The notes under the pieces: generated by a model
Databases searched by the model: none
What the model saw: the letters and a program-made list of their open reading frames with translations, nothing else
What the model was told of the DNA's origin: nothing
Program-made: the position numbers and the translations under genes
Assembly: GCA_021205385.1 (NCBI GenBank)
Contig: JAJPXQ010000048.1
Coordinates: forward strand, 1 to 61,447
Origin: Lachnospiraceae bacterium
Lineage (GTDB): Bacteria; Bacillota; Clostridia; Lachnospirales; Lachnospiraceae
Direction: 5' to 3'
Length of the DNA: 61,447 nt
Shown: positions 1 to 61,447 of the stretch, piece after piece
Position numbering within the stretch: the first letter of the stretch is position 1
Layout: every line of letters starts with the position of its first letter

Positions 1-11
1 TTGTATTACCA
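1..11 (+). promoter_or_regulatory. GntR-type operator, copy 1 (window edge)
   Basis: TTGTATTACCA matches the 11-bp near-palindrome (TTGTA-W-TACMA) found downstream of, or overlapping, three promoters at 5423, 6429 and 14168. The promoter that would precede it lies outside the window. It sits 49 bp upstream of the ATP-binding gene's start, so it probably controls the first transporter operon. The match is visible; binding by the regulator at 5509 is inferred. Confidence 0.65.
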
Positions 12-60
12 TACTATAAAATTATTGTGTCATGGAATTAGTAAGTTTGGAGGAAGATTT

Positions 61-1593
61 ATGACAGATTCCAGGACTCCGATTTTAAGAGTGACAGATG
101 TGTCGAAATCATTCGGCGCGGTGCAGGCTCTGGATCACGTGGGTTTTGAGCTGTATCCGGGCGAAGTGCATGCTCTGATGGGCGAGAATGGCGCGGGTAA
201 ATCCACCGTTGCAAAGATTATTGCAGGAATTTACTCGGCGGATGAGGGTGTGATTGAACTCGAAGGCAAAAAAGTGCAGATTCCGAATCCGGCTACAGCG
301 ATCTCTCTGGGGATTGCGATTGTGATGCAGGAATTGAATTCCATGCCGCATTTACCGGTTTATGAAAATGTCTTTCTGGGGCATAGCGAAATATACAAGC
401 ATGGTTTTGTTTTGAATAAGGCGGAAGCGATTCGGCGGACGACGGAATTGCTGGCTATGTTTGGTATGGAGGAACAAATAAATCCGTTGACGCCTTTAAG
501 GGACTTGTCTGTCGCTGAACAACAAATTGTTGAGATAATTAAGGCAGTGTCCTATGATTCCAAGGTTATTATCCTTGACGAACCAACGGCTTCCCTGACG
601 CAAAAGGAGGTTGACCGACTGTTTGCTGTTGTTAGACATCTGAAAGAACAAGGAGTGGCTTTTATCATCGTTTCTCATCGATTTAATGAGATTTTTGAGA
701 TATCCGATAAAATTACCGTGTTCCGGGATGGAGTTTGTGTCTTGCAGAATGGAGACATGAAAGAGATGGACGAGCAGAAGCTGGTTCATGCTATGGTTGG
801 TCGTGAGATTAAAGAGTTCTTTGGCGATAAGGAAGAATTGGGTGAAGAATTTGAAAAGAAGACCATGCTGACGGTAGAACATCTTGCCGACAGCTGGGAT
901 TTTATCAAAGATTTGTCGTTTGAAGCAAGAACCGGGGAGATCCTCGGAATCGCAGGTCTGGTAGGTGCTGGACGGACAACGCTGGTTCGCAATATTTTTG
1001 GCGCGGAAAAAAGAAAGAATGGAACAGTAAAAGTAGATGGCGTTGAGATAAAAGCAGGAAAGCCAGGAGACGCGATAAAAAAGGGACTGTCCCTTGTGAC
1101 AGAAAACCGCAAAGAGGAAGGCGTGTTTTTGGATTTCTCTATTTGCCAGAATATGGCATTTGCAAAGACTGCTAATGGTTCCAGCTATGTGTTGCCGCAT
1201 AAGAAGGAAGAGCAGGATTGTCTGAATATGATTGACAAACTTAGAGTGAAGGTAGGACATTATGGAAACCCGGCAAAAAGCCTTTCGGGAGGAAATCAGC
1301 AGAAAGTGGTTCTTGGGAAATGGCTGCTTACGAATCCTAAAGTCCTGATACTGGATGAACCGACTCGTGGTATTGACATCTCGGCAAAAGCAGAAATATA
1401 CACCATATTACATCAATTGGTAACGCAAGGAGTGTGCATTATTATAGTGTCCTCGGAGCTGCCGGAGGTGTTGGGCATCTGCGACCGAATTCTGGTCATG
1501 AAGGATGGAGAACTCACTGGAGAATTGAATGCAAAGGAAGCGAATGAAGAAATAATTATGAGTTATGCATCCTTTGGTGCCATAAAAGCGTAA
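61..1593 (+). CDS. Sugar ABC transporter, double ATP-binding subunit (RbsA/MglA type)
   Basis: A 510-residue cytoplasmic ATPase of the ribose/galactose importer family, with two fused nucleotide-binding domains. The first half has Walker A GENGAGKST at residues 41-49 and Walker B ending LDEPTASL. The second half has the family's degenerate Walker A GLVGAGRTT and an intact signature LSGGNQQK. The open frame extends upstream to the window edge, but ATG 61 has the GGAGGAAG ribosome site just before it and aligns with family N-termini. A permease and a binding protein follow directly, so this is a complete importer. The substrate is unknown; downstream isomerases suggest a sugar or polyol. Confidence 0.93.
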   Translation: MTDSRTPILRVTDVSKSFGAVQALDHVGFELYPGEVHALMGENGAGKSTVAKIIAGIYSADEGVIELEGKKVQIPNPATAISLGIAIVMQELNSMPHLPVYENVFLGHSEIYKHGFVLNKAEAIRRTTELLAMFGMEEQINPLTPLRDLSVAEQQIVEIIKAVSYDSKVIILDEPTASLTQKEVDRLFAVVRHLKEQGVAFIIVSHRFNEIFEISDKITVFRDGVCVLQNGDMKEMDEQKLVHAMVGREIKEFFGDKEELGEEFEKKTMLTVEHLADSWDFIKDLSFEARTGEILGIAGLVGAGRTTLVRNIFGAEKRKNGTVKVDGVEIKAGKPGDAIKKGLSLVTENRKEEGVFLDFSICQNMAFAKTANGSSYVLPHKKEEQDCLNMIDKLRVKVGHYGNPAKSLSGGNQQKVVLGKWLLTNPKVLILDEPTRGIDISAKAEIYTILHQLVTQGVCIIIVSSELPEVLGICDRILVMKDGELTGELNAKEANEEIIMSYASFGAIKA

Positions 1594-1612
1594 AAGGAAA
1601 TTGGAGGAAATT

Positions 1613-2593
1613 ATGGGTACGGAGAAAAAAGAAAAGTCGCAGTCAAAAATGAATGTCATAATGACGACACATCGTTCGGAAATCACAATGGGCGGAGCTT
1701 TGGTTATTCTGTTTTTGATATTATGTGTGCTGTCCCCGAATTTTCGTACGACTCGTAATATGACGAATATTTTGTCGCAGGTGAGTTTCACCGCAGTGTT
1801 AGCTTTGGGAGAGACCTTCATCATGCTGACTGGTGGCATAGACTTGTCAGTGGGTAGCGTTCTGGGTGTGACTGGTCTGATCGCAGCGATCGTATTGAAG
1901 TCTACAAATAGTATTTTCCTGGCGATTTTAGCGGCGCTGCTTCTTGGCGCACTGATTGGAACGTTGAATGGCGTGATGGTTTCCTATTTCCGAATCCCTG
2001 CCTTTGTGGTTACACTGGGTACGCAGCAGATTTTCCGTAGTGCTAACTACTTAATCAGCGGCGGACATGCAGTAAATAAGCTGTCAGATGCTTACAAGGC
2101 CATTGCCAGTGTCGAGATTTTTTCCGGATTCCGCGCCTATTATCTGGCGATTATTATTTTGTTCTTCGTTGTTCACTGGATTTTGTCCAACACAAAACTG
2201 GGACGCAATACATATGCGATAGGCAGTAATGTTGTTGCCACGCGACTGGCGGGGGTCAATACGATTCTATATACGATGTACCCATATATTATTTCCGGAG
2301 TTTTGGCGGCCGTGGGTGGCATTCTTATGGGTTCTCGGTATGGTGCGGTTGATCCAAACTATGGTGATGGATATGAAATGGACGTGCTCGCGGCAGTTGT
2401 TATCGGCGGCTGTTCAATGACAGGAGGAAAGGGAACGATATTAGGGACCGCTATCGGTGTTTTGTTCATGGGCGTGTTAAGTAATGGCCTGGATATTACA
2501 GGAGTATCACCTTACTGGCAGGGAGTGGCAACCGGTACGGTTTTGATTCTGGCGTTACTGTTTGAGCGAATCACAAATCGTGAAAAAGACTGA
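1613..2593 (+). CDS. Sugar ABC transporter permease (RbsC type)
   Basis: A 326-residue integral membrane permease of the carbohydrate uptake 2 (ribose) family. After a charged cytoplasmic N-terminus come about 8-10 hydrophobic segments and the family's conserved stretch TGGIDLSVGSVLG, followed later by GGCSMTGGKGT. The frame opens at TTG 1601, but that codon lies in the ribosome site TTGGAGG, so ATG 1613 is chosen. It starts 19 bp after the ATPase and is co-transcribed with it. It pairs with the ATPase at 61 and the binding protein at 2654. Confidence 0.92.
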   Translation: MGTEKKEKSQSKMNVIMTTHRSEITMGGALVILFLILCVLSPNFRTTRNMTNILSQVSFTAVLALGETFIMLTGGIDLSVGSVLGVTGLIAAIVLKSTNSIFLAILAALLLGALIGTLNGVMVSYFRIPAFVVTLGTQQIFRSANYLISGGHAVNKLSDAYKAIASVEIFSGFRAYYLAIIILFFVVHWILSNTKLGRNTYAIGSNVVATRLAGVNTILYTMYPYIISGVLAAVGGILMGSRYGAVDPNYGDGYEMDVLAAVVIGGCSMTGGKGTILGTAIGVLFMGVLSNGLDITGVSPYWQGVATGTVLILALLFERITNREKD

Positions 2594-2653
2594 ATTTGAC
2601 TTGCACATGTTCGTAGCAAGTTCAAATAAATAAATATTAAGGAGGAAAGTAAC

Positions 2654-3706
2654 ATGAAAAAGAAGCTGATTAGTGCGATTCTCTGTACAGCACTGGCGGT
2701 GTCGATGCTTGCGGGCTGCGGAAGCAGCAGCTCAACGACGACAAGCAGCACTGAGGAAACAGAGGAAGAAGCTGCGGAGGAAGAGACTGCAGAAGCAGAA
2801 GAGGAAACGGTGGAGACAGGTGAGGCAAAGACCATAGCATACATCACCCCGTCCACGACGACTCCGTTCTGGAACTGGGTGCAGGATGGTATTGAAGCGC
2901 AGGCCGCAGAAGCTGGTTACACAGTGCAGGTCTATGATTCTGAGAATGATTCTGCGACACAGCTGAAGAACGCGCAGAACGCAATTACTGCCGGTGTAGA
3001 TGCGATTATTATTTCCCCGACCGACAGCGCTTCCTGCCCGGCTGTTCAGGAAGAAGCAGAGGCTGCGGACATTCCGGTTGTCATCTGCGATATCGGAACA
3101 GATGAAGGAACGTATCTGACGATGGTCTCTACTCCGAACTATGATGGAGCTTATGAAGTGGGCGAGTATCTGGCACAGTATCTGATTGAAAATGGAATGG
3201 AAGGTTCCGTTGGAGAGATCACGATCCCGCTGTCCCGCATTAATGGACAGAATCGAGATCAGGGATTCCAGGATGCACTTGCTGAGTATGGCTTTGAAGT
3301 GACGACGGTTCTGGAAGGACCGGAGCAGACAATGGATGAAGCGGATCAGAAGGCCAGAAACATTGTAACAGCAAATCCTGATCTGGTGGCTATTTTTGCG
3401 AACTATGATCAGGCTACGCTTGGAACGGAGGCTGCTTTGGAAGATCTCGGACTGGAGGGACAGGTTCTGATTGCATCTTTCGATGGCAATCCGGATATCG
3501 TGGAAGATCTGCAGAGCGGCAAAGTTCTTGTGTGTGGTGCACAGCAGGCAAAGAAGATGGGCAAAGAGTCTGTTAATGCACTGGTATCTTTCTTTGCAGG
3601 CGAGGAAGTCGACGAAGAGATTTTCGTCCCGACACTGCTTTTGACAGCTGACAATGTAGAGGACTATCTGGATGTAATTGAAGAAGATATTTGCGGACTT
3701 GATTAA
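2654..3706 (+). CDS. Sugar-binding lipoprotein (RbsB-like, periplasmic-binding type 1)
   Basis: A 350-residue extracellular substrate-binding lipoprotein. The signal peptide ends in lipobox LAGC at about residue 22, followed by a Ser/Thr/Glu-rich linker to residue ~57 and then a type 1 binding fold with the ribose/galactose-family stretches ITPSTTTPFWNWVQDG and ITAGVDAIIISPTDS. The ribosome site AAGGAGGAAAG lies just upstream. It completes the importer encoded by the two preceding genes. A hairpin terminator directly follows, which would leave this gene more highly expressed than the enzyme genes downstream. Ligand not deducible. Confidence 0.92.
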   Translation: MKKKLISAILCTALAVSMLAGCGSSSSTTTSSTEETEEEAAEEETAEAEEETVETGEAKTIAYITPSTTTPFWNWVQDGIEAQAAEAGYTVQVYDSENDSATQLKNAQNAITAGVDAIIISPTDSASCPAVQEEAEAADIPVVICDIGTDEGTYLTMVSTPNYDGAYEVGEYLAQYLIENGMEGSVGEITIPLSRINGQNRDQGFQDALAEYGFEVTTVLEGPEQTMDEADQKARNIVTANPDLVAIFANYDQATLGTEAALEDLGLEGQVLIASFDGNPDIVEDLQSGKVLVCGAQQAKKMGKESVNALVSFFAGEEVDEEIFVPTLLLTADNVEDYLDVIEEDICGLD

Positions 3707-3720
3707 TAAAGTAACTGGTG

Positions 3721-3757
3721 ACAGGGCGCTGACGAGAAATCGCCGCGCCCTGTTTTT
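3721..3757 (+). terminator. Intrinsic terminator / attenuator inside the operon
   Basis: ACAGGGCGC pairs with GCGCCCTGT (3721-3729 with 3745-3753) and runs into five T. The next gene's ribosome site begins within a few bases and no promoter is evident in the gap, so it probably works as a partial terminator that lowers expression of the cyclase and isomerase relative to the binding protein. Confidence 0.75.
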
Positions 3758-3774
3758 AAAAGGAGGAGAATAAC

Positions 3775-4443
3775 ATGATGATTCCAAAGGTGAAAAAGAT
3801 ACTCGATCTCTCTCAGCCAGTCTATCACAATTGCCCAGGTTGGCCGACCTACATTCCGACCATCGTAAGCTATGAAGCGAGGCATGTGACGCATGATTTT
3901 GAGGCGGAGCGGATAGAGATGAATGTCCACACTGGTACGCACACGGATGCGCCATATCATTTCTTTAAAGATGGGATTAAGCTGGAACAACTGGATCCTA
4001 TGAGGTTTCAGGGAAGAGGCGTGACTTTCGACCTGCGTGGAATCGGACAGATGGCGATTGAGGCGAAGCATCTCGAAGCCTGTGGAGTGGGTGTTCAGAA
4101 GGGTGATATTGCATTGCTGTACACAGGCTGGGGGCAGAAGCGTGATATGACGAAGGAATATTTCTATGAGTGGCCATTCCTTACTGCCGAAGCAGCTCAG
4201 TGGCTGGTGGACAGAGGCGTGAAATGCGTCTGCATTGACGGCATGAGCGTAGGCGGCTGGCCGGAAGGCTGCGGAGCACCGGCGCATGAAGTGCTTCTGG
4301 GTAATGAAGTCATGGTGGTGGAAGAACTTTATATGGATGAGGAACTGCTGGAAGAGCCGGAATGGTATGTGGTGGCGCTTCCGATTAAGCTGAAGGGTTT
4401 CAGTGGTGCTCCGACCCGTGTCGTTGCCATGAAACTGGAGTGA
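3775..4443 (+). CDS. Cyclase-family metal-dependent hydrolase (kynurenine formamidase-like fold)
   Basis: A 222-residue protein of the cyclase family (PF04199), which includes kynurenine formamidase and isatin hydrolase. The metal-binding hallmark HTGTHTDAPYHF is at about residues 60-71, and the conserved N-terminal DLSQPVYHNCPGWP is present. Members hydrolyse amides or lactones using a divalent metal. The ribosome site AGGAGGAG precedes ATGATG. It lies between a sugar importer and an isomerase, so a sugar-acid lactone or an amide-linked sugar is a plausible substrate. That is inference from context only; tryptophan degradation is not supported by any neighbour. Confidence 0.85.
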   Translation: MMIPKVKKILDLSQPVYHNCPGWPTYIPTIVSYEARHVTHDFEAERIEMNVHTGTHTDAPYHFFKDGIKLEQLDPMRFQGRGVTFDLRGIGQMAIEAKHLEACGVGVQKGDIALLYTGWGQKRDMTKEYFYEWPFLTAEAAQWLVDRGVKCVCIDGMSVGGWPEGCGAPAHEVLLGNEVMVVEELYMDEELLEEPEWYVVALPIKLKGFSGAPTRVVAMKLE

Positions 4444-4462
4444 GGCTGAAAAGGAGAAACAT

Positions 4463-5302
4463 ATGAAGAGAAAAATCAGTTGCCCGGATTTCGCGTTTCC
4501 GTTGATGGAGCATGAGGCCGTATTGAATCTGATTGCCTCTCTTGGGATCGTTGGTGTGGACATTGGACTGATGGAGGATCGGACGCATCTTCGGCCTTCG
4601 AATCAGTTTGAAAATCTGAAGCAGAATGCAACGGAGCTGAAAAAGAGGGTGGAAGATAAGGGCCTGGTTGTCAGTGACGTATTTATACAGGCCGATCTTG
4701 ACTTTTTTGTTTATGCACCAAATCATTATGAGGAGAGCCGGAGACAGCATGCCAGGGATCTGTTTCAGAAGACCGTAGAGTTTGCTTCAATTGTAGGAGC
4801 AGAACATATTACAGGAATGCCGGGCGCGGCCTATCCGGATGTGGAGAGCTGGGAAGAATCGTATGACCGCTGTGTAAAAGAGCAGCAGTGGCGTGCGGAT
4901 CTGGCTAAGTCTGTCGGAATTCCCTATGGGGTGGAGGCTCATATTGATTCTCTGGTAGAACAGCCAGCCAATGCAGCGAGACTTTGCCAGGACGCGCCGG
5001 GAATGGGACTTACGCTGGATTATTCTCATTTTGTGCGTCTGGGAATGGAGGACACAGCGGGTGATATTCTGATTCCGTATGCCAATCACGTGCATACGCG
5101 CGCGGCTGCCAAAGGTGTGCTTCAGACATGCATGAGCGATAATGTGATAGACTTTGAGAGGATCGTGAAGAAGCTTGAGGAAGCTGGTTATGCCGGATGG
5201 TACTGCATGGAATACTGCTGGACTCCCAATTGGGAGAATTGCAGCCGCAATGACAATATTTCTGAAATCATTCTGATGAAGGAACGGATTGAAGAAATTT
5301 GA
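4463..5302 (+). CDS. TIM-barrel sugar-phosphate isomerase/epimerase (AP-endonuclease-2-like)
   Basis: A 279-residue TIM barrel of the xylose-isomerase-like family. Candidate metal ligands are the Glu in GVEAHIDS, the Asp and His in LTLDYSHF, the His in NHVHTRAA and the Glu in YCMEYCW. Family members interconvert ketoses or epimerise sugars and inosols. It starts 19 bp after the cyclase behind AAGGAGA, is the last gene of the unit, and is followed by a clear terminator. A second, diverged family member lies at 13279 in the same island. Substrate unknown. Confidence 0.87.
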   Translation: MKRKISCPDFAFPLMEHEAVLNLIASLGIVGVDIGLMEDRTHLRPSNQFENLKQNATELKKRVEDKGLVVSDVFIQADLDFFVYAPNHYEESRRQHARDLFQKTVEFASIVGAEHITGMPGAAYPDVESWEESYDRCVKEQQWRADLAKSVGIPYGVEAHIDSLVEQPANAARLCQDAPGMGLTLDYSHFVRLGMEDTAGDILIPYANHVHTRAAAKGVLQTCMSDNVIDFERIVKKLEEAGYAGWYCMEYCWTPNWENCSRNDNISEIILMKERIEEI

Positions 5303-5320
5303 CGGTTGATGGAGAAGAAA

Positions 5321-5365
5321 ATCCCGCGAGGCAGATATACTAATATCCGCTCCGCGGGATTTTTG
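5321..5365 (+). terminator. Intrinsic terminator of the first transporter operon
   Basis: ATCCCGCG (5321-5328) pairs with CGCGGGAT (5353-5360), followed by TTTTTG. The 24-base loop contains further weak pairing. It ends the unit running from the ABC ATPase to the isomerase. Confidence 0.82.
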
Positions 5366-5384
5366 TAAAAATTCACAAATACTA

Positions 5385-5413
5385 TTGACTAAAAGATGAT
5401 AATTTGTTAATAT
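5385..5413 (+). promoter_or_regulatory. Promoter of the GntR regulator gene
   Basis: TTGACT and TATAAT-like TAATAT are separated by exactly 17 bp (5385-5390, 5408-5413). The expected start is near 5420, so the operator at 5423-5433 would sit just past +1. Confidence 0.85.
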
Positions 5414-5422
5414 TTTAGAAAG

Positions 5423-5433
5423 TTGTAATACCA
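5423..5433 (+). promoter_or_regulatory. GntR-type operator, copy 2 (autoregulation)
   Basis: TTGTAATACCA, preceded by AAAG as in copies 3 and 4, lies just downstream of the -10 box. A weaker relative, GAGTATTACCA, occurs at 5468-5478, between this site and the start codon. The position suits steric repression of the regulator's own gene. Confidence 0.75.
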
Positions 5434-5508
5434 TAATCTGAAAAAGTATTAAAGTATTAGAATATCAGAGTATTACCATTTGACATCAGAGGGCAAGGCG
5501 GTGAAGAG

Positions 5509-6216
5509 TTGGTAAATAAGGTAGAGAGAAAAAGCGTAAGCGATGCCGTGCAGGACGAGGTAAAGCGCCTGATCACTTCCGGCGAGTGGAAGGCAGGGAC
5601 GAAGATTCCTTCAGAGAATGAGCTTGCCTCCATGATGGGGGTTTCGCGTGTTTCTGTTCGCAGCGCATTGCAGAGACTGTCCAGCCTGGGTCTTGTTGAG
5701 AGTCGGCAGGGGGGCGGTACTTTCGTCTGCGAACTCGACGGGAGCCAGAATCTGAATACGCTCGTCCCGTTCATGATGCTGAGCGGCGAGAATCAGAAAT
5801 ACATGGTGGAGTTCCGGAGAATTATTGAGAGTGAGGCTGCTTATCTGGTGGCTGTCCGGAGCACGGAAGAGGATGTCCTGTGTTTCTGGGAGCAGTGGGA
5901 GCGTTATAAACAGTCTGAGGGAAGGAATTCGATGTCCGAGGAGAGCATAGAGCTGGATCTGGAATTTCATCTCATGCTTCTCCGGTCGACAAGAAATCCG
6001 ATGTTTACGCAGCTGGGGAATATCCTGAAGGATACGATCATGGAGAATATTCGATATGCTTGGAAACAGACGAAGAATAACAAGGCAGTCAGCTCCCACG
6101 AACAGATCATTTCGGCCATAGAAAAGCATGACCCTGCGGCTGCCAGGAGCGCCATGTGGGACCATATGGATATCGTGTGGGATCTGGTCAACAGAGGAGA
6201 GGGAAAAGAGGGTTAG
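5509..6216 (+). CDS. GntR-family transcriptional regulator (FadR/FCD subfamily)
   Basis: A 235-residue DNA-binding regulator. An N-terminal winged helix-turn-helix (residues ~1-72) contains the GntR hallmarks KIPSENELASMMGVSRVSVR and the wing GGGTFV. An all-helical FCD-type ligand domain follows. The start is a TTG at 5509 placed 5 bp after AAGGCGGTG; no ATG or GTG fits in frame, so weak initiation is likely. It is transcribed alone, between the first transporter operon and the SDR-transaldolase operon. Four matching near-palindromes (1, 5423, 6429, 14168) point to it as local repressor, relieved by a pathway metabolite. Its identity as FCD rather than another GntR subfamily is moderately sure. 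Confidence 0.9.
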   Translation: MVNKVERKSVSDAVQDEVKRLITSGEWKAGTKIPSENELASMMGVSRVSVRSALQRLSSLGLVESRQGGGTFVCELDGSQNLNTLVPFMMLSGENQKYMVEFRRIIESEAAYLVAVRSTEEDVLCFWEQWERYKQSEGRNSMSEESIELDLEFHLMLLRSTRNPMFTQLGNILKDTIMENIRYAWKQTKNNKAVSSHEQIISAIEKHDPAAARSAMWDHMDIVWDLVNRGEGKEG

Positions 6217-6388
6217 CGACTTGTGTTACAGTGGGACGCTGCATGGTTTTGCGGCGTCTTTTGTGTCTCTGGATCCTGTAGAAGGAAGCGCAAAATATAC
6301 ATAGAGAGGCGGCATGTCATAGTGTACAAAAAAGACAAGAAAGTTTTGTGCATAACTGCCAAATATTGTTGCAAAGTAACAAAAAAGA

Positions 6389-6417
6389 TTGACTTTTCTG
6401 CCGGAGTTCGGTATTAT
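6389..6417 (+). promoter_or_regulatory. Promoter of the SDR-transaldolase-transporter operon
   Basis: TTGACT - 17 bp - TATTAT (6389-6394, 6412-6417). The rest of the 294-bp gap 6217-6510 holds no convincing gene; a 74-codon open frame at 6223 has no ribosome site and no recognisable protein. Confidence 0.85.
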
Positions 6418-6428
6418 TTATATAAAAG

Positions 6429-6439
6429 TTGTATTACCT
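6429..6439 (+). promoter_or_regulatory. GntR-type operator, copy 3
   Basis: TTGTATTACCT with the same AAAG upstream flank, 11 bp past the -10 box: nearly the same geometry as copy 2. Confidence 0.72.
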
Positions 6440-6510
6440 TAATATGATATTTCAATATTTCCATACTTCCATTATGCGGAAGGCTGGAAGGGAAAAGGAG
6501 GATGCAGAAA

Positions 6511-7257
6511 ATGGCATTGACTGGAAAGACAGCGGTTATCACAGGCTCGGCACAGGGAATTGGATTTGCGATCGCCGAGACGATGGCCAGCCAGGGCGCG
6601 GCAGTAGGTATCTTCGATATCAATGAGAAGAAGGCCGAGGAGGCGGCGCAGAGCCTGAAGAACAAGGGTTATCAGGCGGTCAGCGGCTATGTGGACGTGT
6701 CGAAGGTGGACAGTCTGAAGGCGATGATTGAGAAGACCGTGCAGGCGTTCGGATATCTGGACATTCTGGTAAATAACGCCGGTGTACAGAAGTCCACGCC
6801 GATCCCGGAAGTGACCGAGGCTGAGTGGGATATGGTCATGGGGATTAATTTAAAGAGTGTATTCTTCGCGTCGCAGCAGGCGCTTCCTTACCTGAAAGAG
6901 CGCAAGCAGCCCAGGATTATCAATATTTCCTCCCTGGCAGGACGGATGGGTGGTTATGAGACGGGCATGAGCTACACAGCGTCCAAGGGAGGTGTGATCT
7001 CTCTGACCTATGGACTGGCCCGCCAGTTTGCTCCTTATGGCATCACGGTGAATGCGGTCTGCCCGGGCACGACGCGCACGCCGATCATTGATCAGTGGTC
7101 TGACGAGCAGATTGCCGGACTGGTGGAGAGAATCCCGCTTGGGAAGCTCGGAGAGCCGAAAAATATCGGAAGTGCGGTGGCCTATCTTGCGAGCGACGAG
7201 GCGGAGTTTATCACCGGCCTGCTGATGGACGTGAACGGCGGCATGTACTTTGGTTAA
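6511..7257 (+). CDS. Short-chain dehydrogenase/reductase (classical SDR)
   Basis: A 248-residue NAD(P)-dependent oxidoreductase with a Rossmann fold. It has the cofactor motif TGSAQGIG (residues ~11-18), NNAG at ~87, catalytic Ser in NISSLAGRMGG, and YTASK (Tyr and Lys of the active site). The C-terminus resembles KduD/gluconate-dehydrogenase-type SDRs. ATG 6502 overlaps the ribosome site AAGGAGGA, so ATG 6511 is chosen. It is the first gene behind operator copy 3 and 31 bp before a transaldolase-like gene. Likely role: oxidising a sugar or polyol before carbon-carbon cleavage; the substrate is not evident. Confidence 0.9.
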   Translation: MALTGKTAVITGSAQGIGFAIAETMASQGAAVGIFDINEKKAEEAAQSLKNKGYQAVSGYVDVSKVDSLKAMIEKTVQAFGYLDILVNNAGVQKSTPIPEVTEAEWDMVMGINLKSVFFASQQALPYLKERKQPRIINISSLAGRMGGYETGMSYTASKGGVISLTYGLARQFAPYGITVNAVCPGTTRTPIIDQWSDEQIAGLVERIPLGKLGEPKNIGSAVAYLASDEAEFITGLLMDVNGGMYFG

Positions 7258-7288
7258 ATAAGAATTATAATAAGGAGGAACATATAAC

Positions 7289-8344
7289 ATGGCAAGTACC
7301 TATTTGGAGTGGCTGAACGAATCCACGCCTACCCGGTGGTGGCACGATTCCGGAAATCCGGACGAGATCGCACTGGCCAGGAAGAGGGGCGCGATGGGTG
7401 TCACGACGAACCCGGTGCTGACCTACCGGACATTTCAGTCTCAGCCGGAGTTCTGGCAGGAGAAGGTGGATCAGGTTCCGCAGGATCTGGACTTCGAGGA
7501 GCGCGCGGAGGCACTGTTGAAACTGGTCGCCACTTACGCGGCGGATTATTTCCGGGATATCTATGACAGCACGGACGGGAGGCATGGACTTGCGCTCGGT
7601 CAGCTGAATCCGGGACGCGCAGGCGACGCGGAAGGCATGCTGGCGCAGGCCAGGAGAGTGCACAGCTGGAGACCGAACGTGGCGGTGAAGCTTCCGACCA
7701 CGAGAGCAGGCCTGGAGGTCATGGAGCAGATTGCAGAGGAAGGAATTCCGATCTGCGCGACGATCAATGTATCTGTCTCCCAGGGCCTGGCGGTTGCGGA
7801 AGCCTATGAGAAGGGCAAGAAGCGCGCGATCGAAAAGGGTGTGAAGCCGGCGCTGTGTCTTGTAGTGCAGCAGGTCGGACGCCTGGACGATTACATTCGC
7901 GATGTGGCGAAGGATATGAAGGCAGACGTTTCCGAGAGTGACATCATTATGTCGGGTCTTGCGGTGGCGAAGCGGACCTACAGCATTTTCCAGGAGAGGG
8001 GCTACTCTTCCGTGATTATGCCGGCAGGACTGCGCGGAACATATCATCTGACGGAGCTGGCGGGGGCCGATATGACCTTCACGATCAATACGCGTGTGCA
8101 GGATATGATCCTTGAGGCGGATCCGGAGAGAGTCGAGCGCATCAATGAGCCGATTGATCCGGCGATCATCGACCGCCTGATGAAGATTCCGGAGTTTGTA
8201 CGTGCGTATGAGCCGGACGGCCTGAAGCCTGCGGAGTATATTACCTACGGCGTTGTGCAGAAGCTGTTGTCTCAGTTCATGGAGACCGGCTGGGCGCCGC
8301 TGGAGACCTACTGCTCCACCAAAAAGTCCGGCAGATGGATCTAA
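7289..8344 (+). CDS. Transaldolase-family protein, paralogue 1
   Basis: A 351-residue class I aldolase-type barrel related to transaldolase. It has the hallmark GVTTNPVL near residue 35 and a lysine in NVAVKLPTTRAG at the place of the Schiff-base lysine of transaldolases. Later stretches NVSVSQGLAVAEAY and QQVGRLDDYIRD correspond to the conserved second half. It is longer than the 214-230-residue TalC/FSA group and distinct from TalB. It shares most of its architecture with the second copy at 14207, including the C-terminal PEFVRAYEPDGL. Probably cleaves or transfers a three-carbon unit in the island's pathway. Canonical pentose-phosphate function is unlikely given the context. Confidence 0.87.
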   Translation: MASTYLEWLNESTPTRWWHDSGNPDEIALARKRGAMGVTTNPVLTYRTFQSQPEFWQEKVDQVPQDLDFEERAEALLKLVATYAADYFRDIYDSTDGRHGLALGQLNPGRAGDAEGMLAQARRVHSWRPNVAVKLPTTRAGLEVMEQIAEEGIPICATINVSVSQGLAVAEAYEKGKKRAIEKGVKPALCLVVQQVGRLDDYIRDVAKDMKADVSESDIIMSGLAVAKRTYSIFQERGYSSVIMPAGLRGTYHLTELAGADMTFTINTRVQDMILEADPERVERINEPIDPAIIDRLMKIPEFVRAYEPDGLKPAEYITYGVVQKLLSQFMETGWAPLETYCSTKKSGRWI

Positions 8345-8349
8345 ACAGA

Positions 8350-8379
8350 ATATCTGGCGGCATGGCGCCGCCTGGATAT
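8350..8379 (+). promoter_or_regulatory. Intergenic hairpin before the binding-protein gene
   Basis: ATATC / GGCGGC pairs with GCCGCC / GATAT across a 5-base loop, with small bulges. There is no T-run, so it is more likely an mRNA-processing or stabilising stem for the downstream lipoprotein gene than a terminator. Confidence 0.5.
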
Positions 8380-8406
8380 AAAAAATTATCTTAAGGAGGA
8401 TAAGAA

Positions 8407-9675
8407 ATGAAGAAGAGAGTATTGAGTGTAATACTCGCGGCAACCATGGTAATGGGCCTGCTGGCTGGCTGCAGCAGCGTAGAGGAAGCAGAGAGCTCCG
8501 CGGCTGAGGAAACCACAGAGACCACAGAGTCCAGCAGCGACACCAGCTCTGACAGTTCCAGCAGCAGCGGTGAGTACAGCTACGTGATCGGACATTACGG
8601 CGGAATCACCGGTACGACCGCTACGGTTGGTACGGCGGGTTACAACGGCATCCAGCTGGCGATCCAGTACTGGAATGACAACGGCGGCGTTCTTGGCGGA
8701 CAGATCGGCTTTGAGTTCTACGATGACGGCGGTACGACCGAGGGTGCTGTGAAGGCAGTTACGTACCTGCTTGAAGAGAAGAACGTGGATGGCCTGATTT
8801 CTTCTCAGCTGTCCGGTAATATTCAGGCGACCGGCGATCAGGTGGAAGCGGCTCAGGTTCCGGAAGTCGGTACCGGCATGAACCCGGCATGGCTGGAGCA
8901 GGGCTGGACCTATCTGTTCCGTTCTGTTCCGAACAACGCGGGCGGCGCACAGCCTCTGGTTGATGCGATGCTGACGGTTGGTGTTACGGATCTCGGCGCG
9001 ATGATCTATCAGGATGACGGAAATACTTCCGCATGGGCATATGTGACCGAAGTTCTGGAGAACACCCCGGAGATCACGCTGGTGGCTGAGGAGCAGGCCA
9101 TGGTCGGCGAGTCTGACTGGACCGGAACGCTCACCTCTATCCTTAACAAGAATCCGAACGGCGTCCTGATCTTCGCACAGGGCGAGCAGGCCAGCCTGAT
9201 GATCAAGCAGCTCAGAGAGCTCGGCTACGAGGGATACATCTTTGGACCGGAGACTTTCTCCCTTCCGGATATCCGCAACGTGGCGGGCGACGGCGCAAAC
9301 GGCATCATCTTCTTTGCACCGCACTGCATCCCGGATTCTGCTGATGAGGCGAACAGCGAAGCCGAGCAGGAGTTCCTGGAGCTCTATGAGGCGGCATACG
9401 GCGAGCTGCCGGCATCTGACGTTGCCTACCGTGCATGGGATGCGACGAACATCCTGCTGACCGCTGTCGAGCAGGCCGGCACGGCTGACGGTCCGACGGT
9501 CCGTGACACGATCGCGAATCTGAAGATTGATATCCTGGCCGGAAGCGCAGACTTCTCCGCTTACGACAACGGCGAGTGCCTGAGCGGACAGCAGATCTAT
9601 ATCACTCATGAAGGAAAGAACATCCTGTTCAGCACGTTCTGCGAGGAGAATGATCCGTCTCTCTACATGCAGTAA
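8407..9675 (+). CDS. ABC transporter substrate-binding lipoprotein (LivK/branched-chain amino acid type)
   Basis: A 422-residue extracellular lipoprotein: signal peptide with lipobox LLAGC (Cys ~22), a Ser/Thr/Glu linker to about residue 57, then a type 1 binding fold of the Leu/Ile/Val family with the typical GIQLAIQYWNDNGGVLGG stretch near residue 79. Genes for two permeases and two ATPases of the same family follow. This family also takes aromatic acids, urea, amides and other small organics, so amino acids should not be assumed. The strong site AAGGAGGA precedes the start. A hairpin terminator separates it from the permeases. Confidence 0.92.
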   Translation: MKKRVLSVILAATMVMGLLAGCSSVEEAESSAAEETTETTESSSDTSSDSSSSSGEYSYVIGHYGGITGTTATVGTAGYNGIQLAIQYWNDNGGVLGGQIGFEFYDDGGTTEGAVKAVTYLLEEKNVDGLISSQLSGNIQATGDQVEAAQVPEVGTGMNPAWLEQGWTYLFRSVPNNAGGAQPLVDAMLTVGVTDLGAMIYQDDGNTSAWAYVTEVLENTPEITLVAEEQAMVGESDWTGTLTSILNKNPNGVLIFAQGEQASLMIKQLRELGYEGYIFGPETFSLPDIRNVAGDGANGIIFFAPHCIPDSADEANSEAEQEFLELYEAAYGELPASDVAYRAWDATNILLTAVEQAGTADGPTVRDTIANLKIDILAGSADFSAYDNGECLSGQQIYITHEGKNILFSTFCEENDPSLYMQ

Positions 9676-9711
9676 TGAATCACTCAGAAATATCATAAGA
9701 CAGGAAGACGA

Positions 9712-9744
9712 GGGCCGTAAGGCGATCCTTACGGCCCGCCTTCT
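9712..9744 (+). terminator. Terminator-like hairpin after the binding-protein gene
   Basis: GGGCCGTAAGG (9712-9722) pairs perfectly with CCTTACGGCCC (9727-9737), followed by a T-rich but interrupted tail. As in the first operon, it probably reduces read-through so the binding protein exceeds the membrane components. Confidence 0.72.
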
Positions 9745-9781
9745 TTTCGTAAAATGAGTAGGAAAGTGAGAAGGTGAATAT

Positions 9782-10660
9782 ATGTCAACATTTATATCTC
9801 TCCTGATCGGAGGGTTGGTACTGGGGTGTACATACGGCATGCTTTCACTGGGCCTCAGCCTGATCTATCAGGCTTCCGGCTTCATGAACTTCACGCAGGC
9901 GAACCTGCTGATGTTCGGTGCATTCGTGTGTTACCAGTTTTTCGGAGTTTGGGGTTTACCTTTCGTGATCTCCCTGATTCTGTCTGTGGCGATCATGTTC
10001 GGAGTCGGATGCCTGATCGAGCGCCTGGTCATCCGCCGTCTGGTGGAGAAACACGCGAAGAACGTCTACGTGGTGCTGTCTACGATCGCTATTTCCATTA
10101 TTATTGAGAATCTGGCGATGCTGATCTGGAACTCCCGCCAGCATTATTTTCCGTCTATCTTCTCCGGCAGCAGCTCGGTGAAGATCGGAGGTGTCAGTGT
10201 GGGAAAAGAGAGCCTGCTCTGCATCGTGGTCGCGCTGGTCGCGATGGTGGCGCTCCATTTCTTCCTGAACAGGACGAAATTCGGTACTGCCATGCGCGCG
10301 GCTGCCATGAACAAGACCGCTGCCAGCTGCATGGGTATCAACGTGAACCGGACCATCAGTATGACTTATGGTATCGCGGCGGCTCTGGCCTGCCTGGGCG
10401 GCATCCTGATCGCGCCGAAGATGACGGCTTACTATCAGGTGGGTAACCAGATCTCGATGAAGAGCTTTGCGGGCGCGGTTATCGGCGGATACGGCAATAT
10501 CTATGGTGCCATCGTCGGTGCGCTGTTCGTCGGACTGCTGGAGACCTTTGTTGGTGCCTATATCTCTTCCGCGTACAAGGAGCTGATCGTGTACGGCGTC
10601 ATGATCGTGTTCATGATCTTCAAGCCGTCCGGCCTGTTCAACGCGAAGGTCTATGAGTAG
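9782..10660 (+). CDS. Branched-chain amino acid-type ABC permease (LivH-like)
   Basis: A 292-residue polytopic permease with about 8 hydrophobic segments. The N-terminal LGCTYGMLSLGLSLIYQASG and the loop SFAGAVIGGYGNIYGA are typical of LivH. A GAAGGTG ribosome site precedes the ATG. It pairs with the LivM-like permease that begins 11 bp downstream. Confidence 0.92.
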   Translation: MSTFISLLIGGLVLGCTYGMLSLGLSLIYQASGFMNFTQANLLMFGAFVCYQFFGVWGLPFVISLILSVAIMFGVGCLIERLVIRRLVEKHAKNVYVVLSTIAISIIIENLAMLIWNSRQHYFPSIFSGSSSVKIGGVSVGKESLLCIVVALVAMVALHFFLNRTKFGTAMRAAAMNKTAASCMGINVNRTISMTYGIAAALACLGGILIAPKMTAYYQVGNQISMKSFAGAVIGGYGNIYGAIVGALFVGLLETFVGAYISSAYKELIVYGVMIVFMIFKPSGLFNAKVYE

Positions 10661-10671
10661 GAGGTGACAGG

Positions 10672-11715
10672 ATGAAAGAACAAGGATTTTTCCAGAGCAA
10701 AAAGGGAAAGACCGTCATAGCGGTTGTGGCGATTGCTCTCGCTATCATCATTCCTCTTATGATGGACAACAATATTATCTTTACACAGAATAAGTACTTC
10801 TATGTGCTGCTCTGCCTGATCGGAATTTATACGATCGTGACCAGCGGACTGGATATTCTGTTCGGCTATACTGGCCAGATTTCCTTCGGACATGCGGGAT
10901 TCTTCTGTATCGGCGCCTACGGTTCCGTGCTTCTGTCCCATACACAGTGGGGACTTGGCAAGGCGACCGGCTATGTGCTGACGCCGATCCTGAGTATTTT
11001 CCTTGCAGCCTGCATCGCGGCTGCCGTCGGCGCGCTGCTGGCGATACCGGCCTCCAAGCTGGTGTTCCATTTCCTGTCGATGCTGACGATCGCCTTTAAC
11101 CAGATCGTCTACCTGATTGCGAACAACTTCTCCTGGCTGACCAACGGAAGTATCGGTATCACGAGTGTACCGGCGGTCACGCTTTTTGGAATTTCGTTTG
11201 CAACCACCACGAGCAAGCTGAAGTATTACTATCTGGTACTGTTCTTTGTGGTAGTGTTCCTGCTTGTGAAGACGCACATTGTCAATTCCCGTGTGGGACG
11301 CGGCCTGATCGCGATCCGTGAGAATCCGACAGCGGCGAACGGCTGCGGCGTCAACGTTGCGAAATACAAGATCATGTCCTTCGCGATCTCGGCATTCTAT
11401 GTGGGATTTGCGGGCGGCCTGTATGTGCATATGATCGGATTTATCAGCCCGGATACTTTCGTGCAGAACACATCGGTTATCTTCATCACGATGCTGCTAT
11501 TCGGCGGAAGCGGAAACCTGGTTGGCCCGATCCTCGGTGCTGCGGTTATCACGATCATTCAGGAAGGTCTGCAGTTCCTTGCCGACTATCGTATGCTGAT
11601 CTACGGCATCGTGCTGCTCCTCATCATCCTGTTCCAGCCGCAGGGTATCGCCGGCCTTGGAAACACGATCTCGGGTGCGGTTTCAAAGAGAAAGAGAGGT
11701 GCGGCAAATGGGTGA
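10672..11715 (+). CDS. Branched-chain amino acid-type ABC permease (LivM-like)
   Basis: A 347-residue polytopic permease. Conserved LivM stretches are visible: GLDILFGYTGQISFGHAGFF near residue 60, RVGRGLIAIRENPTAANGCG and LFGGSGNLVGPILGAA. The ribosome site AGGAGGTG overlaps the preceding stop codon, and the 3' end overlaps the LivG-like gene by 8 bp, indicating tight translational coupling. Confidence 0.92.
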   Translation: MKEQGFFQSKKGKTVIAVVAIALAIIIPLMMDNNIIFTQNKYFYVLLCLIGIYTIVTSGLDILFGYTGQISFGHAGFFCIGAYGSVLLSHTQWGLGKATGYVLTPILSIFLAACIAAAVGALLAIPASKLVFHFLSMLTIAFNQIVYLIANNFSWLTNGSIGITSVPAVTLFGISFATTTSKLKYYYLVLFFVVVFLLVKTHIVNSRVGRGLIAIRENPTAANGCGVNVAKYKIMSFAISAFYVGFAGGLYVHMIGFISPDTFVQNTSVIFITMLLFGGSGNLVGPILGAAVITIIQEGLQFLADYRMLIYGIVLLLIILFQPQGIAGLGNTISGAVSKRKRGAANG

Positions 11716-12475
11716 AAAGCTTCTTGAAGTAAAAGACCTGACCATCAATTTCTCCGGTCTGAAAGCCGTGGATACCCTGAATTTCTCGATTGACAAAGGC
11801 GAGATCTTCGGTCTGATCGGCCCGAACGGCGCGGGAAAGACCACAACCTTCAATATGATCAGCGGCGCGCTCAAGCCCACCTCCGGTGAGGTCTGGCTGA
11901 ACGGACAGCGGATCGACGGCAATTACATGTACCAGACGAATAAGCTGGGTATTGCCCGTACTTATCAGAACATCAACCTGTTCCGCAGCATGACGGTGCT
12001 GGAGAATCTGCTCGTGGGGCAGCACTGCCGTCTGACCTGCGGTCTGGCTCCTGCGATTCTGCGGACGCCGAGAGAGCGGAAAGAGGAAGCTGCAGCGGTG
12101 GAGAAGGCGAAGGAAACGCTGGAATTCTGCGGGCTCAATGAGAAAATGGATGTCTACTCGAATTCCCTGTCCTACGGCGAACAGCGGATCCTGGAGATCG
12201 CACGTGCGCTGGTCAGCGATCCGTATTTGATCATTCTGGATGAGCCGGCCGCCGGTATGAACCCGACGGAGAAGAACTCGCTGGCAGATCTGGTGCAGAG
12301 AATCCGTGCGAAGGGAGTTACCGTGCTTCTGGTGGAGCATGATATGAAATTCGTCATGGGGATCACGGACCGTATCTGTGTGCTGAACTATGGAAAACGG
12401 ATCGCACTGGGAACGCCTGCGGAAGTGCAGGCGAACCCCGAGGTGATTGAGGCATATCTTGGAGGAGGTGATTGA
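11708..12475 (+). CDS. Branched-chain amino acid-type ABC ATPase (LivG-like)
   Basis: A 255-residue ATPase: Walker A GPNGAGKTT (residues ~38-46), Q-loop TYQNINLF, signature LSYGEQR, Walker B LIILDEPAAGMNP and H-loop VEHDMK. The frame is open 17 codons further upstream inside the permease gene, but ATG 11708 has AGAGAGGTG at good distance and matches family length. It works with the LivF-like ATPase encoded next. Confidence 0.93.
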   Translation: MGEKLLEVKDLTINFSGLKAVDTLNFSIDKGEIFGLIGPNGAGKTTTFNMISGALKPTSGEVWLNGQRIDGNYMYQTNKLGIARTYQNINLFRSMTVLENLLVGQHCRLTCGLAPAILRTPRERKEEAAAVEKAKETLEFCGLNEKMDVYSNSLSYGEQRILEIARALVSDPYLIILDEPAAGMNPTEKNSLADLVQRIRAKGVTVLLVEHDMKFVMGITDRICVLNYGKRIALGTPAEVQANPEVIEAYLGGGD

Positions 12476-12477
12476 TC

Positions 12478-13200
12478 GTGGCAGAGGCTATTCTGAGCAT
12501 TAAGGATCTGGATTTTCATTATGGAGAGATTCATGCGCTGGATAAGGTTTCCCTGGATGTATATAAGGGAGAGATCGTGACGATCATCGGCAGCAACGGC
12601 GCCGGCAAGACGACTCTTCTGCGCACCATCTCCGGACTTCTCGGAAAGAATACGGGAGGAACGATCACCTTCAACGGACAGAAGATTGATACGATGGCGC
12701 CGCACAAAATCGCGGGTCTCAGACTTAACCAGGTGCTTGAGGGACGTCTCGTTTTTCCGCTCCTGACCGTGAGAGAGAATCTGATGATGGGCGCGTATCT
12801 GACGAAGGACAAGAAAGTGATTCAGGATCGTCTTGATTACTGCTTCGAGCTGTTCCCGAGACTTCTGGAGAGAGAACAGCAGAATGCGGGAACGCTTTCC
12901 GGTGGCGAGCAGCAGATGGTTGCCGTGGCCCGTGCTCTGATGAGCGGCCCGGAGCTGCTCATGATGGATGAGCCGTCCATGGGACTGGCGCCGCTGGTCA
13001 TAAAAGATATTTTCGCGACGATCGGCAAGATCAACAAAGACGGCGTTACCATTCTTCTCGTGGAACAGAACGCGAAGGCCGCGTTGCAGATTGCAAACCG
13101 GGCGTATGTCCTGGAGATCGGAAAGATCGTAAAAGAGGGACCGGCCAGCGAGCTGGCAAACGACGACAGTATCCGCAAGACCTATCTGGGTATCAGCTGA
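12478..13200 (+). CDS. Branched-chain amino acid-type ABC ATPase (LivF-like)
   Basis: A 240-residue ATPase: Walker A GSNGAGKTT, signature LSGGEQQ, Walker B LLMMDEPSMGLAP and H-loop VEQNAK, the LivF pattern. A TTG at 12472 is too close to the ribosome site GGAGGAGGTG (12461-12470); GTG 12478 lies 7 bp after it and is preferred. It completes the second importer and is followed by a terminator. Confidence 0.92.
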   Translation: MAEAILSIKDLDFHYGEIHALDKVSLDVYKGEIVTIIGSNGAGKTTLLRTISGLLGKNTGGTITFNGQKIDTMAPHKIAGLRLNQVLEGRLVFPLLTVRENLMMGAYLTKDKKVIQDRLDYCFELFPRLLEREQQNAGTLSGGEQQMVAVARALMSGPELLMMDEPSMGLAPLVIKDIFATIGKINKDGVTILLVEQNAKAALQIANRAYVLEIGKIVKEGPASELANDDSIRKTYLGIS

Positions 13201-13213
13201 GAAACTGTATGGG

Positions 13214-13246
13214 GCCCGCGGAAATATCAGTTTTTCGCGGGCTTTT
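13214..13246 (+). terminator. Intrinsic terminator after the second importer
   Basis: GCCCGCG (13214-13220) pairs with CGCGGGC (13236-13242), then TTTT. The isomerase ribosome site begins 15 bp later, so read-through into that gene is likely. Confidence 0.75.
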
Positions 13247-13278
13247 AAAAAAAGGAAGTATGGAGGGCGTTGGGTAAA

Positions 13279-14133
13279 ATGGGAATATTTCAATATGGCG
13301 TTACATGCTCCCTCAATGAGGTATCCGAGGCCGCGGCGATCACGCTGAGAGGCTCAATTGAGCAGGTCTGCGACGATGCGAAGAAGATCGGGTATGACGG
13401 GCTTGAGATCCAGTTGGCGAATCCGCTGCAGTACGACTGGGAGCATATCAAAAAAGTGACGGAGGATCATGGACTTAAGGTCGCGGCTTTTGCTACCGGA
13501 CGTGAGATGGGAGAGAATGGTCTCTGCCTGATCAGCGATGACGCTGCAGTACGCCGCGCGACGATCGATCGCATCAAGGAGCATATTGACTGCGCCAGTA
13601 TCGTGGGTGCGAAGGTGATCGTCGGTTCTCTGCGTGCGAAGCTTCTCGGGCGGCCGGATTCGGCGAAGTATGAGAAGTATCACAGGGACGCCATTCTGGA
13701 GCTGGCGGACTATGCCAAAACGAAAAATACAGAGATTGTCGTTGAGAATATCCTGAGCTACATCAGTGATTATCTGAACACGATGGCGCAGGTGACCGAC
13801 TTCGTCACGGGTCTTGAAAGAGACAATGTGAAGGTGCATCTGGACACTTACAGCATGATGATGGAGGACAACGATATCTTTGGCTCCGTAGAATACTGTG
13901 CAAAGGAACTGGATTATGTGCATTTCGCTGATACGGCGCGTTATTATCCGGGCGGCGGAAATGTAGACTTCAAGTCCTTTATGAAGGCTCTGATGAAGGC
14001 GGAGTATCATGGCTGGATTGTGATCGAGTGCGTGCCGCTTCCGACGGCATGGGACTGCGCGAAAAACAGTTATGAATATATGAAAGCGATGGAGACAGCG
14101 GCAAGGATTGAGCTGGCTTCAAAAAGGTTCTGA
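13279..14133 (+). CDS. TIM-barrel sugar-phosphate isomerase/epimerase, second family member
   Basis: A 284-residue xylose-isomerase-like TIM barrel. Candidate metal-site stretches are EIVVENILS (Glu), KVHLDTYSM (Asp), YVHFADTARY (His) and WIVIECVPLP (Glu). It is clearly diverged from the homologue at 4463, so the two probably act on different intermediates or as epimerase and isomerase. TTG 13270 is 2 bp from GGAGGG and is rejected; ATG 13279 fits better. No separate promoter is evident, so it is likely expressed by read-through from the transporter genes. Confidence 0.86.
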   Translation: MGIFQYGVTCSLNEVSEAAAITLRGSIEQVCDDAKKIGYDGLEIQLANPLQYDWEHIKKVTEDHGLKVAAFATGREMGENGLCLISDDAAVRRATIDRIKEHIDCASIVGAKVIVGSLRAKLLGRPDSAKYEKYHRDAILELADYAKTKNTEIVVENILSYISDYLNTMAQVTDFVTGLERDNVKVHLDTYSMMMEDNDIFGSVEYCAKELDYVHFADTARYYPGGGNVDFKSFMKALMKAEYHGWIVIECVPLPTAWDCAKNSYEYMKAMETAARIELASKRF

Positions 14134-14150
14134 TTTTATGCGGTAAATGC

Positions 14151-14179
14151 TTGACGTTGCCGCAAAGTTGTATTACAAT
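14151..14179 (+). promoter_or_regulatory. Promoter and operator copy 4 of the second transaldolase gene
   Basis: TTGACG - 17 bp - TACAAT (14151-14156, 14174-14179). The operator TTGTATTACAA (14168-14178), a perfect palindrome around one central base, overlaps the -10 box itself. Of the four copies this is the most symmetrical, and its placement should give direct exclusion of RNA polymerase. Confidence 0.85.
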
Positions 14180-14206
14180 ATTACATATTTTATAAGGAGG
14201 CTCATT

Positions 14207-15235
14207 ATGGCTGAGAACAAATTTTTAAGATGGATGACACAGAACACGCAGTCCGTGTACTGGCATGACAGCGCGGTGATCTCCGAACTGGATGAGGCGA
14301 TCTCGAACGGCGCGCGCGGCGTGACGACGAACCCCTTCCTCGTGAATTCCACGCTGAGAAGCACACCAGAGTTCTGGGCGGACACGGTTGCGGCGGTTGA
14401 CAAGTCCCTGACCGGCGATGCGAAGGTAGAGGCGCTGATTCATGGCGTGACCGGCTACATTGCCGATAAGCTCGCTCCGTTCCAGGCGGAGGGCTTTGGA
14501 AAGGGTTACTGCTGCGCACAGACGAGCCCGGCACGTCCCGGCCAGGCGGAATACATGATCGAGCAGGCGAAGAAGTACGCGTCCTGGGCTCCGAACATCG
14601 TGATCAAGATGCCCGCGACGAAGGCAGGCCTGAAGGCTTATGAGGAGTGCGCAGCGCTCGGCTTGAACGTGGCGGCGACGGTCAGCTTCACGGTACCACA
14701 GGTCCTGGCGTTTGGTGAGGCGTTCCAGAAGGGCGCTGAGAGAGCGAAGGCAAACGGAATCAAGCCGGGTCTTGGTATCGCGGTTCTGATGGTAGGCCGT
14801 ACCGATGATTATCTCAGAGACGTTATGCAGGATACCGATGCGGACTGCGGCGAAGAGGATGTCATCTGGGCAGGTCTTGCATGCATCAAGCGTGCTTATG
14901 AGATTTTCCAGGAGAGAGGCTATGAGTGTGTGCTGATGCCGGCGGGCTGCCGTGGCGGACATCATATCACCGAGCTTGCCGGCGCGAAGATGATTATGTC
15001 GATCGCACCGAAGATCTCGAAGCTGCTGCTTGACGTGAAAGAGGATGAGTTCGAGGAGAAAATCCAGAATCCGGTAGATCCGGCGAAGATCCGCAGACTG
15101 CAGTCCATGCCGGAGTTTGTGAAGGCCTACGAGCCGAACGGCCTGTCAGTTGACGAGTTCATCGGCTACGGCGCGACGAACCGTACGCTCACGCAGTTCG
15201 TAGAGTGCGGCTGGAGCCCGCTCGCAGCTCTGTAA
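14207..15235 (+). CDS. Transaldolase-family protein, paralogue 2
   Basis: A 342-residue transaldolase-like barrel: GVTTNPFLVN near residue 39, the candidate Schiff-base lysine in NIVIKMPATKAG, then ATVSFTVPQVLAFGEAF and VLMVGRTDDYLRD. It is a clear paralogue of the protein at 7289, aligning from end to end. The upstream frame is open to 14147, but ATG 14207 follows AAGGAGG. It has its own promoter with an operator on the -10 box, so it can be regulated more tightly than paralogue 1. Two paralogues may form a hetero-oligomer or act on successive intermediates; this is untested. Confidence 0.87.
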   Translation: MAENKFLRWMTQNTQSVYWHDSAVISELDEAISNGARGVTTNPFLVNSTLRSTPEFWADTVAAVDKSLTGDAKVEALIHGVTGYIADKLAPFQAEGFGKGYCCAQTSPARPGQAEYMIEQAKKYASWAPNIVIKMPATKAGLKAYEECAALGLNVAATVSFTVPQVLAFGEAFQKGAERAKANGIKPGLGIAVLMVGRTDDYLRDVMQDTDADCGEEDVIWAGLACIKRAYEIFQERGYECVLMPAGCRGGHHITELAGAKMIMSIAPKISKLLLDVKEDEFEEKIQNPVDPAKIRRLQSMPEFVKAYEPNGLSVDEFIGYGATNRTLTQFVECGWSPLAAL

Positions 15236-15260
15236 TTGTGAGAAAGCAATAAGATACATA

Positions 15261-15297
15261 AAAAAATAAGGAGGGCGCCTGGCCCTCCTTATTTTTT
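15261..15297. terminator. Bidirectional terminator between convergent genes
   Basis: A perfect 16-bp stem (15261-15276 with 15282-15297) with A-run and T-run at its base serves both the transaldolase gene and the minus-strand gene, whose stop codon lies within the stem. Confidence 0.9.
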
Positions 15298-15726
15298 ACC
15301 AAAATGTCTTTTGAAAAATCCCTTTTTCTTTTCTGGCTTCGGGATGCCTCCGCGGGCGCTCTTGACAGCTGTGATATAGATGCCGCTGACCTCGACCTTG
15401 ACTTCGCGCTTCAGGGGGAGCAGCTCATATACCGGACCGTCCGCAACGAGCGTCATGATCTTGGGTCCCACCTTCGCCTTCACGATCGGCAGCTTTGATC
15501 TGCGCAGATACCAGGGGGTCTGGTCGATCACTGCCTGAGGAAGGCCTGATTTTTTGACCGGAAGCATCTTCTTATCGATGATCAGCATACTGACGGTCTG
15601 CTTCATCGCATCGAGCTGTGCCTGGCTCTCATCCTGCTTCTTCTGCATCCTTCGTCCCAGGAAGTAGAGCACGGCCAGTACAATGGCCACTATAATCAGA
15701 ATGATTAATAACACTTTCCACACCAT
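15289..15726 (-). CDS. Small membrane-anchored protein of unknown function
   Basis: A 145-residue protein. One N-terminal membrane helix (residues ~4-22, Val/Ile/Leu-rich) is followed by a charged segment RRMQKKQDESQAQLDAMKQT likely to be coiled, then a compact domain with PWYLRRSKLPIVKAK and a very basic C-terminus. The frame extends to 15792, but that start lies inside the promoter; ATG 15726 follows AGGAGG. I do not recognise a family with a known function. The basic tail probably faces the cytoplasm. Confidence 0.72.
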   Translation of the reverse strand: MVWKVLLIILIIVAIVLAVLYFLGRRMQKKQDESQAQLDAMKQTVSMLIIDKKMLPVKKSGLPQAVIDQTPWYLRRSKLPIVKAKVGPKIMTLVADGPVYELLPLKREVKVEVSGIYITAVKSARGGIPKPEKKKGFFKRHFGKK

Positions 15727-15763
15727 AACGTCTTTTGTTCCTCCTACGACAAACTCTTGTCCC

Positions 15764-15792
15764 ATTGTAGCATTCCTGCCCTGAAAAAGCAA
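15764..15792 (-). promoter_or_regulatory. Promoter of the small membrane protein gene
   Basis: On the minus strand TTGCTT - 17 bp - TACAAT (15792-15787, 15769-15764), about 38 bp before the chosen start. Confidence 0.68.
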
Positions 15793-15803
15793 GAATGGGG
15801 GCG

Positions 15804-15832
15804 TTGTTTTTCATGTCGAAAGATGGTATACT
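15804..15832 (+). promoter_or_regulatory. Promoter of the trigger-factor-like lipoprotein gene
   Basis: TTGTTT - 17 bp - TATACT (15804-15809, 15827-15832), then a short leader with AGGAGGA before ATG 15860. Confidence 0.75.
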
Positions 15833-15859
15833 GCTTTCAGAAATCAGGAGGAGCAGATA

Positions 15860-16969
15860 ATGAAAAAAAAGTTTTGGATTATATTCATGATGGCAATGGT
15901 ATTGGCGCTGGCCGGATGCGGCTCGGACAGCGGGACGGAGGAGTCGGCGGACGCCACGGAGGAGACGGAGGAGTCGACAGAGGACAGCAGCAGTGATTAC
16001 GTTCTGTATGAAGATCTGACGAGCACGCTGGTTTCACTTGGCGAATACAAAGGGATCGAGATGGCGATGTCCGTCGAAGAAGTGACCGACGAGGATGTGC
16101 AGGCCGAGGTGGATAGCATCAAGAAAGAATACTCGGATCTCGTCGATGTAGACCGGGAAGCACAGGAAGGCGATGTGGTCGTTATCGACTTTACCGGATA
16201 TATTGACGGGGAGACTTCTGACAGCCTGCAGGGCACGGAGACTTCTGTGGAGATCGGGAGCGGCAGTTTTCTCGAGGATTTTGAGAACGGCCTGATCGGC
16301 GTGACGGCGGATGAGGATATGGAGATCAACATGACATTCCCGGAGAATTACAGCGAGGAAGTCGCAGGAAAGGATGTCATCTTTGAGATTCATGTCTATC
16401 GTGTCTCCGAGTACCAGATGGCGGACTGGAGCGATGCGTTTGTCCAGGAAAATCTGGAGTATGACAGTATTGCAGACATGGAAGAGTCGATTCGCGCGGA
16501 GCTCGAAGAGACCGCTCAGGAGGATGCCGAAAGCAACTGGCAGTATGAGCTGGTCTACGCGGTGCTGGAAGACAGCGAGTTTGAGATTGAGGATGTAGAT
16601 GTCGAGGCATATATCGATCAGATGATGTCGGAATACGAGACCTATGCGACGATGTACGACATGGAACTCGGGGAATTTCTCGAGACCTACCTGGGCGTGA
16701 CGGAGGAGAAGCTTCGGGAGATGTTCCGCGAGACGGCCGAGTTCCGCGTGCAGATGACGCTCGCGTTCCATGAGATCGCCGAGCTTGAGGGGATGGAAGT
16801 CAGCGATGACGAATACCAGGAGTATCTGCAGAGCATCGCGGATGAGTATGGCTATGAGGATGCTTCGGATATTGAGACATACTACAGTTCGGACATGATC
16901 CGTGAGCAGCTGATTCAGGAGAAGGTGATCGACCTGATCTGTGAAAACGCGGTGAATACTGCGGAATAA
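15860..16969 (+). CDS. Trigger-factor-like lipoprotein with FKBP-type prolyl isomerase domain
   Basis: A 369-residue lipoprotein. The signal peptide ends in lipobox LALAGC (Cys ~20) and is followed by a Glu/Ser/Thr-rich acidic linker. An FKBP domain (roughly residues 95-185) includes GDVVVIDFTGYIDG and ends KDVIFEIHVYRV, and a helical trigger-factor C-terminal domain follows. It lacks the ribosome-binding N-terminal domain of true trigger factor, so it should act outside the membrane as a folding chaperone and prolyl isomerase, like PrsA-type foldases. It is very acidic throughout. Monocistronic, with its own promoter. Confidence 0.85.
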   Translation: MKKKFWIIFMMAMVLALAGCGSDSGTEESADATEETEESTEDSSSDYVLYEDLTSTLVSLGEYKGIEMAMSVEEVTDEDVQAEVDSIKKEYSDLVDVDREAQEGDVVVIDFTGYIDGETSDSLQGTETSVEIGSGSFLEDFENGLIGVTADEDMEINMTFPENYSEEVAGKDVIFEIHVYRVSEYQMADWSDAFVQENLEYDSIADMEESIRAELEETAQEDAESNWQYELVYAVLEDSEFEIEDVDVEAYIDQMMSEYETYATMYDMELGEFLETYLGVTEEKLREMFRETAEFRVQMTLAFHEIAELEGMEVSDDEYQEYLQSIADEYGYEDASDIETYYSSDMIREQLIQEKVIDLICENAVNTAE

Positions 16970-16982
16970 AATAAAAAATGCC

Positions 16983-17011
16983 TTGTTGATTCAGGGAAAA
17001 TGTAGTAAGAT
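16983..17011 (+). promoter_or_regulatory. Promoter of fba
   Basis: TTGTTG - 17 bp - TAAGAT (16983-16988, 17006-17011). A small hairpin, AGCGC-TTTG-GCGCT (17021-17034), lies in the leader. Confidence 0.62.
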
Positions 17012-17061
17012 ACGGGTAGAAGCGCTTTGGCGCTAAAAATAAGGAAAGGAAGTATAAACCA

Positions 17062-18003
17062 ATGCCCTTAGTAACGACAACTGATATGTTTAAGAAGGCC
17101 TATGAAGGCGGCTATGCGATCGGCGCATTTAACGTGAACAACATGGAGATCGTACAGGCGATCACCGAGGCAGCCGGAGAGCTGAATTCCCCGATCATCC
17201 TGCAGGTATCCGCAGGCGCGAGAAAGTATGCGAACCACACCTATCTGGTTAAGCTGGTAGAGGCGGCTCTGATCGAGAATCCGCAGATCCCGATTGCCCT
17301 GCATCTGGATCACGGCGCAGATTTCGAGATCTGCAAATCCTGTGTGGACGGCGGATTTACCTCCGTCATGATCGACGCTTCCAAGTTCCCGTTCCAGGAG
17401 AATATCGAGATCACGAAGAAGGTCGTCGAGTATGCGCATGACCACGGCGTTGTAGTTGAGGCTGAGCTCGGAAAGCTCGCCGGCATCGAGGACGACGTGA
17501 AGGTGAAGGCGGAAGATTCCTCCTACACGCAGCCGGAAGAGGTTGAGGAGTTTGTGGACAAGACTGGCGTGGACTCCCTCGCGATCGCGATCGGTACCAG
17601 CCACGGCGCATATAAGTTCAAGCCCGGCACGAAGCCGCAGCTTCGTTTCGACATCCTTCACGAGATCGAGAAGAAGATTCCGGGATTCCCGATCGTGCTG
17701 CACGGAGCTTCTTCCGTACCGCAGGAGTATGTCAAGATCATCAATGAGAACGGCGGCGCTCTGAAGGATGCCATCGGCGTACCGGAGGATCAGCTCCGTG
17801 AGGCTGCGAGATCCGCGGTCTGCAAGATCAACATCGACTCCGATCTGCGTCTCGGCCTGACCGCGGGTGTCCGTGAGGTGCTGAACCAGCATCCGGACTA
17901 CTTCGATCCGAGACAGTATCTGACTGTGGGCCGTGCGAATGTCAAGGCAGTCGTCGCGCACAAGATCAAGGATGTGCTTGGTTCCGAAGGAAAAGCTTTA
18001 TAA
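17062..18003 (+). CDS. fba: Class II fructose-1,6-bisphosphate aldolase
   Basis: A 313-residue zinc-dependent aldolase that cleaves fructose 1,6-bisphosphate into dihydroxyacetone phosphate and glyceraldehyde 3-phosphate in glycolysis. Zinc and substrate motifs are LHLDHGAD (residues ~82-89), VEAELGKLAGIEDD, IGTSHGAYKF and VLHGASSVP. Length and N-terminus (AYEGGYAIGAFNVNN) match the standard Firmicute enzyme. Single gene with its own promoter and a strong terminator. Confidence 0.96.
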   Translation: MPLVTTTDMFKKAYEGGYAIGAFNVNNMEIVQAITEAAGELNSPIILQVSAGARKYANHTYLVKLVEAALIENPQIPIALHLDHGADFEICKSCVDGGFTSVMIDASKFPFQENIEITKKVVEYAHDHGVVVEAELGKLAGIEDDVKVKAEDSSYTQPEEVEEFVDKTGVDSLAIAIGTSHGAYKFKPGTKPQLRFDILHEIEKKIPGFPIVLHGASSVPQEYVKIINENGGALKDAIGVPEDQLREAARSAVCKINIDSDLRLGLTAGVREVLNQHPDYFDPRQYLTVGRANVKAVVAHKIKDVLGSEGKAL

Positions 18004-18021
18004 GAGAATCGCAGAAAATGA

Positions 18022-18052
18022 GAGAGACCGCAGCGCGCGGTCTCTCTTTTTT
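18022..18052 (+). terminator. Intrinsic terminator of fba
   Basis: GAGAGACCGC (18022-18031) pairs with GCGGTCTCTC (18037-18046), followed by six T. Confidence 0.92.
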
Positions 18053-18059
18053 CGCAGTT

Positions 18060-18794
18060 TTACAGAATTTTGTCCAGGAAATACGGCGCCTGTACCCGCC
18101 ACCAGGGCCAGTCGTGGTTCACATCGTATCCCCAGTAGTCGACGAAGGCGGGAATGCCGCGGGAGCGCAGAACTGCATCCAGCTGTCGCGTCCCGGCCAG
18201 GAGCTGATCCTCCCAGGCGCCCTGCCCGACGCAGATAAAGATTTTGCTCTGGCGGTAGAGCTCCATATAGGGATGCTCCGGGGGCAGATTCTGCAGGCAG
18301 TGGCAGGGAGAATTCAGGTAGACCAGATCATCCATATAACCGTTCAGCATGGAAGCCGCATCATAGAGTCCGCTCAGGCAGACGCAGGCGTCGAAGCGGT
18401 CCGGAAAGCGGAAGAAGATATTTCCGGCGTGGTACGCACCCATGCTGCAGCCGAGCGTCATAGCTTTCTGCCCGTTTGCGTACTGCTCGAGGAAGGGCGT
18501 CACCTCCTGCAAAAGATACTGGACCCAGCATTCATGCTGCTCGATTCGTTCGCGGGGATTCTTCCACTCGCAGGACCAGGTCTCTGCGTCGATCGCGTCC
18601 ACACAGAAGAGCTGCAGGCGTCCGGATTCGATAAAGGAACTGCAGGCTTCTACCATTCCGAAGCCCTCGAAGTCATGACAGTTTCCATTCTGGGAGGGAA
18701 TCACGAGGCAGGGCTTTCCTGACTGGCCATAGCGCTTTACAGGCATCTCGCGGCCCAGGCGTTCACTGTACCATTGTGTCATCTGTATTTCCAT
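18060..18794 (-). CDS. Alpha/beta-hydrolase, putative esterase family
   Basis: A 244-residue hydrolase of the esterase D/antigen 85-like family. The nucleophile elbow GCSMGAY is near residue 135, and a likely acid/His region is near GYDVNHDWPWW at the C-terminus. No signal peptide, so cytoplasmic. It is the last of three minus-strand genes, 14 bp after the ATP-grasp gene. The pairing with an ATP-grasp ligase and a PRPP synthetase suggests a shared but unknown small-molecule role, perhaps hydrolysing an ester or thioester of the ligase product. That is inference. Confidence 0.82.
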   Translation of the reverse strand: MEIQMTQWYSERLGREMPVKRYGQSGKPCLVIPSQNGNCHDFEGFGMVEACSSFIESGRLQLFCVDAIDAETWSCEWKNPRERIEQHECWVQYLLQEVTPFLEQYANGQKAMTLGCSMGAYHAGNIFFRFPDRFDACVCLSGLYDAASMLNGYMDDLVYLNSPCHCLQNLPPEHPYMELYRQSKIFICVGQGAWEDQLLAGTRQLDAVLRSRGIPAFVDYWGYDVNHDWPWWRVQAPYFLDKIL

Positions 18795-18808
18795 AAGAAA
18801 TCACTCCC

Positions 18809-19999
18809 TTATTTTGCGAGGGTATACTGGAAGAATTCGTTCATCTTTTCCACAGTTTCCAGTTTTGCCAGATAGATGAAGTCGCCCATGCCATGTGCCA
18901 GTACGGCGGGCAGCTCCTGTGCCATCCTGAGGCTGTCGTCAAATTTTTTCATAATCTCATCGTGTGAGTGGAGATAGGAGACTTCGCGCCAGCGTCCGAC
19001 GAAGGCGCAGAAGCAAGGCGTGGCTTTGGAGACATGGTGCAGTTCGTCGTAGACCATCATGTCCGCGTAATACTGATAGCAGTTCGCGCTGTAGGCGAAA
19101 TTGATCATGTCCGCGGTAGGCCCGCCGGACGGACGCATATTGACCTCCAGCCCCACGATCTGCCCGGTCTTGCCCAGACGCGGATGATCCTGCGTCAGAC
19201 GGAAAAATTCGAGGTGGACAAAGCGGCTGCGCACATGGAAGGCCTTCACACAGGCGTGTCCGTAGGAACGCAGATCCTCTGCGAGCTGATTTACAATGTA
19301 GAAGTGGATCTCCTCGTGCTCATTGACGCAGTCCATGATCGAGATCGGGGAGATATTGCCTGTCTCGAAGAGGATCTCGCCCCGGCTGTTCACAATCGCA
19401 TCGAAGGAGCAGATCTCGCCGGGCACAAATTCCTCCATAATATAGGGAATCTCCGGAAGATTGCAGAAGAAGGACGCAAGATCATCATCGCAGGTAATCT
19501 TCCAGGTGTCGGACGCGCCGACGCCGCTGTCCGGCTTTACGATGACCGGGTAGCCGACCTCTTTTATGAAAGCGCGTGCGCTGTCAATATCATCAACCAG
19601 ATGCCAGCGCGCGGTCGGGACCCCGGCCGCCTTATAGCCCTCTTTCATACGGGATTTATGTTTGATCAGTTCCATATCCTGCGGATGAAGCCCGGTCGTG
19701 ATGTGGAAATCCTCACGCAGTCTTGCGTCCTGCTCGAGCCAGTATTCATTGTTGCTCTCGAGCCAGTCGATCTTTCCATGGCGGAAGGAGAGGTAGGCCA
19801 CAGCGCGGAACATGTCCTCGTAGTTCTCCATATTCTCGACGCGGTAATATTCCGTCAGTGTCTGTCGGAGTCCTTCCGACAGGGAGTCATAGGGCGTATC
19901 GCCGATGCCGAGCACATTCACGCCGTTATTTTTCAGTGCAAAGCAGAAGTTTTCAAAATTTTCCGGAAATCCCGGAGAAATAAAAATAAAATTTTTCAT
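18809..19999 (-). CDS. ATP-grasp family protein
   Basis: A 396-residue cytosolic protein with an ATP-grasp fold: an N-terminal pre-ATP domain (FISPGFPENFENF), the central stretch AFIKEVGYPVIVKPDSGVGA near residues 146-166, then MEEFVPGEICSFDAIV and the metal-binding LEVNMRPSGG. It resembles carbamoyl-phosphate synthase large-subunit-like and peptide-ligase-like members, which join a carboxylate to an amine or thiol using ATP. It lies 5 bp downstream of the PRPP-synthetase gene and is surely in its operon. Substrate not deducible. Confidence 0.86.
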   Translation of the reverse strand: MKNFIFISPGFPENFENFCFALKNNGVNVLGIGDTPYDSLSEGLRQTLTEYYRVENMENYEDMFRAVAYLSFRHGKIDWLESNNEYWLEQDARLREDFHITTGLHPQDMELIKHKSRMKEGYKAAGVPTARWHLVDDIDSARAFIKEVGYPVIVKPDSGVGASDTWKITCDDDLASFFCNLPEIPYIMEEFVPGEICSFDAIVNSRGEILFETGNISPISIMDCVNEHEEIHFYIVNQLAEDLRSYGHACVKAFHVRSRFVHLEFFRLTQDHPRLGKTGQIVGLEVNMRPSGGPTADMINFAYSANCYQYYADMMVYDELHHVSKATPCFCAFVGRWREVSYLHSHDEIMKKFDDSLRMAQELPAVLAHGMGDFIYLAKLETVEKMNEFFQYTLAK

Positions 20000-20004
20000 C
20001 GCGG

Positions 20005-21189
20005 TTATACCTCTCCGTTTCTGTATTTCTCCAGATAGTTGTGGATACGGTCATAGGGATCCAGCAGTTCGCTGATGGATGCATCGTGGTTCAGCGTATC
20101 AATCAGCAGGGCGATGTACTTGGACACATCGCAGCTGACGTAATAGGGGCGCGAAAGCACTTCCGGCGGCTGATAGATCAGATTTGTAGTGAGCACACGG
20201 TCGATGACGCCCTCTTCCCAGGCCTCATCGAAACGCTTCATGCCATTCGTGAACAGCCCGAAGGTCGAGTAGATGAAGATGCGGCGCGCATGCAGCTTTT
20301 TGAGCTGGCGGGCTACCTCCAGCATGCTCTCGCCCGAAGAGATCATGTCGTCGATAACGATGATGTCTTTTCCTTCTACATTGGAACCGAGGAACTCGTG
20401 CGCGACGATCGGATTGCGTCCTCCTACGATCCGCGTATAGTCGCGGCGCTTGTAAAACATGCCCATGTCCACGCCGAGGACATTTGCCAGGTAGACTGCA
20501 CGATCCATGCCGCCCTCGTCAGGGCTGACAACCATCAGATGATCGCTGTCAATCTGAATATCTTTGACGTGAGACAGCAGCGCTTTGATGAACTGATAGG
20601 AGGGCTGCACCGTGTCAAAACCTTCGAGCGGGATCGCGTTCTGCACGCGCGGGTCATGCGCGTCGAAGGTGATCAGATTGTCCACACCCATGCGGCTCAG
20701 CTCTTTCAGGGCGAGCGCGCAGTCCAGGGATTCGCGCGTGGTGCGCTTGTGCTGGCGGCTTTCATAGAGGAAAGGCATGATGACAGTAATCCGTCTGGCC
20801 TTACCGCCGCAGGCAGCGATGATGCGCTTCAGATTCTGATAGTGGTCGTCCGGCGACATATGGTTCTCATGGCCGCACAGGGAATAGGTCAGGCTGTAAT
20901 TGCATACGTCCACCATCAGATAGAGATCGCGTCCGCGGACAGATTCCATGACGATGCCCTTGGCCTCGCCGGAGCCAAAGCGGGGAATGCTCGTATCAAT
21001 CAGATAGGATTCCTGCTCGTAGCCCTGAAACATGATGCTGTCTTTGTGCTCCAGGGAGCTTTCACGCCGCCACTGTACCAGGTAATCATTCACCCGCTGG
21101 CCCAGCCCTGTACAGCCGGGTAAGGGGATGAGTCCAAGGGAACCGACGGGGATAGTCTCAAGAACCCGTTCGCTGCGCTGAGTATTCAT
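20005..21189 (-). CDS. prs: Ribose-phosphate pyrophosphokinase (long form)
   Basis: A 394-residue PRPP synthetase-family protein. Recognisable are the N-terminal half with MPFLYESRQHKRTTRE, the ribose/divalent-metal stretch SPDEGGMDRAVYLA, and the PRPP-binding loop IVIDDMISSGESM. It is some 75 residues longer than classical Prs (~315), with extra N- and C-terminal segments, a form seen in Clostridia. Expected product: PRPP for nucleotide, His and Trp synthesis. The altered PRPP loop (ISSGES instead of IDTAGT) and the operon with ATP-grasp and esterase genes leave room for a more specialised role. A TGGAGGAC site precedes the ATG. Confidence 0.83.
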   Translation of the reverse strand: MNTQRSERVLETIPVGSLGLIPLPGCTGLGQRVNDYLVQWRRESSLEHKDSIMFQGYEQESYLIDTSIPRFGSGEAKGIVMESVRGRDLYLMVDVCNYSLTYSLCGHENHMSPDDHYQNLKRIIAACGGKARRITVIMPFLYESRQHKRTTRESLDCALALKELSRMGVDNLITFDAHDPRVQNAIPLEGFDTVQPSYQFIKALLSHVKDIQIDSDHLMVVSPDEGGMDRAVYLANVLGVDMGMFYKRRDYTRIVGGRNPIVAHEFLGSNVEGKDIIVIDDMISSGESMLEVARQLKKLHARRIFIYSTFGLFTNGMKRFDEAWEEGVIDRVLTTNLIYQPPEVLSRPYYVSCDVSKYIALLIDTLNHDASISELLDPYDRIHNYLEKYRNGEV

Positions 21190-21252
21190 GTCTTTGTCCT
21201 CCAGGTAGTTATAAAATAATGTTTTGTTTTTTATGTACAGTAGGCTCTGCCG

Positions 21253-22215
21253 TTATACAGAGCCGGAGATCTTACGTCGAATGCGAATGTCGCCGCCGGT
21301 GAATTTCAGAAGCGTGTACGAGCTCATGATGCGGGAGAAGATGCGCTCGCTGTAGGTATTCTGAAATTCCTGCATCGACAGGTTGGTCGAAATCACGGTA
21401 GATTTGCCCGCAAGTGCACGCTCGTTCAGGATCTGGAACAGGCGGGAGACCGTGAAGCTGTTTGGCAGCTCGGTACCCATATCGTCCAGAATCAGAAGAT
21501 CGCACTGAAGCAGCGGATCGCAGGATTCCCGTGGCTGTCCGGGCGTCGTGCTGATCGAGCGGGAGAGCAGTGCGAAGAGCTGGAACGAGGTAAAATAAAT
21601 GACCGAATAGCCCTGATCCAGCAGCGACTTTGCAATGCAGTTGGAGAGGAACGTCTTCCCGGTGCCGACAGGCCCGTAGAAGAGAAGGTTCTTTTCCCCG
21701 GGGTGAAAATCATCCGCGAAGGCATGGCAGCTCTGCAGAATATCGTCCATCACTTCCCGCTGCTTAGCGTCATACACATCCATGCGCAGCGTTGAAAAAT
21801 TTTCCTTTTCCAGGACTACCTCCAGATGAGAGGAGGAGTAGAGGAAGCGTATCTCTTCCTGGTGGAAACAGTGGCATTTCCGATGACCGATGTAGCCGGT
21901 GTCATGGCAGTCCGGACAGGTATACTGCATATCCAGATAATCTGCCGGGTATCCGGCGTCTGTGAGGATCTTCTCCCGCTCCTGCTGCAGGTCGTTCAGC
22001 TGTTCGCGGAGTGCCTGCAGAGCCAGAGAATCTCCGTCAAAGAGCTGCTCTGCCTTCTGTACACTGCAGGCGGACACCTCTTCCTGGATCTCGCGGATAC
22101 GCGGAAAGCGCGCATAGATCTCATCGGTCCGCGCGAGCTGTTCCCGGTAATGTCTGTATTGTCTGCGGTCGTATTCCCGCATGATCGCGTCATACTGACT
22201 GTTGCTGAGCGGCAT
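21253..22215 (-). CDS. DnaC/DnaI-like helicase-loader ATPase
   Basis: A 320-residue AAA+ protein. The N-terminal ~110 residues include a Cys-rich zinc-binding segment, CPDCHDTGYIGHRKCHC, followed by Walker A GPVGTGKTFL and Walker B LLILDDMGTE, with the FTVSRLFQILNERALAGKSTVIST core of DnaC/DnaI. It should load the replicative helicase at initiation or restart. It lies 9 bp downstream of a DnaD-like gene, and its ribosome site AGGAGGATTCC sits in the gap, so the two are coupled. Confidence 0.88.
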   Translation of the reverse strand: MPLSNSQYDAIMREYDRRQYRHYREQLARTDEIYARFPRIREIQEEVSACSVQKAEQLFDGDSLALQALREQLNDLQQEREKILTDAGYPADYLDMQYTCPDCHDTGYIGHRKCHCFHQEEIRFLYSSSHLEVVLEKENFSTLRMDVYDAKQREVMDDILQSCHAFADDFHPGEKNLLFYGPVGTGKTFLSNCIAKSLLDQGYSVIYFTSFQLFALLSRSISTTPGQPRESCDPLLQCDLLILDDMGTELPNSFTVSRLFQILNERALAGKSTVISTNLSMQEFQNTYSERIFSRIMSSYTLLKFTGGDIRIRRKISGSV

Positions 22216-22224
22216 GGAATCCTC

Positions 22225-23256
22225 CTACATCTGACTCTTGAGAAGCTGCTTTTCCAGCTCGTCAAAATCGTAATCCCGCTGCTGGAAATTCGTGAACCCG
22301 GTCTGGCGTGCGCGCGTCTTCTTCTTCGGGACAGCCTTGCGGTGATCCTGATCAAGCGCCTGTACGTCGGCAAGTGTATGTACGTTCTTCTCCTGCCAGT
22401 CCTGCAGAATGCGGTCCGCATAGCGGAAGCTGGCCTTGTGCAGCTGTTCCATCGTCCGGTTGCAGGCCTCGAGGACAAGATCAAGGGAAAATCCCCAGGT
22501 ATCCAGCCATTTTTCGATATAGTCCTGCTCGGATCTGACAGGGTTGCGGTCATTCAGGCCGAAGGCCTTCATAACGGCAAAGGTGTTTTTGTGGTAGAGG
22601 CTGGTGCGCTCCTTTGCCTCGTCCACCGTGGTAATGTGTGCCTCCGCCCAGGCGAGGCCGACGCGGCGGATATAGTGGATGCTCTTACTGCCCTTGCAGA
22701 CGCAGTATTCTACCAGGTATTCCAGCAGATCCGTGGAGAAGTGAAGCTGATCGTAAAAATAGAGCAGCGTCTCGATCTCTGACGACGAGAGTGTTTTTCC
22801 CATATACTGGCTGCACACAAAGAGGAGCTGCCGGCACTCTTCGTCATTCGCAAAGGCTTCGATCTCCTTTGCGCTGTAGGACTTCTGCCCCGGTTCCTTT
22901 GCCTGAACGGACTCCTTCGCAGGAGCAGTCTGTACAGTCTGCGTGCTCTCGCCCGGCGCGTGCAGCGTGCACAGATAGATACCCTGCAGTGTATTGGAGC
23001 TGTCGCACTCGAGCTGGAGAACCCCCTGCTTTTCCCAGTATTTCAGGGCGCGCAGAATGTCGCTCTCCGTTCGGTCCAGGGCGTCGGCAAGCCCGGAGAC
23101 GGAGAGCTCAGGAGACGGGCGCTTCAGCGCGCGGAGCAGGTAAAGGTATACCTTTACATACTCCCCGTTCGCCTTTGGCATATAATAGTCGAGGAACAGA
23201 TTCGACACGCTGGTCTGATCGTTATCCCCGGCAGATTTTAAAATAAATTGTCCCAT
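22225..23256 (-). CDS. DnaD/DnaB-domain replication initiation protein
   Basis: A 343-residue DnaD-like primosome protein. An N-terminal winged-helix-like domain (ISVSGLADALDRTESDILRALKYWEKQG region, residues ~48-80) is followed by a flexible linker, then a DnaD C-terminal domain near LSSSEIETLLYFYDQLHFST (from ~155) and a second C-terminal helical repeat ending in FTNFQQRDYDFDELEKQLL. First gene of an operon with the DnaC-like loader. Its upstream region carries a dense DnaA-box cluster, suggesting cell-cycle or DnaA-dependent control. Confidence 0.85.
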   Translation of the reverse strand: MGQFILKSAGDNDQTSVSNLFLDYYMPKANGEYVKVYLYLLRALKRPSPELSVSGLADALDRTESDILRALKYWEKQGVLQLECDSSNTLQGIYLCTLHAPGESTQTVQTAPAKESVQAKEPGQKSYSAKEIEAFANDEECRQLLFVCSQYMGKTLSSSEIETLLYFYDQLHFSTDLLEYLVEYCVCKGSKSIHYIRRVGLAWAEAHITTVDEAKERTSLYHKNTFAVMKAFGLNDRNPVRSEQDYIEKWLDTWGFSLDLVLEACNRTMEQLHKASFRYADRILQDWQEKNVHTLADVQALDQDHRKAVPKKKTRARQTGFTNFQQRDYDFDELEKQLLKSQM

Positions 23257-23313
23257 ATCGAAAGTACTCCCTCTAAGACGGGCTGCGCCATAAGCGCGTC
23301 CTGCATCTCTATG

Positions 23314-23330
23314 GAGTATAACACAGCTTT
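23314..23330 (-). promoter_or_regulatory. Putative extended -10 promoter of the dnaD-dnaC-like operon
   Basis: On the minus strand TGTTATACT gives a TGn-extended -10 (TATACT at 23320-23315) about 58 bp before the ATG. No good -35 is present; TTTTCT lies 17 bp upstream. The DnaA-box pair at 23392-23409 would lie roughly 80 bp upstream of the start point. Confidence 0.5.
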
Positions 23331-23391
23331 TTCAAAAAGAAAATAGGGCGGAGAAAGCGCAGGGGGCGGGATAAGAATTTTGAAAAGTGAC

Positions 23392-23587
23392 GGTGGATAA
23401 TGTGGATAACTTCGTGGAAAGATCGGATTATGGGAAACTGCCACAGACAGAATCCGACAGGAAAACGGAAAAAATCCACCTTTTGAAGAAGAGGGCATGG
23501 GACATTATGTAAAGTGGATTATCCACTTAAAAATCCACATGTCTATGCAGCGGGAATTGTTGATAAACATGTGGATAATGTGGATAA
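23392..23587 (-). promoter_or_regulatory. DnaA-box cluster
   Basis: Three perfect DnaA boxes (TGTGGATAA, complement TTATCCACA) lie at 23401-23409, 23570-23578 and 23579-23587. One-mismatch boxes are at 23392-23400 and 23519-23527, and weaker ones near 23471, 23513 and 23534. The boxes at 23392/23401 and 23570/23579 abut head to tail, so a 20-bp stretch starting GTGGATAATGTGGATAA is repeated exactly at 23393 and 23571. AAGTGGAT-T-ATCCACTT (23512-23528) is a perfect palindrome around one base. The 333-bp gap 23257-23589 holds this cluster and the dnaD promoter and no gene. Confidence 0.85.
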
Positions 23588-23589
23588 CT

Positions 23590-24969
23590 TTATTTTGAAA
23601 GTAAATTTTCGCCTATTTTCAGCACGTCTCCGGCTCCCATAGTTATCAACAGGTCCCCGTGCATACAATTTTTTAATAAAAATTTTTCAATTTCTTCAAA
23701 AGAGGGGAAGTAGGAGCAGGGTTTCCCGAGGCTTTCAATCTCCTTCTGCAGTGTCTGCGAGCTGATGCCAATCGTATTCTGCTCACGGGCCGCGTAGATG
23801 TCAGCCAGTACTATGTGGTCGGCCAGCGTAAGTGCCTCCGCAAAGTCGTGGAGGAAGGCCTTCGTGCGGGTATAGGTGTGCGGCTGGAACACGCACCAGA
23901 TTTCCCGGTGCGGATAGTCCGCCGCGGCCTTCAGCGTGGCGCGGATCTCGGTCGGGTGGTGCGCATAGTCGTCGATGACCGTCACGCCGTTCACTTCGCC
24001 CTTGTACTGGAAGCGGCGCTCGGTGCCGTGGAAGCGGCGCAGCCCTGCGGCGGCAGTCGGGAAATCGATGCCCAGCTCAAGGCAGAGCGCGAGCGCAGCC
24101 AGGGAATTTGAGATATTGTGGCGGCCCGGGACATGCAGCATGACTGTGCCGACAGGTTCCTTTCCGTGATACAGTTCATAGATGCCGCAGCCGTCCTCTC
24201 CAAAGCGGATATCCTCTGCGTGATAGTCCTCCGCGCCGGTCAGCCCGTAGGTGACGGTGCGGGCGGCGATGCCCTCCGTGATCTCTTCCGGGCGTTCGAT
24301 CTCGCCGTTCAGGACGAGCAGGCCGTCGTCCGGCAGGAGTGCGGCGAAGCGATGGAAGGAATTGCGGATATCCTGCAGGTCTTTGAAAAAATCGAGATGA
24401 TCTTCTTCTATATTCAGAATCAGAGCTGCAGTCGGGAAGAAGGAGAGAAAACTGTTCGTGTACTCGCAGGCCTCCGTCAGGAAGGTGTCCGAATGGCCGA
24501 CACGGATATTGCCGCCGATCTCGGGCAGGATACCGCCGACGGATATTGTCGGGTCTTTTTCTGCTTCCAGCAGGATCATGGAGAGCATGGAGGTGGTCGT
24601 CGTCTTTCCGTGCGTTCCGGAGACGCCGATGGCTGTCGGATAATTCCGCATGATCTGACCGAGCAGGTCAGCGCGCGCCAGCATCGGAAGAGAAGCGGCC
24701 CGCGCCGCGGCGAATTCGGGGTTGTCCGGATGGATCGCGGCGGTGTAGACGACAAGCTGGATGTCGGGTGTAATATTCTCGGCGCGCTGCCCGATGGCAA
24801 TGCGGGCGCCGAGCGCGGCAAGGTGACGGGTCAGTGCAGATTCCGCGGCATCAGAGCCGGATACCGTGAAGCCTTCCTTTATGAGAATCTCGGCCAGGCC
24901 GCTCATACTGATCCCGCCGATACCGATAAAATGTACGTGTACCGGTGATTGAAAGTTGATTTCATACAT
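23590..24969 (-). CDS. murC: UDP-N-acetylmuramate--L-alanine ligase
   Basis: A 459-residue Mur ligase that adds L-alanine to UDP-MurNAc, the first amino acid of the peptidoglycan stem peptide. N-terminal UDP-binding VHFIGIGGISMSGLAEIL (residues ~12-29), ATP-binding GVSGTHGKTTTTSM near 112, the carbamylated-lysine region, ERRFQYKGEVNGVTVIDDYAHHPTEI split across the central/C-terminal boundary, and C-terminal MGAGDVL are all present. Length is standard. It is transcribed alone towards the DnaA-box cluster, and its stop codon adjoins the last box. No clear terminator follows. Confidence 0.96.
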   Translation of the reverse strand: MYEINFQSPVHVHFIGIGGISMSGLAEILIKEGFTVSGSDAAESALTRHLAALGARIAIGQRAENITPDIQLVVYTAAIHPDNPEFAAARAASLPMLARADLLGQIMRNYPTAIGVSGTHGKTTTTSMLSMILLEAEKDPTISVGGILPEIGGNIRVGHSDTFLTEACEYTNSFLSFFPTAALILNIEEDHLDFFKDLQDIRNSFHRFAALLPDDGLLVLNGEIERPEEITEGIAARTVTYGLTGAEDYHAEDIRFGEDGCGIYELYHGKEPVGTVMLHVPGRHNISNSLAALALCLELGIDFPTAAAGLRRFHGTERRFQYKGEVNGVTVIDDYAHHPTEIRATLKAAADYPHREIWCVFQPHTYTRTKAFLHDFAEALTLADHIVLADIYAAREQNTIGISSQTLQKEIESLGKPCSYFPSFEEIEKFLLKNCMHGDLLITMGAGDVLKIGENLLSK

Positions 24970-25098
24970 AAACTGTAAATACTCCGTTTCCTGTTCTTAA
25001 CATTATAGTATACCTCTTTTGCAGAAAAAGCAACGTGGGGAAAACTCGTTTGCTGTCACAAATTGATGGAAAATAAAGAACAATTTTTGGCTAAAATG

Positions 25099-25127
25099 TT
25101 CACTATTTACAAGAATTATGGTATACT
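25099..25127 (+). promoter_or_regulatory. Promoter of glgC-glgD-spoVG
   Basis: TTCACT - 17 bp - TATACT (25099-25104, 25122-25127). Because ATG 25118 lies within this promoter, it cannot be the translation start of glgC. Confidence 0.75.
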
Positions 25128-25168
25128 TGGCTCAGAGATATTTTCAGAATGCATCAAGAGGTGATAAC

Positions 25169-26443
25169 GTGATAAAGAAAGAGATGATCGCCATGCTTCT
25201 GGCAGGCGGACAGGGAAGCCGGCTTGGGGTGCTGACCGCCAAGGTGGCGAAGCCGGCGGTGGCTTTTGGCGGGAAATACCGGATTATTGATTTTCCTTTA
25301 AGCAACTGCATCAACTCCGGTATCGACACAGTGGGGGTACTGACACAGTATCAGCCGCTTCGGCTGAATACACACATCGGTATCGGCATGCCCTGGGATC
25401 TGGATCGGAATAACGGAGGAGTGACGATTCTCTCACCTTATGAGCGGAGCGCAGGGAGCGACTGGTATTCCGGCACGGCAAATGCGATTTACCAGAATAT
25501 TGACTATATCGACACCTACAATCCGGATTACGTTCTGATTCTGTCCGGCGACCATATTTATAAGATGGATTATGAGGTGCTGCTGGACTTTCATAAGGAG
25601 AATGACGCGGCGGTGACGATCGCCTGTATGCCGGTGCCATGGGAGGAGGCGAGCCGTTTCGGCGTCGTGATCACGGACGAGACCGGCAGGGTCAGCGAAT
25701 TTGAGGAAAAGCCTGCGCAGCCGCGCAGCAATCTGGCCTCCATGGGCATCTATATTTTCAGCTGGAAGGTGCTCCGCCAGGCGCTGATCCGGATGAAGGA
25801 TGTGCCGGGCTGTGATTTCGGGATGCATATTCTACCGGCTTGCCTCGCAGACGGCGAGCGCCTGTTCGCCTATGAGTTTAACGGTTACTGGAAGGACGTC
25901 GGGACGCTCGGTTCCTACTGGGAAGCGAATATGGAGCTGATCGACATTATCCCGGAGTTCAACCTGTATGAGGAATTCTGGAAGATCTACACGAAGAGCG
26001 ACGCGGTGCCGCCGATGTACGTGTCGGAGGATGGCTATATTGAGCGCAGTATTGTAAGCGGCAATTCTTCGGTGGAGGGCAGCGTGATTAACTCCGTGAT
26101 CGGAGCAGGCGTGACCATCGGAAAAGGCGCTGAAGTCCGGGACTCGATCATCATGAAAAATACGGTGATTGGAGCGGGATGCAGGATCAACAGGGCGATT
26201 GTCGCGGAGGAAGTTATCATCGGAGACAGAGCAGTCCTCGGCGTCGGCGAGAATGTCCCGAACAGGGAAAATCCGAAGGTTTACGCATTCGGTCTCGTGA
26301 CGGTCGGGGAGAATTCCGTGATTCCGTCTGATGTGCAGATCGGTTTCAATACGGCGGTATCCGGTATTACAGAGCCCGGCGATTATCCGGGCGGTGTCCT
26401 CGCGGGCGGGGAGACACTGATTAAGGCAGGTGAGAGAGCATGA
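25169..26443 (+). CDS. glgC: Glucose-1-phosphate adenylyltransferase, catalytic subunit
   Basis: A 424-residue ADP-glucose pyrophosphorylase, the committing step of glycogen synthesis. The nucleotidyltransferase motif [15 protein letters not shown] is near residue 8, the glucose-1-phosphate site includes YWKDVGT, and [11 protein letters not shown] is the catalytic-metal region. The C-terminus is a left-handed beta-helix of hexapeptide repeats ([16 protein letters not shown]). Start is GTG 25169, 5 bp after AAGAGGTG; a longer frame begins inside the promoter and is rejected. The stop overlaps glgD's start by 4 bp. Confidence 0.95.
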
Positions 26444-27558
26444 GGGCGGTAGGACTGATACTGGCAGGCGGGAATAACCACAGAATGCGGGAGCTTTCCG
26501 CAAAACGCGCGATTGCAGCCATGCCGGTGGCCGGCAGTTATCGAAGCATTGATTTCGCGCTGAGCAGCATGACGAATTCTCATGTGCAGAAGGTGGCGGT
26601 GCTGATGCAGTACAATTCGCGCTCCCTGAACGAGCATCTGAGTTCTTCCAAGTGGTGGAATTTCGGACGCAAGCAGGGCGGACTTTATCTGTTCACACCG
26701 ACAGTGACCGCGGACAACAATTTCTGGTACAGGGGGACGGCGGATTCCATTTATCAGAACATCGACTGGCTGAAGCAGAGTCACGAGCCCTACGTGGTCA
26801 TCGCCTCCGGAGACGGGGTGTATAAACTGGATTATAATAAAGTCCTGGAGTATCACATCGCGAAGAAGGCGGATATCACGGTCGTCTGCAAGGAGATGCC
26901 GGAGAGCACGGACATGAGCCGGTTCGGGGTTGTGAGAGCGGATGACGACGGGCGCATCATTGGTTTTGAGGAAAAGCCGATGGCGACCGATGAACGTACC
27001 GTTTCCTGTGGGATCTATATCGTCCGCAGAAGACAGCTGGTTGAGCTGATCGAGCGCTGTGCGCAGGAGGACCGCTATGATTTTGTGCAGGACATTCTGA
27101 TCCGCTATAAAAATGTAAAGAGGATTTACGCGTACAGGATGGACAGCTACTGGAACAGCATTTCCTCGGTGGACTCTTACTACGAGACAAATATGGACTT
27201 TCTGAAGCCGGAGGTGCGACAGCATTTCCTGCGGGACTATCCGGAGGTTTACTCAAAGGTACAGGATCTTCCGCCGGCGAAATACAATACCGGTTCCCGC
27301 GTGAAGAACAGTCTGGTCGCCAGCGGCAGCATCATCAACGGGACAGTGGAGAACTCGATCCTTTTTAAAAAAGTGTTTGTCGGAAGTAACTGTGTGATCA
27401 AAAATTCCATCATTTTGAATGACGTGTATCTGGGCGATAATACTTACATTGAGAACTGCATCGTGGAGAGCAGAGATACGATCCGCGCGAATTCGCGTTT
27501 TATCGGGGAAGATGGCGTGAAGGTAGTCATTGAGAAAAATGAGCGGTATATCATGTAA
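26440..27558 (+). CDS. glgD: Glucose-1-phosphate adenylyltransferase, regulatory subunit
   Basis: A 372-residue GlgC paralogue in the usual Firmicute GlgC-GlgD pair. The N-terminal [19 protein letters not shown] keeps the fold but alters the catalytic glycine-rich loop. The stretch [11 protein letters not shown] replaces the Glg[11 protein letters not shown]. The C-terminus carries hexapeptide repeats with [16 protein letters not shown]. In Bacillus-type pairs GlgD is poorly active alone and tunes GlgC. It overlaps glgC by 4 bp. Confidence 0.95.
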
Positions 27559-27590
27559 ACGATTATGGAGAACTGATACAGGAGAAGAAA

Positions 27591-27860
27591 ATGAATATTA
27601 CAGATGTACGGATTCGAAAAGTTACAAAGGAAGGAAAGATGCGGGCAGTCGTCTCCATCACGATCGACGGAGAGTTTGTCGTCCACGATATCAAGGTGAT
27701 TGAGGGCGAAAAGGGACTGTTTATCGCAATGCCGAGCAGACGCTCGGCGGACGGAGAATACCGGGACATCGCGCATCCAATCAACTCAGAAACGCGGGAT
27801 GCGATTCAGGCGATCATTTTGGAACGCTATCAGAGCATGCTGGAGAGCATGGGAGAGTAA
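27591..27860 (+). CDS. spoVG: Septation/sporulation regulator SpoVG
   Basis: An 89-residue SpoVG: starts [11 protein letters not shown], with the conserved core [19 protein letters not shown] and [19 protein letters not shown]. SpoVG is a small nucleic-acid-binding protein that affects septation and gene expression in Firmicutes. It lies 32 bp after glgD and is followed by a terminator, so it appears to be co-transcribed with the glycogen genes. Confidence 0.96.
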
Positions 27861-27871
27861 TGGGGGATGAG

Positions 27872-27900
27872 AAAGCCCGCGGCGGAGTGCTGCGGGCTTT
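27872..27900. terminator. Terminator between spoVG and the convergent lysR gene
   Basis: AAAGCCCGC (27872-27880) pairs with GCGGGCTTT (27892-27900). The symmetrical A/T ends suit both directions. Confidence 0.82.
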
Positions 27901-27904
27901 CGTG

Positions 27905-28789
27905 TTACTCTGAAACTTTGCGGACATATTCAATAAATTTTCCGGCTGCGGTGGGAAGACGCCGCCTGCGATCCCAGACCAGTACGTAGTTGGCGATGTA
28001 GCCGGGATCCGTCAGGTCTTTGATGATCACGTCGCTGCTCTCAAAATTTGCGCCGGTGGAGCGGGGGAAGATCGCAACGCCGACCCCCTGCTTTACGAGT
28101 TCGTAGGCGTTCAGGTAATGACTCAGTTCACAGAGAACTGTGGGTGTCTTATGGATGGATGCAAACATGTCGTGGATTTTCATACTCCGGGATTTGCGCG
28201 CCGGGATGATCAGGGGAACGCCGACCAGATCCCGCAGGGGAATGGTGTCGCCTTCTATCTGCGCCAGCGGGTGAGAGCCGGGGATCATCGCGACCCAGGG
28301 CTCCGAGCCGACGGCGATGCTGTCGAGTGACTCGTGATCGAAGGGTTCGATGAGCAGCGCGAGGTCGCACAGTCCCTTCAGCAGGCGCTCGGTCGCGTCG
28401 TCGCCGCTGCCGTTCCAGAGACTGTATTTTACATCCGGGTACTCCTGAGAGAAACCGGAAATCCAGCGAGACATGAGATAAGGTCCCTGGCCCTCGACGG
28501 AGGCGATGTAGAGCGGCCCGCTGACGCCGTGGCGGTACTCGCGGATCTCGTCTTCCGTCTTCTCGACGAGCGTCAGGATCTCGGCGCCCCGGTTTTTCAG
28601 AATCAGTCCTTCTTCGGTCAGATGAAGTCGGCGCTTCTCACGGATAAACAGCTCTACGCCGAGCTCCTCCTCCAGCATCTGCATCTGGCGGCTGAGCGGC
28701 GGCTGCGCCATGTGCAGGTTCTCTGCCGCGCGGGTGATATTCAGCTCCTGCGCCACTTCCAGGAAATAACGAATCGAACGGATATCCAT
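27905..28789 (-). CDS. LysR-family transcriptional regulator
   Basis: A 294-residue LysR regulator. The N-terminal helix-turn-helix (residues 1-60) has YFLEVAQELNITRAAENLHM and AQPPLSRQMQMLEEELG, followed by a two-lobed effector-binding domain from about residue 90. A longer frame is open to 28870, but GGAGGTGT sits just before ATG 28789. A LysR-type palindrome lies just upstream. Divergent from it is a 27-codon small ORF rather than a metabolic gene, so its target could be that ORF or a distant gene. Effector unknown. Confidence 0.92.
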   Translation of the reverse strand: MDIRSIRYFLEVAQELNITRAAENLHMAQPPLSRQMQMLEEELGVELFIREKRRLHLTEEGLILKNRGAEILTLVEKTEDEIREYRHGVSGPLYIASVEGQGPYLMSRWISGFSQEYPDVKYSLWNGSGDDATERLLKGLCDLALLIEPFDHESLDSIAVGSEPWVAMIPGSHPLAQIEGDTIPLRDLVGVPLIIPARKSRSMKIHDMFASIHKTPTVLCELSHYLNAYELVKQGVGVAIFPRSTGANFESSDVIIKDLTDPGYIANYVLVWDRRRRLPTAAGKFIEYVRKVSE

Positions 28790-28811
28790 GATACACCTCC
28801 TTTGCCTTATC

Positions 28812-28826
28812 ATACCATAAAGGTAT
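28812..28826. promoter_or_regulatory. LysR-type operator (T-N11-A palindrome)
   Basis: ATACC-ATAAA-GGTAT is a perfect 5-bp inverted repeat containing the T-N11-A motif typical of LysR sites. It lies 23 bp upstream of the lysR start and about 45 bp before the divergent extended -10 box. Confidence 0.65.
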
Positions 28827-28869
28827 AAAAAAGCCAATATAATATGTATTTTATTTTTTGAAAACCTCA

Positions 28870-28914
28870 TGCTATACTGTAGTCACAAACAAAGAAACGG
28901 AAGCATCGCTTCCG
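28870..28914 (+). promoter_or_regulatory. Extended -10 promoter and leader hairpin of the small ORF
   Basis: TG-C-TATACT (28870-28878) is a TGn-extended -10. In the leader, CGGAAGC (28898-28904) pairs with GCTTCCG (28908-28914) across a 3-base loop. The ribosome site AAAAAGGAGG follows at 28925-28934. Confidence 0.6.
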
Positions 28915-28943
28915 CCGGAAGTCCAAAAAGGAGGTCATGGATT

Positions 28944-29027
28944 ATGAAGAAATTTTATGAAACGTTCGAAACAGCACTGGAATCTTATTTCAAATTATTT
29001 GCAAATGGCTTCGGAACGGAAGGCTGA
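28944..29027 (+). CDS. Small ORF, 27 codons, unknown function
   Basis: A short frame with its own extended -10 promoter, a very strong ribosome site (AAAAAGGAGG, 9 bp before the ATG) and its own terminator. The peptide begins MKKFYETFETALESYFKLF and ends GTEG. The N-terminal ~20 residues can form an amphipathic helix with aromatic residues on one face. There is no Cys, no signal peptide and no double-glycine leader. I know of no family. It could be a small regulatory or membrane-surface protein, or a leader peptide. Expression is likely from the signals; function is unknown. Confidence 0.55.
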   Translation: MKKFYETFETALESYFKLFANGFGTEG

Positions 29028-29063
29028 AGAATACACATAACATTTATTTGAAATACTACTCCC

Positions 29064-29092
29064 GAGAGGGCGCCGGAAACCGGCGCCCTCTC
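29064..29092 (+). terminator. Hairpin terminator after the small ORF
   Basis: A perfect 13-bp GC-rich stem (29064-29076 with 29080-29092) with a 3-base AAA loop. The T-run is weak. It could also terminate the convergent flavodiiron gene. Confidence 0.72.
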
Positions 29093-29112
29093 ATCGTGTA
29101 TACGGAAGCAAT

Positions 29113-30909
29113 TTAAGAAATTGGTTCAAAGTCCGCCGCGCCGTGTTTGCAGAGCGGGCAGACGAAGTCGTCCGGGAGCTCATCGCCCTCGTAGACGTAG
29201 CCGCAGACCTTGCAGACGAAGCCTTTCTTGCCCTCGGTGGCGGGCTTCGGCTTGACATTGTTCTGGTAGTACGTGTAGGTCATCGTCTCGACCTTCGAGA
29301 TGACGCGTGCTTCGGTGATGCTGCAGATGAACATACCGTGCGTATCCATGTCGAAATACTGCTCTACCTTCAGGGACATGAAGGAGTTGATGTATTTCGG
29401 AAGGAAGGCGAGCCCATTGTCCGAGTAGAGCGGCGTGATGCCCGCGCCCGCGAACTTGTCGACCGTGCGTCCGCTCTGGAAACCGAAGGTCTCGAATACG
29501 GAGAAGGGCGCGTCCTGCGACAGGCAGTTCAGGTTCATGATGCCGGTCTTTTTGATGACATGGTGCGAGTAGTTCGCCTTGTTGATCGTGACGGCAATGC
29601 GGTTCGGTGTGTTGGTCACCTGCGAGACCGTATTGACGATCAGACCGTTGTCCTTCGTGCCGTCGTTGGAAGTCACGACATACAGGCCATAGCCGATGTT
29701 GAAGAGCGCGGTGAGGTCGTTTTTATTGGCCGTTTCATTGCTGCGCGCCACATAATCCTGGCAGAGCTCTTCCACCAGTGCATTCAGCTGCGCGCTGCTC
29801 TCCTCGCTGAGCGCGGATTTGATGTGTACGGTGGTGTCCGCCCACTTGATATCCTTGCTCTTTTCGAGCATCTGTTTCATGACTTTGGCCGCGGTCGGCG
29901 CCCAGGAGCCGTTCTCGATCAGGGCGACCGTGCGGTTCTGGAAATTACGCTCCGTCAGGCGATGAATATAGTCGCGCATGAAGGGGTAGATGTCCGCGTT
30001 GTAGGTCGTCGTGGCGAGCACGAGCTTATTATAACGGAAGGCGTCGGCGATGGCCAGCGCCATGTCGCAACGCGCAAGGTCGTGGACGATAACGTTCGGG
30101 CAGCCCTTGGCGCGGAACTGATCGGCGAGCTGCTCTACCGCCTTCTTCGTGTGTCCATAGACAGACGTGTAGGCGATGACGATGCCTTCGCTCTCCGGCT
30201 GATAGGAGGACCAGAGATCGTAGAGGTGCAGGTAGTGGCCGAGATTTTCCTTAAGGACCGGGCCGTGCAGCGGGCAGATGACCTGGATATCCAGTCCGGC
30301 CGCCTTCTTCAGCAGATTCTGTACCTGTTTGCCGTATTTGCCGACGATGCCGATGAAGTAGCGGCGGGACTCGTCATCCCAGGGCTCGTCCACATCGAGC
30401 GCGCCGAACTTTCCGAAGCCGTCCGCGGAGAACAGCACCTTATCACAGGTGTCGTAGGTCACGATGACCTCCGGCCAGTGCACCATCGGCGCCTCGACGA
30501 AGGCCAGCGTGTGCTTGCCGAGCGTGAGCGTGTCGCCTTCCTTGACCACCACGCGGCGATCCTCGAAGGAGGTGCCGAAAAACTGTCCCATCATTGTGAA
30601 AGCCTTCGCGCTGGAGACGATCGTTGTGTCCTTGTAGACCTCCATGAAATTCGCGATGTTCGCGGAGTGGTCGGGTTCCATATGCTGAATAATCAGATAA
30701 TCCGGCTGGCGGTCGCCGAGTAATTTCGCGATATTGTCCAGCCATTCGTGTTTAAAATGTGCGTCCACGGTATCCATGACGGCGATTTTTTCGTCGAGTA
30801 TCACATAGGAGTTATAGGACATGCCGTTTGGCACGGAGTACTGTCCCTCGAAAAGATCGACCTGGTGGTCGTTTACGCCTACATATTTGATGTCAGTAGT
30901 AATCTCCAT
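29113..30909 (-). CDS. Flavodiiron protein with fused flavin-reductase-like and rubredoxin domains
   Basis: A 598-residue cytosolic oxygen or NO reductase. Four domains in order: a metallo-beta-lactamase diiron domain with HMEPDH (His76, Glu78, Asp80, His81) plus later His/Asp/His ligands in MVHWPEV, SADGFGKF and CPLHGP; a flavodoxin domain with FMN loop YTSVYGHTKK from about residue 255; a flavin-reductase-like domain from about 425; and a C-terminal rubredoxin with CKVCGYVY and CPLC iron ligands. It reduces O2 to water or NO to N2O to protect an anaerobe. The extra domains would let it take electrons without a separate rubredoxin. A longer frame upstream lacks a ribosome site; AAAGGAAGG precedes ATG 30909. 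Confidence 0.93.
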   Translation of the reverse strand: MEITTDIKYVGVNDHQVDLFEGQYSVPNGMSYNSYVILDEKIAVMDTVDAHFKHEWLDNIAKLLGDRQPDYLIIQHMEPDHSANIANFMEVYKDTTIVSSAKAFTMMGQFFGTSFEDRRVVVKEGDTLTLGKHTLAFVEAPMVHWPEVIVTYDTCDKVLFSADGFGKFGALDVDEPWDDESRRYFIGIVGKYGKQVQNLLKKAAGLDIQVICPLHGPVLKENLGHYLHLYDLWSSYQPESEGIVIAYTSVYGHTKKAVEQLADQFRAKGCPNVIVHDLARCDMALAIADAFRYNKLVLATTTYNADIYPFMRDYIHRLTERNFQNRTVALIENGSWAPTAAKVMKQMLEKSKDIKWADTTVHIKSALSEESSAQLNALVEELCQDYVARSNETANKNDLTALFNIGYGLYVVTSNDGTKDNGLIVNTVSQVTNTPNRIAVTINKANYSHHVIKKTGIMNLNCLSQDAPFSVFETFGFQSGRTVDKFAGAGITPLYSDNGLAFLPKYINSFMSLKVEQYFDMDTHGMFICSITEARVISKVETMTYTYYQNNVKPKPATEGKKGFVCKVCGYVYEGDELPDDFVCPLCKHGAADFEPIS

Positions 30910-31170
30910 CTGTTGCCTTCCTTTCTCTTCTTTAAATTTCGTCAAAAGTATAACATACTGCGAGGCGTGCCGCAAGCCGTGAAATAACTTGTTTCATCCG
31001 AAATTAATTTTAAATTTGCTATTGCATTCCGGGCTGACAGTGTGTAAACTTCTCACAAATACCTTTTTCTCTAGTTACAAGGATATCACTGTTTCAGGTT
31101 CTGTTTCGTGAATAATCCAGAATAATGGCAGTATTTGTCACTATCGCGAAAAATAAAGGCAGGAATGAAA

Positions 31171-32229
31171 ATGAGCGATCATAGGGGTGCAACTGATAAC
31201 AGTACAAAACTGCAAATCCGCAACAGTACGGTTGACTTTCTTGTTTTTACAATGGATGCCCATGAGGAAGGGATCGAAGTCCGTGTGCAGGATAATGACG
31301 TCTGGTTGACGCAAAAGGCTATCGCACAGCTGTTTGATATTGACAGGAGTGTCATAACAAAACATCTGAAGAATATTTATGCCAGCGGCGAATTGTTTGA
31401 AGATTCAACTTGTGCAAATTTTGCACAAGTTGCTGACAACGGGAAAACGTATCAATACAAGTTTTATTCATTGTCGGCTATCATTGCGGTTGGGTACCGG
31501 ATTAACTCTGAACGTGCAACACAGTTTCGTCAATGGGCAACGAAAGTACTGAATACTTTTACAAAGCAGGGTTATGTGCTGGATAAAAACAGGTTAATCA
31601 ACGGACAGATTTTTGACGAGGATTATTTTGACCACTTAATTTCCGAGATTCAGGAAATCCGGGCCAGCGAGCGCAGGTTCTATCAGAAAATAACAGACAT
31701 CTATGCAACTGCGGTGGACTATTCAATGGATAGCCAGATCACAAGGAACTTCTTTGCGACTGTTCAGAATAAAATGCATTATGCCATACATGGTAATACA
31801 GCAGCCGAAGTGATTGTCGCCAGAGCCGACCATACAAAAGACCATATGGGTCTTACTACATGGAAGAATGCCCCTGAAGGGAAAATTGTAAAAGCAGATG
31901 TCTCAATTGCCAAAAATTATTTAACAAAATCGGAGCTGCAGGAATTAAATGAGATTGTGACAATGTATCTGGATTACGCCACCAGGCAGGCCAGGCGGCA
32001 TATCCCTATGACGATGGCAGACTGGGCATCTAAATTGGATGCATTTTTAAAATTCAACGATGCAGAAATTCTACATAACAAAGGGAAGGTAACGGCCGAA
32101 ATTGCCAAAGCATTTGCTGAAAGTGAATTTGAGCAATATAGAATTATTCAGGATCGGCATTATCAGAGTGATTTTGATCGGTTGTTTATTGAGGCAATGA
32201 ACGAACAAACCCAGAACGAGGTGAATTGA
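31171..32229 (+). CDS. RhuM-family protein (virulence/phage-associated DNA-binding type)
   Basis: A 352-residue protein of the RhuM (virulence_RhuM) family found on pathogenicity islands, phages and near restriction systems. The N-terminal stretch VWLTQKAIAQLFDIDRSVITKHL resembles a KilA-N/Bro-type DNA-binding domain, followed by the family signature with CANFAQV and FYSLSAIIAVGYRINS. The start is uncertain; ATG 31171 or 31165 follow AGGCAGGA, while a TTG at 31135 lacks a site. It is monocistronic with a strong terminator and is more AT-rich than its neighbours, suggesting transfer. Molecular function is not established. Confidence 0.88.
   Translation: MSDHRGATDNSTKLQIRNSTVDFLVFTMDAHEEGIEVRVQDNDVWLTQKAIAQLFDIDRSVITKHLKNIYASGELFEDSTCANFAQVADNGKTYQYKFYSLSAIIAVGYRINSERATQFRQWATKVLNTFTKQGYVLDKNRLINGQIFDEDYFDHLISEIQEIRASERRFYQKITDIYATAVDYSMDSQITRNFFATVQNKMHYAIHGNTAAEVIVARADHTKDHMGLTTWKNAPEGKIVKADVSIAKNYLTKSELQELNEIVTMYLDYATRQARRHIPMTMADWASKLDAFLKFNDAEILHNKGKVTAEIAKAFAESEFEQYRIIQDRHYQSDFDRLFIEAMNEQTQNEVN
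31406..31432. repeat. 27-bp near-perfect palindrome inside the RhuM gene
   Basis: Two perfect 13-bp arms, CAACTTGTGCAAA and TTTGCACAAGTTG, flank a single T. It encodes part of the family-conserved Cys-Ala-Asn-Phe-Ala stretch, so protein constraint explains some of it but not the full arm length. Confidence 0.8.
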
Positions 32230-32232
32230 CTT

Positions 32233-32283
32233 AAAGACTTCGGAGGAACATTCCGTTTGGGATGTCCTCCGGAGTCTTTTTTT
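32233..32283 (+). terminator. Intrinsic terminator of the RhuM gene
   Basis: A long hairpin of about 21 bp (arms 32233-32254 and 32259-32279, one wobble) followed by seven T. Confidence 0.92.
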
Positions 32284-32341
32284 GGCAGTTCGAACATTTT
32301 CCGCATATATATAAGCAGAGAAAGAGAATGGAGTCAGTCTC

Positions 32342-32800
32342 ATGAGAGATATGGGAGAATGGAATCCTTACTGTGTGAATTTCGCGGGGGCTTCGTACGG
32401 GGAGCCGCGTCTGTTTCCCTGGCTTTATCCATATGGAAGCTTTCCGCAGTATCGGAATCTGTGGAGCAGTCCGGAGCGCATGGAGGATGAGGCGGACGCG
32501 AAGCGCATGCGGGAGCTCTATCCCCTTATGGCGAGGAGGCTCGCGCCCTATGTGGAGGAGATCTGCGACGAGATGGAGTATCCCGGAAGCATGATGTACG
32601 ATGAGTATCCGGATCAGCTTTCACTGATGCGAAAATGCCGGCAGGTTCTGGAGCGTGCGGAGGTCGCGGAGGATTTCGGGGAGAAGGAGCCGGACTGGGA
32701 GGAGCTGCGTGATCTGATCGGCGTTCTTTTGCTGCAGGAGGTGATGCGCCGCCGGAAAAGGAAGCGGGAAAAAGGCATTGACACGTTTTGCGCGCGATAG
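32342..32800 (+). CDS. Hypothetical acidic/basic two-part protein, 152 residues
   Basis: A 152-residue cytosolic protein without signal peptide. The N-terminal third is rich in Pro, Tyr, Trp and Gly (LFPWLYPYGSFPQYR). The middle carries MRELYPLMARRLAPYVEEIC and MEYPGSMMYDEYPDQLSL, a pattern I associate with uncharacterised Clostridia proteins, possibly coat or morphogenesis-related, but with no proven role. The C-terminus is strongly basic (RRRKRKREK). It starts a plus-strand group after the RhuM terminator and lies 85 bp before a large surface protein gene. No closer identification can be made. Confidence 0.72.
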   Translation: MRDMGEWNPYCVNFAGASYGEPRLFPWLYPYGSFPQYRNLWSSPERMEDEADAKRMRELYPLMARRLAPYVEEICDEMEYPGSMMYDEYPDQLSLMRKCRQVLERAEVAEDFGEKEPDWEELRDLIGVLLLQEVMRRRKRKREKGIDTFCAR

Positions 32801-32885
32801 TAAACTACAAAGAGAACCATTGCAGAGAAAAGCCGATTGTTTTCAGCAGAGAACAGTTGGCTTTTTAAGAATCACGGGGACAGAT

Positions 32886-35381
32886 ATGAAGAGAAAGATT
32901 ATTCAGTATATTACGATCGTGCTGGCTTTTCTGGCGGGGGCGGCGTTCATGGGTTATACGACGCATATGGGAAATCGCGATATGACAGGGACGATGGCTT
33001 CCGCGACGCTGCCGGTCGCTTATGCGGAGATAAACGGACAGCTCTGCAACGAGATGCATGGCTATGTGGAGGAGATGGACGGCAGCTACATGAAGGACGC
33101 GGTTATCGGCGTCTCCGGGGATCATCTTCTTAATCTTGCAATTGAGAAATATAATGCGCAGATAGTAGCTATTTCCTATGAGATAAGGACTCTGGATATG
33201 GAGCGCCTGATTCAGGATGGGACGGGATTCGAGACAGAGGACGACGGGCAGTATGTGCGCTTTACGGTGGAGCTGCGCGACCTGCTGGACCAGGGGGAGC
33301 AGTATCTCCTGATCCTGATTGTGCAGACGGATACGCAGGAGCAGGTGTACTATTATTCTCCGCTGACATATCTGGGTGAAAACTATATGCAGGAGTGTCT
33401 GGATTTTGCGCTGGCATTCCATGAAGTCACGGTACAGAAGGATACGGACAGCGCTTATCTGAGCTATCTGGAGCCGAATGGAACCATGTCGGGCGAAAGC
33501 CTCGGCTATGTCAATATTCACTCGCGCTCCGGCCCGATCACCTGGGGAGACGTGAACATCCGCCAGACCGGGGAGACGCAGATTACCTGGACGGAGGTCG
33601 GTACGAGCGTCTGCTCGATCGTGATGGACTATGAGGTGGAGAATACCGATACCGGAGAGATCTATCAGGTGCGGGAGGCGATCCGCGCGCGCTACACCTC
33701 CTCGCGTATGTACCTGCTCGCCTATGAGCGGACGGCGGACACGGTGTTTGAGGTCGGGACGCAGCTGGTGGAGGATGCGCAGATTTCCTTTGGCATCCAG
33801 AGCGGAGAGCTGAACTACCTGAAAAATGAGGAGGAAAATGTCGTCGCTTTTGTGCAGCAGGGGCAGCTCTGGGTCTATGACTTCGGACAGAACCGTCTGA
33901 GTCTGGTGTATGGCTTTGCCGACGGAGAAGATGAAAGAGGTCTCTACGATGCCCACGATTTCCGGATTCTGAGCGTGGACGAGTCCGGGAGCATGGATTT
34001 CCTTGTCTATGGCTATATGAACCGCGGGAACTATGAGGGGCGCTGCGGGATCCTGCTGTGCAGCTACGATGCGCTGCTCAACACGGTAGAGGAGCGCTTT
34101 TTCCTCGAATCGGACCGCCCCTATGAGACGCTGAAGGAGGAGCTGGGGCAGATTGCCATGGTGAATCCGGATGGAATTGCGTGGTTATCTTATAAGGAAA
34201 TGATTTTGCAGATCGATCTTACGGATCTTACGGTGGAAATCCTGGCGGAGTACGTACCGGAGAGCAGCATCCAGGTCTCGGACGACGGGATGCAGGCGGC
34301 GTGGGCAGATTCGGATGGGACGACGATCAGTCTGCTGAACATGGAGACCGGGAAGCTTGGTCAGATTGACACGGACAGCGGCGAGAAGCTGCGGGCACTG
34401 GGCTTTATGGAGGAGGATTTTATCTACGGTACGGCGTGGGAAAGCGATATTTTCTGTGATGAGGCAGGACAGGAGACGTTCCCGATGTATCGGGTGATCA
34501 TCCGCGCGCAGAACGGAAGCGAGATGCGCGAGTTTGACTATTCTTCCATGGGAAAATATGTGACAGAGATATCGATTGTAGAGAACCGGATCGATCTGAG
34601 CTGTGTGGAGAAGGACGCAGAGGGCAGCTACGTGGAGGCTCTGCCGGAACCGATCACCTATACGGTTGAGAGCACGGAGGAAGCTCTGAGCCTTCAGACC
34701 GTCTATGACGATGTAAAACGAAATGAATACTATCTGAGTTATACGGGTACGATAAAAACAGGTTCCATGAAGCAGCCTTCCGTGAAACTGGTGTTGTATG
34801 AAGACAGCAGAGAGCCTGCGTATGAGCCGGAGGGGGCAGAACTCTATCTGGCCTGCAGCTTTGACGGGAAGGTGACCGGCTATGAGACGCTCTCGGAGGC
34901 AGTCCAGTCCGCTTATGACAGTATGGGTTCTGTCTGGCAGGGAGAGATTCGGCTCTGGAAGCGCGGCACGACGCAGACGAGGGTCACGCTCTCCGGCTTC
35001 GACGAAGAAGAGGAGATCGCGGGAGACAGCGCGCTTCAGAAATGCCTGCAGCGCCTCCTGAAGGAGGAGCAGAATTATACGGATGTCAGCGCCTGCCGCA
35101 GTGCCGGCATGTCGGTACGTGAGATCTGTGAGCAGGAGTTTGGTCAGAACGCATGTATTCTGCCGGGCTGCACGCTTGAGATGGCGCTGTGGTATGTGGA
35201 TCAGGGCGCGCCGGTGCTTGTCATTACGGGGGATGAGGATGCGCTGCTGATTGTAGGCTATGATACGAGCAATATTGTCTGCTGGAACCCGGCTTCATCG
35301 GAATTGCAGACGATGGGGCGCACGGACAGTGCGACGCAGTTCGAGGAAACGGGAAATCTGTTCTTTACATTTATTCCATAA
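32886..35381 (+). CDS. Large membrane-anchored surface protein with inactive C39-like C-terminus
   Basis: An 831-residue protein. One N-terminal membrane helix (residues ~6-24, ITIVLAFLAGAAFMGY) anchors a long extracytoplasmic part rich in beta-strand and acidic residues, with repeated short strand-turn units near residues 310-560 that suggest a propeller. The last ~95 residues resemble a papain-like C39 domain: GCTLEMALWYVDQGAPVLVI then EDALLIVGYDTSNIVCWNP. However, the position of the catalytic His (normally before the hydrophobic-Gly-Tyr strand) is Asp, and no catalytic Cys is evident. The frame is open 36 codons further upstream; ATG 32886 precedes the membrane helix, though its ribosome site is weak. 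Role unknown. Confidence 0.75.
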   Translation: MKRKIIQYITIVLAFLAGAAFMGYTTHMGNRDMTGTMASATLPVAYAEINGQLCNEMHGYVEEMDGSYMKDAVIGVSGDHLLNLAIEKYNAQIVAISYEIRTLDMERLIQDGTGFETEDDGQYVRFTVELRDLLDQGEQYLLILIVQTDTQEQVYYYSPLTYLGENYMQECLDFALAFHEVTVQKDTDSAYLSYLEPNGTMSGESLGYVNIHSRSGPITWGDVNIRQTGETQITWTEVGTSVCSIVMDYEVENTDTGEIYQVREAIRARYTSSRMYLLAYERTADTVFEVGTQLVEDAQISFGIQSGELNYLKNEEENVVAFVQQGQLWVYDFGQNRLSLVYGFADGEDERGLYDAHDFRILSVDESGSMDFLVYGYMNRGNYEGRCGILLCSYDALLNTVEERFFLESDRPYETLKEELGQIAMVNPDGIAWLSYKEMILQIDLTDLTVEILAEYVPESSIQVSDDGMQAAWADSDGTTISLLNMETGKLGQIDTDSGEKLRALGFMEEDFIYGTAWESDIFCDEAGQETFPMYRVIIRAQNGSEMREFDYSSMGKYVTEISIVENRIDLSCVEKDAEGSYVEALPEPITYTVESTEEALSLQTVYDDVKRNEYYLSYTGTIKTGSMKQPSVKLVLYEDSREPAYEPEGAELYLACSFDGKVTGYETLSEAVQSAYDSMGSVWQGEIRLWKRGTTQTRVTLSGFDEEEEIAGDSALQKCLQRLLKEEQNYTDVSACRSAGMSVREICEQEFGQNACILPGCTLEMALWYVDQGAPVLVITGDEDALLIVGYDTSNIVCWNPASSELQTMGRTDSATQFEETGNLFFTFIP

Positions 35382-35397
35382 AGGAGCGATGAAATCG

Positions 35398-36516
35398 ATG
35401 GATGGGAGAATTCAGACGCTGGCCGCTGGCCTTGTGAACTATTCCTGCCGGGTAGGGCAGGGTGATAAGGTATATATCCATTATACAGGTGCGGCCACGC
35501 GGGAGCTCGCGAAGGAGCTGGTGCGTGCGGTGTATCGCGCGGGCGGTCTGCCCTTTGTCCACTATACAGACCCGCAGCTGCAGCGCGCGCAGATTCTGGA
35601 GTGCACAAAGGAGCAGATGGAGCTGATGGCGGAGGTCGACAGCCTGGAGATGTCGCGGATGGACTGCTATATCGGCGTGCGCGGCAGCGATAATATTTCC
35701 GAACTGTCGGACGTTCCGGCGGAGCGCATGGCTCTCTATGAGAAATATTATGCGACGCCGGTGCACCATGGCATTCGCGTGCCGAAGACCCGCTGGGTCG
35801 TGCTCCGTTATCCCAATGACGCGATGGCGCAGCTCTCCGGCATGAGCACGGAGGCCTTCGAGGACTTTTATTTCCGGGTGTGCTGTCTCGACTACAGCCG
35901 GATGGCGCAGGCACAGCAGGCGCTTGTGAAGAAGATGGAGGAGACAGATCAGGTGCGGATTCTTGCGCCGGGGACAGACCTGACTTTTTCGATCAGAGGA
36001 ATCCCGGCTGTGCCCTGCTGCGGCCTGCGCAATATCCCCGACGGCGAGGTCTACACGGCGCCGGTTCGCGATTCGGTGAACGGGACGATCCGTTACAATG
36101 CGCCTTCCATTTATCAGGGATTCACTTTTGAGAATGTCGCTCTGACTTTTGAGAACGGAAAGATCGTGAATGTGGAGGCGAATGACACGGCTCGCGCGAA
36201 CGAGGTCTTCGATACGGACGAGGGTGCGCGCTATATCGGCGAATTTGCGCTGGGAGTCAATCCGCTGATTCTGCAGCCGATGAAAGATATTCTGTTCGAT
36301 GAGAAGATTACAGGATCGCTTCACTTCACGCCGGGTAACTGCTATGACGCGGCTCCGAATGGAAATCATTCCTCGATCCACTGGGATCTCGTGCAGATCC
36401 AGCGGCCGGAGTACGGCGGCGGGGAGATCTGGTTTGACGGCGAACTGATAAGGAAGGACGGGCGTTTCATCACAGAGGAGCTGGCCTGTCTGAATCCGGA
36501 AAATCTGGTGAGATAA
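35398..36516 (+). CDS. M29-family aminopeptidase
   Basis: A 372-residue metal-dependent aminopeptidase of the AmpS/AmpT family, removing N-terminal residues from peptides in the cytosol. The N-terminal domain has GDKVYIHYTGAATRELAKEL. The catalytic domain shows VEANDTARA, the Glu in RYIGEFALGVNP, LHFTPGNCY and the HSSIHWDLVQI stretch with metal-site His and Asp. ATG 35389 is only 2 bp past AAGGAG, so ATG 35398 is preferred; the choice is uncertain. It begins right after the surface-protein gene. Confidence 0.87.
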   Translation: MDGRIQTLAAGLVNYSCRVGQGDKVYIHYTGAATRELAKELVRAVYRAGGLPFVHYTDPQLQRAQILECTKEQMELMAEVDSLEMSRMDCYIGVRGSDNISELSDVPAERMALYEKYYATPVHHGIRVPKTRWVVLRYPNDAMAQLSGMSTEAFEDFYFRVCCLDYSRMAQAQQALVKKMEETDQVRILAPGTDLTFSIRGIPAVPCCGLRNIPDGEVYTAPVRDSVNGTIRYNAPSIYQGFTFENVALTFENGKIVNVEANDTARANEVFDTDEGARYIGEFALGVNPLILQPMKDILFDEKITGSLHFTPGNCYDAAPNGNHSSIHWDLVQIQRPEYGGGEIWFDGELIRKDGRFITEELACLNPENLVR

Positions 36517-36522
36517 AGGGTC

Positions 36523-36568
36523 TTGCTTTTCCATGGGACTGATTGTATAATTGTATACAATCAGTCCC
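36523..36568 (+). promoter_or_regulatory. Promoter embedded in a 34-bp inverted repeat
   Basis: TTGCTT - 17 bp - TATAAT (36523-36528, 36546-36551). A perfect inverted repeat (15-bp arms 36535-36549 and 36554-36568 with a 4-base spacer) covers the -10 and start region, and contains the perfect palindrome TTGTATACAA (36551-36560), a GntR/FCD-style operator. The arm is followed by TTTTAAA, so the same sequence could terminate the M29 aminopeptidase transcript. Confidence 0.75.
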
Positions 36569-36588
36569 TTTTAAATATGGAGGTATGT

Positions 36589-38877
36589 ATGATCAGACTA
36601 TACGATGGCGGCGCCTACGTTCTGAACGGGACAGAGGTGATTGCCGATACAGAAGAAGGGCGTGCAGCGCTGGCGGCGAAGCTGGGAGCCGTGCCCTCGA
36701 AGGAGGAGACCAGAAAGCAGACGATCGCCTACGGGATTCTGAAGTCGCACAACACATCTGGAGATATGGAGAATCTCAAGATTCGCTTTGACAAGCTGAC
36801 GTCCCACGACATCACCTTTGTGGGTATCATCCAGACGGCGAGGGCCTCAGGACTCGAGAAGTTCCCGATGCCCTATGTACTGACGAACTGTCACAACAGC
36901 CTGTGCGCGGTCGGCGGAACGATTAATGAGGATGACCACATGTTTGGCCTGAGCTGTGCGAAGCGCTACGGCGGCATCTATGTACCGCCTCATCAGGCGG
37001 TTATTCATCAGTATGCGCGGGAGATGCTTGCCGCGGGGGGAAAGATGATTCTCGGCTCCGACAGCCATACCCGTTACGGCGCGCTCGGCACGATGGCAGT
37101 GGGCGAGGGCGGCCCGGAGCTGGTGAAACAGCTGCTGAATCAGACCTATGATATTCCGATGCCGGAGGTGGTCGGCGTACATCTGACAGGATGTCCGGCA
37201 AAAGGCGTCGGTCCGCAGGACGTTGCGCTGGCGCTCGTGGGCGCGGTGTTTGAACGCGGCTATGTGAACAACAAGGTCATGGAGTTCTTTGGAGACGGCG
37301 TAGCGAACTTAAGCGCCGATTTCCGTATCGGCGTCGATGTCATGACGACGGAGACGACCTGCCTTTCCTCGATCTGGAAGACCGATGAGAAGATCGAAGA
37401 ATTTTATGAAATCCATGGAAGACGCGGAGATTATGTCGAGCTGAATCCGGGACCGGTCGCTTACTACGACGGCATGATCGAGATTGACCTCTCGGCGGTT
37501 CGCCCGATGATCGCGATGCCCTTCCATCCGAGCAATACGTATACGATCGAAGAGCTGAATGCAAATCTTGACGATATCCTGGCGGACTGCGAGGCGAGGG
37601 CCCGCGTGAGCCTGGGCGATCAGGTCCCCTTCTCGCTGCGCGATAAAGTGCGCGGCGGAAAGCTCTATGTCGACCAGGGCATCATCGCCGGATGCGCGGG
37701 CGGCGGTTTCGAGAATATCTGCGCGGCAGCGGATATTCTGGAGGGAAAGAGCATTGGCGCGGATGAGTTTACCTTGAGCGTCTATCCGGCGTCCATGCCG
37801 ATCTATATGGAGCTCATTAAAAATGGTTCCGCTGCCAGACTGATGCAGACCGGCGCGGTGCTGAAGACTGCTTTCTGCGGTCCCTGCTTTGGCGCGGGTG
37901 ATACGCCGTCGAACAATGGTTTCAGTATCCGGCATTCTACGCGGAATTTCCCGAACCGCGAGGGATCAAAGCTGCAGAACGGGCAGATCGCCTCTGTGGC
38001 GCTGATGGACGCGCGCTCCATTGCGGCGACCGCGGCGAATAAGGGATATCTGACTGCGGCGACCGAGCTTGATGTGGAGTACCGCGGTCAGAAGTATGTG
38101 TTTGATCAGAAAATCTACGAGAATCGCGTCTTTGACAGCAAGGGTGTCGCGGATCCGACGGTGCCGATTCATCTTGGCCCGAATATCAAGGACTGGCCGG
38201 CGATGAGTCCGCTTCCGGAGTATCTCGTGCTGAAGCTCGTGTCTGAGATCCACGATCCGGTGACGACGACCGATGAGCTGATTCCGTCGGGAGAGACCTC
38301 GTCTTACCGCTCAAATCCGCTGGGTCTTGCTGAGTTTACATTGTCCAGAAAAGACCCGGCCTATGTAGGCAGGGCGAAGCAGATCCAGAAGGCGCAGAAG
38401 GCGATTGAGGCCGGAAGCTGCCCGCTGGAGGCGGTGCCGGAGCTGAAGGCGGTATTCGATGCGATTCACACGCAGTATCCGGAGGTCGGCAAGGGCAATG
38501 TCGGCGTTGGAAGCACGATCTTTGCGGTGAAACCGGGCGACGGTTCTGCCAGGGAGCAGGCGGCCTCCTGCCAGAAGGTGCTCGGCGGCTGGGCGAACAT
38601 CGCACACAGCTATGCCACAAAGCGCTATCGTTCGAACCTCATCAACTGGGGCATGCTGCCCTTCCTGATCGACGAGGGCGAGCTGCCTTTCGCGAACGGC
38701 GACTATCTCTTTGTGCCGCACATCACGCAGGTTGTACAGAGGGGAGACACGCAGGTGAAGGCGTATGTCGTGAAGGATGGCGCGCTGCAGGAGTTCACTT
38801 TGAAGCTTGGCGAGATGACTGCCGACGAGCGGGAGATCATCCTGAAGGGCTGTCTGATCAATTATAACAGGGTATAA
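36589..38877 (+). CDS. Aconitase-superfamily hydratase (YbhJ-like)
   Basis: A 762-residue protein of the aconitase superfamily, close in length and layout to E. coli YbhJ. The N-terminal half has [23 protein letters not shown], the substrate/cluster region of aconitase-like enzymes; candidate iron-sulfur Cys residues lie in [13 protein letters not shown] and [12 protein letters not shown]. The C-terminal swivel domain has the [10 protein letters not shown]-like stretch [19 protein letters not shown]. It should hydrate/dehydrate or isomerise a hydroxy-acid, but the substrate of this group is unknown. TGGAGGT lies 5 bp before ATG 36589. It has its own promoter with a striking palindrome. Confidence 0.86.
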
Positions 38878-38891
38878 AGGATAAGAAACAT

Positions 38892-38920
38892 AAGGGCAGG
38901 GATTTATTCCCTGCCCTTTT
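38892..38920. terminator. Bidirectional terminator, hydratase / sensor kinase
   Basis: AAGGGCAGGGA (38892-38902) pairs with TCCCTGCCCTT (38908-38918) with short T tails in each direction. The kinase stop codon lies in the loop. Confidence 0.85.
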
Positions 38921-40340
38921 CTGCGGATTTGCTTAAAGAAAAGATGAATTCTGTGCCGACGCCCTCTGTACTGACGACATTGATATTCTCCTCGTGCATC
39001 TGGATGATCTCCCGCACAATGGAAAGTCCGAGGCCCGTGCCCTTTTTGTCCTTGCCGCGGGAGAGGTCGGTCTTATAGAAGCGCTCCCAGATCTTTTTCA
39101 GGCTGTCGCGCGGGATGCCAATGCCGGTGTCGCGGACGGAGACGAAGACCTTTTCATAGCGCGTGGTTGTCTCGATCGTGATCGTGGAGTCCGGGTTGCT
39201 GAATTTGATCGCATTGTCGATCAGGTTATACATGACCTGCTGGATCTTTCCCATGTCCGCATAGACGGAGGTGTGCCAGTCGGAGAAGAGCAGGTCGATG
39301 GAGATATGCTTCGTCGTGCAGGTGCCTTCAAAGGTGGCTGCGGTATCGCGGATCAGCGTGTTGATATCGAAATCGGTTTTTTCGAGGCGCCCGAGGCTCG
39401 AATCCATCGAGTTCAGCGTGAGAAGGCTGCTCGTCAGATTGGTCAGGCGGTCCGTCTCGCGCAGGACGATGTTCAGATATTTCTCCTGAAGTTCCGGCGG
39501 AATGGTGCCGTCCAGTATCGCCTCGATATAGCCTTTGATCGAGGTGAGTGGGGAGCGGAAATCGTGCGATACATTGGAAATCATTTTTCGTTGGTCTTCA
39601 TCGGAGTCGCGCAGTGCCTTTGCCATGAAATCCATCACACGGGAAATATAGCCGATCTCGTCGCTGCGTTCCATGGCGACCGGAGTCTCAAAATTTCCGG
39701 AGGCGTATTCGGAGGAAGCTTTCCGAAGTTTCTGCAGCGGGCGGCAGGTGGTGAACCAGAGGAAAAGCGCGAACAGAGATACAAGAACCATCAGCAGGAT
39801 AAGTGTGATATAGTAGGCCTGCAGATAGGATTCCTTTTCACTGATCAGTTCAGACATGGACTGATGGATGGCGATGTATCCACGTACATGATAATTATGG
39901 GAGACCGGTATGAGGACACTCAGGGTCTGTTCTTTAAACATTCCGAAAAAATCACCGGTCATATAGTAAGTCCCGCTCGGGAGAACGGAGCTGAACTCAG
40001 AGATCGCCTGGCGCATGTCCGTAGTGTAGGTTCCGGAGGAGTCGAGGATGATTTCTCCGTCCGTGTTGATCAGCCAGATCTGCGCGTCGAGGTAGACGCT
40101 TAAGCCTTTGATTTGTGTCCGTACGCTTGAGAGCGTCTGAGAGTTGTCCTGCTCATTGAAATAGGAGCCGACATACTGGCTGGACATGTAGAGTCCCTCC
40201 TGATAGAACGCGTAAGCCTTTTCCTTTACGAGTCTTTGCAGGAGCAGAGTCGAGGTCGCGGTCGAGATGAGCAGGAAGGCACATACGGCCAGCGCCGCGA
40301 AGGAAAATATATATTTTTTCGCTAACGAAAAACGCATCAT
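38904..40340 (-). CDS. Two-component sensor histidine kinase (HAMP, HisKA)
   Basis: A 478-residue membrane kinase: helix ~10-32, an extracytoplasmic sensor domain of about 140 residues, a second helix near 178-200, a HAMP linker, the H-box MISNVSHDFRSPLTSIKGY with the phosphorylated His, and an HATPase domain with N-box YNLIDNAIKFS, DTGIGIP and GTGLGLSIV. ATGATG overlaps the stop of the response-regulator gene, so the pair is translationally coupled. The signal sensed is not evident; no target operon is obvious nearby. Confidence 0.94.
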   Translation of the reverse strand: MMRFSLAKKYIFSFAALAVCAFLLISTATSTLLLQRLVKEKAYAFYQEGLYMSSQYVGSYFNEQDNSQTLSSVRTQIKGLSVYLDAQIWLINTDGEIILDSSGTYTTDMRQAISEFSSVLPSGTYYMTGDFFGMFKEQTLSVLIPVSHNYHVRGYIAIHQSMSELISEKESYLQAYYITLILLMVLVSLFALFLWFTTCRPLQKLRKASSEYASGNFETPVAMERSDEIGYISRVMDFMAKALRDSDEDQRKMISNVSHDFRSPLTSIKGYIEAILDGTIPPELQEKYLNIVLRETDRLTNLTSSLLTLNSMDSSLGRLEKTDFDINTLIRDTAATFEGTCTTKHISIDLLFSDWHTSVYADMGKIQQVMYNLIDNAIKFSNPDSTITIETTTRYEKVFVSVRDTGIGIPRDSLKKIWERFYKTDLSRGKDKKGTGLGLSIVREIIQMHEENINVVSTEGVGTEFIFSLSKSAEKGRE

Positions 40341-41032
40341 TTTACCTCAAATTTGTAGCCGACGCTCCAGACTGTCGCCAGCCGCCACGCCTCGTGGTCC
40401 TTGATCTTTTCGCGCAGACGCTTGATATGGACGTCGACGGTCCGGTCGCTGACGTACTCATAACCCCAGATGTGATCAAGCAGCTGCTCGCGCGTGAAAA
40501 CCTGATTGGGCGAGGAGGCGAGGAAGTAGAGAAGCTCCAGCTCTTTCGGCGGCATGTCGATCGGTTTTCCCTTATAAATAACGGAGTAGTTGGTCATATT
40601 GATGATGAGATCCGGGTATTCGACAATCTTCTGGACATCGGGCTCCGGTTCCTGGCGCGAAGGCTGGAAGCGCCGCAGCACTGCCTTGACCCGTGCGACG
40701 AGTTCCTTGGAGTCGAAGGGTTTGATCATGTAGTCGTCCGCGCCGAGCTCCAGTCCGAGTACCTTGTCGAAGATCTCTCCTTTGGCCGAGAGCATGATGA
40801 TCGGCGTATCAGAGTGGCTGCGGATCTCGCGGCAGACCTGATAGCCGTCGATTCCCGGCAGCATCAGATCAAGGAGGATCAGATTCGGATGGAAGCTTTC
40901 GAACAGCTTGAGCGCATGCTCTCCGTCCTCTGCGATCTCCACCTCATAAAATTCTTTCGTCAGGTACAGGGAAATCAGCTCCGCAATGTTCGCGTCGTCA
41001 TCTACTACTAATATTTTCTGCCTCGAAGCCAT
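40337..41032 (-). CDS. Two-component response regulator (OmpR/PhoB family)
   Basis: A 231-residue regulator. The receiver domain has the acidic pair near VVDDDANI (residues ~8-10), phospho-acceptor Asp in LILLDLMLPG (~55) and the conserved Lys in MIKPFDSKEL (~105). A winged-helix DNA-binding domain follows (FTREQLLDHIWGYEYVSDRT). It is 20 bp downstream of mutS2 on the same strand and overlaps the kinase gene by 4 bp. Confidence 0.95.
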   Translation of the reverse strand: MASRQKILVVDDDANIAELISLYLTKEFYEVEIAEDGEHALKLFESFHPNLILLDLMLPGIDGYQVCREIRSHSDTPIIMLSAKGEIFDKVLGLELGADDYMIKPFDSKELVARVKAVLRRFQPSRQEPEPDVQKIVEYPDLIINMTNYSVIYKGKPIDMPPKELELLYFLASSPNQVFTREQLLDHIWGYEYVSDRTVDVHIKRLREKIKDHEAWRLATVWSVGYKFEVK

Positions 41033-41052
41033 GGTATTTTCTCCTCGTCTTT

Positions 41053-43428
41053 TTATTTGAATTCCGCAATCGTTACGCCCGCGTCCCCTTCGCCGAAGGA
41101 GCCGAGCCGATAGCTCTTTACGTATTTACAATGTTTTAAATGTTGCTGTACAGCATTACGCAATGCGCCGGTACCCTTACCGTGGACGATACGCACGCTC
41201 GGGACATGCGCGAGGTACGCGTCGTCGAGGTATTTATCCAGCTCCGCCACTGCCTCGTCTACCGTCTTTCCAATCAGATTCAGTTCCGTGCTGACCGCGG
41301 CAGACTTGGACATGCGCAGTCCGGCACTGCCGGAAGAGCCTCTGCCTGTGCGCAGATCCTCCGCCTCCCCGAGAAACTCGAGGTCATTTACATTGACCTG
41401 TGAGCGCAGGATGCCCATCTGCACGAAGAGTTCGCCCTTCGCGTTCGGCAGCGTACTGACGGTTCCCTCCAGATTCAGGCTCAGCACGCGTACCCGGTCT
41501 CCGATGTGCAGCTTGTCCGCCTTCGGTTTTTTCTTCGGAACGGGGGCCTTTCGCCCTGTCCCGCCGGACTGCGCGGCGTCGAGCTTCTGCCGGAGCTTTG
41601 TGCGCTCCTGTTCCATCTCCTTTATGGGGGCGCCGGCCTTGCCGTATTTATGGAAATTCCGGATCGTCTCGTCGGCGTAATCCTTGGCTTCCTGCAGAAT
41701 GGCGGCTGCGCGGGTATTCGCATCGTGGAGGATTTTGTCCCGTTTCTGATCAATGTTCGCCTGCCTGCGCTGCAGCTCATCGCGCAGTGCGCGGGCCTCC
41801 TCCCTGTCGCGCTGGATCTCCAGCTTCTCGCGCTCCAGCATGACGCGGCTGTGCTCGAGTTCAGAGATCACATCCTCGAAGCTTTCGTCCTGGGCGCTGA
41901 TGTGCTTCCTGGCGTCTTCGATCAGGTGTTCCGGGAGACCGAGGCGTGAGGCGATCGCGAAAGCATTGCTTTTGCCCGGAATGCCGATCAGAAGGCGATA
42001 GGTCGGGCGCAGGGATTCCACATCAAACTCGCAGCTCGCGTTCTCCACGCCCTCGGTGGAGAGCGCATAGATCTTCAGCTCGCTGTAATGGGTCGTCGCC
42101 ATTGTACGAATGCCCTGACGCTTCAGATGGTCGAGGATCGAGACCGCCAGCGCGGCGCCTTCGGTCGGATCGGTTCCGGCGCCGAGCTCATCGAAGAGAA
42201 CGAGGGAATCGAGCTGCGCCTCTTTTAATATGGAAACGATCGTACTCATGTGCGACGAGAAGGTGCTGAGGCTCTGCTCGATGCTCTGCTCATCCCCGAT
42301 ATCCGCGTAGACATCTCCGAAAACAGCGAGTTCGGAACCCTCGGAAGCGGGGATATGGAGTCCGGCCTGCCCCATCAGCGTGAAGAGCCCGACGGTCTTC
42401 AAAGAGACGGTCTTGCCGCCTGTGTTCGGGCCGGTCACGATCAGCAGATGGAAGTCGTCGCCGAGACGAACGGAGATCGGAACTGCCTTTTTCGGATCGA
42501 GCAACGGATGACGTCCATTCTTGATCGAAAGACGGCGCTGATCATTGAAGACAGGGCGCACCGCGTCCATATCCTTCGCGAGCATCGCGCGCGCGAAGAT
42601 GAAGTCCAGTTCGACCAGCAGATCGTAGTCGCCCGCGATCTCATCCGCCCAGGCGGCGGTCTTTTCACTTAAGCTGGAAAGGATCCGCTCAATCTCCTGC
42701 TGTTCCTTCAGCAGCAGCTCCCGGAACTCATTATTCAGACGGACCACCGCCATCGGCTCGATGAACAGCGTGGAGCCGGTCGAGCTCTGGTCGTGGATGA
42801 CGCCCTGCACCTGTCCGCGATATTCGGCCTTGACGGGCAGACAGTATCGTCCGTCCCGCATCGTGATCACCGGATCCTGGAGATAGCTGCGCGCGGAGCC
42901 GTTTACCATGGAGTTCAGCGTGTTGTGCACGCGGTCGTTCATCTGGCGCATCGAGCGGCGCAGCTGCAGAAGAGCGCCGCTGGCGTCGTCCGCCATCTCA
43001 TCATCTGAGAGAATGCAGCGTCGGATCTCCGCAGCGAGGCCGGGAAGCGGATCGAGAAAGCCGAAGGGCTCGTCGAGGGAATCTCCCGGCGTATCCTCGT
43101 CTTCCCGCACACCGTAGCGGCGCAGTTTGTCTGTGGTCTCGAGCAGGGAGAGGATGCGGCGCAGTTCTCCCATGCCGAGTACGCCGCCGATCGCGAGGCG
43201 CTTCATCGAATCGCGCACGTCCCGGATGCCGCCAAAAGATACGCTGCCCTTCCGGTAAATGCGGCGCAGGGCGTCTGCGGTCTGGGTCTGCATGCGTTCG
43301 ATCTCCCACAGCGAGGAGGAGGGAACGAGATGCAGGCAGAGCTCTTTTGCGCCCGGTGAGGCGGCACGCGCTGCGAGCATTTCTCTTATTTTATCAAATT
43401 CAAGCGTTTTCAAGACTTTCTGATTCAT
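41053..43428 (-). CDS. mutS2: Endonuclease MutS2
   Basis: A 791-residue MutS2. The central ATPase has Walker A VTGPNTGGKTVSLK near residue 336, Walker B LVLFDELGAGTDPTEG, and TMATTHYSELK. A long coiled-coil follows (ELEHSRVMLEREKLEIQRD). The C-terminal Smr nuclease domain contains LNLIGKTVDEAV and IVHGKGTGALR. It lacks the mismatch-binding N-terminus of MutS. MutS2 acts in recombination control and, in Bacillus, rescue of collided ribosomes. First gene of a likely operon with the two-component system. Confidence 0.95.
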   Translation of the reverse strand: MNQKVLKTLEFDKIREMLAARAASPGAKELCLHLVPSSSLWEIERMQTQTADALRRIYRKGSVSFGGIRDVRDSMKRLAIGGVLGMGELRRILSLLETTDKLRRYGVREDEDTPGDSLDEPFGFLDPLPGLAAEIRRCILSDDEMADDASGALLQLRRSMRQMNDRVHNTLNSMVNGSARSYLQDPVITMRDGRYCLPVKAEYRGQVQGVIHDQSSTGSTLFIEPMAVVRLNNEFRELLLKEQQEIERILSSLSEKTAAWADEIAGDYDLLVELDFIFARAMLAKDMDAVRPVFNDQRRLSIKNGRHPLLDPKKAVPISVRLGDDFHLLIVTGPNTGGKTVSLKTVGLFTLMGQAGLHIPASEGSELAVFGDVYADIGDEQSIEQSLSTFSSHMSTIVSILKEAQLDSLVLFDELGAGTDPTEGAALAVSILDHLKRQGIRTMATTHYSELKIYALSTEGVENASCEFDVESLRPTYRLLIGIPGKSNAFAIASRLGLPEHLIEDARKHISAQDESFEDVISELEHSRVMLEREKLEIQRDREEARALRDELQRRQANIDQKRDKILHDANTRAAAILQEAKDYADETIRNFHKYGKAGAPIKEMEQERTKLRQKLDAAQSGGTGRKAPVPKKKPKADKLHIGDRVRVLSLNLEGTVSTLPNAKGELFVQMGILRSQVNVNDLEFLGEAEDLRTGRGSSGSAGLRMSKSAAVSTELNLIGKTVDEAVAELDKYLDDAYLAHVPSVRIVHGKGTGALRNAVQQHLKHCKYVKSYRLGSFGEGDAGVTIAEFK

Positions 43429-43552
43429 GCCTCAAGTATGAATGATTTCGGGGAAAAAATCAATGCTTTTGTAATTTTGTGGACATTGATAAGGAAAAAT
43501 GATAAACTGTTTGCGATGAGACGAAAGTGCGCATGTTCCGATGGAGGATCCT

Positions 43553-44848
43553 ATGGGGGAAGATAAAAGGGACGAGAACGGCAATTTCTCATTTATGAAT
43601 GAGAAGGTCAAGCATAAGCCGATTTATCAGAATCCGCTGTTTCGCAGGGCGGTTACGGCTGTCGTCTGCGGCGTTCTTTTTGCGGCGGCGGCGCTGCTCG
43701 TCTGGGCGCTCCTGCTGCCGGCAGTGCAGGGCGAGACGGAGTCGGAGGTGGAGCTTCAGCCCATCGAGCTTGCAGAGGATGATTCAACTGCGGAGGATAC
43801 GCAGACGACGGAGTCGGAAGAGGAAGAGTCCGAAGAGTCTGAGTCGACGGTCTATATCACGGAGACGATCAGCCTGGAGCTGGAGGACTATGAAAAGCTG
43901 TATCAGCAGCTGTCTGTACTCGCTTCAAGCGCGCAGAAAAGCCTGGTCAATATTTCCGTCGTGTCGGAGAATACGGACTGGTTCGAGGAAACCTTCACGA
44001 CGCAGAACTCGGTCAGCGGCATGCTGGTCGGGGATAATGGACTGGAGATGCTGATTCTGACCGGGTATGATGCGGTCAATGGCGGTGATGAATATGTGAT
44101 CACTTTTTATGATTACACGACAGCGTCCGGCACCTTGAAAAAATATGATCTGAATACCGGTCTTGCCGCGATCAGTGTCAATCTCAGCGATGTCTCAGAC
44201 TCCACACGGGAAATCATTACCTACGCGGAGCTGGGCTCTTCGAAGTCGCTTCGAAGCGGTCAGCCGGTGCTGGCGGTGGGTAATCCGCTGGGAAGTTATG
44301 GCTCCATGCTCTCCGGAAGTCTGACCTCTGTCACGCAGACAGCCTCCCTTTATGATGGGAGTTATAATATACTGACCACAGATATTGCGATGGCGGACGG
44401 CGGCAGCGGCGTGCTGATCAGCTGGAGCGGGCAGGTCGTCGGGCTGATTCAGAGTCAGTGTGAGGTTAATGCGCAGGAGGATACGATTCAGGCCTATGGC
44501 ATTTCTGATATGAAGGACATTATTGAACATCTGTCAAACAGCCAGGATATCGTGTATATGGGCATTATCGGGGCGGATGTGACGACATCGGTGTCCGAGT
44601 CGGAGAATATTCCGGTCGGTGTCTACGTGTCCGAGGTAGGGATGGACTCCCCGGCTCTTCGGGCGGGCATCCAGCCGGGTGACATCATCGTTTCCATGAG
44701 CGGGCAGACGGTGACGAATTTAAGCGATATGAAGTCCATTCTGCTCAAATGCTCGAATGATCAGACGATCCAGGTGGTCTGCAAGCGGCTGGAAAAGACA
44801 GAATATCAGGATCTGGAGCTGACCGTGGACCTGAAGACTCTGCAATGA
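43553..44848 (+). CDS. HtrA/DegP-like protein with PDZ domain, apparent pseudoprotease
   Basis: A 431-residue protein: cytoplasmic N-terminus, membrane helix at ~38-60, an acidic Ser/Glu/Thr linker, a trypsin-like HtrA domain (~115-310) and a C-terminal PDZ domain (SPALRAGIQPGDIIVSMSGQ). The catalytic triad looks lost. Where active HtrA has TNxHV, this has LTGYDAV (His replaced by Tyr). Where it has DLAVLK, this has NTGLAAISV. The Ser site DGGSGVLI keeps Ser but not the GNSGG form. ATG 43541 overlaps GGAGG, so ATG 43553 is used. First of a three-gene operon with the YhaM-like nuclease and rlmD. Confidence 0.86.
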   Translation: MGEDKRDENGNFSFMNEKVKHKPIYQNPLFRRAVTAVVCGVLFAAAALLVWALLLPAVQGETESEVELQPIELAEDDSTAEDTQTTESEEEESEESESTVYITETISLELEDYEKLYQQLSVLASSAQKSLVNISVVSENTDWFEETFTTQNSVSGMLVGDNGLEMLILTGYDAVNGGDEYVITFYDYTTASGTLKKYDLNTGLAAISVNLSDVSDSTREIITYAELGSSKSLRSGQPVLAVGNPLGSYGSMLSGSLTSVTQTASLYDGSYNILTTDIAMADGGSGVLISWSGQVVGLIQSQCEVNAQEDTIQAYGISDMKDIIEHLSNSQDIVYMGIIGADVTTSVSESENIPVGVYVSEVGMDSPALRAGIQPGDIIVSMSGQTVTNLSDMKSILLKCSNDQTIQVVCKRLEKTEYQDLELTVDLKTLQ

Positions 44849-44873
44849 TGAATAATAAGGGAGAATGAAGAGA

Positions 44874-45818
44874 ATGAAATATATTGAATCGTTCCGCGAA
44901 GGGGAACGGGTTTCCGGTATTTATCTGTGTAAGTCGCGCCAGAGTGCGCTGACCAAGTCCGGGAAAGCCTATGAAAATGTGGTTTTTCAGGATAAGACCG
45001 GCGTGGCGGACGGGAAAATCTGGGATCCGAATTCGCAGGGGATCGCGGACTTTGCCGCGCTGGACTATGTGGACATCGTAGCGGATGTGACGAGCTTTCA
45101 GGGGCAGCTGCAGCTGAATGTGAAGCGGGTACGTAAGGCAAAGGAAGGCGAGTACAACCCTGTTGACTATCTGCCTGTCAGCAGCAAAGATATTGACGTG
45201 ATGTATCAGGAGCTGCTTGGCTATGTGCGGCAGGTGAAGAACCCTTATCTGTCAAAGCTTCTGAATAATATCTTTGTGGAAGATCAGGAATTTGTCCGCG
45301 CCTTTCGTTTCAGCAGCGCGGCCAAAACGGTTCACCACGGTTTTGTGGGCGGTCTCCTGGAGCATACCTTAAGCGTTACGAAGCTCTGTGAGTATTATAT
45401 TCACAATTATCCGATGCTGGACGCCGATCTTCTGTACACGGCGGCGATGTGCCACGATATCGGAAAGGTGAGCGAGCTGTCGGCTTTCCCGGAGAATGAT
45501 TATACCGATGAGGGACAGCTGCTCGGTCATATCATGATCGGAGCGGAGATGGTGGGAGAGCATATCCGTAAGATTCCCGGTTTTCCGGTGAAGCTCGCAA
45601 ATGAGCTTAAGCATTGCATCCTGGCGCATCATGGGGAGCTGGAGTATGGTTCACCGAAGAAGCCAGCGCTTCTGGAGGCGGTGGCGCTGAACTTTGCGGA
45701 TAATACGGACGCGCATCTGGAGACGATGATCGAGGCGCTGCAGGCGGCCGGGGATAAGCAGGGGTGGCTCGGCTACAACCGGTTCTTCGAATCGAATATC
45801 CGCAGGACGGGGAAGTGA
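44874..45818 (+). CDS. YhaM-like 3'-5' exonuclease (OB-fold + HD domain)
   Basis: A 314-residue protein, the same length as Bacillus YhaM. An N-terminal OB-fold (residues ~12-85, GIYLCKSRQSALTKSGKAYE) is followed by a metal-dependent HD phosphohydrolase domain with HHGFVGGLLEHTL, AAMCHDIGKVSEL and CILAHHGELE. YhaM-type enzymes trim short 3' ends of RNA and DNA. ATG 44865 is one base past AAGGGAG, so ATG 44874 is chosen. It sits between an HtrA-like gene and rlmD. Confidence 0.9.
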   Translation: MKYIESFREGERVSGIYLCKSRQSALTKSGKAYENVVFQDKTGVADGKIWDPNSQGIADFAALDYVDIVADVTSFQGQLQLNVKRVRKAKEGEYNPVDYLPVSSKDIDVMYQELLGYVRQVKNPYLSKLLNNIFVEDQEFVRAFRFSSAAKTVHHGFVGGLLEHTLSVTKLCEYYIHNYPMLDADLLYTAAMCHDIGKVSELSAFPENDYTDEGQLLGHIMIGAEMVGEHIRKIPGFPVKLANELKHCILAHHGELEYGSPKKPALLEAVALNFADNTDAHLETMIEALQAAGDKQGWLGYNRFFESNIRRTGK

Positions 45819-45827
45819 GAGGGTCGC

Positions 45828-47222
45828 ATGAAAAAGGACGATCTTGTTATATTAAATATAGATGATATGAGCACGGAGGGCGAAGGCATCGGCAGAGTCG
45901 ATGGCTTCGCTATCTTTGTTAAGGACGCCGTGAAGGGGGACCTGGTTGAGGCGAAGGTCATGAAGATGAAGAAGCAGTATGGCTTTGCGCGTCTGATGCG
46001 AGTAATCGAACCTTCGCCGCTGCGGGTCGAGCCGCGCTGTCCGCATGCGAGGCGTTGCGGGGGATGTCAGCTGCAGGCGATGAGCTATGCGGCGCAGCTC
46101 GGTTTCAAGGCGGATAAGGTCTGGAACAATCTGCAGCGCATCGGCGGCCTGACGGATCTGGAGAGACCGGAGATTATGGGGATGGAGGATCCCTGGCGCT
46201 ACCGCAACAAGGCGCAGTTCCCGTTCGGTACGGACAGGGAGGGACGCATTGTGACCGGTTTCTACGCGGCGCGCAGCCACACAATCATTCCCTGCACGGA
46301 GTGTCTGATCGGCGTGGAGGAAAACCGTCCGATTCTGGAAAAGATTATTTCCCATATGGAAAAATATCATATTCCGGCTTATGACGAGCAGAGCGGGAAG
46401 GGACTGCTGCGTCATGTGCTGATCCGCAAGGGCTTCGCGACCGGGGAGCTGATGGTTTGCCTGATCCTGAACGGACGGAAGTTCCCGGCGATGGAGCAGC
46501 TGGTCGTTTCTCTGCGTGAGCTGCCGGGGATGACGAGTATTTCCATCAATGTCAATACGCAGAATACGAATGTGATTATGGGCTCCGAGACGATTCCGGT
46601 CTGGGGGCAGGCTTATATTACGGACAAGATCGGTGATATCCGTTATCAGATATCTCCGCGCTCTTTCTATCAGGTCAATCCCGTGCAGACGGAGAAGCTC
46701 TACCGGACTGCGCTGGAATTTGCCAACCTTACAGGTGATGAGACCGTCTGGGATCTCTACTGCGGCATCGGTACGATTTCCCTGTTCCTCGCGCAGAGGG
46801 CCGGGCAGGTTTACGGCGTGGAGGTCGTGCCGGAGGCCATCGCCGACGCGCGCCGCAATGCGGCGCTGAACAGAATCGGCAATGTGGAGTTCTTCGTCGG
46901 GAAGGCGGAGGAGGTTCTGCCTGAAAAATATGAGCGCGAGGGCATCCATGCGGATGTGATCGTTGTCGACCCGCCGCGGAAGGGCTGCGACGAGGCGGCG
47001 CTTCAAACCATGGCGAAGATGCAGCCGGAGCGGATCGTGTATGTAAGTTGTGACAGCGCGACGCTCGCGCGGGACGTGAAACGGCTCGGGGAGCTGGGTT
47101 ACGAGGTGAGGAAGGTAAAGGTCTGCGATATGTTCCCACAGGGAGTGGCGGTGGAAGCGGTTGCTCTTCTGACGAAATCTGGCGATATTTCAAAAACTGC
47201 ATCAGGAAGCTTAAAAAGTTAA
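45828..47222 (+). CDS. rlmD: 23S rRNA (uracil-5-)-methyltransferase, RlmD/RlmCD family
   Basis: A 464-residue RNA methyltransferase. An N-terminal TRAM domain (residues 1-58), iron-sulfur Cys residues in CPHARRCGGCQLQ (~66-78), the SAM-binding VWDLYCGIGTISLFLA, and the catalytic region VDPPRKGCDEAAL plus VYVSCDSATLARD are present. Methylates uracil-5 in rRNA; in Firmicutes one enzyme often covers two positions, so RlmCD is equally possible. It begins 9 bp after the YhaM-like gene and marks the left border of an accessory segment. Confidence 0.92.
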   Translation: MKKDDLVILNIDDMSTEGEGIGRVDGFAIFVKDAVKGDLVEAKVMKMKKQYGFARLMRVIEPSPLRVEPRCPHARRCGGCQLQAMSYAAQLGFKADKVWNNLQRIGGLTDLERPEIMGMEDPWRYRNKAQFPFGTDREGRIVTGFYAARSHTIIPCTECLIGVEENRPILEKIISHMEKYHIPAYDEQSGKGLLRHVLIRKGFATGELMVCLILNGRKFPAMEQLVVSLRELPGMTSISINVNTQNTNVIMGSETIPVWGQAYITDKIGDIRYQISPRSFYQVNPVQTEKLYRTALEFANLTGDETVWDLYCGIGTISLFLAQRAGQVYGVEVVPEAIADARRNAALNRIGNVEFFVGKAEEVLPEKYEREGIHADVIVVDPPRKGCDEAALQTMAKMQPERIVYVSCDSATLARDVKRLGELGYEVRKVKVCDMFPQGVAVEAVALLTKSGDISKTASGSLKS

Positions 47223-47224
47223 AA

Positions 47225-47282
47225 TTGACATATTAGATGCGAATGTAGTATATTATTGGTCAAATTTGAAGTGTTAATTTGA
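47225..47282 (+). promoter_or_regulatory. hipBA promoter and operator-like inverted repeat
   Basis: TTGACA - 18 bp - TATATT (47225-47230, 47249-47254). Just downstream, TCAAATT (47260-47266) and AATTTGA (47276-47282) form an inverted repeat with 9-bp spacing, suited to autorepression by the HipB-like protein. Confidence 0.68.
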
Positions 47283-47291
47283 GGGCATCAT

Positions 47292-47639
47292 ATGAGAATC
47301 ACAGGTTTTGAAAATAATGAGGTAATTTTACGGGAGTTAGGGCAGAGAATAAAGGATACGCGAATTGCCATGAACGATACGCAGAGCGATCTGGCGGAAA
47401 AATCGGGAGTCGCACTCAGCACACTTTCCAGGATGGAACGAGGAGAGAGCGTGGGACTCGAAAACCTGCTCAATATTCTAAGAGCACTGGGTGCGCTGCC
47501 AAATCTGGAATTACTTCTACAGGAGCAGACGCTTCGTCCAACGGACATTGCCGATAGAAAAACAAAAAGAAAGCGCGCGTCCAAATCAGGAAAAGCTTCT
47601 GCAAAGAACACATGGGTTTGGGGGGATGAAAAAACATGA
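47292..47639 (+). CDS. hipB: HipB-like antitoxin / XRE regulator
   Basis: A 115-residue protein with an XRE helix-turn-helix at residues ~18-72 (TRIAMNDTQSDLAEKSGVAL and LSRMERGESVGLENLLNILR), the HipB pattern, and a basic C-terminus (KRKRASKSGKASAK). The ribosome site GAGGG lies 6 bp before the ATG. Its stop overlaps the start of a hipA fragment by 4 bp, as in intact hipBA operons. With hipA broken, only the antitoxin/regulator half can be functional here. Confidence 0.88.
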   Translation: MRITGFENNEVILRELGQRIKDTRIAMNDTQSDLAEKSGVALSTLSRMERGESVGLENLLNILRALGALPNLELLLQEQTLRPTDIADRKTKRKRASKSGKASAKNTWVWGDEKT

Positions 47640-47950
47640 GCGTGGCAGAGGTATACTTGTGGGGAACGCGAATCGGCGCGGTACAGCAGGAGACCGTGAC
47701 AAGCGTCCCTGTTTTTAACTATGATTCCGATTTCCTGCGCAGCGGAATCGAACCGGCTCCTCTGGTCATGCCGCTAAGCGCGCGCAGTTGGTCGTTTCCA
47801 GCTTTGTCAGAGGAGAGCTTCGGTGACGGCACATCATCACTTCCGATATGCTTTGGGCTTTTGCCTCCGTTGCCGGAAACAAAGATAGAGCGGCAACCCA
47901 TCTGCCGGAACCGAAGTCCCAACTGCGGATCGCCGCTCTATTTTCATTGA
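47636..47950 (+). pseudogene. hipA: hipA toxin remnant (N-terminus only)
   Basis: The first ~61 codons (47636 to ~47820) match the N-terminal subdomain of HipA kinases: MSVAEVYLWGTRIGAVQQE, LVMPLSARSWSFPAL and SEESF. At that point intact HipA continues with a His-Gly-Leu-Pro-Gly motif, but here the frame passes into unrelated DNA including repeat copy 1, and ends at 47950. The kinase domain (about 380 residues) is missing, so the toxin is inactive. Confidence 0.87.
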
Positions 47951-47967
47951 TATATTCTATTTTTTAC
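47870..47967. repeat. Hairpin-forming direct repeat, copy 1
   Basis: About 95 bp closely matching copy 2 at 48407 in the same orientation. The core ATAGAGCGGCAACCC...CGCCGCTCTAT folds as an imperfect palindrome with outer stem ATAGAGCGGC/GCCGCTCTAT. The inner 20 bases from 47901, starting TCTGCCGGAACCG, are identical in both copies. It lies at the break of hipA. Confidence 0.82.
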
Positions 47968-47972
47968 GAGAT

Positions 47973-48257
47973 TTACTTCTCATATGTGTCTGAGAGGTTC
48001 TTTAGGAACTCCATTCTCTCAGCATCCTCGTAACCACGGAAAATGACTTCATTTATATCTTCGTGGTTGAACAGGTACTGATGAACACCCTCCCCAAGAT
48101 GTCCCTCCGGGTAAAGCTCGCCTAAATAATCGTAGTTCTTTTTCTTACGCCCTTTGCCATCACTTTGCATAATGCCTATAATCATCAATTTCTTCTCGCC
48201 ATTTTTCAGAAGAACCACAGAGCCGATTGGCAGTAAATTCTGTATTTCCATCGTCAT
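47973..48257 (-). CDS. DUF4176 domain protein
   Basis: A 94-residue protein of the DUF4176 family, found in Firmicutes often near type VII secretion or polymorphic-toxin clusters. The family core LLPIGSVVLLKNGEKKLMII is at residues ~8-27 and YDYLGELYPEGHLGE at ~43-57. ATG 48257 follows GAGGTGG. No toxin or secretion gene lies beside it in this window. It is tightly bracketed by two direct repeats and sits on the strand opposite to its neighbours, suggesting it moved in as a unit. Confidence 0.85.
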   Translation of the reverse strand: MTMEIQNLLPIGSVVLLKNGEKKLMIIGIMQSDGKGRKKKNYDYLGELYPEGHLGEGVHQYLFNHEDINEVIFRGYEDAERMEFLKNLSDTYEK

Positions 48258-48406
48258 AATCCACCTCGTATTATGAAGTAATAGCGTTTAATCCAACACT
48301 GTCATTATACATCAACCAGCCTTCGGTGAACAGGTGCCACTCTAAGATTTTTTGAGTAGATGCCATGTGCAGCGCCCCTACGTTAAGATTTCGTACTCAG
48401 CTTACT

Positions 48407-48501
48407 TTGCCAGGAACAAAAATAGAGCGACAACCCATCTGCCGGAACCGAAGTCCAGACAGCGGATTGCCGCTCTATGTTCATTACGATATTCTTTTGT
48501 T
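48407..48501. repeat. Hairpin-forming direct repeat, copy 2
   Basis: Second copy of the element at 47870: ATAGAGCGACAACCC...TTGCCGCTCTAT. The stem is kept although individual bases differ between the copies (G/A at the sixth base pair region). Differences fall at all three codon positions of any frame, which argues for a structural DNA or RNA element rather than a duplicated coding segment. Confidence 0.82.
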
Positions 48502-48585
48502 ACAGGCGTTTCCCTCCATGCGCCGCCTGTTCAGCGCAAATCTCGGTTGATATGGACGATTTTATCTGTTTTCGGGTCAAAAACA

Positions 48586-48640
48586 AATAGAACCAGGCCA
48601 CGAAAGCCTCTCAAAAGGGCCTTTCCGTGTTGGTTCTATT
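48586..48640. repeat. Long inverted repeat at the hsdR remnant boundary
   Basis: AATAGAACCA (48586-48595) pairs perfectly with TGGTTCTATT (48631-48640), and CACGAAAG pairs with CTTTCCGTG inside it. It lies directly before the point where HsdR similarity begins (48649), so it may be a terminator or a scar of an inserted element. The rest of 48258-48648 has no supported gene. Confidence 0.75.
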
Positions 48641-48648
48641 ATTACACA

Positions 48649-49044
48649 AGCATCCTCGACACATATATCCGTGCAGAGGACACAAAGATAGTCAGTGAGC
48701 TGGGCAATATGTCCCTTGTAGAATTGCTTCTCCAGGGAAAGACGATCACACCTGTTGATTTGGTGAAAGACCTGCCCGGAGACGAAGAGGCGAAGGCTGA
48801 GACGATTGACAACAACTTGCAGCATGAGATTGTCAGGAAAATGAGTTCCAACAGTGTCTATTATGGAAAACTCTCGGAAATGCTCAAAAAAATTATTATG
48901 CAGCGCAAGGCCGAGGCTATGAACTATGAAGAGTATTCAAGACAGGTTGTGGAACTGGCAGAAGCTATTCTTCATCCTGAGAATGATGACAGGTATCCTG
49001 AAGGGATTAGGGACAGTGCGGCAATGAATGGCTATCAAAAGTAG
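48649..49044 (+). pseudogene. hsdR: Type I restriction endonuclease subunit R (hsdR), 3' remnant
   Basis: About 131 codons match the extreme C-terminus of HsdR: SILDTYIRAEDTKIVSELGN, SLVELLLQGKTITPVDLV, EIVRKMSSNSVYYGKLSEML and ILHPENDDRYPEGIRDSA. The nuclease and helicase domains (about 900 residues) are absent, and the open frame upstream is non-homologous. No hsdM or hsdS is present. It is a dead restriction system fragment. Confidence 0.83.
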
Positions 49045-49097
49045 TTTGCCTGTGTTATAATTCTCATATAAATGCAAAGCAATGGGGGGCTGACCAT

Positions 49098-50492
49098 ATG
49101 GATTTGAAGAAGTTTATCGGAGAATCTACGGAATACGATAAAAAACAGACCGTGGAGATGAAAAAGCCGAAGAGCTGGTTGAAAAGTATCAGTGCCTTTG
49201 CCAATACGGCAGGAGGTGTGCTCATTTTTGGTGTTACGGATGATGAACAGGTGATTGGCCTTGAGGATGTAAAGAGTGCGTCGGAATATGTCAGCCAGAA
49301 GGTAAAAGAGCGCATTTCTCCATTCCCTCAGATTGTGATGCAGCTTCACACAGTGGGAGATGGAAAAAATATTTTGACAGTTCGCGTTCCGGCTGGAACG
49401 GATACGCCTTATTATTATACAGCGGATGGCGTCACCGAGGCTTATATCCGGATTGGAAACGAAAGCGTCCTTGCTGATTCAACGGAGTTAAAGCGCCTTG
49501 TCCTTAGAGGGAACAATTCATCGTATGATGCGCTTATTTCGCCATATGATTATGAGGATTATTCCTTTAGCAAGTTGCGTGAAAGGTACAAATCCTGGAC
49601 AGGTAACAGTATGACAGAAAAGCTGATGGATTCCTTTGGAGTTCGTGACGCAAGCGGCAAGCTTACGAATGCAGGCGCGTTACTTGCAGATGATTGCCCT
49701 GTCCGTCATTCGCGTCTTTTTTGCACACGATGGAATGGTCTGGATAAGAGCGGCGGACAGATTGATGCAATCGACAGTGGCGAATTTTCCGGAAGTCTTA
49801 TTATACTGCTGAATGAAGGCCTCGCTTTTGTGAAACGTAATATGAAAACGATGTGGAAAAAGACGGCTGATTCTCGGATTGAAATGCCGGATTACTGTGA
49901 ACGCAGTGTTTTGGAAAGTCTGGTGAACGGACTTATACATCGCGACTATCTTGTAAATGGAAGTGAAGTTCATATTGACATGTATGATGACAGGCTGACG
50001 ATTTATTCGCCAGGTGGGATGGCGGATGGAACGCAGATACAGGAATGGAATATAGACGACATTCCATCTACAAGACGAAATCCTATTCTTGCAGATATTT
50101 TTGGACGGCTTGGATACATGGAGCGACAAGGCAGCGGACTTGGAAAGATTATAGGTGCATATGAGAATGCGGCAAATTATGAGCCGGAACTGTCACCTAA
50201 GTTTTTCTCAAATCGGGTATGCTTTATTGTCACACTTTGGAATTTGAATTTTAAAGCTTCACAGGATGAAGCTTTAAATGAGGCAATAAATGAAGCTTTA
50301 AAACCGGAAGCATTAGATCTGATTGCTTTGATAAAGTCTGAACCAACTGTAACGCAAGCCACTATGATACAAACATTGGGGGTGTCCAGGAGTAAGGTGC
50401 AGCGAGTAATGAAAGCACTGACAAATGAGGGCTATATTAGACGTGAAGGTTCCAGGAAAAACGGACGTTGGGTAATATTAAAAGACATCTGA
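49098..50492 (+). CDS. AlbA_2/Schlafen-type ATP-binding transcriptional regulator
   Basis: A 464-residue protein. An N-terminal AlbA_2 domain (ISAFANTAGGVLIFGVTDD, residues ~35-53) is followed by an HATPase-like region (SVLESLVNGLIHRDYLVNGS and RQGSGLGKIIGAYENA), then a C-terminal winged helix with TQATMIQTLGVSRSKVQRVM. Such proteins are widespread on mobile and variable loci; some act as regulators, others in defence. Function here is unknown. A repeated motif EALNEAINEALKPEAL lies before the winged helix. Base composition is AT-rich compared with flanking core genes. Confidence 0.86.
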   Translation: MDLKKFIGESTEYDKKQTVEMKKPKSWLKSISAFANTAGGVLIFGVTDDEQVIGLEDVKSASEYVSQKVKERISPFPQIVMQLHTVGDGKNILTVRVPAGTDTPYYYTADGVTEAYIRIGNESVLADSTELKRLVLRGNNSSYDALISPYDYEDYSFSKLRERYKSWTGNSMTEKLMDSFGVRDASGKLTNAGALLADDCPVRHSRLFCTRWNGLDKSGGQIDAIDSGEFSGSLIILLNEGLAFVKRNMKTMWKKTADSRIEMPDYCERSVLESLVNGLIHRDYLVNGSEVHIDMYDDRLTIYSPGGMADGTQIQEWNIDDIPSTRRNPILADIFGRLGYMERQGSGLGKIIGAYENAANYEPELSPKFFSNRVCFIVTLWNLNFKASQDEALNEAINEALKPEALDLIALIKSEPTVTQATMIQTLGVSRSKVQRVMKALTNEGYIRREGSRKNGRWVILKDI

Positions 50493-50517
50493 TTAAGTTT
50501 TAGAAGGAGAAAAAGAT

Positions 50518-50916
50518 ATGTTATTTATTTGCTATCCAAAGTGTTCCACCTGTAAGAAAGCGCAGAAGTGGCTGGACGAGCATGGCATAAAATACGAAGA
50601 ACGTCACATCGCTGAGGAGAATCCGTCTTATGAAGAGTTGAAGGACTGGCATTCGAAAAGTGGTCTTCCGCTTAAGAGGTTTTTCAATACCAGCGGGCTT
50701 CTTTATAAGGAAATGCAGTTGAGGGACAAGCTTCCTGCGATGAGTGAGGAAGATCAGCTAAAGCTGCTTGCCACCAACGGGATGTTGGTAAAGCGGCCAT
50801 TGCTTATCGATGGTAACACTGTGCTTGTTGGATTCCGGGAAACTGAGTGGAATGATAAATTGAATCAACTTATCCCCGCGCAAAATTCTTTACAACTCCC
50901 ATCCGCTGCATTATAA
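50518..50916 (+). CDS. ArsC/Spx-family protein (YffB type)
   Basis: A 132-residue thioredoxin-fold protein of the arsenate-reductase/Spx family. CYPKCSTCKKAQKWLDEHG carries the N-terminal CxxC (C10-C13 region), and LVKRPLLIDGNTVLVGF is the conserved C-terminal stretch. No arsenic genes are nearby, and it lacks the extra Spx features, so a redox or unknown role fits better than arsenate reduction. It lies 25 bp after the AlbA_2 gene, behind AGAAGGAG. Confidence 0.9.
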   Translation: MLFICYPKCSTCKKAQKWLDEHGIKYEERHIAEENPSYEELKDWHSKSGLPLKRFFNTSGLLYKEMQLRDKLPAMSEEDQLKLLATNGMLVKRPLLIDGNTVLVGFRETEWNDKLNQLIPAQNSLQLPSAAL

Positions 50917-50974
50917 TGCAACTGTCGGCGAAAGGCCGATATAAAAAATGATTTACAGACTGAGGAGAGTCCTG

Positions 50975-51772
50975 ATGGGTATTAAGAGAAACCGTATAGT
51001 CGTCAAGGTGGGGACATCGACACTTACGAATGAGCTGGGAAAGAGCAATCTGAGAAAATTTGAGGATCTGGCGCTGATCCTGGCGGATATACAGAATATG
51101 GGAAATGAGATCGTGCTCGTCTCGTCCGGCGCGATTGCCGTGGGGGCGCAGAAGATGAACCTCCCGCAGAAGCCCACGGAGATGCGGATGAAGCAGGCCG
51201 CGGCCGCCGTCGGCCAGTGTGAGAACATGTTCCTGTACGATAAATTCTTCGGGTATTACAATAAGACTGTGGCGCAGATTCTGCTGAACGCCGACGACAT
51301 CCGGGATGAAGAGAAGAAGGAGAATCTTGCCAATACTTTTGAAGCTTTGCTCGAGCAGGGAATCATTCCGATTGTCAATGAAAATGACTCTGTGAGCTAC
51401 CGGGAGATCGAGTCCGACGACAAGCTTTTTGGTGACAACGACATGCTCTCCGCAGTGGTCGCTGTGCTGTGCAACGCGGACAAGCTCGTTATCCTGTCTG
51501 ACATAGACGGATTCTTCGATAAGGACCCCAGATTATACAAGAACGCAGAGCTGATCAGCCGCGTGGAAAAGATCGATGAATCCACGTATGCGCTGGCGGG
51601 CGGCGCCGGCTCGAGAAGGGGAACCGGCGGTATGCGCACGAAACTGCAGGCGGCCGATATCGCGACCTCGCAGGGCATCGACGTGATCGTCACCAATGGC
51701 AAAACGCCCAGGGCGTTATATGATATCATCGACGGAAAGAAAGTCGGCACGCTATTTGTCGCACAGAGATGA
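50975..51772 (+). CDS. proB: Glutamate 5-kinase
   Basis: A 265-residue amino-acid kinase catalysing the first step of proline synthesis (glutamate to glutamyl-5-phosphate). RIVVKVGTSTLTN is the N-terminal phosphate-binding motif, with LVSSGAIAVG, IVNENDSVSYREI, FGDNDMLSA and RGTGGMRTKLQAA further on. It ends without the C-terminal PUA domain, a short form common in Clostridia. ATG 50975 follows GAGGAGA. No proA follows here; the next gene is convergent. Confidence 0.94.
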   Translation: MGIKRNRIVVKVGTSTLTNELGKSNLRKFEDLALILADIQNMGNEIVLVSSGAIAVGAQKMNLPQKPTEMRMKQAAAAVGQCENMFLYDKFFGYYNKTVAQILLNADDIRDEEKKENLANTFEALLEQGIIPIVNENDSVSYREIESDDKLFGDNDMLSAVVAVLCNADKLVILSDIDGFFDKDPRLYKNAELISRVEKIDESTYALAGGAGSRRGTGGMRTKLQAADIATSQGIDVIVTNGKTPRALYDIIDGKKVGTLFVAQR

Positions 51773-54034
51773 GAGGGCATTTTCAGAGAGTTGCAGCATC
51801 TTCTCTTTCATTCCCTCAATGTCCAGCACTCCACAGGCGAATCCCTTTTTCACCAGCGATTCCGGCAGGTATTCGTCGTATTTATCGAAGATCGGCACCT
51901 CGCGGGGATAGACAAGGCTCATCGGATCGATGGGCTTTTTCAGTTCCTCCGCCAGAATTTTCCAGAATTCCTGCTCGGAGACCGTCATGACGAACTGCAT
52001 GAAGTAAGGCCGGGAGGAATCCAGCCCTTTGATGCCCAGACGTTTGCCGCACCGGATCTTGAGAAAGCGCTCCAGGGCGAGGAAGGCATAGGTGCCCAGC
52101 CAGGGGAAGAGGCAGTACATGTTGCCGCCGAGGCAGATCAGGTTTTTGTCCTTCAGGCCTGCGTTTTCCGCGGCAGTGCGGGCGGTCTTCAGCCTCGCGA
52201 CGGCATTTTTCATCAGATAAGGATAGGATTTCTCCTCACAGAGTACGCCCAGCATCCGTTCCAGGATGTGGGTATGAATATCGCCTGCGACCTCGCCGAA
52301 GTAGGCGGGGACTTTCCCCTTGATCATTTCACAGTAAACCATGTGCCGCTTGTGGTCGACTTCGTCCACCAGCCAGACATGACCGGCGATGGCGAGCTTC
52401 TCCCCGGCGGGCGGCGGCTTCACCACCGTGCCCAGCTCCTCGGAACCGGCGCGGACTGTGTATTCTTCATTTTCCTGAAATACTGCATAAAATTTATAAT
52501 TGTTGATGACACGCTCTCCGGCAAGCCCCACGATCAGGCCGCCGCCCTCTGTCTGCTGGATATGATCTGTCTCCAGCAGATGGCGCAGCAATACCCGGAA
52601 ATCCTCCTGCGATACGCGCTGAAAATAGCGGAGCGACAGAACGCGGGAGGCGAGCTGGGCGGGCGTCATCTCGCCGCAGGAGGCCAGTGTGCTCATGGTC
52701 TGGTGGTACAGAAGGCTGTAGGGCAGCGCATCCAGCCTCGGCGGCTCTACCCAGCGCTCCTCGAGATAGAGCTGCACCAGCGCGATGCCCTGAATCAGCT
52801 TCCAGGGAATCGTAACGGGCAGAAGAGCGCGCGCCTCCGGCGGCTCTTCGCGCATGACAAACCACATCTCCGGCGGCAGCTCACGCCGCCCGGTGCGCCC
52901 CAGGCGCTGCAGGAAAGCCGAGACGGTGAAGGGCGCGTCAATCTGGAAGGCCCGTTCCAGCCGGCCGATGTCGATACCGAGCTCCAGTGTGGCGGTCGTC
53001 ACCGTGGTCTGGAACTGTTCCTCGTCCTTCATTACAGCCTCCGCCGTCTCGCGGTAGGATTCCGACAGATTTCCATGATGAATCAGGAAACGGTCCGGCT
53101 CATGTCGGGCCTCGCAGTATTGCCGCAGCGTCGTTGTGACCGCCTCGCATTCTTCCCGGGAATTGACGAAAACCAGGCATTTCTTGCCTCTGGTGTGTTC
53201 AAAGATATAGCCGATGCCGGGGTCCGCCTCCTTCGGGGCGGTGTCTGTCTTTGGCGCGAGCGCGTCGTCCACCGGCAGCATCGCTTCCGCAGGCTGATTG
53301 TGGATTTTCGTCGGCGCCCCGGGGTTGGTCGGTGGAAAAGTATAGAAATGCTCCATGGAGAGCCGCCACCTGACGCTGCCCTGCGGCAGCTTCGGGACGA
53401 TGGTCCGGCGTCCCGTCCCGGCAGAGAGAAATTCGCAGGCGTCTTTCGGGTCGCCGATGGTCGCCGAGAGCCCGATGCGCCGGGGGTTTACGTCCGCCAG
53501 GCGGCAGAGCCGCTCGATCAGGCACAGCGTCTGTCCGCCACGGTCCCCGCGCATGAGGGAGTGCAGCTCATCGATCACGATAAAGCGCAGGTCGCCGAAG
53601 AGTTTTCCTATCGCAGAGTGCCTGCGCAGCAGCATGGCCTCCAGGCTCTCCGGTGTGATCTGCAGGATGCCGGAGGGATGCTTCATCATCTTATTTTTGT
53701 GGGAAGCCGACACGTCCCCGTGCCAGTGCCATACCGGAATATGCGCCTCCTGGCAGAGATCGTTCAGCCTGGCAAACTGGTCGTTGATCAGAGCCTTGAG
53801 CGGTCCGATGTAGATGGCTCCCACAGAAGAGGGCATCTCCTCCGTAAAGAGCGTGAGAATGGGGAAAAAGGCGGCCTCCGTCTTGCCCGATGCGGTGGAA
53901 GCTGTCAGCAGCAGATTTTCATCCGTATTGAAAATGACGTCTGCCGCGGCGGCCTGGACCGCCCGCAGATTTTCCCAGCCGTTCTGATAAATATAATCCT
54001 GGATGAAAGGCGCATAGCGGTCAAAGGTATTCAT
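51752..54034 (-). CDS. DEAD/DEAH-box helicase, Shango-like SngC
   Basis: A 760-residue superfamily 2 helicase related to Lhr and BrxHII helicases. Walker A ASTASGKT (residues 45-52), DELH box (155-158), SAT motif (190-192), and motif VI LQRLGRTGRR near residue 372 are present. A large C-terminal part follows with AYFGEVAGDIHTHILERMLG. It is the third gene of an operon with a BrxD-like ATPase (15 bp upstream) and a TerB-domain protein, the gene content of the Shango anti-phage system. Its 3' end overlaps proB's 3' end by 21 bp. Confidence 0.88.
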   Translation of the reverse strand: MNTFDRYAPFIQDYIYQNGWENLRAVQAAAADVIFNTDENLLLTASTASGKTEAAFFPILTLFTEEMPSSVGAIYIGPLKALINDQFARLNDLCQEAHIPVWHWHGDVSASHKNKMMKHPSGILQITPESLEAMLLRRHSAIGKLFGDLRFIVIDELHSLMRGDRGGQTLCLIERLCRLADVNPRRIGLSATIGDPKDACEFLSAGTGRRTIVPKLPQGSVRWRLSMEHFYTFPPTNPGAPTKIHNQPAEAMLPVDDALAPKTDTAPKEADPGIGYIFEHTRGKKCLVFVNSREECEAVTTTLRQYCEARHEPDRFLIHHGNLSESYRETAEAVMKDEEQFQTTVTTATLELGIDIGRLERAFQIDAPFTVSAFLQRLGRTGRRELPPEMWFVMREEPPEARALLPVTIPWKLIQGIALVQLYLEERWVEPPRLDALPYSLLYHQTMSTLASCGEMTPAQLASRVLSLRYFQRVSQEDFRVLLRHLLETDHIQQTEGGGLIVGLAGERVINNYKFYAVFQENEEYTVRAGSEELGTVVKPPPAGEKLAIAGHVWLVDEVDHKRHMVYCEMIKGKVPAYFGEVAGDIHTHILERMLGVLCEEKSYPYLMKNAVARLKTARTAAENAGLKDKNLICLGGNMYCLFPWLGTYAFLALERFLKIRCGKRLGIKGLDSSRPYFMQFVMTVSEQEFWKILAEELKKPIDPMSLVYPREVPIFDKYDEYLPESLVKKGFACGVLDIEGMKEKMLQLSENALSSLCDK

Positions 54035-54049
54035 GCGCGCGCTGCCTCC

Positions 54050-55372
54050 TTATAATGTAAACTCCGCGTATTCTCCGAGCTCGTCGGCCGCCTGCTCCTC
54101 CAGCGGCGTCTTCGCGTAGGAGAAGTTTTCGGAACCCATGAGCTCCGCTACCTTCAGCTTCGGGTTCTGGTACAGAATATCCAGAAGCTCGATGAAGTCG
54201 CGGATGATCTCCCGCGGCGTGATGTGGGAGTCCGCACCCACGCGGCTGTATTCGATCTGGATGAAAGTCATGAGATCTTCCTGCGTGAGAGTCTGCTCGT
54301 AGCCAAAGAGCTGGGCATGAATGTCCGCCAGCTTCTCCACCAGGATCAGCATCTCTTCATTGGTCAGCGGTGAGAGCCTGATGATCGGCGCCAGCATATC
54401 GCGGGTATCTCCGCCGGAAAAACGCCCTTCCGTCAGCCGGGAGCGCAGGGCTTCGTAGCTGTAGATGCCCCTGCGGGTGTCCTCGATGCACTGCGGCGTG
54501 CCGCACATGATAATGCCGAAATACTTTGCCTTGCCCTGCAGGGTGTCGTTGTACATGGTCAGAATTTTCTCATAATTATATTGTCGGGTGATGGAGTTGG
54601 GGATCTTGTAGATGTTCACCAGCTCGTCAATCAGCACCAGCATCCCGGCATAGCCCGCATTTTTCAGGAAGGCGGCAAATATTTTGATATATTCATACCA
54701 GTCGTCATCGGTGATGATCACATTTACGCCCAGCTCCTGCTTCGCCTCGGTCTTCGTCGCGTACTCGCCGCGGAACCAGCGGACGACTTTGGCCTTCGTC
54801 TCCTCGTCGCCGTCCAGAAAGGCCTGATAATAGAGGGTCAGAAGCCGCGCGAAGTCAAAGCCGTGCACCAGTCCATTCAGATCGTTAATGACCGCGAAGA
54901 TCTTCTGCTGCACCAGCCGGGTAAATTCTTCTGATGAGAAATCCAGTCCGGTTTCCATCGCCACCGAGCTCTGCACACCGTTGATCCACTTATCCAGCAC
55001 CAGAGGCAGCGCGCCGCCCTCCGGGCGGGTCTTTGTGGACATATTCTGGATCAGCTCGCGGTAGGTGGCGAGCCCCTGTCCCTTCGTTCCCTGCAGGCGG
55101 CGCTCCGGCGAGAGGTCGGCGTCCACTACCACAAAGTTTTTGTCCATCACATAATTGCGGATCGTCTGCAGCAGAAAGCTCTTGCCGCTGCCGTATTTCC
55201 CGCAAATGAAGCGGAAGGTCGCCCCGCCGTCGGCGATGATCTCCACGTCGCGCAGCAGCGCGGTGATCTCCGGCTCACGCCCGACTGTGATATAGGGCAG
55301 GCCGATGCGCGGCACGACGCCGCCTTTTAAGGCGTTGATGAGGGTGTTCGCAATTCTCTTTGGAATCTTCAA
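54050..55372 (-). CDS. BrxD-like ATP-binding protein (DUF2791), Shango-like SngB
   Basis: A 440-residue P-loop ATPase of the DUF2791/BREX BrxD group. Walker A GKYGSGKS (residues 58-65), Walker B MLVLIDELVNIY near 245 and sensor-like ICGTPQCIEDT are visible; the N-terminal RIANTLINALKGGVVPRIGL is typical of the family. It overlaps the TerB-domain gene by 4 bp (ATGA), so expression is coupled. BREX itself is excluded because no PglX, PglZ or BrxC is present; TerB + this ATPase + helicase is the Shango set. Confidence 0.86.
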   Translation of the reverse strand: MKIPKRIANTLINALKGGVVPRIGLPYITVGREPEITALLRDVEIIADGGATFRFICGKYGSGKSFLLQTIRNYVMDKNFVVVDADLSPERRLQGTKGQGLATYRELIQNMSTKTRPEGGALPLVLDKWINGVQSSVAMETGLDFSSEEFTRLVQQKIFAVINDLNGLVHGFDFARLLTLYYQAFLDGDEETKAKVVRWFRGEYATKTEAKQELGVNVIITDDDWYEYIKIFAAFLKNAGYAGMLVLIDELVNIYKIPNSITRQYNYEKILTMYNDTLQGKAKYFGIIMCGTPQCIEDTRRGIYSYEALRSRLTEGRFSGGDTRDMLAPIIRLSPLTNEEMLILVEKLADIHAQLFGYEQTLTQEDLMTFIQIEYSRVGADSHITPREIIRDFIELLDILYQNPKLKVAELMGSENFSYAKTPLEEQAADELGEYAEFTL

Positions 55373-56790
55373 CTTGGTATCATTCCTTTCAGATCATCCA
55401 GGTAATCCTCCACGAGGATGGGAGTGTTGCCGTCAAATTCGATCACCGTGTCGGCGAATTCATCGTAGAGCTGCTCGTTGACCGCTTCTGCCAGAACGGA
55501 GGCCATCAGGTGCTTTTCCGAGAGAAAGCCCTGCAGATCTCCGCCGTACAGCAAAATCCGGGTAAAGAGCAGCTCGTCGCCGGAGAGGATACAGTCTGTC
55601 ACGATATCCTTCTCTTCCTGTACCACGGGCGGCTCCGCCTCCACATAGCGCTCTTCCTCGGTCATGAGCCTCTGACCGACAGCGTCCGAGCTCCTGCGGA
55701 TACCGGACAGTTTGCTTAAGTCAAACGCCACTTTTGGAACAGCCGATTTTTTCTGCTCCTCGATGGCTTCGGAAAGAAAGCGTACCATCGTTTTGGTCTC
55801 CGTGCCTGGTTTCAGTGTCGGCTTTACACCGTAAGCTTCTCTTATGAGACGGTCAGCTGCCCGGACAAAGACGCCCAGCGTCCGGTCACGCCGTGAGGAG
55901 AAATAGCCGCGTTCCAGACTCCACTGATCCCGCTCGCAGCGGTAACACTGGACAGGACTGACGCGGTACTCATAATGGTCGAATTTCTGGTGTCCGAAGA
56001 AGACGGCAGAGCGGAAAGGTGTATACCACAACCGCGCCGGATTGCCGAAGAGCTTCTGCGAATAGGGGCGCCCATAGCGTCCGGCATAGCGGGCGTTCAG
56101 TCTGCGGTATGCCCTGCAGAGTACCTGGGAAAGCTCATCCGGGTATTTCTTATAGGCCTTCGATTTCTCCAGATGATAGGAGGAGAGCCGCATAATGGCC
56201 GGAAACAGCGCTTCGTCTTCTGCAGAATCACAGTCGCGAAGGGCGATCAGAGCTTCATCAAAATCTGCGTTTACATAGTCTCTGACCAGCTCCACAGGGA
56301 GATTATAGTAGATGGCATAGTCCGCGATCCACTGTCTGGCATAGCGCTGAATATGTGGATCAAGGGTGCTGTAATGCTCATAAAACCACAATAGTGCGTC
56401 CAGTCCGTCCTCCTTTGTCTCCGAGCCGATCTGGTGCAGCAGTTCATAGAGATAGAGATAGGCATAGGACAGCGAAGTCTTTTCCAGCATTCCATGGCGC
56501 AGCCCGGTTCTCCAGGTAAAGTATCCCCGGAGTTCGGCCATGGACAGACTCTGATAGGTGGGAAAATAGTGCAGTACTTCCTGCGCGTAGGGGCAGTCAT
56601 CCTCGAATCGCTCCATGTAGCGGGCCTGCAGGTAGAATATTTTGGCGTCGTTTCTTCGTGAAAAAGGCGAGCCGAAAGCAAGCTCCCGCATTTTCCGGTA
56701 TTCTTTCGGCGGGAGACTCCTTGCCCGCTCCGGTGTAAGCCGGATGGGCTCGTCCTCATAGTAGTATTCGTGATTTTCTACCCATTTCAT
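55369..56790 (-). CDS. TerB-domain protein, Shango-like SngA
   Basis: A 473-residue cytosolic protein. A TerB N-terminal-type domain covers about residues 40-200 (ARYMERFEDDCPYAQEVLHY and ELRGYFTWRTGLRHGM, then YLYLYELLHQIGSE). A charged middle and a C-terminal helical TerB-C-like segment follow (LFTRILLYGGDLQGFLSEK). No signal peptide. The frame is open to 56844, but that part lies inside and upstream of the promoter; ATG 56790 is chosen. No ribosome site precedes it. First gene of the defence operon. Confidence 0.84.
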   Translation of the reverse strand: MKWVENHEYYYEDEPIRLTPERARSLPPKEYRKMRELAFGSPFSRRNDAKIFYLQARYMERFEDDCPYAQEVLHYFPTYQSLSMAELRGYFTWRTGLRHGMLEKTSLSYAYLYLYELLHQIGSETKEDGLDALLWFYEHYSTLDPHIQRYARQWIADYAIYYNLPVELVRDYVNADFDEALIALRDCDSAEDEALFPAIMRLSSYHLEKSKAYKKYPDELSQVLCRAYRRLNARYAGRYGRPYSQKLFGNPARLWYTPFRSAVFFGHQKFDHYEYRVSPVQCYRCERDQWSLERGYFSSRRDRTLGVFVRAADRLIREAYGVKPTLKPGTETKTMVRFLSEAIEEQKKSAVPKVAFDLSKLSGIRRSSDAVGQRLMTEEERYVEAEPPVVQEEKDIVTDCILSGDELLFTRILLYGGDLQGFLSEKHLMASVLAEAVNEQLYDEFADTVIEFDGNTPILVEDYLDDLKGMIPS

Positions 56791-56796
56791 GCTACA

Positions 56797-56825
56797 AGTA
56801 TAATAAAACTGGTAGTGGAAATCAA
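56797..56825 (-). promoter_or_regulatory. Leaderless-type promoter of the Shango-like operon
   Basis: On the minus strand TTGATT - 17 bp - TATACT (56825-56820, 56802-56797). Only 6 bp separate the -10 from ATG 56790, so transcription should start at or next to the A of the ATG. The palindrome TCAAG-CA-CTTGA (56822-56833) covers the -35 and could be an operator. Confidence 0.72.
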
Positions 56826-56838
56826 GCACTTGAAAAAA

Positions 56839-56880
56839 TAGCACTCACCTCTTGACAGTGCTAACAATTCGTGCTATAGT
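56839..56880 (+). promoter_or_regulatory. MarR-exporter promoter with operator-like repeats
   Basis: TTGACA - 17 bp - TATAGT (56852-56857, 56875-56880), near consensus. TAGCACT (56839-56845) and AGTGCTA (56857-56863) form a perfect 7-bp inverted repeat around the -35, and GTGCTA recurs at 56872-56877 next to the -10. These are good candidates for MarR binding. Confidence 0.8.
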
Positions 56881-56919
56881 TGCGCATAGAATCAAGTGAG
56901 CAAAAAGGAGGTGAAATAC

Positions 56920-57351
56920 GTGGCGCAGGATCAGAGCAGGGATTGCGCTGCATTGATCAAACATATAGACATCAAGATGACAAAGTGTGCAAATGAACGT
57001 TTCAATTCGTATGGCGTTACATTCCGGCAGGTGCGTCTGCTGATGCTGCTTCACCAGATGGGCGCCGGAGACGTACTGTTGAAATCACTGGAAAAGTATT
57101 TGGAGGTCGCTCAGTCTACAGCGGCCGGTCTTGTTGTCCGGCTGGAAAAGAAAGGTCTGGTGCAGGGATGCGTTCCTGCCGATGATAAACGGCAGAAGAT
57201 TGTCCGACTCACGGAGAAGGGAAAGGAGCTTTGTGTCGCACTCGAGGAAGATATGCGGGAGGGCGAAAGAATTCTGCTGGAGAGCCTGGACGAAGCGGAA
57301 AGGGAGCAGTTTTACAGTCTGCTTAAAAAAGTAAATGATTCGATGAAATGA
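56920..57351 (+). CDS. MarR-family transcriptional regulator
   Basis: A 143-residue winged-helix regulator: LRLLMLLHQMGAG-like region (VRLLMLLHQMGAG), recognition helix AQSTAAGLVVRLEKKGLVQ, and wing VPADDKRQKIVRLTEKGKE. GTG 56920 lies 6 bp after AAAGGAGGTG; an upstream in-frame GTG at 56896 precedes the ribosome site and is rejected. It leads into two ABC exporter genes and probably represses them until a drug or toxic compound binds. Confidence 0.92.
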   Translation: MAQDQSRDCAALIKHIDIKMTKCANERFNSYGVTFRQVRLLMLLHQMGAGDVLLKSLEKYLEVAQSTAAGLVVRLEKKGLVQGCVPADDKRQKIVRLTEKGKELCVALEEDMREGERILLESLDEAEREQFYSLLKKVNDSMK

Positions 57352-57447
57352 ATACCCGGTTTTCTAAGCGGGTGTTAATTTAAAACAAATCAAACGCATG
57401 CTGTTAAATATATGCTTTTGAAATAAAGAAAGGAAGGATTACTTACT

Positions 57448-59184
57448 ATGTTAAAAACATTACTGAAAAGTGTGCGTCAATATAAAAAGGAATCTATATT
57501 GACGCCGCTTTTTGTGGCAATTGAAGTGGTATTTGAATGTCTGCTGCCGCTGATCATGGCAAGCCTGATCGACCAGATGACAGGCGAGGCGATCGGGCCG
57601 ATCCTGCGGCTGGCTGTCATCCTGATCGTCATGGCGCTGTGCTCGCTGCTCTTCGGCGTACTCTCCGGCGCGATGGCCTCCACCGCGTCCTGCGGCTTTG
57701 CTAAAAATCTGCGGGAGGACCTGTTCTTTAAGATTCAGGATTTTTCTTTTGCGGATATTGACTATTTCTCGACGTCCTCGCTGGTGACGAGGATGACGAC
57801 GGATGTGACGAACATCCAGAACGCGTACCAGATGATCATCCGTATCGCGGTCCGCACACCACTGATGCTTATATTTTCTCTGGTGATGAGCCTCTCGATC
57901 AATGTCCGGATGGCGCTCATTTTTCTCGCGCTGCTTCCGATCCTGGGCGTCGTCCTTTTTGGAATTGCGCTGCATGTGCATCCGATTTTCAAAAGGATTT
58001 TCAAAAAGTACGATGCGCTCAACAATTCCGTGCAGGAGAATGTCGCCGGGATCCGTGTGGTGAAATCCTTTGTGCGGGAAGATTATGAGAAGGAAAAGTT
58101 CGACAAGGCGGCGCGTGAGGTCTGTGACGACTTTACGAGAGTGGAGAAGATCCTCGCTCTTAACCGGCCGTTCATGATGTTCTGTATTTATGCCGCCTTC
58201 ATGCTGATCAGCTTCTTCGGCGCAAACATCATCATCAATACGGCGGGTTCGAGCCTCACGACCGGACAGCTCTCCTCGCTGATCAACTATGGCGTACAGA
58301 TTCTGTCTTCCATGATGATGCTCTCCATGGTGTTTGTTATGGTCAGTATGGCGATGGAATCCGGAAATCGTGTCGCGGAGGTGCTCACCTGGGGCAGTTC
58401 TCTGGAATCGCCGGAGAATGGACTGACGGAAGTGCCGGACGGAAGCATTGACTTCGATCATGTCTCCTTTCGCTATCATAAGGACAGCAAAAAAGCAGCC
58501 CTGTCGGATATCAGCCTGAACATCAAATCCGGGCAGACAGTGGGCATCATGGGAGGCACTGGCGCGTCCAAGACGACGCTGATCCAGCTCATCTCACGTC
58601 TTTACGATGTCAGCGAGGGCAGCGTAAAGGTCGGCGGACACGATGTCCGGGAATATGATCTGGAGACGTTGCGCGACGCGGTCTCCGTCGTCCTGCAGAA
58701 GAATGTGCTGTTTTCCGGTACGATTAAGGAAAATCTGCGCTGGGGCAATAAGGAAGCCACGGATGAAGAACTGGTGGAAGCGTGCCGGGCTGCGCAGGCG
58801 GAAGAATTCATTGAACAGCTGCCTGATCGCTATGACACGCGCATCGAGCGTGGCGGCACCAACGTCTCCGGTGGGCAGAAGCAGAGGCTCTGCATCGCGC
58901 GGGCGTTGCTGAAGAAACCGAAGATACTGATCCTCGATGACTCCACGTCCGCGGTCGATACGAAGACAGACGCCCTGATTCGCCGGGCGTTCCAGAATGA
59001 GATCCCGGATACGACGAAGATTATCATCGCACAGAGAGTCTCCTCCGTGCAGGATGCGGACATGATTCTCGTGCTGGATGATGGGAAGATCGTGGAGCAG
59101 GGAACTCACGAGGAGCTGCTGGCGCTGAATGGCATCTATAAAGAAGCGTATGAAACGCAGACTAAGAGTAAGGAGGCGGTCTGA
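57448..59184 (+). CDS. ABC exporter half-transporter, degenerate-site subunit
   Basis: A 578-residue type IV ABC exporter: six membrane helices in residues ~15-300, then a nucleotide-binding domain. Walker A reads GGTGASKT (~369-376) with Ser in place of the usual Gly before Lys, the signature is VSGGQKQR, and Walker B ends LILDDSTSAVD with Asp where the catalytic Glu should be. This is the non-catalytic-site partner of a heterodimer. AAAGGAAGG precedes ATG 57448. It lies 96 bp after the MarR gene. Confidence 0.94.
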   Translation: MLKTLLKSVRQYKKESILTPLFVAIEVVFECLLPLIMASLIDQMTGEAIGPILRLAVILIVMALCSLLFGVLSGAMASTASCGFAKNLREDLFFKIQDFSFADIDYFSTSSLVTRMTTDVTNIQNAYQMIIRIAVRTPLMLIFSLVMSLSINVRMALIFLALLPILGVVLFGIALHVHPIFKRIFKKYDALNNSVQENVAGIRVVKSFVREDYEKEKFDKAAREVCDDFTRVEKILALNRPFMMFCIYAAFMLISFFGANIIINTAGSSLTTGQLSSLINYGVQILSSMMMLSMVFVMVSMAMESGNRVAEVLTWGSSLESPENGLTEVPDGSIDFDHVSFRYHKDSKKAALSDISLNIKSGQTVGIMGGTGASKTTLIQLISRLYDVSEGSVKVGGHDVREYDLETLRDAVSVVLQKNVLFSGTIKENLRWGNKEATDEELVEACRAAQAEEFIEQLPDRYDTRIERGGTNVSGGQKQRLCIARALLKKPKILILDDSTSAVDTKTDALIRRAFQNEIPDTTKIIIAQRVSSVQDADMILVLDDGKIVEQGTHEELLALNGIYKEAYETQTKSKEAV

Positions 59185-59185
59185 A

Positions 59186-61087
59186 ATGAGAGACAATAAA
59201 TCCAGGAAACCGGGCAGTTTCAGCCGGCTGATTAAATATTTGTTTCACTATTATCCGGTGCAGCTGGTCGTCGTGATGGTCTGCATCGTGGTCAGCGCCG
59301 TCGCGTCTGTCATATCCACTGCATTCCTGCAGCGGCTGATCGACGAATGCATCACGCCGGGCATTACCAGCGGCATGGCGGCGGTCTGGGACAGACTGGT
59401 CTCCATTCTGATGATCATGGGAACCATCTATGTACTGGGTGTCGTGTCATCCTTTATTTATACGAGAATTATGGCAGGCGTCACACAGGGCACGCTGATG
59501 CACCTGCGAGAGGATATGTTTGATCGTATGGAGACGCTGCCGATCAAATATTTCGACACGCATGCGCACGGAGATATCATGAGTACTTATACAAATGATA
59601 CGGATGCGCTGCGGCAGATGCTGGGGCAGAGCCTTCCGATGATCTTCCAGTCCGGCCTGACGATGATCGTGATTGTCATCATGATGCTGTACTACAGCCT
59701 CTGGCTGACGCTGGTCGTGTTCGCGTTCGCCATCCTGATGCTGTTTATCACAAGGAATTTCGGAGGCCTGAGTTCCAAGTATATGAGGGCGCAGCAGAAA
59801 TCCCTGGCTGAGGAGGAAGGCTTTATCGAGGAGATCATGGACGGACAGAAGGTTGTGAAGGTGTTCAACCATGAGGAGGAGAGCAAAGCGGATTTCCTGA
59901 AGCTGAATGAGCAGCTCTTCGAGGATGGAAAAGCGGCGCATCTCTACGGCAACATCCTGATGCCGATCCTGAACAATGTGGGAAACCTTCTGTATGTGGT
60001 GCTGGCGCTCGTTGGGGCGCTGTTGATCTGGCTCGGTGTGACCAATATCGGTCTGGCGGGGACAGAAGCGATTTCCGCCGGTATCATCATCTCATTCCTG
60101 AGCATGTCGAGACAGTTCTCGCAGACGATCGGCCAGGTGTCCAACCAGGTGGCAATGATCGCCATGGCCATCGCGGGCGCAGGGCGTGTCTTTGCACTGA
60201 TCGACGAGGAACCCGAGCAGGATAACGGCTATGTCACGCTCGTGAACGCGGAAAAGGATGAAGAAGGAAATCTGAGAGAGGCGGATCACACCACCGGTCT
60301 GTGGGCGTGGCGGCATCCGCATCAGGCGGACGGAACCGTGACTTATACGGAACTGAAAGGCGACATCCAGCTGGAGCATGTGGACTTCGGCTATAACCCG
60401 GATAAGATGGTGCTGCATGATATTTCCCTCTACGCGAAGCCGGGGCAGAAGATCGCCTTCGTCGGCGCGACCGGCGCCGGAAAGACGACGATCACCAATC
60501 TGATCAACCGTTTTTATGACATTGAGGACGGCAAGGTGCGCTATGACGGGATCAATATCAATAAGATCCGCAAGCCGGATCTGCGCCGCTCCCTGGGCAT
60601 CGTGCTGCAGGACGTCAATCTCTTTACCGGCACGGTCATGGATAATATCCGCTATGGTCGGCTGGACGCCACGGACGAGGAGTGTATTGCGGCCGCGAAG
60701 CTGACGAATGCGGACAGCTTTATCTCGCGATTGCCGCAGGGCTATCAGACAGAGCTTGCCGGAAACGGCGCGAACCTCTCACAGGGACAGCGGCAGCTGC
60801 TTTCCATCGCGCGTGCGGCTGTCGCGAATCCGCCGTGTATGATCCTCGATGAGGCGACGAGCTCCATCGATACCCGGACAGAAGCCCTGGTGCAGGACGG
60901 CATGGACCACTTGATGGAGGGCAGGACGGTATTTGTCATCGCCCACCGACTGTCCACCGTGCGGAACAGCAAGGCGATCATGGTGCTCGACCATGGGCGC
61001 ATCATCGAGCGCGGCGATCATGACGATCTGATCGCACAGAGGGGTACGTATTATCAGCTGTATACCGGTGCGTTTGAGTTGGAGTAA
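59186..61087 (+). CDS. ABC exporter half-transporter, catalytic-site subunit
   Basis: A 633-residue type IV ABC exporter: six membrane helices, then a nucleotide-binding domain with canonical Walker A GATGAGKT (~426-433), signature LSQGQRQ and Walker B MILDEATSSID with the catalytic Glu. A ~40-residue insertion between helices and ATPase (HTTGLWAWRHPHQADGTV) is seen in this exporter subgroup. ATG 59186 overlaps the end of the partner gene by spacing of one base and follows AAGGAGGCGG. Together they should form an asymmetric multidrug or lipid exporter. Confidence 0.94.
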   Translation: MRDNKSRKPGSFSRLIKYLFHYYPVQLVVVMVCIVVSAVASVISTAFLQRLIDECITPGITSGMAAVWDRLVSILMIMGTIYVLGVVSSFIYTRIMAGVTQGTLMHLREDMFDRMETLPIKYFDTHAHGDIMSTYTNDTDALRQMLGQSLPMIFQSGLTMIVIVIMMLYYSLWLTLVVFAFAILMLFITRNFGGLSSKYMRAQQKSLAEEEGFIEEIMDGQKVVKVFNHEEESKADFLKLNEQLFEDGKAAHLYGNILMPILNNVGNLLYVVLALVGALLIWLGVTNIGLAGTEAISAGIIISFLSMSRQFSQTIGQVSNQVAMIAMAIAGAGRVFALIDEEPEQDNGYVTLVNAEKDEEGNLREADHTTGLWAWRHPHQADGTVTYTELKGDIQLEHVDFGYNPDKMVLHDISLYAKPGQKIAFVGATGAGKTTITNLINRFYDIEDGKVRYDGININKIRKPDLRRSLGIVLQDVNLFTGTVMDNIRYGRLDATDEECIAAAKLTNADSFISRLPQGYQTELAGNGANLSQGQRQLLSIARAAVANPPCMILDEATSSIDTRTEALVQDGMDHLMEGRTVFVIAHRLSTVRNSKAIMVLDHGRIIERGDHDDLIAQRGTYYQLYTGAFELE

Positions 61088-61114
61088 GCTTCAGCGTGAG
61101 GCAGTCAGAGGGTG

Positions 61115-61149
61115 CAGTTCGCCCGGAGGATATTCCTCCGGGCGAACTG
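61115..61149. terminator. Bidirectional hairpin after the exporter genes
   Basis: A perfect 16-bp stem (61115-61130 with 61134-61149) and 3-base loop lie between the convergent exporter and glycine-rich protein genes. There is no clear T-run on either strand. Confidence 0.75.
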
Positions 61150-61169
61150 TCTGTCAGGAATCCGGTGGC

Positions 61170-61447
61170 TCAGTCGATCTCGACCAGATTAATGTAAGCG
61201 TAGCAGGTTCCGGAGTGTCCGGTTTCAGAACCGCCGGTCGGCGAAGGCATAGTGGCATTGCCGGCGATCATCGTTGCCCTTTCAAAGACATATCCGGTCT
61301 CAGACAATGCACATCTGCTGTTTTCCGCAGCATTTTCCCAACTGTCGGCATTTTCATAGTAGCCGCTTATATAGCTTGAGCCGCCGCCACCGCCGCCGGC
61401 AATTTTAGCGCCGCCGCCATACCAGCCGCCGCCACCGCCTGCGGCAT
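61170..61447 (-). CDS. Glycine-rich surface-type protein, C-terminal part (runs off the window)
   Basis: An open minus-strand frame from the window edge to a TGA at 61172-61170, at least 92 codons. It starts within Gly runs (AGGGGGWYGGGAKIAGG, then GGGGSSYISG) and ends with MPSPTGGSETGHSGTCYAYI and NLVEID. This matches the C-terminal glycine-rich module found in many Firmicute surface and phage-tail-like proteins, with Trp/Tyr-Gly clusters and the Pro-Ser-Pro-x-Gly-Gly...Gly-His-Ser-Gly signature. The N-terminus and any anchor lie outside the window. Confidence 0.8.
   Translation of the reverse strand, partial: AAGGGGGWYGGGAKIAGGGGGGSSYISGYYENADSWENAAENSRCALSETGYVFERATMIAGNATMPSPTGGSETGHSGTCYAYINLVEID

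Follow-up and report, generated by a model that had tools for sequence, protein, structure and literature searches.

The locus analysed here is a genuine Shango operon, belonging to a branch of the family with a compact SngA. It lies in a 61,447-nucleotide stretch of DNA from a Lachnospiraceae bacterium, which as a whole is referred to below as the window. Together with its promoter, the operon makes up a self-contained cassette of about 5 kb that has been located at three distinct chromosomal sites within a single genus, and, by analogy with tested relatives, its function would be anti-phage. We hold it to be rather probable that the window carries a complete compact-SngA Shango operon which is a self-contained mobile cassette and in which SngA serves as a sensor, SngB as a loader and SngC as a helicase.

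Gene content and relation to Shango and BREX

The three open reading frames follow one another on the minus strand in the order A-B-C, with a 4-bp overlap between the sngB start and the sngA stop and a 15-bp gap between sngB and sngC, as an initial annotation had described (Table 1). The ATG of sngA is at position 56790, and the mechanically delimited frame opens at a GTG at 56844. Pfam recognises TerB_N and TerB_C in the sngA product, BrxC_BrxD (PF10923, the former DUF2791) in SngB, and DEAD and Helicase_C in SngC. The ATPase motifs, initially said to be intact, are all found: in SngB, residues 58-65 form Walker A and residues 245-251 Walker B, and SngC has SGKT (49-52), DELH (155-158), SAT (190-192) and QRLGRTGR (376-383). 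No nuclease domain was recognised by Pfam in SngA, SngB or SngC, the parts of SngC that match ResIII and Cas3-like models belonging to the helicase.

Table 1 Features of the Shango locus, in positions of the window.
Feature	Position	Strand	Description	Basis
sngA	55369..56790	-	compact form, 473 aa; TerB_N residues 42-235, TerB_C residues 342-468	PADLOC SngA 219 bits; Pfam
sngB	54050..55372	-	440 aa, TTG start; BrxC_BrxD-family AAA+ ATPase	PADLOC SngB 641 bits; PF10923 569 bits
sngC	51752..54034	-	760 aa; superfamily-2 DEAD/DEAH helicase	PADLOC SngC 931 bits; Pfam DEAD and Helicase_C
sngA 3' end	55369..55594	-	about 75 codons, end of TerB_C; nearly as conserved as sngB and sngC, while the rest of sngA diverges	blastn segments, sliding dN/dS, segment identities
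Promoter	56797..56825	-	probable sigma-70-type operon promoter, TTGATT-17-TATACT	consensus scan, 9/12 matches
Cassette	51773..56799	.	extent by homology with copies at other sites in the genus	blastn breakpoints (L134, L136, L147)

All three PADLOC Shango profiles match the window proteins (E-values of 5.4e-65, 2e-193 and 1.3e-280 for SngA, SngB and SngC), which together with the purifying selection on sngB and sngC excludes chance, and the SngA model, PDLC03958, is covered from position 64 to 527 of its 528. The initial identification as Shango, for which an SngA-type profile search and a phylogeny against BREX had been suggested as checks, is thus borne out by the first of these, and by scores and tree alike the second places the pair nearer to Shango than to BREX BrxD and BrxHI. 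SngB scores 641 bits with the Shango model versus 155 bits with that of BrxD (155.8 bits with the NCBIfam BrxD model, which is under its cut-off of 350), and SngC scores 931 bits versus 409 bits for BrxHI. These values are at the level of a Salmonella plasmid operon used as a control (SngA 340, SngB 615 and SngC 924 bits), while the scores are reversed in a control BREX-2 system of Streptomyces (BrxD 686 versus SngB 113 bits, and BrxHI 1042 versus SngC 380 bits).

A FastTree phylogeny of SngB and SngC (35 taxa, 1165 columns) was rooted on four BREX-type pairs, so that the separation of Shango from BREX in it reflects the choice of root. The window falls within a compact clade of 21 members (support 0.992), which the Paenibacillus Shango joins at 1.0 and a second Firmicute type next, at 0.992, the proteobacterial and archaeal Shango making up the opposite side. 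The tree of SngC by itself agrees (a group of 25 members, support 0.998), and that of SngB is weaker, with a support of 0.73 and the second Firmicute type nearer than Paenibacillus. Among the 65 loci with three full genes (out of 81, 16 having been dropped for genes that were missing, short or cut), the order A-B-C holds in 64, the window included, and the 4-bp overlap of A and B in 44.

A BREX remnant or minimal BREX fragment, in which BrxD and BrxHI lie beside an unrelated TerB gene, would account for the homology of SngB and SngC to these two proteins, which in BREX type 2 likewise stand side by side. We consider this very improbable, as the scores and the tree set Shango and BREX apart, the A-B-C order recurs in nearly all loci, and no PglX, PglZ or BrxC is present among the nine neighbouring window proteins that were scanned against one or more profile libraries. 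A BREX origin was rejected on the scores and the tree. SngC also gives weaker PADLOC matches to other superfamily-2 helicases of anti-phage systems, at 76 bits for DpdJ (Dpd), 61 for DruE (Druantia) and 43 for HamB (Hachiman), far below its score as SngC. The partner genes of Druantia, Dpd and Hachiman differ from those of Shango.

For Shango (SngABC), PMC10250203 cites a report from E. coli and describes tests in P. aeruginosa. The window operon shares with this system three tightly packed genes in the same order, and differs in its separate branch of the tree and in SngA, which has 473 aa and no central TerB domain, while an enterobacterial SngA (L154) has 769 aa and consists of TerB_N, TerB and TerB_C. 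The sngA product had been annotated as a TerB-domain protein, and this needs to be qualified: TerB_N and TerB_C are present, whereas the core domain, PF05099, was undetected. The same holds for the branch, as TerB_N and TerB_C were found in all 50 compact SngA examined (that of the window and 49 picked from 80 loci) and the central TerB in none of them at E-values up to 0.1. A core TerB domain is listed as a feature of Shango in a review (PMC10952713). As the PADLOC SngA model matches in its absence, we file the window SngA as a variant of Shango, and the core domain is dispensable for matching the Shango models.

The central domain was recognised in four of six plasmid-borne SngA, in one of the four below the curated cut-off, those without it being from Aeromonas (L149, 789 aa) and Paenibacillus (L150, 573 aa). 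TerB_C, on the other hand, is found in all six of these and in two of the three SngA of the type-2 operons of the window genus, where it is the only domain recognised (L130 and L131); the third (L129) has no recognisable domain, and the SngA profile still gives 54 bits with it. When profiles of the compact and the E. coli SngA were compared, only 62 columns aligned, all within TerB_N. Single-sequence search yielded no solved structure for SngA or SngB, and in a profile search of solved structures SngB had weak matches to P-loop proteins (best E-value 0.027) and SngA a single weak one (E-value 0.81).

A cassette at different sites among ordinary neighbours

Homology between the window and the copies elsewhere in the genus (L134, L136 and L147, by blastn) extends from 51773-51781 to 56794-56799. 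The marR-ABC locus of three other genomes (G010, G011 and G007) is homologous to the window only from about 56840 onward, and that of G016 from 56906, where the G016 contig ends. The cassette lies beside marR-ABC in the window genome (G000) and in its sister genome G013, which has the window site over 50717-61447 at 94.5% identity, between metK and proB in G016, and, in G010 and G011, next to a gene that its translation marks as nudix-like. In G000, G010, G011 and G013, metK is followed by other DNA that is conserved among them (87-98%), and the metK site is thus empty in these genomes. A proB that is 96-99% identical accompanies the cassette in G000, G013, G016 and G007, while G010 and G011 have none at the cassette, their proB, 47-48% identical, lying elsewhere. 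At the L134, L136 and L147 copies, the opening 60 residues of every flanking ORF revealed no transposase or integrase.

SngB matches occur in 10 of the 17 genomes of the window genus when other types and fragments are counted, namely six of the window type (with that of G007 in pieces on two contigs and that of G011 with a split frame), three of type 2 (G003, G009 and G015) and one fragment (G008). In a sample of the family with one genome per genus, 24 of 200 genomes had a match at an E-value of 0.001, and 19 of 200, the window genome included, had an SngB of at least 498 bits. Enterobacterial-type Shango was found in 479 of 5426 E. coli genomes. The same three genes are also present in distant phyla (L046, L063 and L067), and the SngB of L046, whose record title names a complete Deltaproteobacteria chromosome, is 72% identical, so that its presence there points to transfer between phyla. 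As to mobile elements, relatives of SngB, some of them BrxD, were found on 690 of 72,556 plasmid records, on 0 of 50,697 phage records and, in a search for close relatives only, in no viral contig; phage-borne copies were therefore rejected.

The exporter described next to the operon was recovered, as Pfam recognises a MarR regulator and one ABC exporter half on the sngA side. A second ABC half, at 59129-61087, was recognised from its translation only. The decayed hipA and hsdR genes reported nearby were likewise confirmed by profiles, as an N-terminal hipA relic (Couple_hipA, 25.9 bits with a cut-off of 22.5) and a C-terminal hsdR relic (PADLOC REase_I, 70 bits), both 2.7-4.1 kb past the end of sngC. 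They are part of a separate block with a GC content of 45.0%, versus 57.1% for the cassette, and the sister genome is homologous to the window only as far as 50717, short of this block, with no more than 0.8 kb of the sister contig left on that side.

The suggestion that these genes form a defence neighbourhood did not hold in view of the relics' separate low-GC block and of a comparison of near and distant ORFs. For the near set, the closest ORF of 100 aa or more was taken on each side of 75 loci, which gave 134 ORFs, of which 132 were scanned (one longer than 1200 aa and one other were left out); the far set comprised 87 more distant ORFs, all scanned. Non-Shango PADLOC matches were obtained for about 8 of 132 near ORFs (at an E-value of 1e-15) and about 11-13 of 87 far ORFs, and these numbers should be considered as rough, since the ORFs were picked mechanically, members were counted per model and distinct ORFs were estimated. 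Distant ORFs thus match PADLOC families somewhat more often than near ones. By family name, the near matches comprise three of E1-E2, which are on ThiF proteins and probably housekeeping, and one each of WYL, IetA, DolB, PDC-M37B and mad8; one SngC-like and one SngA-like ORF were also in the near set. With no enrichment of defence models near the loci, no defence-island context is seen in the compact branch, and we rejected the defence-island argument. In this respect the branch differs from the Shango of P. aeruginosa cDHS1 (PMC10250203) and from that of some E. coli islands (PMC11096173), yet the absence of such a context is no argument against Shango here.

The ordinary neighbourhood bears on another function, as SngB and SngC might instead serve DNA repair or the restart of replication and be kept by Firmicute lineages as a genome-maintenance or stress module. 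This reading would fit the lack of PADLOC enrichment and the commonest Pfam families of near ORFs, which among the 25 of 113 families listed are LysR (11), DUF308 (6) and HAD (5), as well as the strong purifying selection on B and C and a CIRCE-like element situated 12 bp upstream of the sngA -35. It sits poorly, however, with the patchy presence in the family (19 of 200) and in the genus (10 of 17), with the different chromosomal sites of the cassette, with the occurrence of the same three genes in distant phyla and with the anti-phage activity reported for a relative, the Shango of P. aeruginosa PA14, which restricts several phages in PAO1 (PMC10250203). We thus judge it unlikely. The same machinery might also have conjugative or plasmid DNA as its natural target, in an anti-plasmid or general anti-mobile-DNA role, and the SngB relatives that are common on plasmids (a few of them BrxD) would fit a conflict between elements. 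In favour of this role, too, Shango is accompanied in E. coli islands by the antiplasmid system ApsAB (PMC11096173). As the Shango assays that we found described all target phages (PMC10250203), this role is in our estimate quite unlikely.

Divergence of SngA and signs of decay

SngA is the least identical of the three proteins in all 2080 pairs of the 65 loci, while the mean identities of SngB and SngC stay within 0.02 of each other across all bands (0.73 and 0.74, for instance, where that of SngA is 0.35). Between the window and L003 (G010), sngA has a dN/dS of 0.12, compared with 0.03-0.04 for sngB and sngC. Positive selection on sngA was not found and was rejected as an explanation, as dN/dS stays near 0.1 and the gene evolves faster yet under purifying selection.

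As to synonymous divergence, dS between G000 and G010 is 0.40 for both sngB and sngC, 0.42 for abc1, 0.49 for metK and 0.76 for sngA, and between G000 and G016 it is 0.46 and 0.47 for sngB and sngC, 0.45 for abc1, 0.65 for metK, 0.40 for proB and 0.97 for sngA. B and C thus diverge about like core genes, and the excess of sngA over them is read as a separate exchange of sngA alleles, although it should be taken into account that dS was obtained by a simple Nei-Gojobori count and that the sngA excess could partly be a bias in a faster-changing gene. Towards the nearest relative, L002 (G013), the dS of sngA is not raised (0.22, compared with 0.27 for sngB, 0.19 for sngC, 0.29 for proB, 0.24 for abc1 and 0.11 for marR), so that such an exchange would be visible only at larger distances. 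The dS of metK between G000 and G013 is only 0.07, which may reflect a different history of metK or of the Shango region.

The divergence is not uniform along sngA. Codons 421-460 are 97% identical to those of L003 with a dS of 0.26, and over 49 relatives the best-kept segments of the protein are residues 41-100 and 396-473. The faster divergence of SngA suggests a variable sensor, and the pattern as a whole would be consistent with a constant C-terminal dock combined with sngA alleles that may be exchanged separately within the genus.

The probable promoter should be considered in light of the fact that 6 sites with 9 of 12 matches are present in the region versus 2.6 expected. The same layout is, nonetheless, found in 7 of 17 upstream regions (L002, L003, L004, L010, L011, L014 and L016), including those of the three nearest relatives. 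The -10 box is 6 nt from the sngA ATG in the window and in L002, and 44 nt from it in L003 and L004. With so short a distance, the sngA transcript of the window is predicted to be leaderless.

The leader is of relevance for the claim that the operon looks functional, which is upheld in part: the motifs and the purifying selection speak for it, while the short sngA leader and an in-frame stop within sngA of the sister genome (L002) speak against it, and the literature matches listed contain no report of a defence test for the compact branch. In G011, moreover, the sngB frame is split. The short leader and these two interruptions may be signs of decay or errors of draft assemblies. If the system were decaying in the window lineage, the expression of sngA would have been lost with the leader, which is 38 nt shorter in the window and L002 than in L003 and L004, and the genes would be beginning to break. 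Leaderless mRNAs can, however, be translated, the genomes are drafts, and the window genes are all open. Furthermore, dN/dS between the window and L002 is low, at 0.034 for sngB and 0.037 for sngC, slightly above proB (0.022) and abc1 (0.019) and below marR (0.22, with few changes). Such a decay is thus, to our judgement, rather improbable.

Proposed mechanism and the build of Shango

The mechanism that we favour for the compact operon builds on computed properties, namely the genes present, their placement by profiles and tree, the intact motifs, the purifying selection, the varied sites, the lock-step of B and C, the faster change of A and the wide retention of TerB_C, whereas anti-phage function, loading, docking, sensing and outcome are what we infer. 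BrxD has been classed as an ORC-Cdc6 AAA+ ATPase that is tightly linked to BrxHI and was proposed to be its loader, and BrxHI is described as a superfamily-2, Ski2-like helicase with winged-helix, beta-barrel and Lhr-type C-terminal DNA-binding parts (PMC12839542); according to PMC12278908, SngC, BrxHI, DruE and DpdJ may form a helicase clade of their own among antiphage systems. The homology of SngB and SngC to BrxD and BrxHI suggests that they are the same kind of pair, which would leave SngA as the regulator or sensor. SngB, whose putative ORC/Cdc6-like class rests on its homology to BrxD, would accordingly load the helicase SngC onto foreign DNA or switch it there. SngA would restrain the SngB-SngC pair and sense the infection, with its TerB_C part docking on the pair and its faster-evolving N-terminal part (TerB_N and the linker) taking a phage-derived trigger. 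Once freed, the helicase may invade phage DNA, by which replication would be blocked or the DNA exposed to host nucleases. Counting against this reading are the missing core TerB domain, the ordinary neighbours, the lack of SngB matches in the phage records and viral contigs searched, the purifying selection on sngA, and the short leader and broken frames described above. Among the literature matches listed, PMC13356809 and PMC12458937 included, in which few subscription papers are covered, no description of a Shango mechanism or of a compact SngA was found.

A more general reading of the family can be put forward tentatively, and we give it somewhat less than even credence. The compact branch would be a natural minimal Shango, with TerB_C as a constant dock on an ORC/Cdc6-type loader and a helicase, and the N-terminal rest of SngA would be a replaceable sensor, swapped between strains independently of sngBC much as a specificity subunit would be; the whole operon would travel as a cassette between ordinary chromosomal loci with no recognisable transposase. 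The sensor would then exist in a long form (TerB_N, TerB and TerB_C), in the compact form (TerB_N and TerB_C) and, in type 2, with at most TerB_C. If true, this reading shows how Shango is built. Its shortened SngA, clean-edged cassette and dozens of related loci make the compact branch a small system in which sensing by SngA, loading by SngB and action by SngC could be separated experimentally.

Genes flanking the cassette

At the window's Shango site, the genes of the window's own genome (G000) and of its nearest relative (G013) differ by dS values mostly of 0.19-0.29, far above the 0.07 of metK in the same pair (L175, L178). In the window, the gene for an orphan DUF4176 protein is flanked by the hipA and hsdR relics, and the Schlafen AlbA_2/RecG-like gene is low in GC and adjoins the hsdR relic. 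Six genomes carry the Shango type of the window, and in four of them it is adjoined by window-type proB, the copies of which are 96-99% identical. Among the remaining genomes of the genus, the best proB reaches 87% in G003, 77% in G004 (with a stop) and 47-51% in 10 genomes, while the genus-wide search found no proB in G008.

Features of the window and of related loci
Feature	Sequence	Positions	Remark
Orphan DUF4176 protein	window	47973-48257 (-)	90 bits
Schlafen AlbA_2/RecG-like C-terminal protein with winged helix	window	49098-50492	intact
ArsC-family protein	window	50518-50916	two genes from cassette
proB	window	50948-51772	sole proB found in the genome
CIRCE-like inverted repeat	window	56838-56864	2 mismatches to TTAGCACTC-N9-GAGTGCTAA
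ArsC-family gene between sngB and sngC	L064	4989-5336	Ruminococcus locus
ArsC-family gene between sngB and sngC	L066	11325-11657	Ruminococcus locus
sngB-sngC interrupted	L025	11324-15782
Type-2 Shango-like locus	L129	6775-11928
Type-2 Shango-like locus	L130	6039-11141
Type-2 Shango-like locus	L131	7283-12503

Gene order and a second Shango-like type

The window's ArsC-family protein is 66-71% identical to those encoded within the two Ruminococcus Shango loci. Other ORFs (nudix-like, small P-loop and dockerin proteins, among others) interrupt sngB-sngC in L025, L040, L043, L044, L047, L048 and L060, and the gene order in L039 is A-C-B.

The window's genus also holds a second Shango-like type, at three loci. 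In profile matches, L129 scores about 410 bits for SngB and 613 bits for SngC and only 54 bits for SngA; in the SngA proteins of the three loci, no domain beyond TerB_C is recognisable, if that.

A CIRCE-like repeat at two promoters

The CIRCE-like repeat, of which 0.01 per window would be expected by chance with two mismatches allowed, overlaps the -35 element of marR-ABC (the MarR regulator and ABC exporter genes) and lies 12 bp upstream of that of sngA. Related sequences precede marR in L139, L140 and L142. Elsewhere in the window's genome there are four perfect CIRCE copies; with up to three mismatches, seven sites were counted in the genome, as compared with four for the backwards control. 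CIRCE mediates heat-shock control via HrcA, and the candidate element may bring the promoters of both sngA and marR-ABC under such control.
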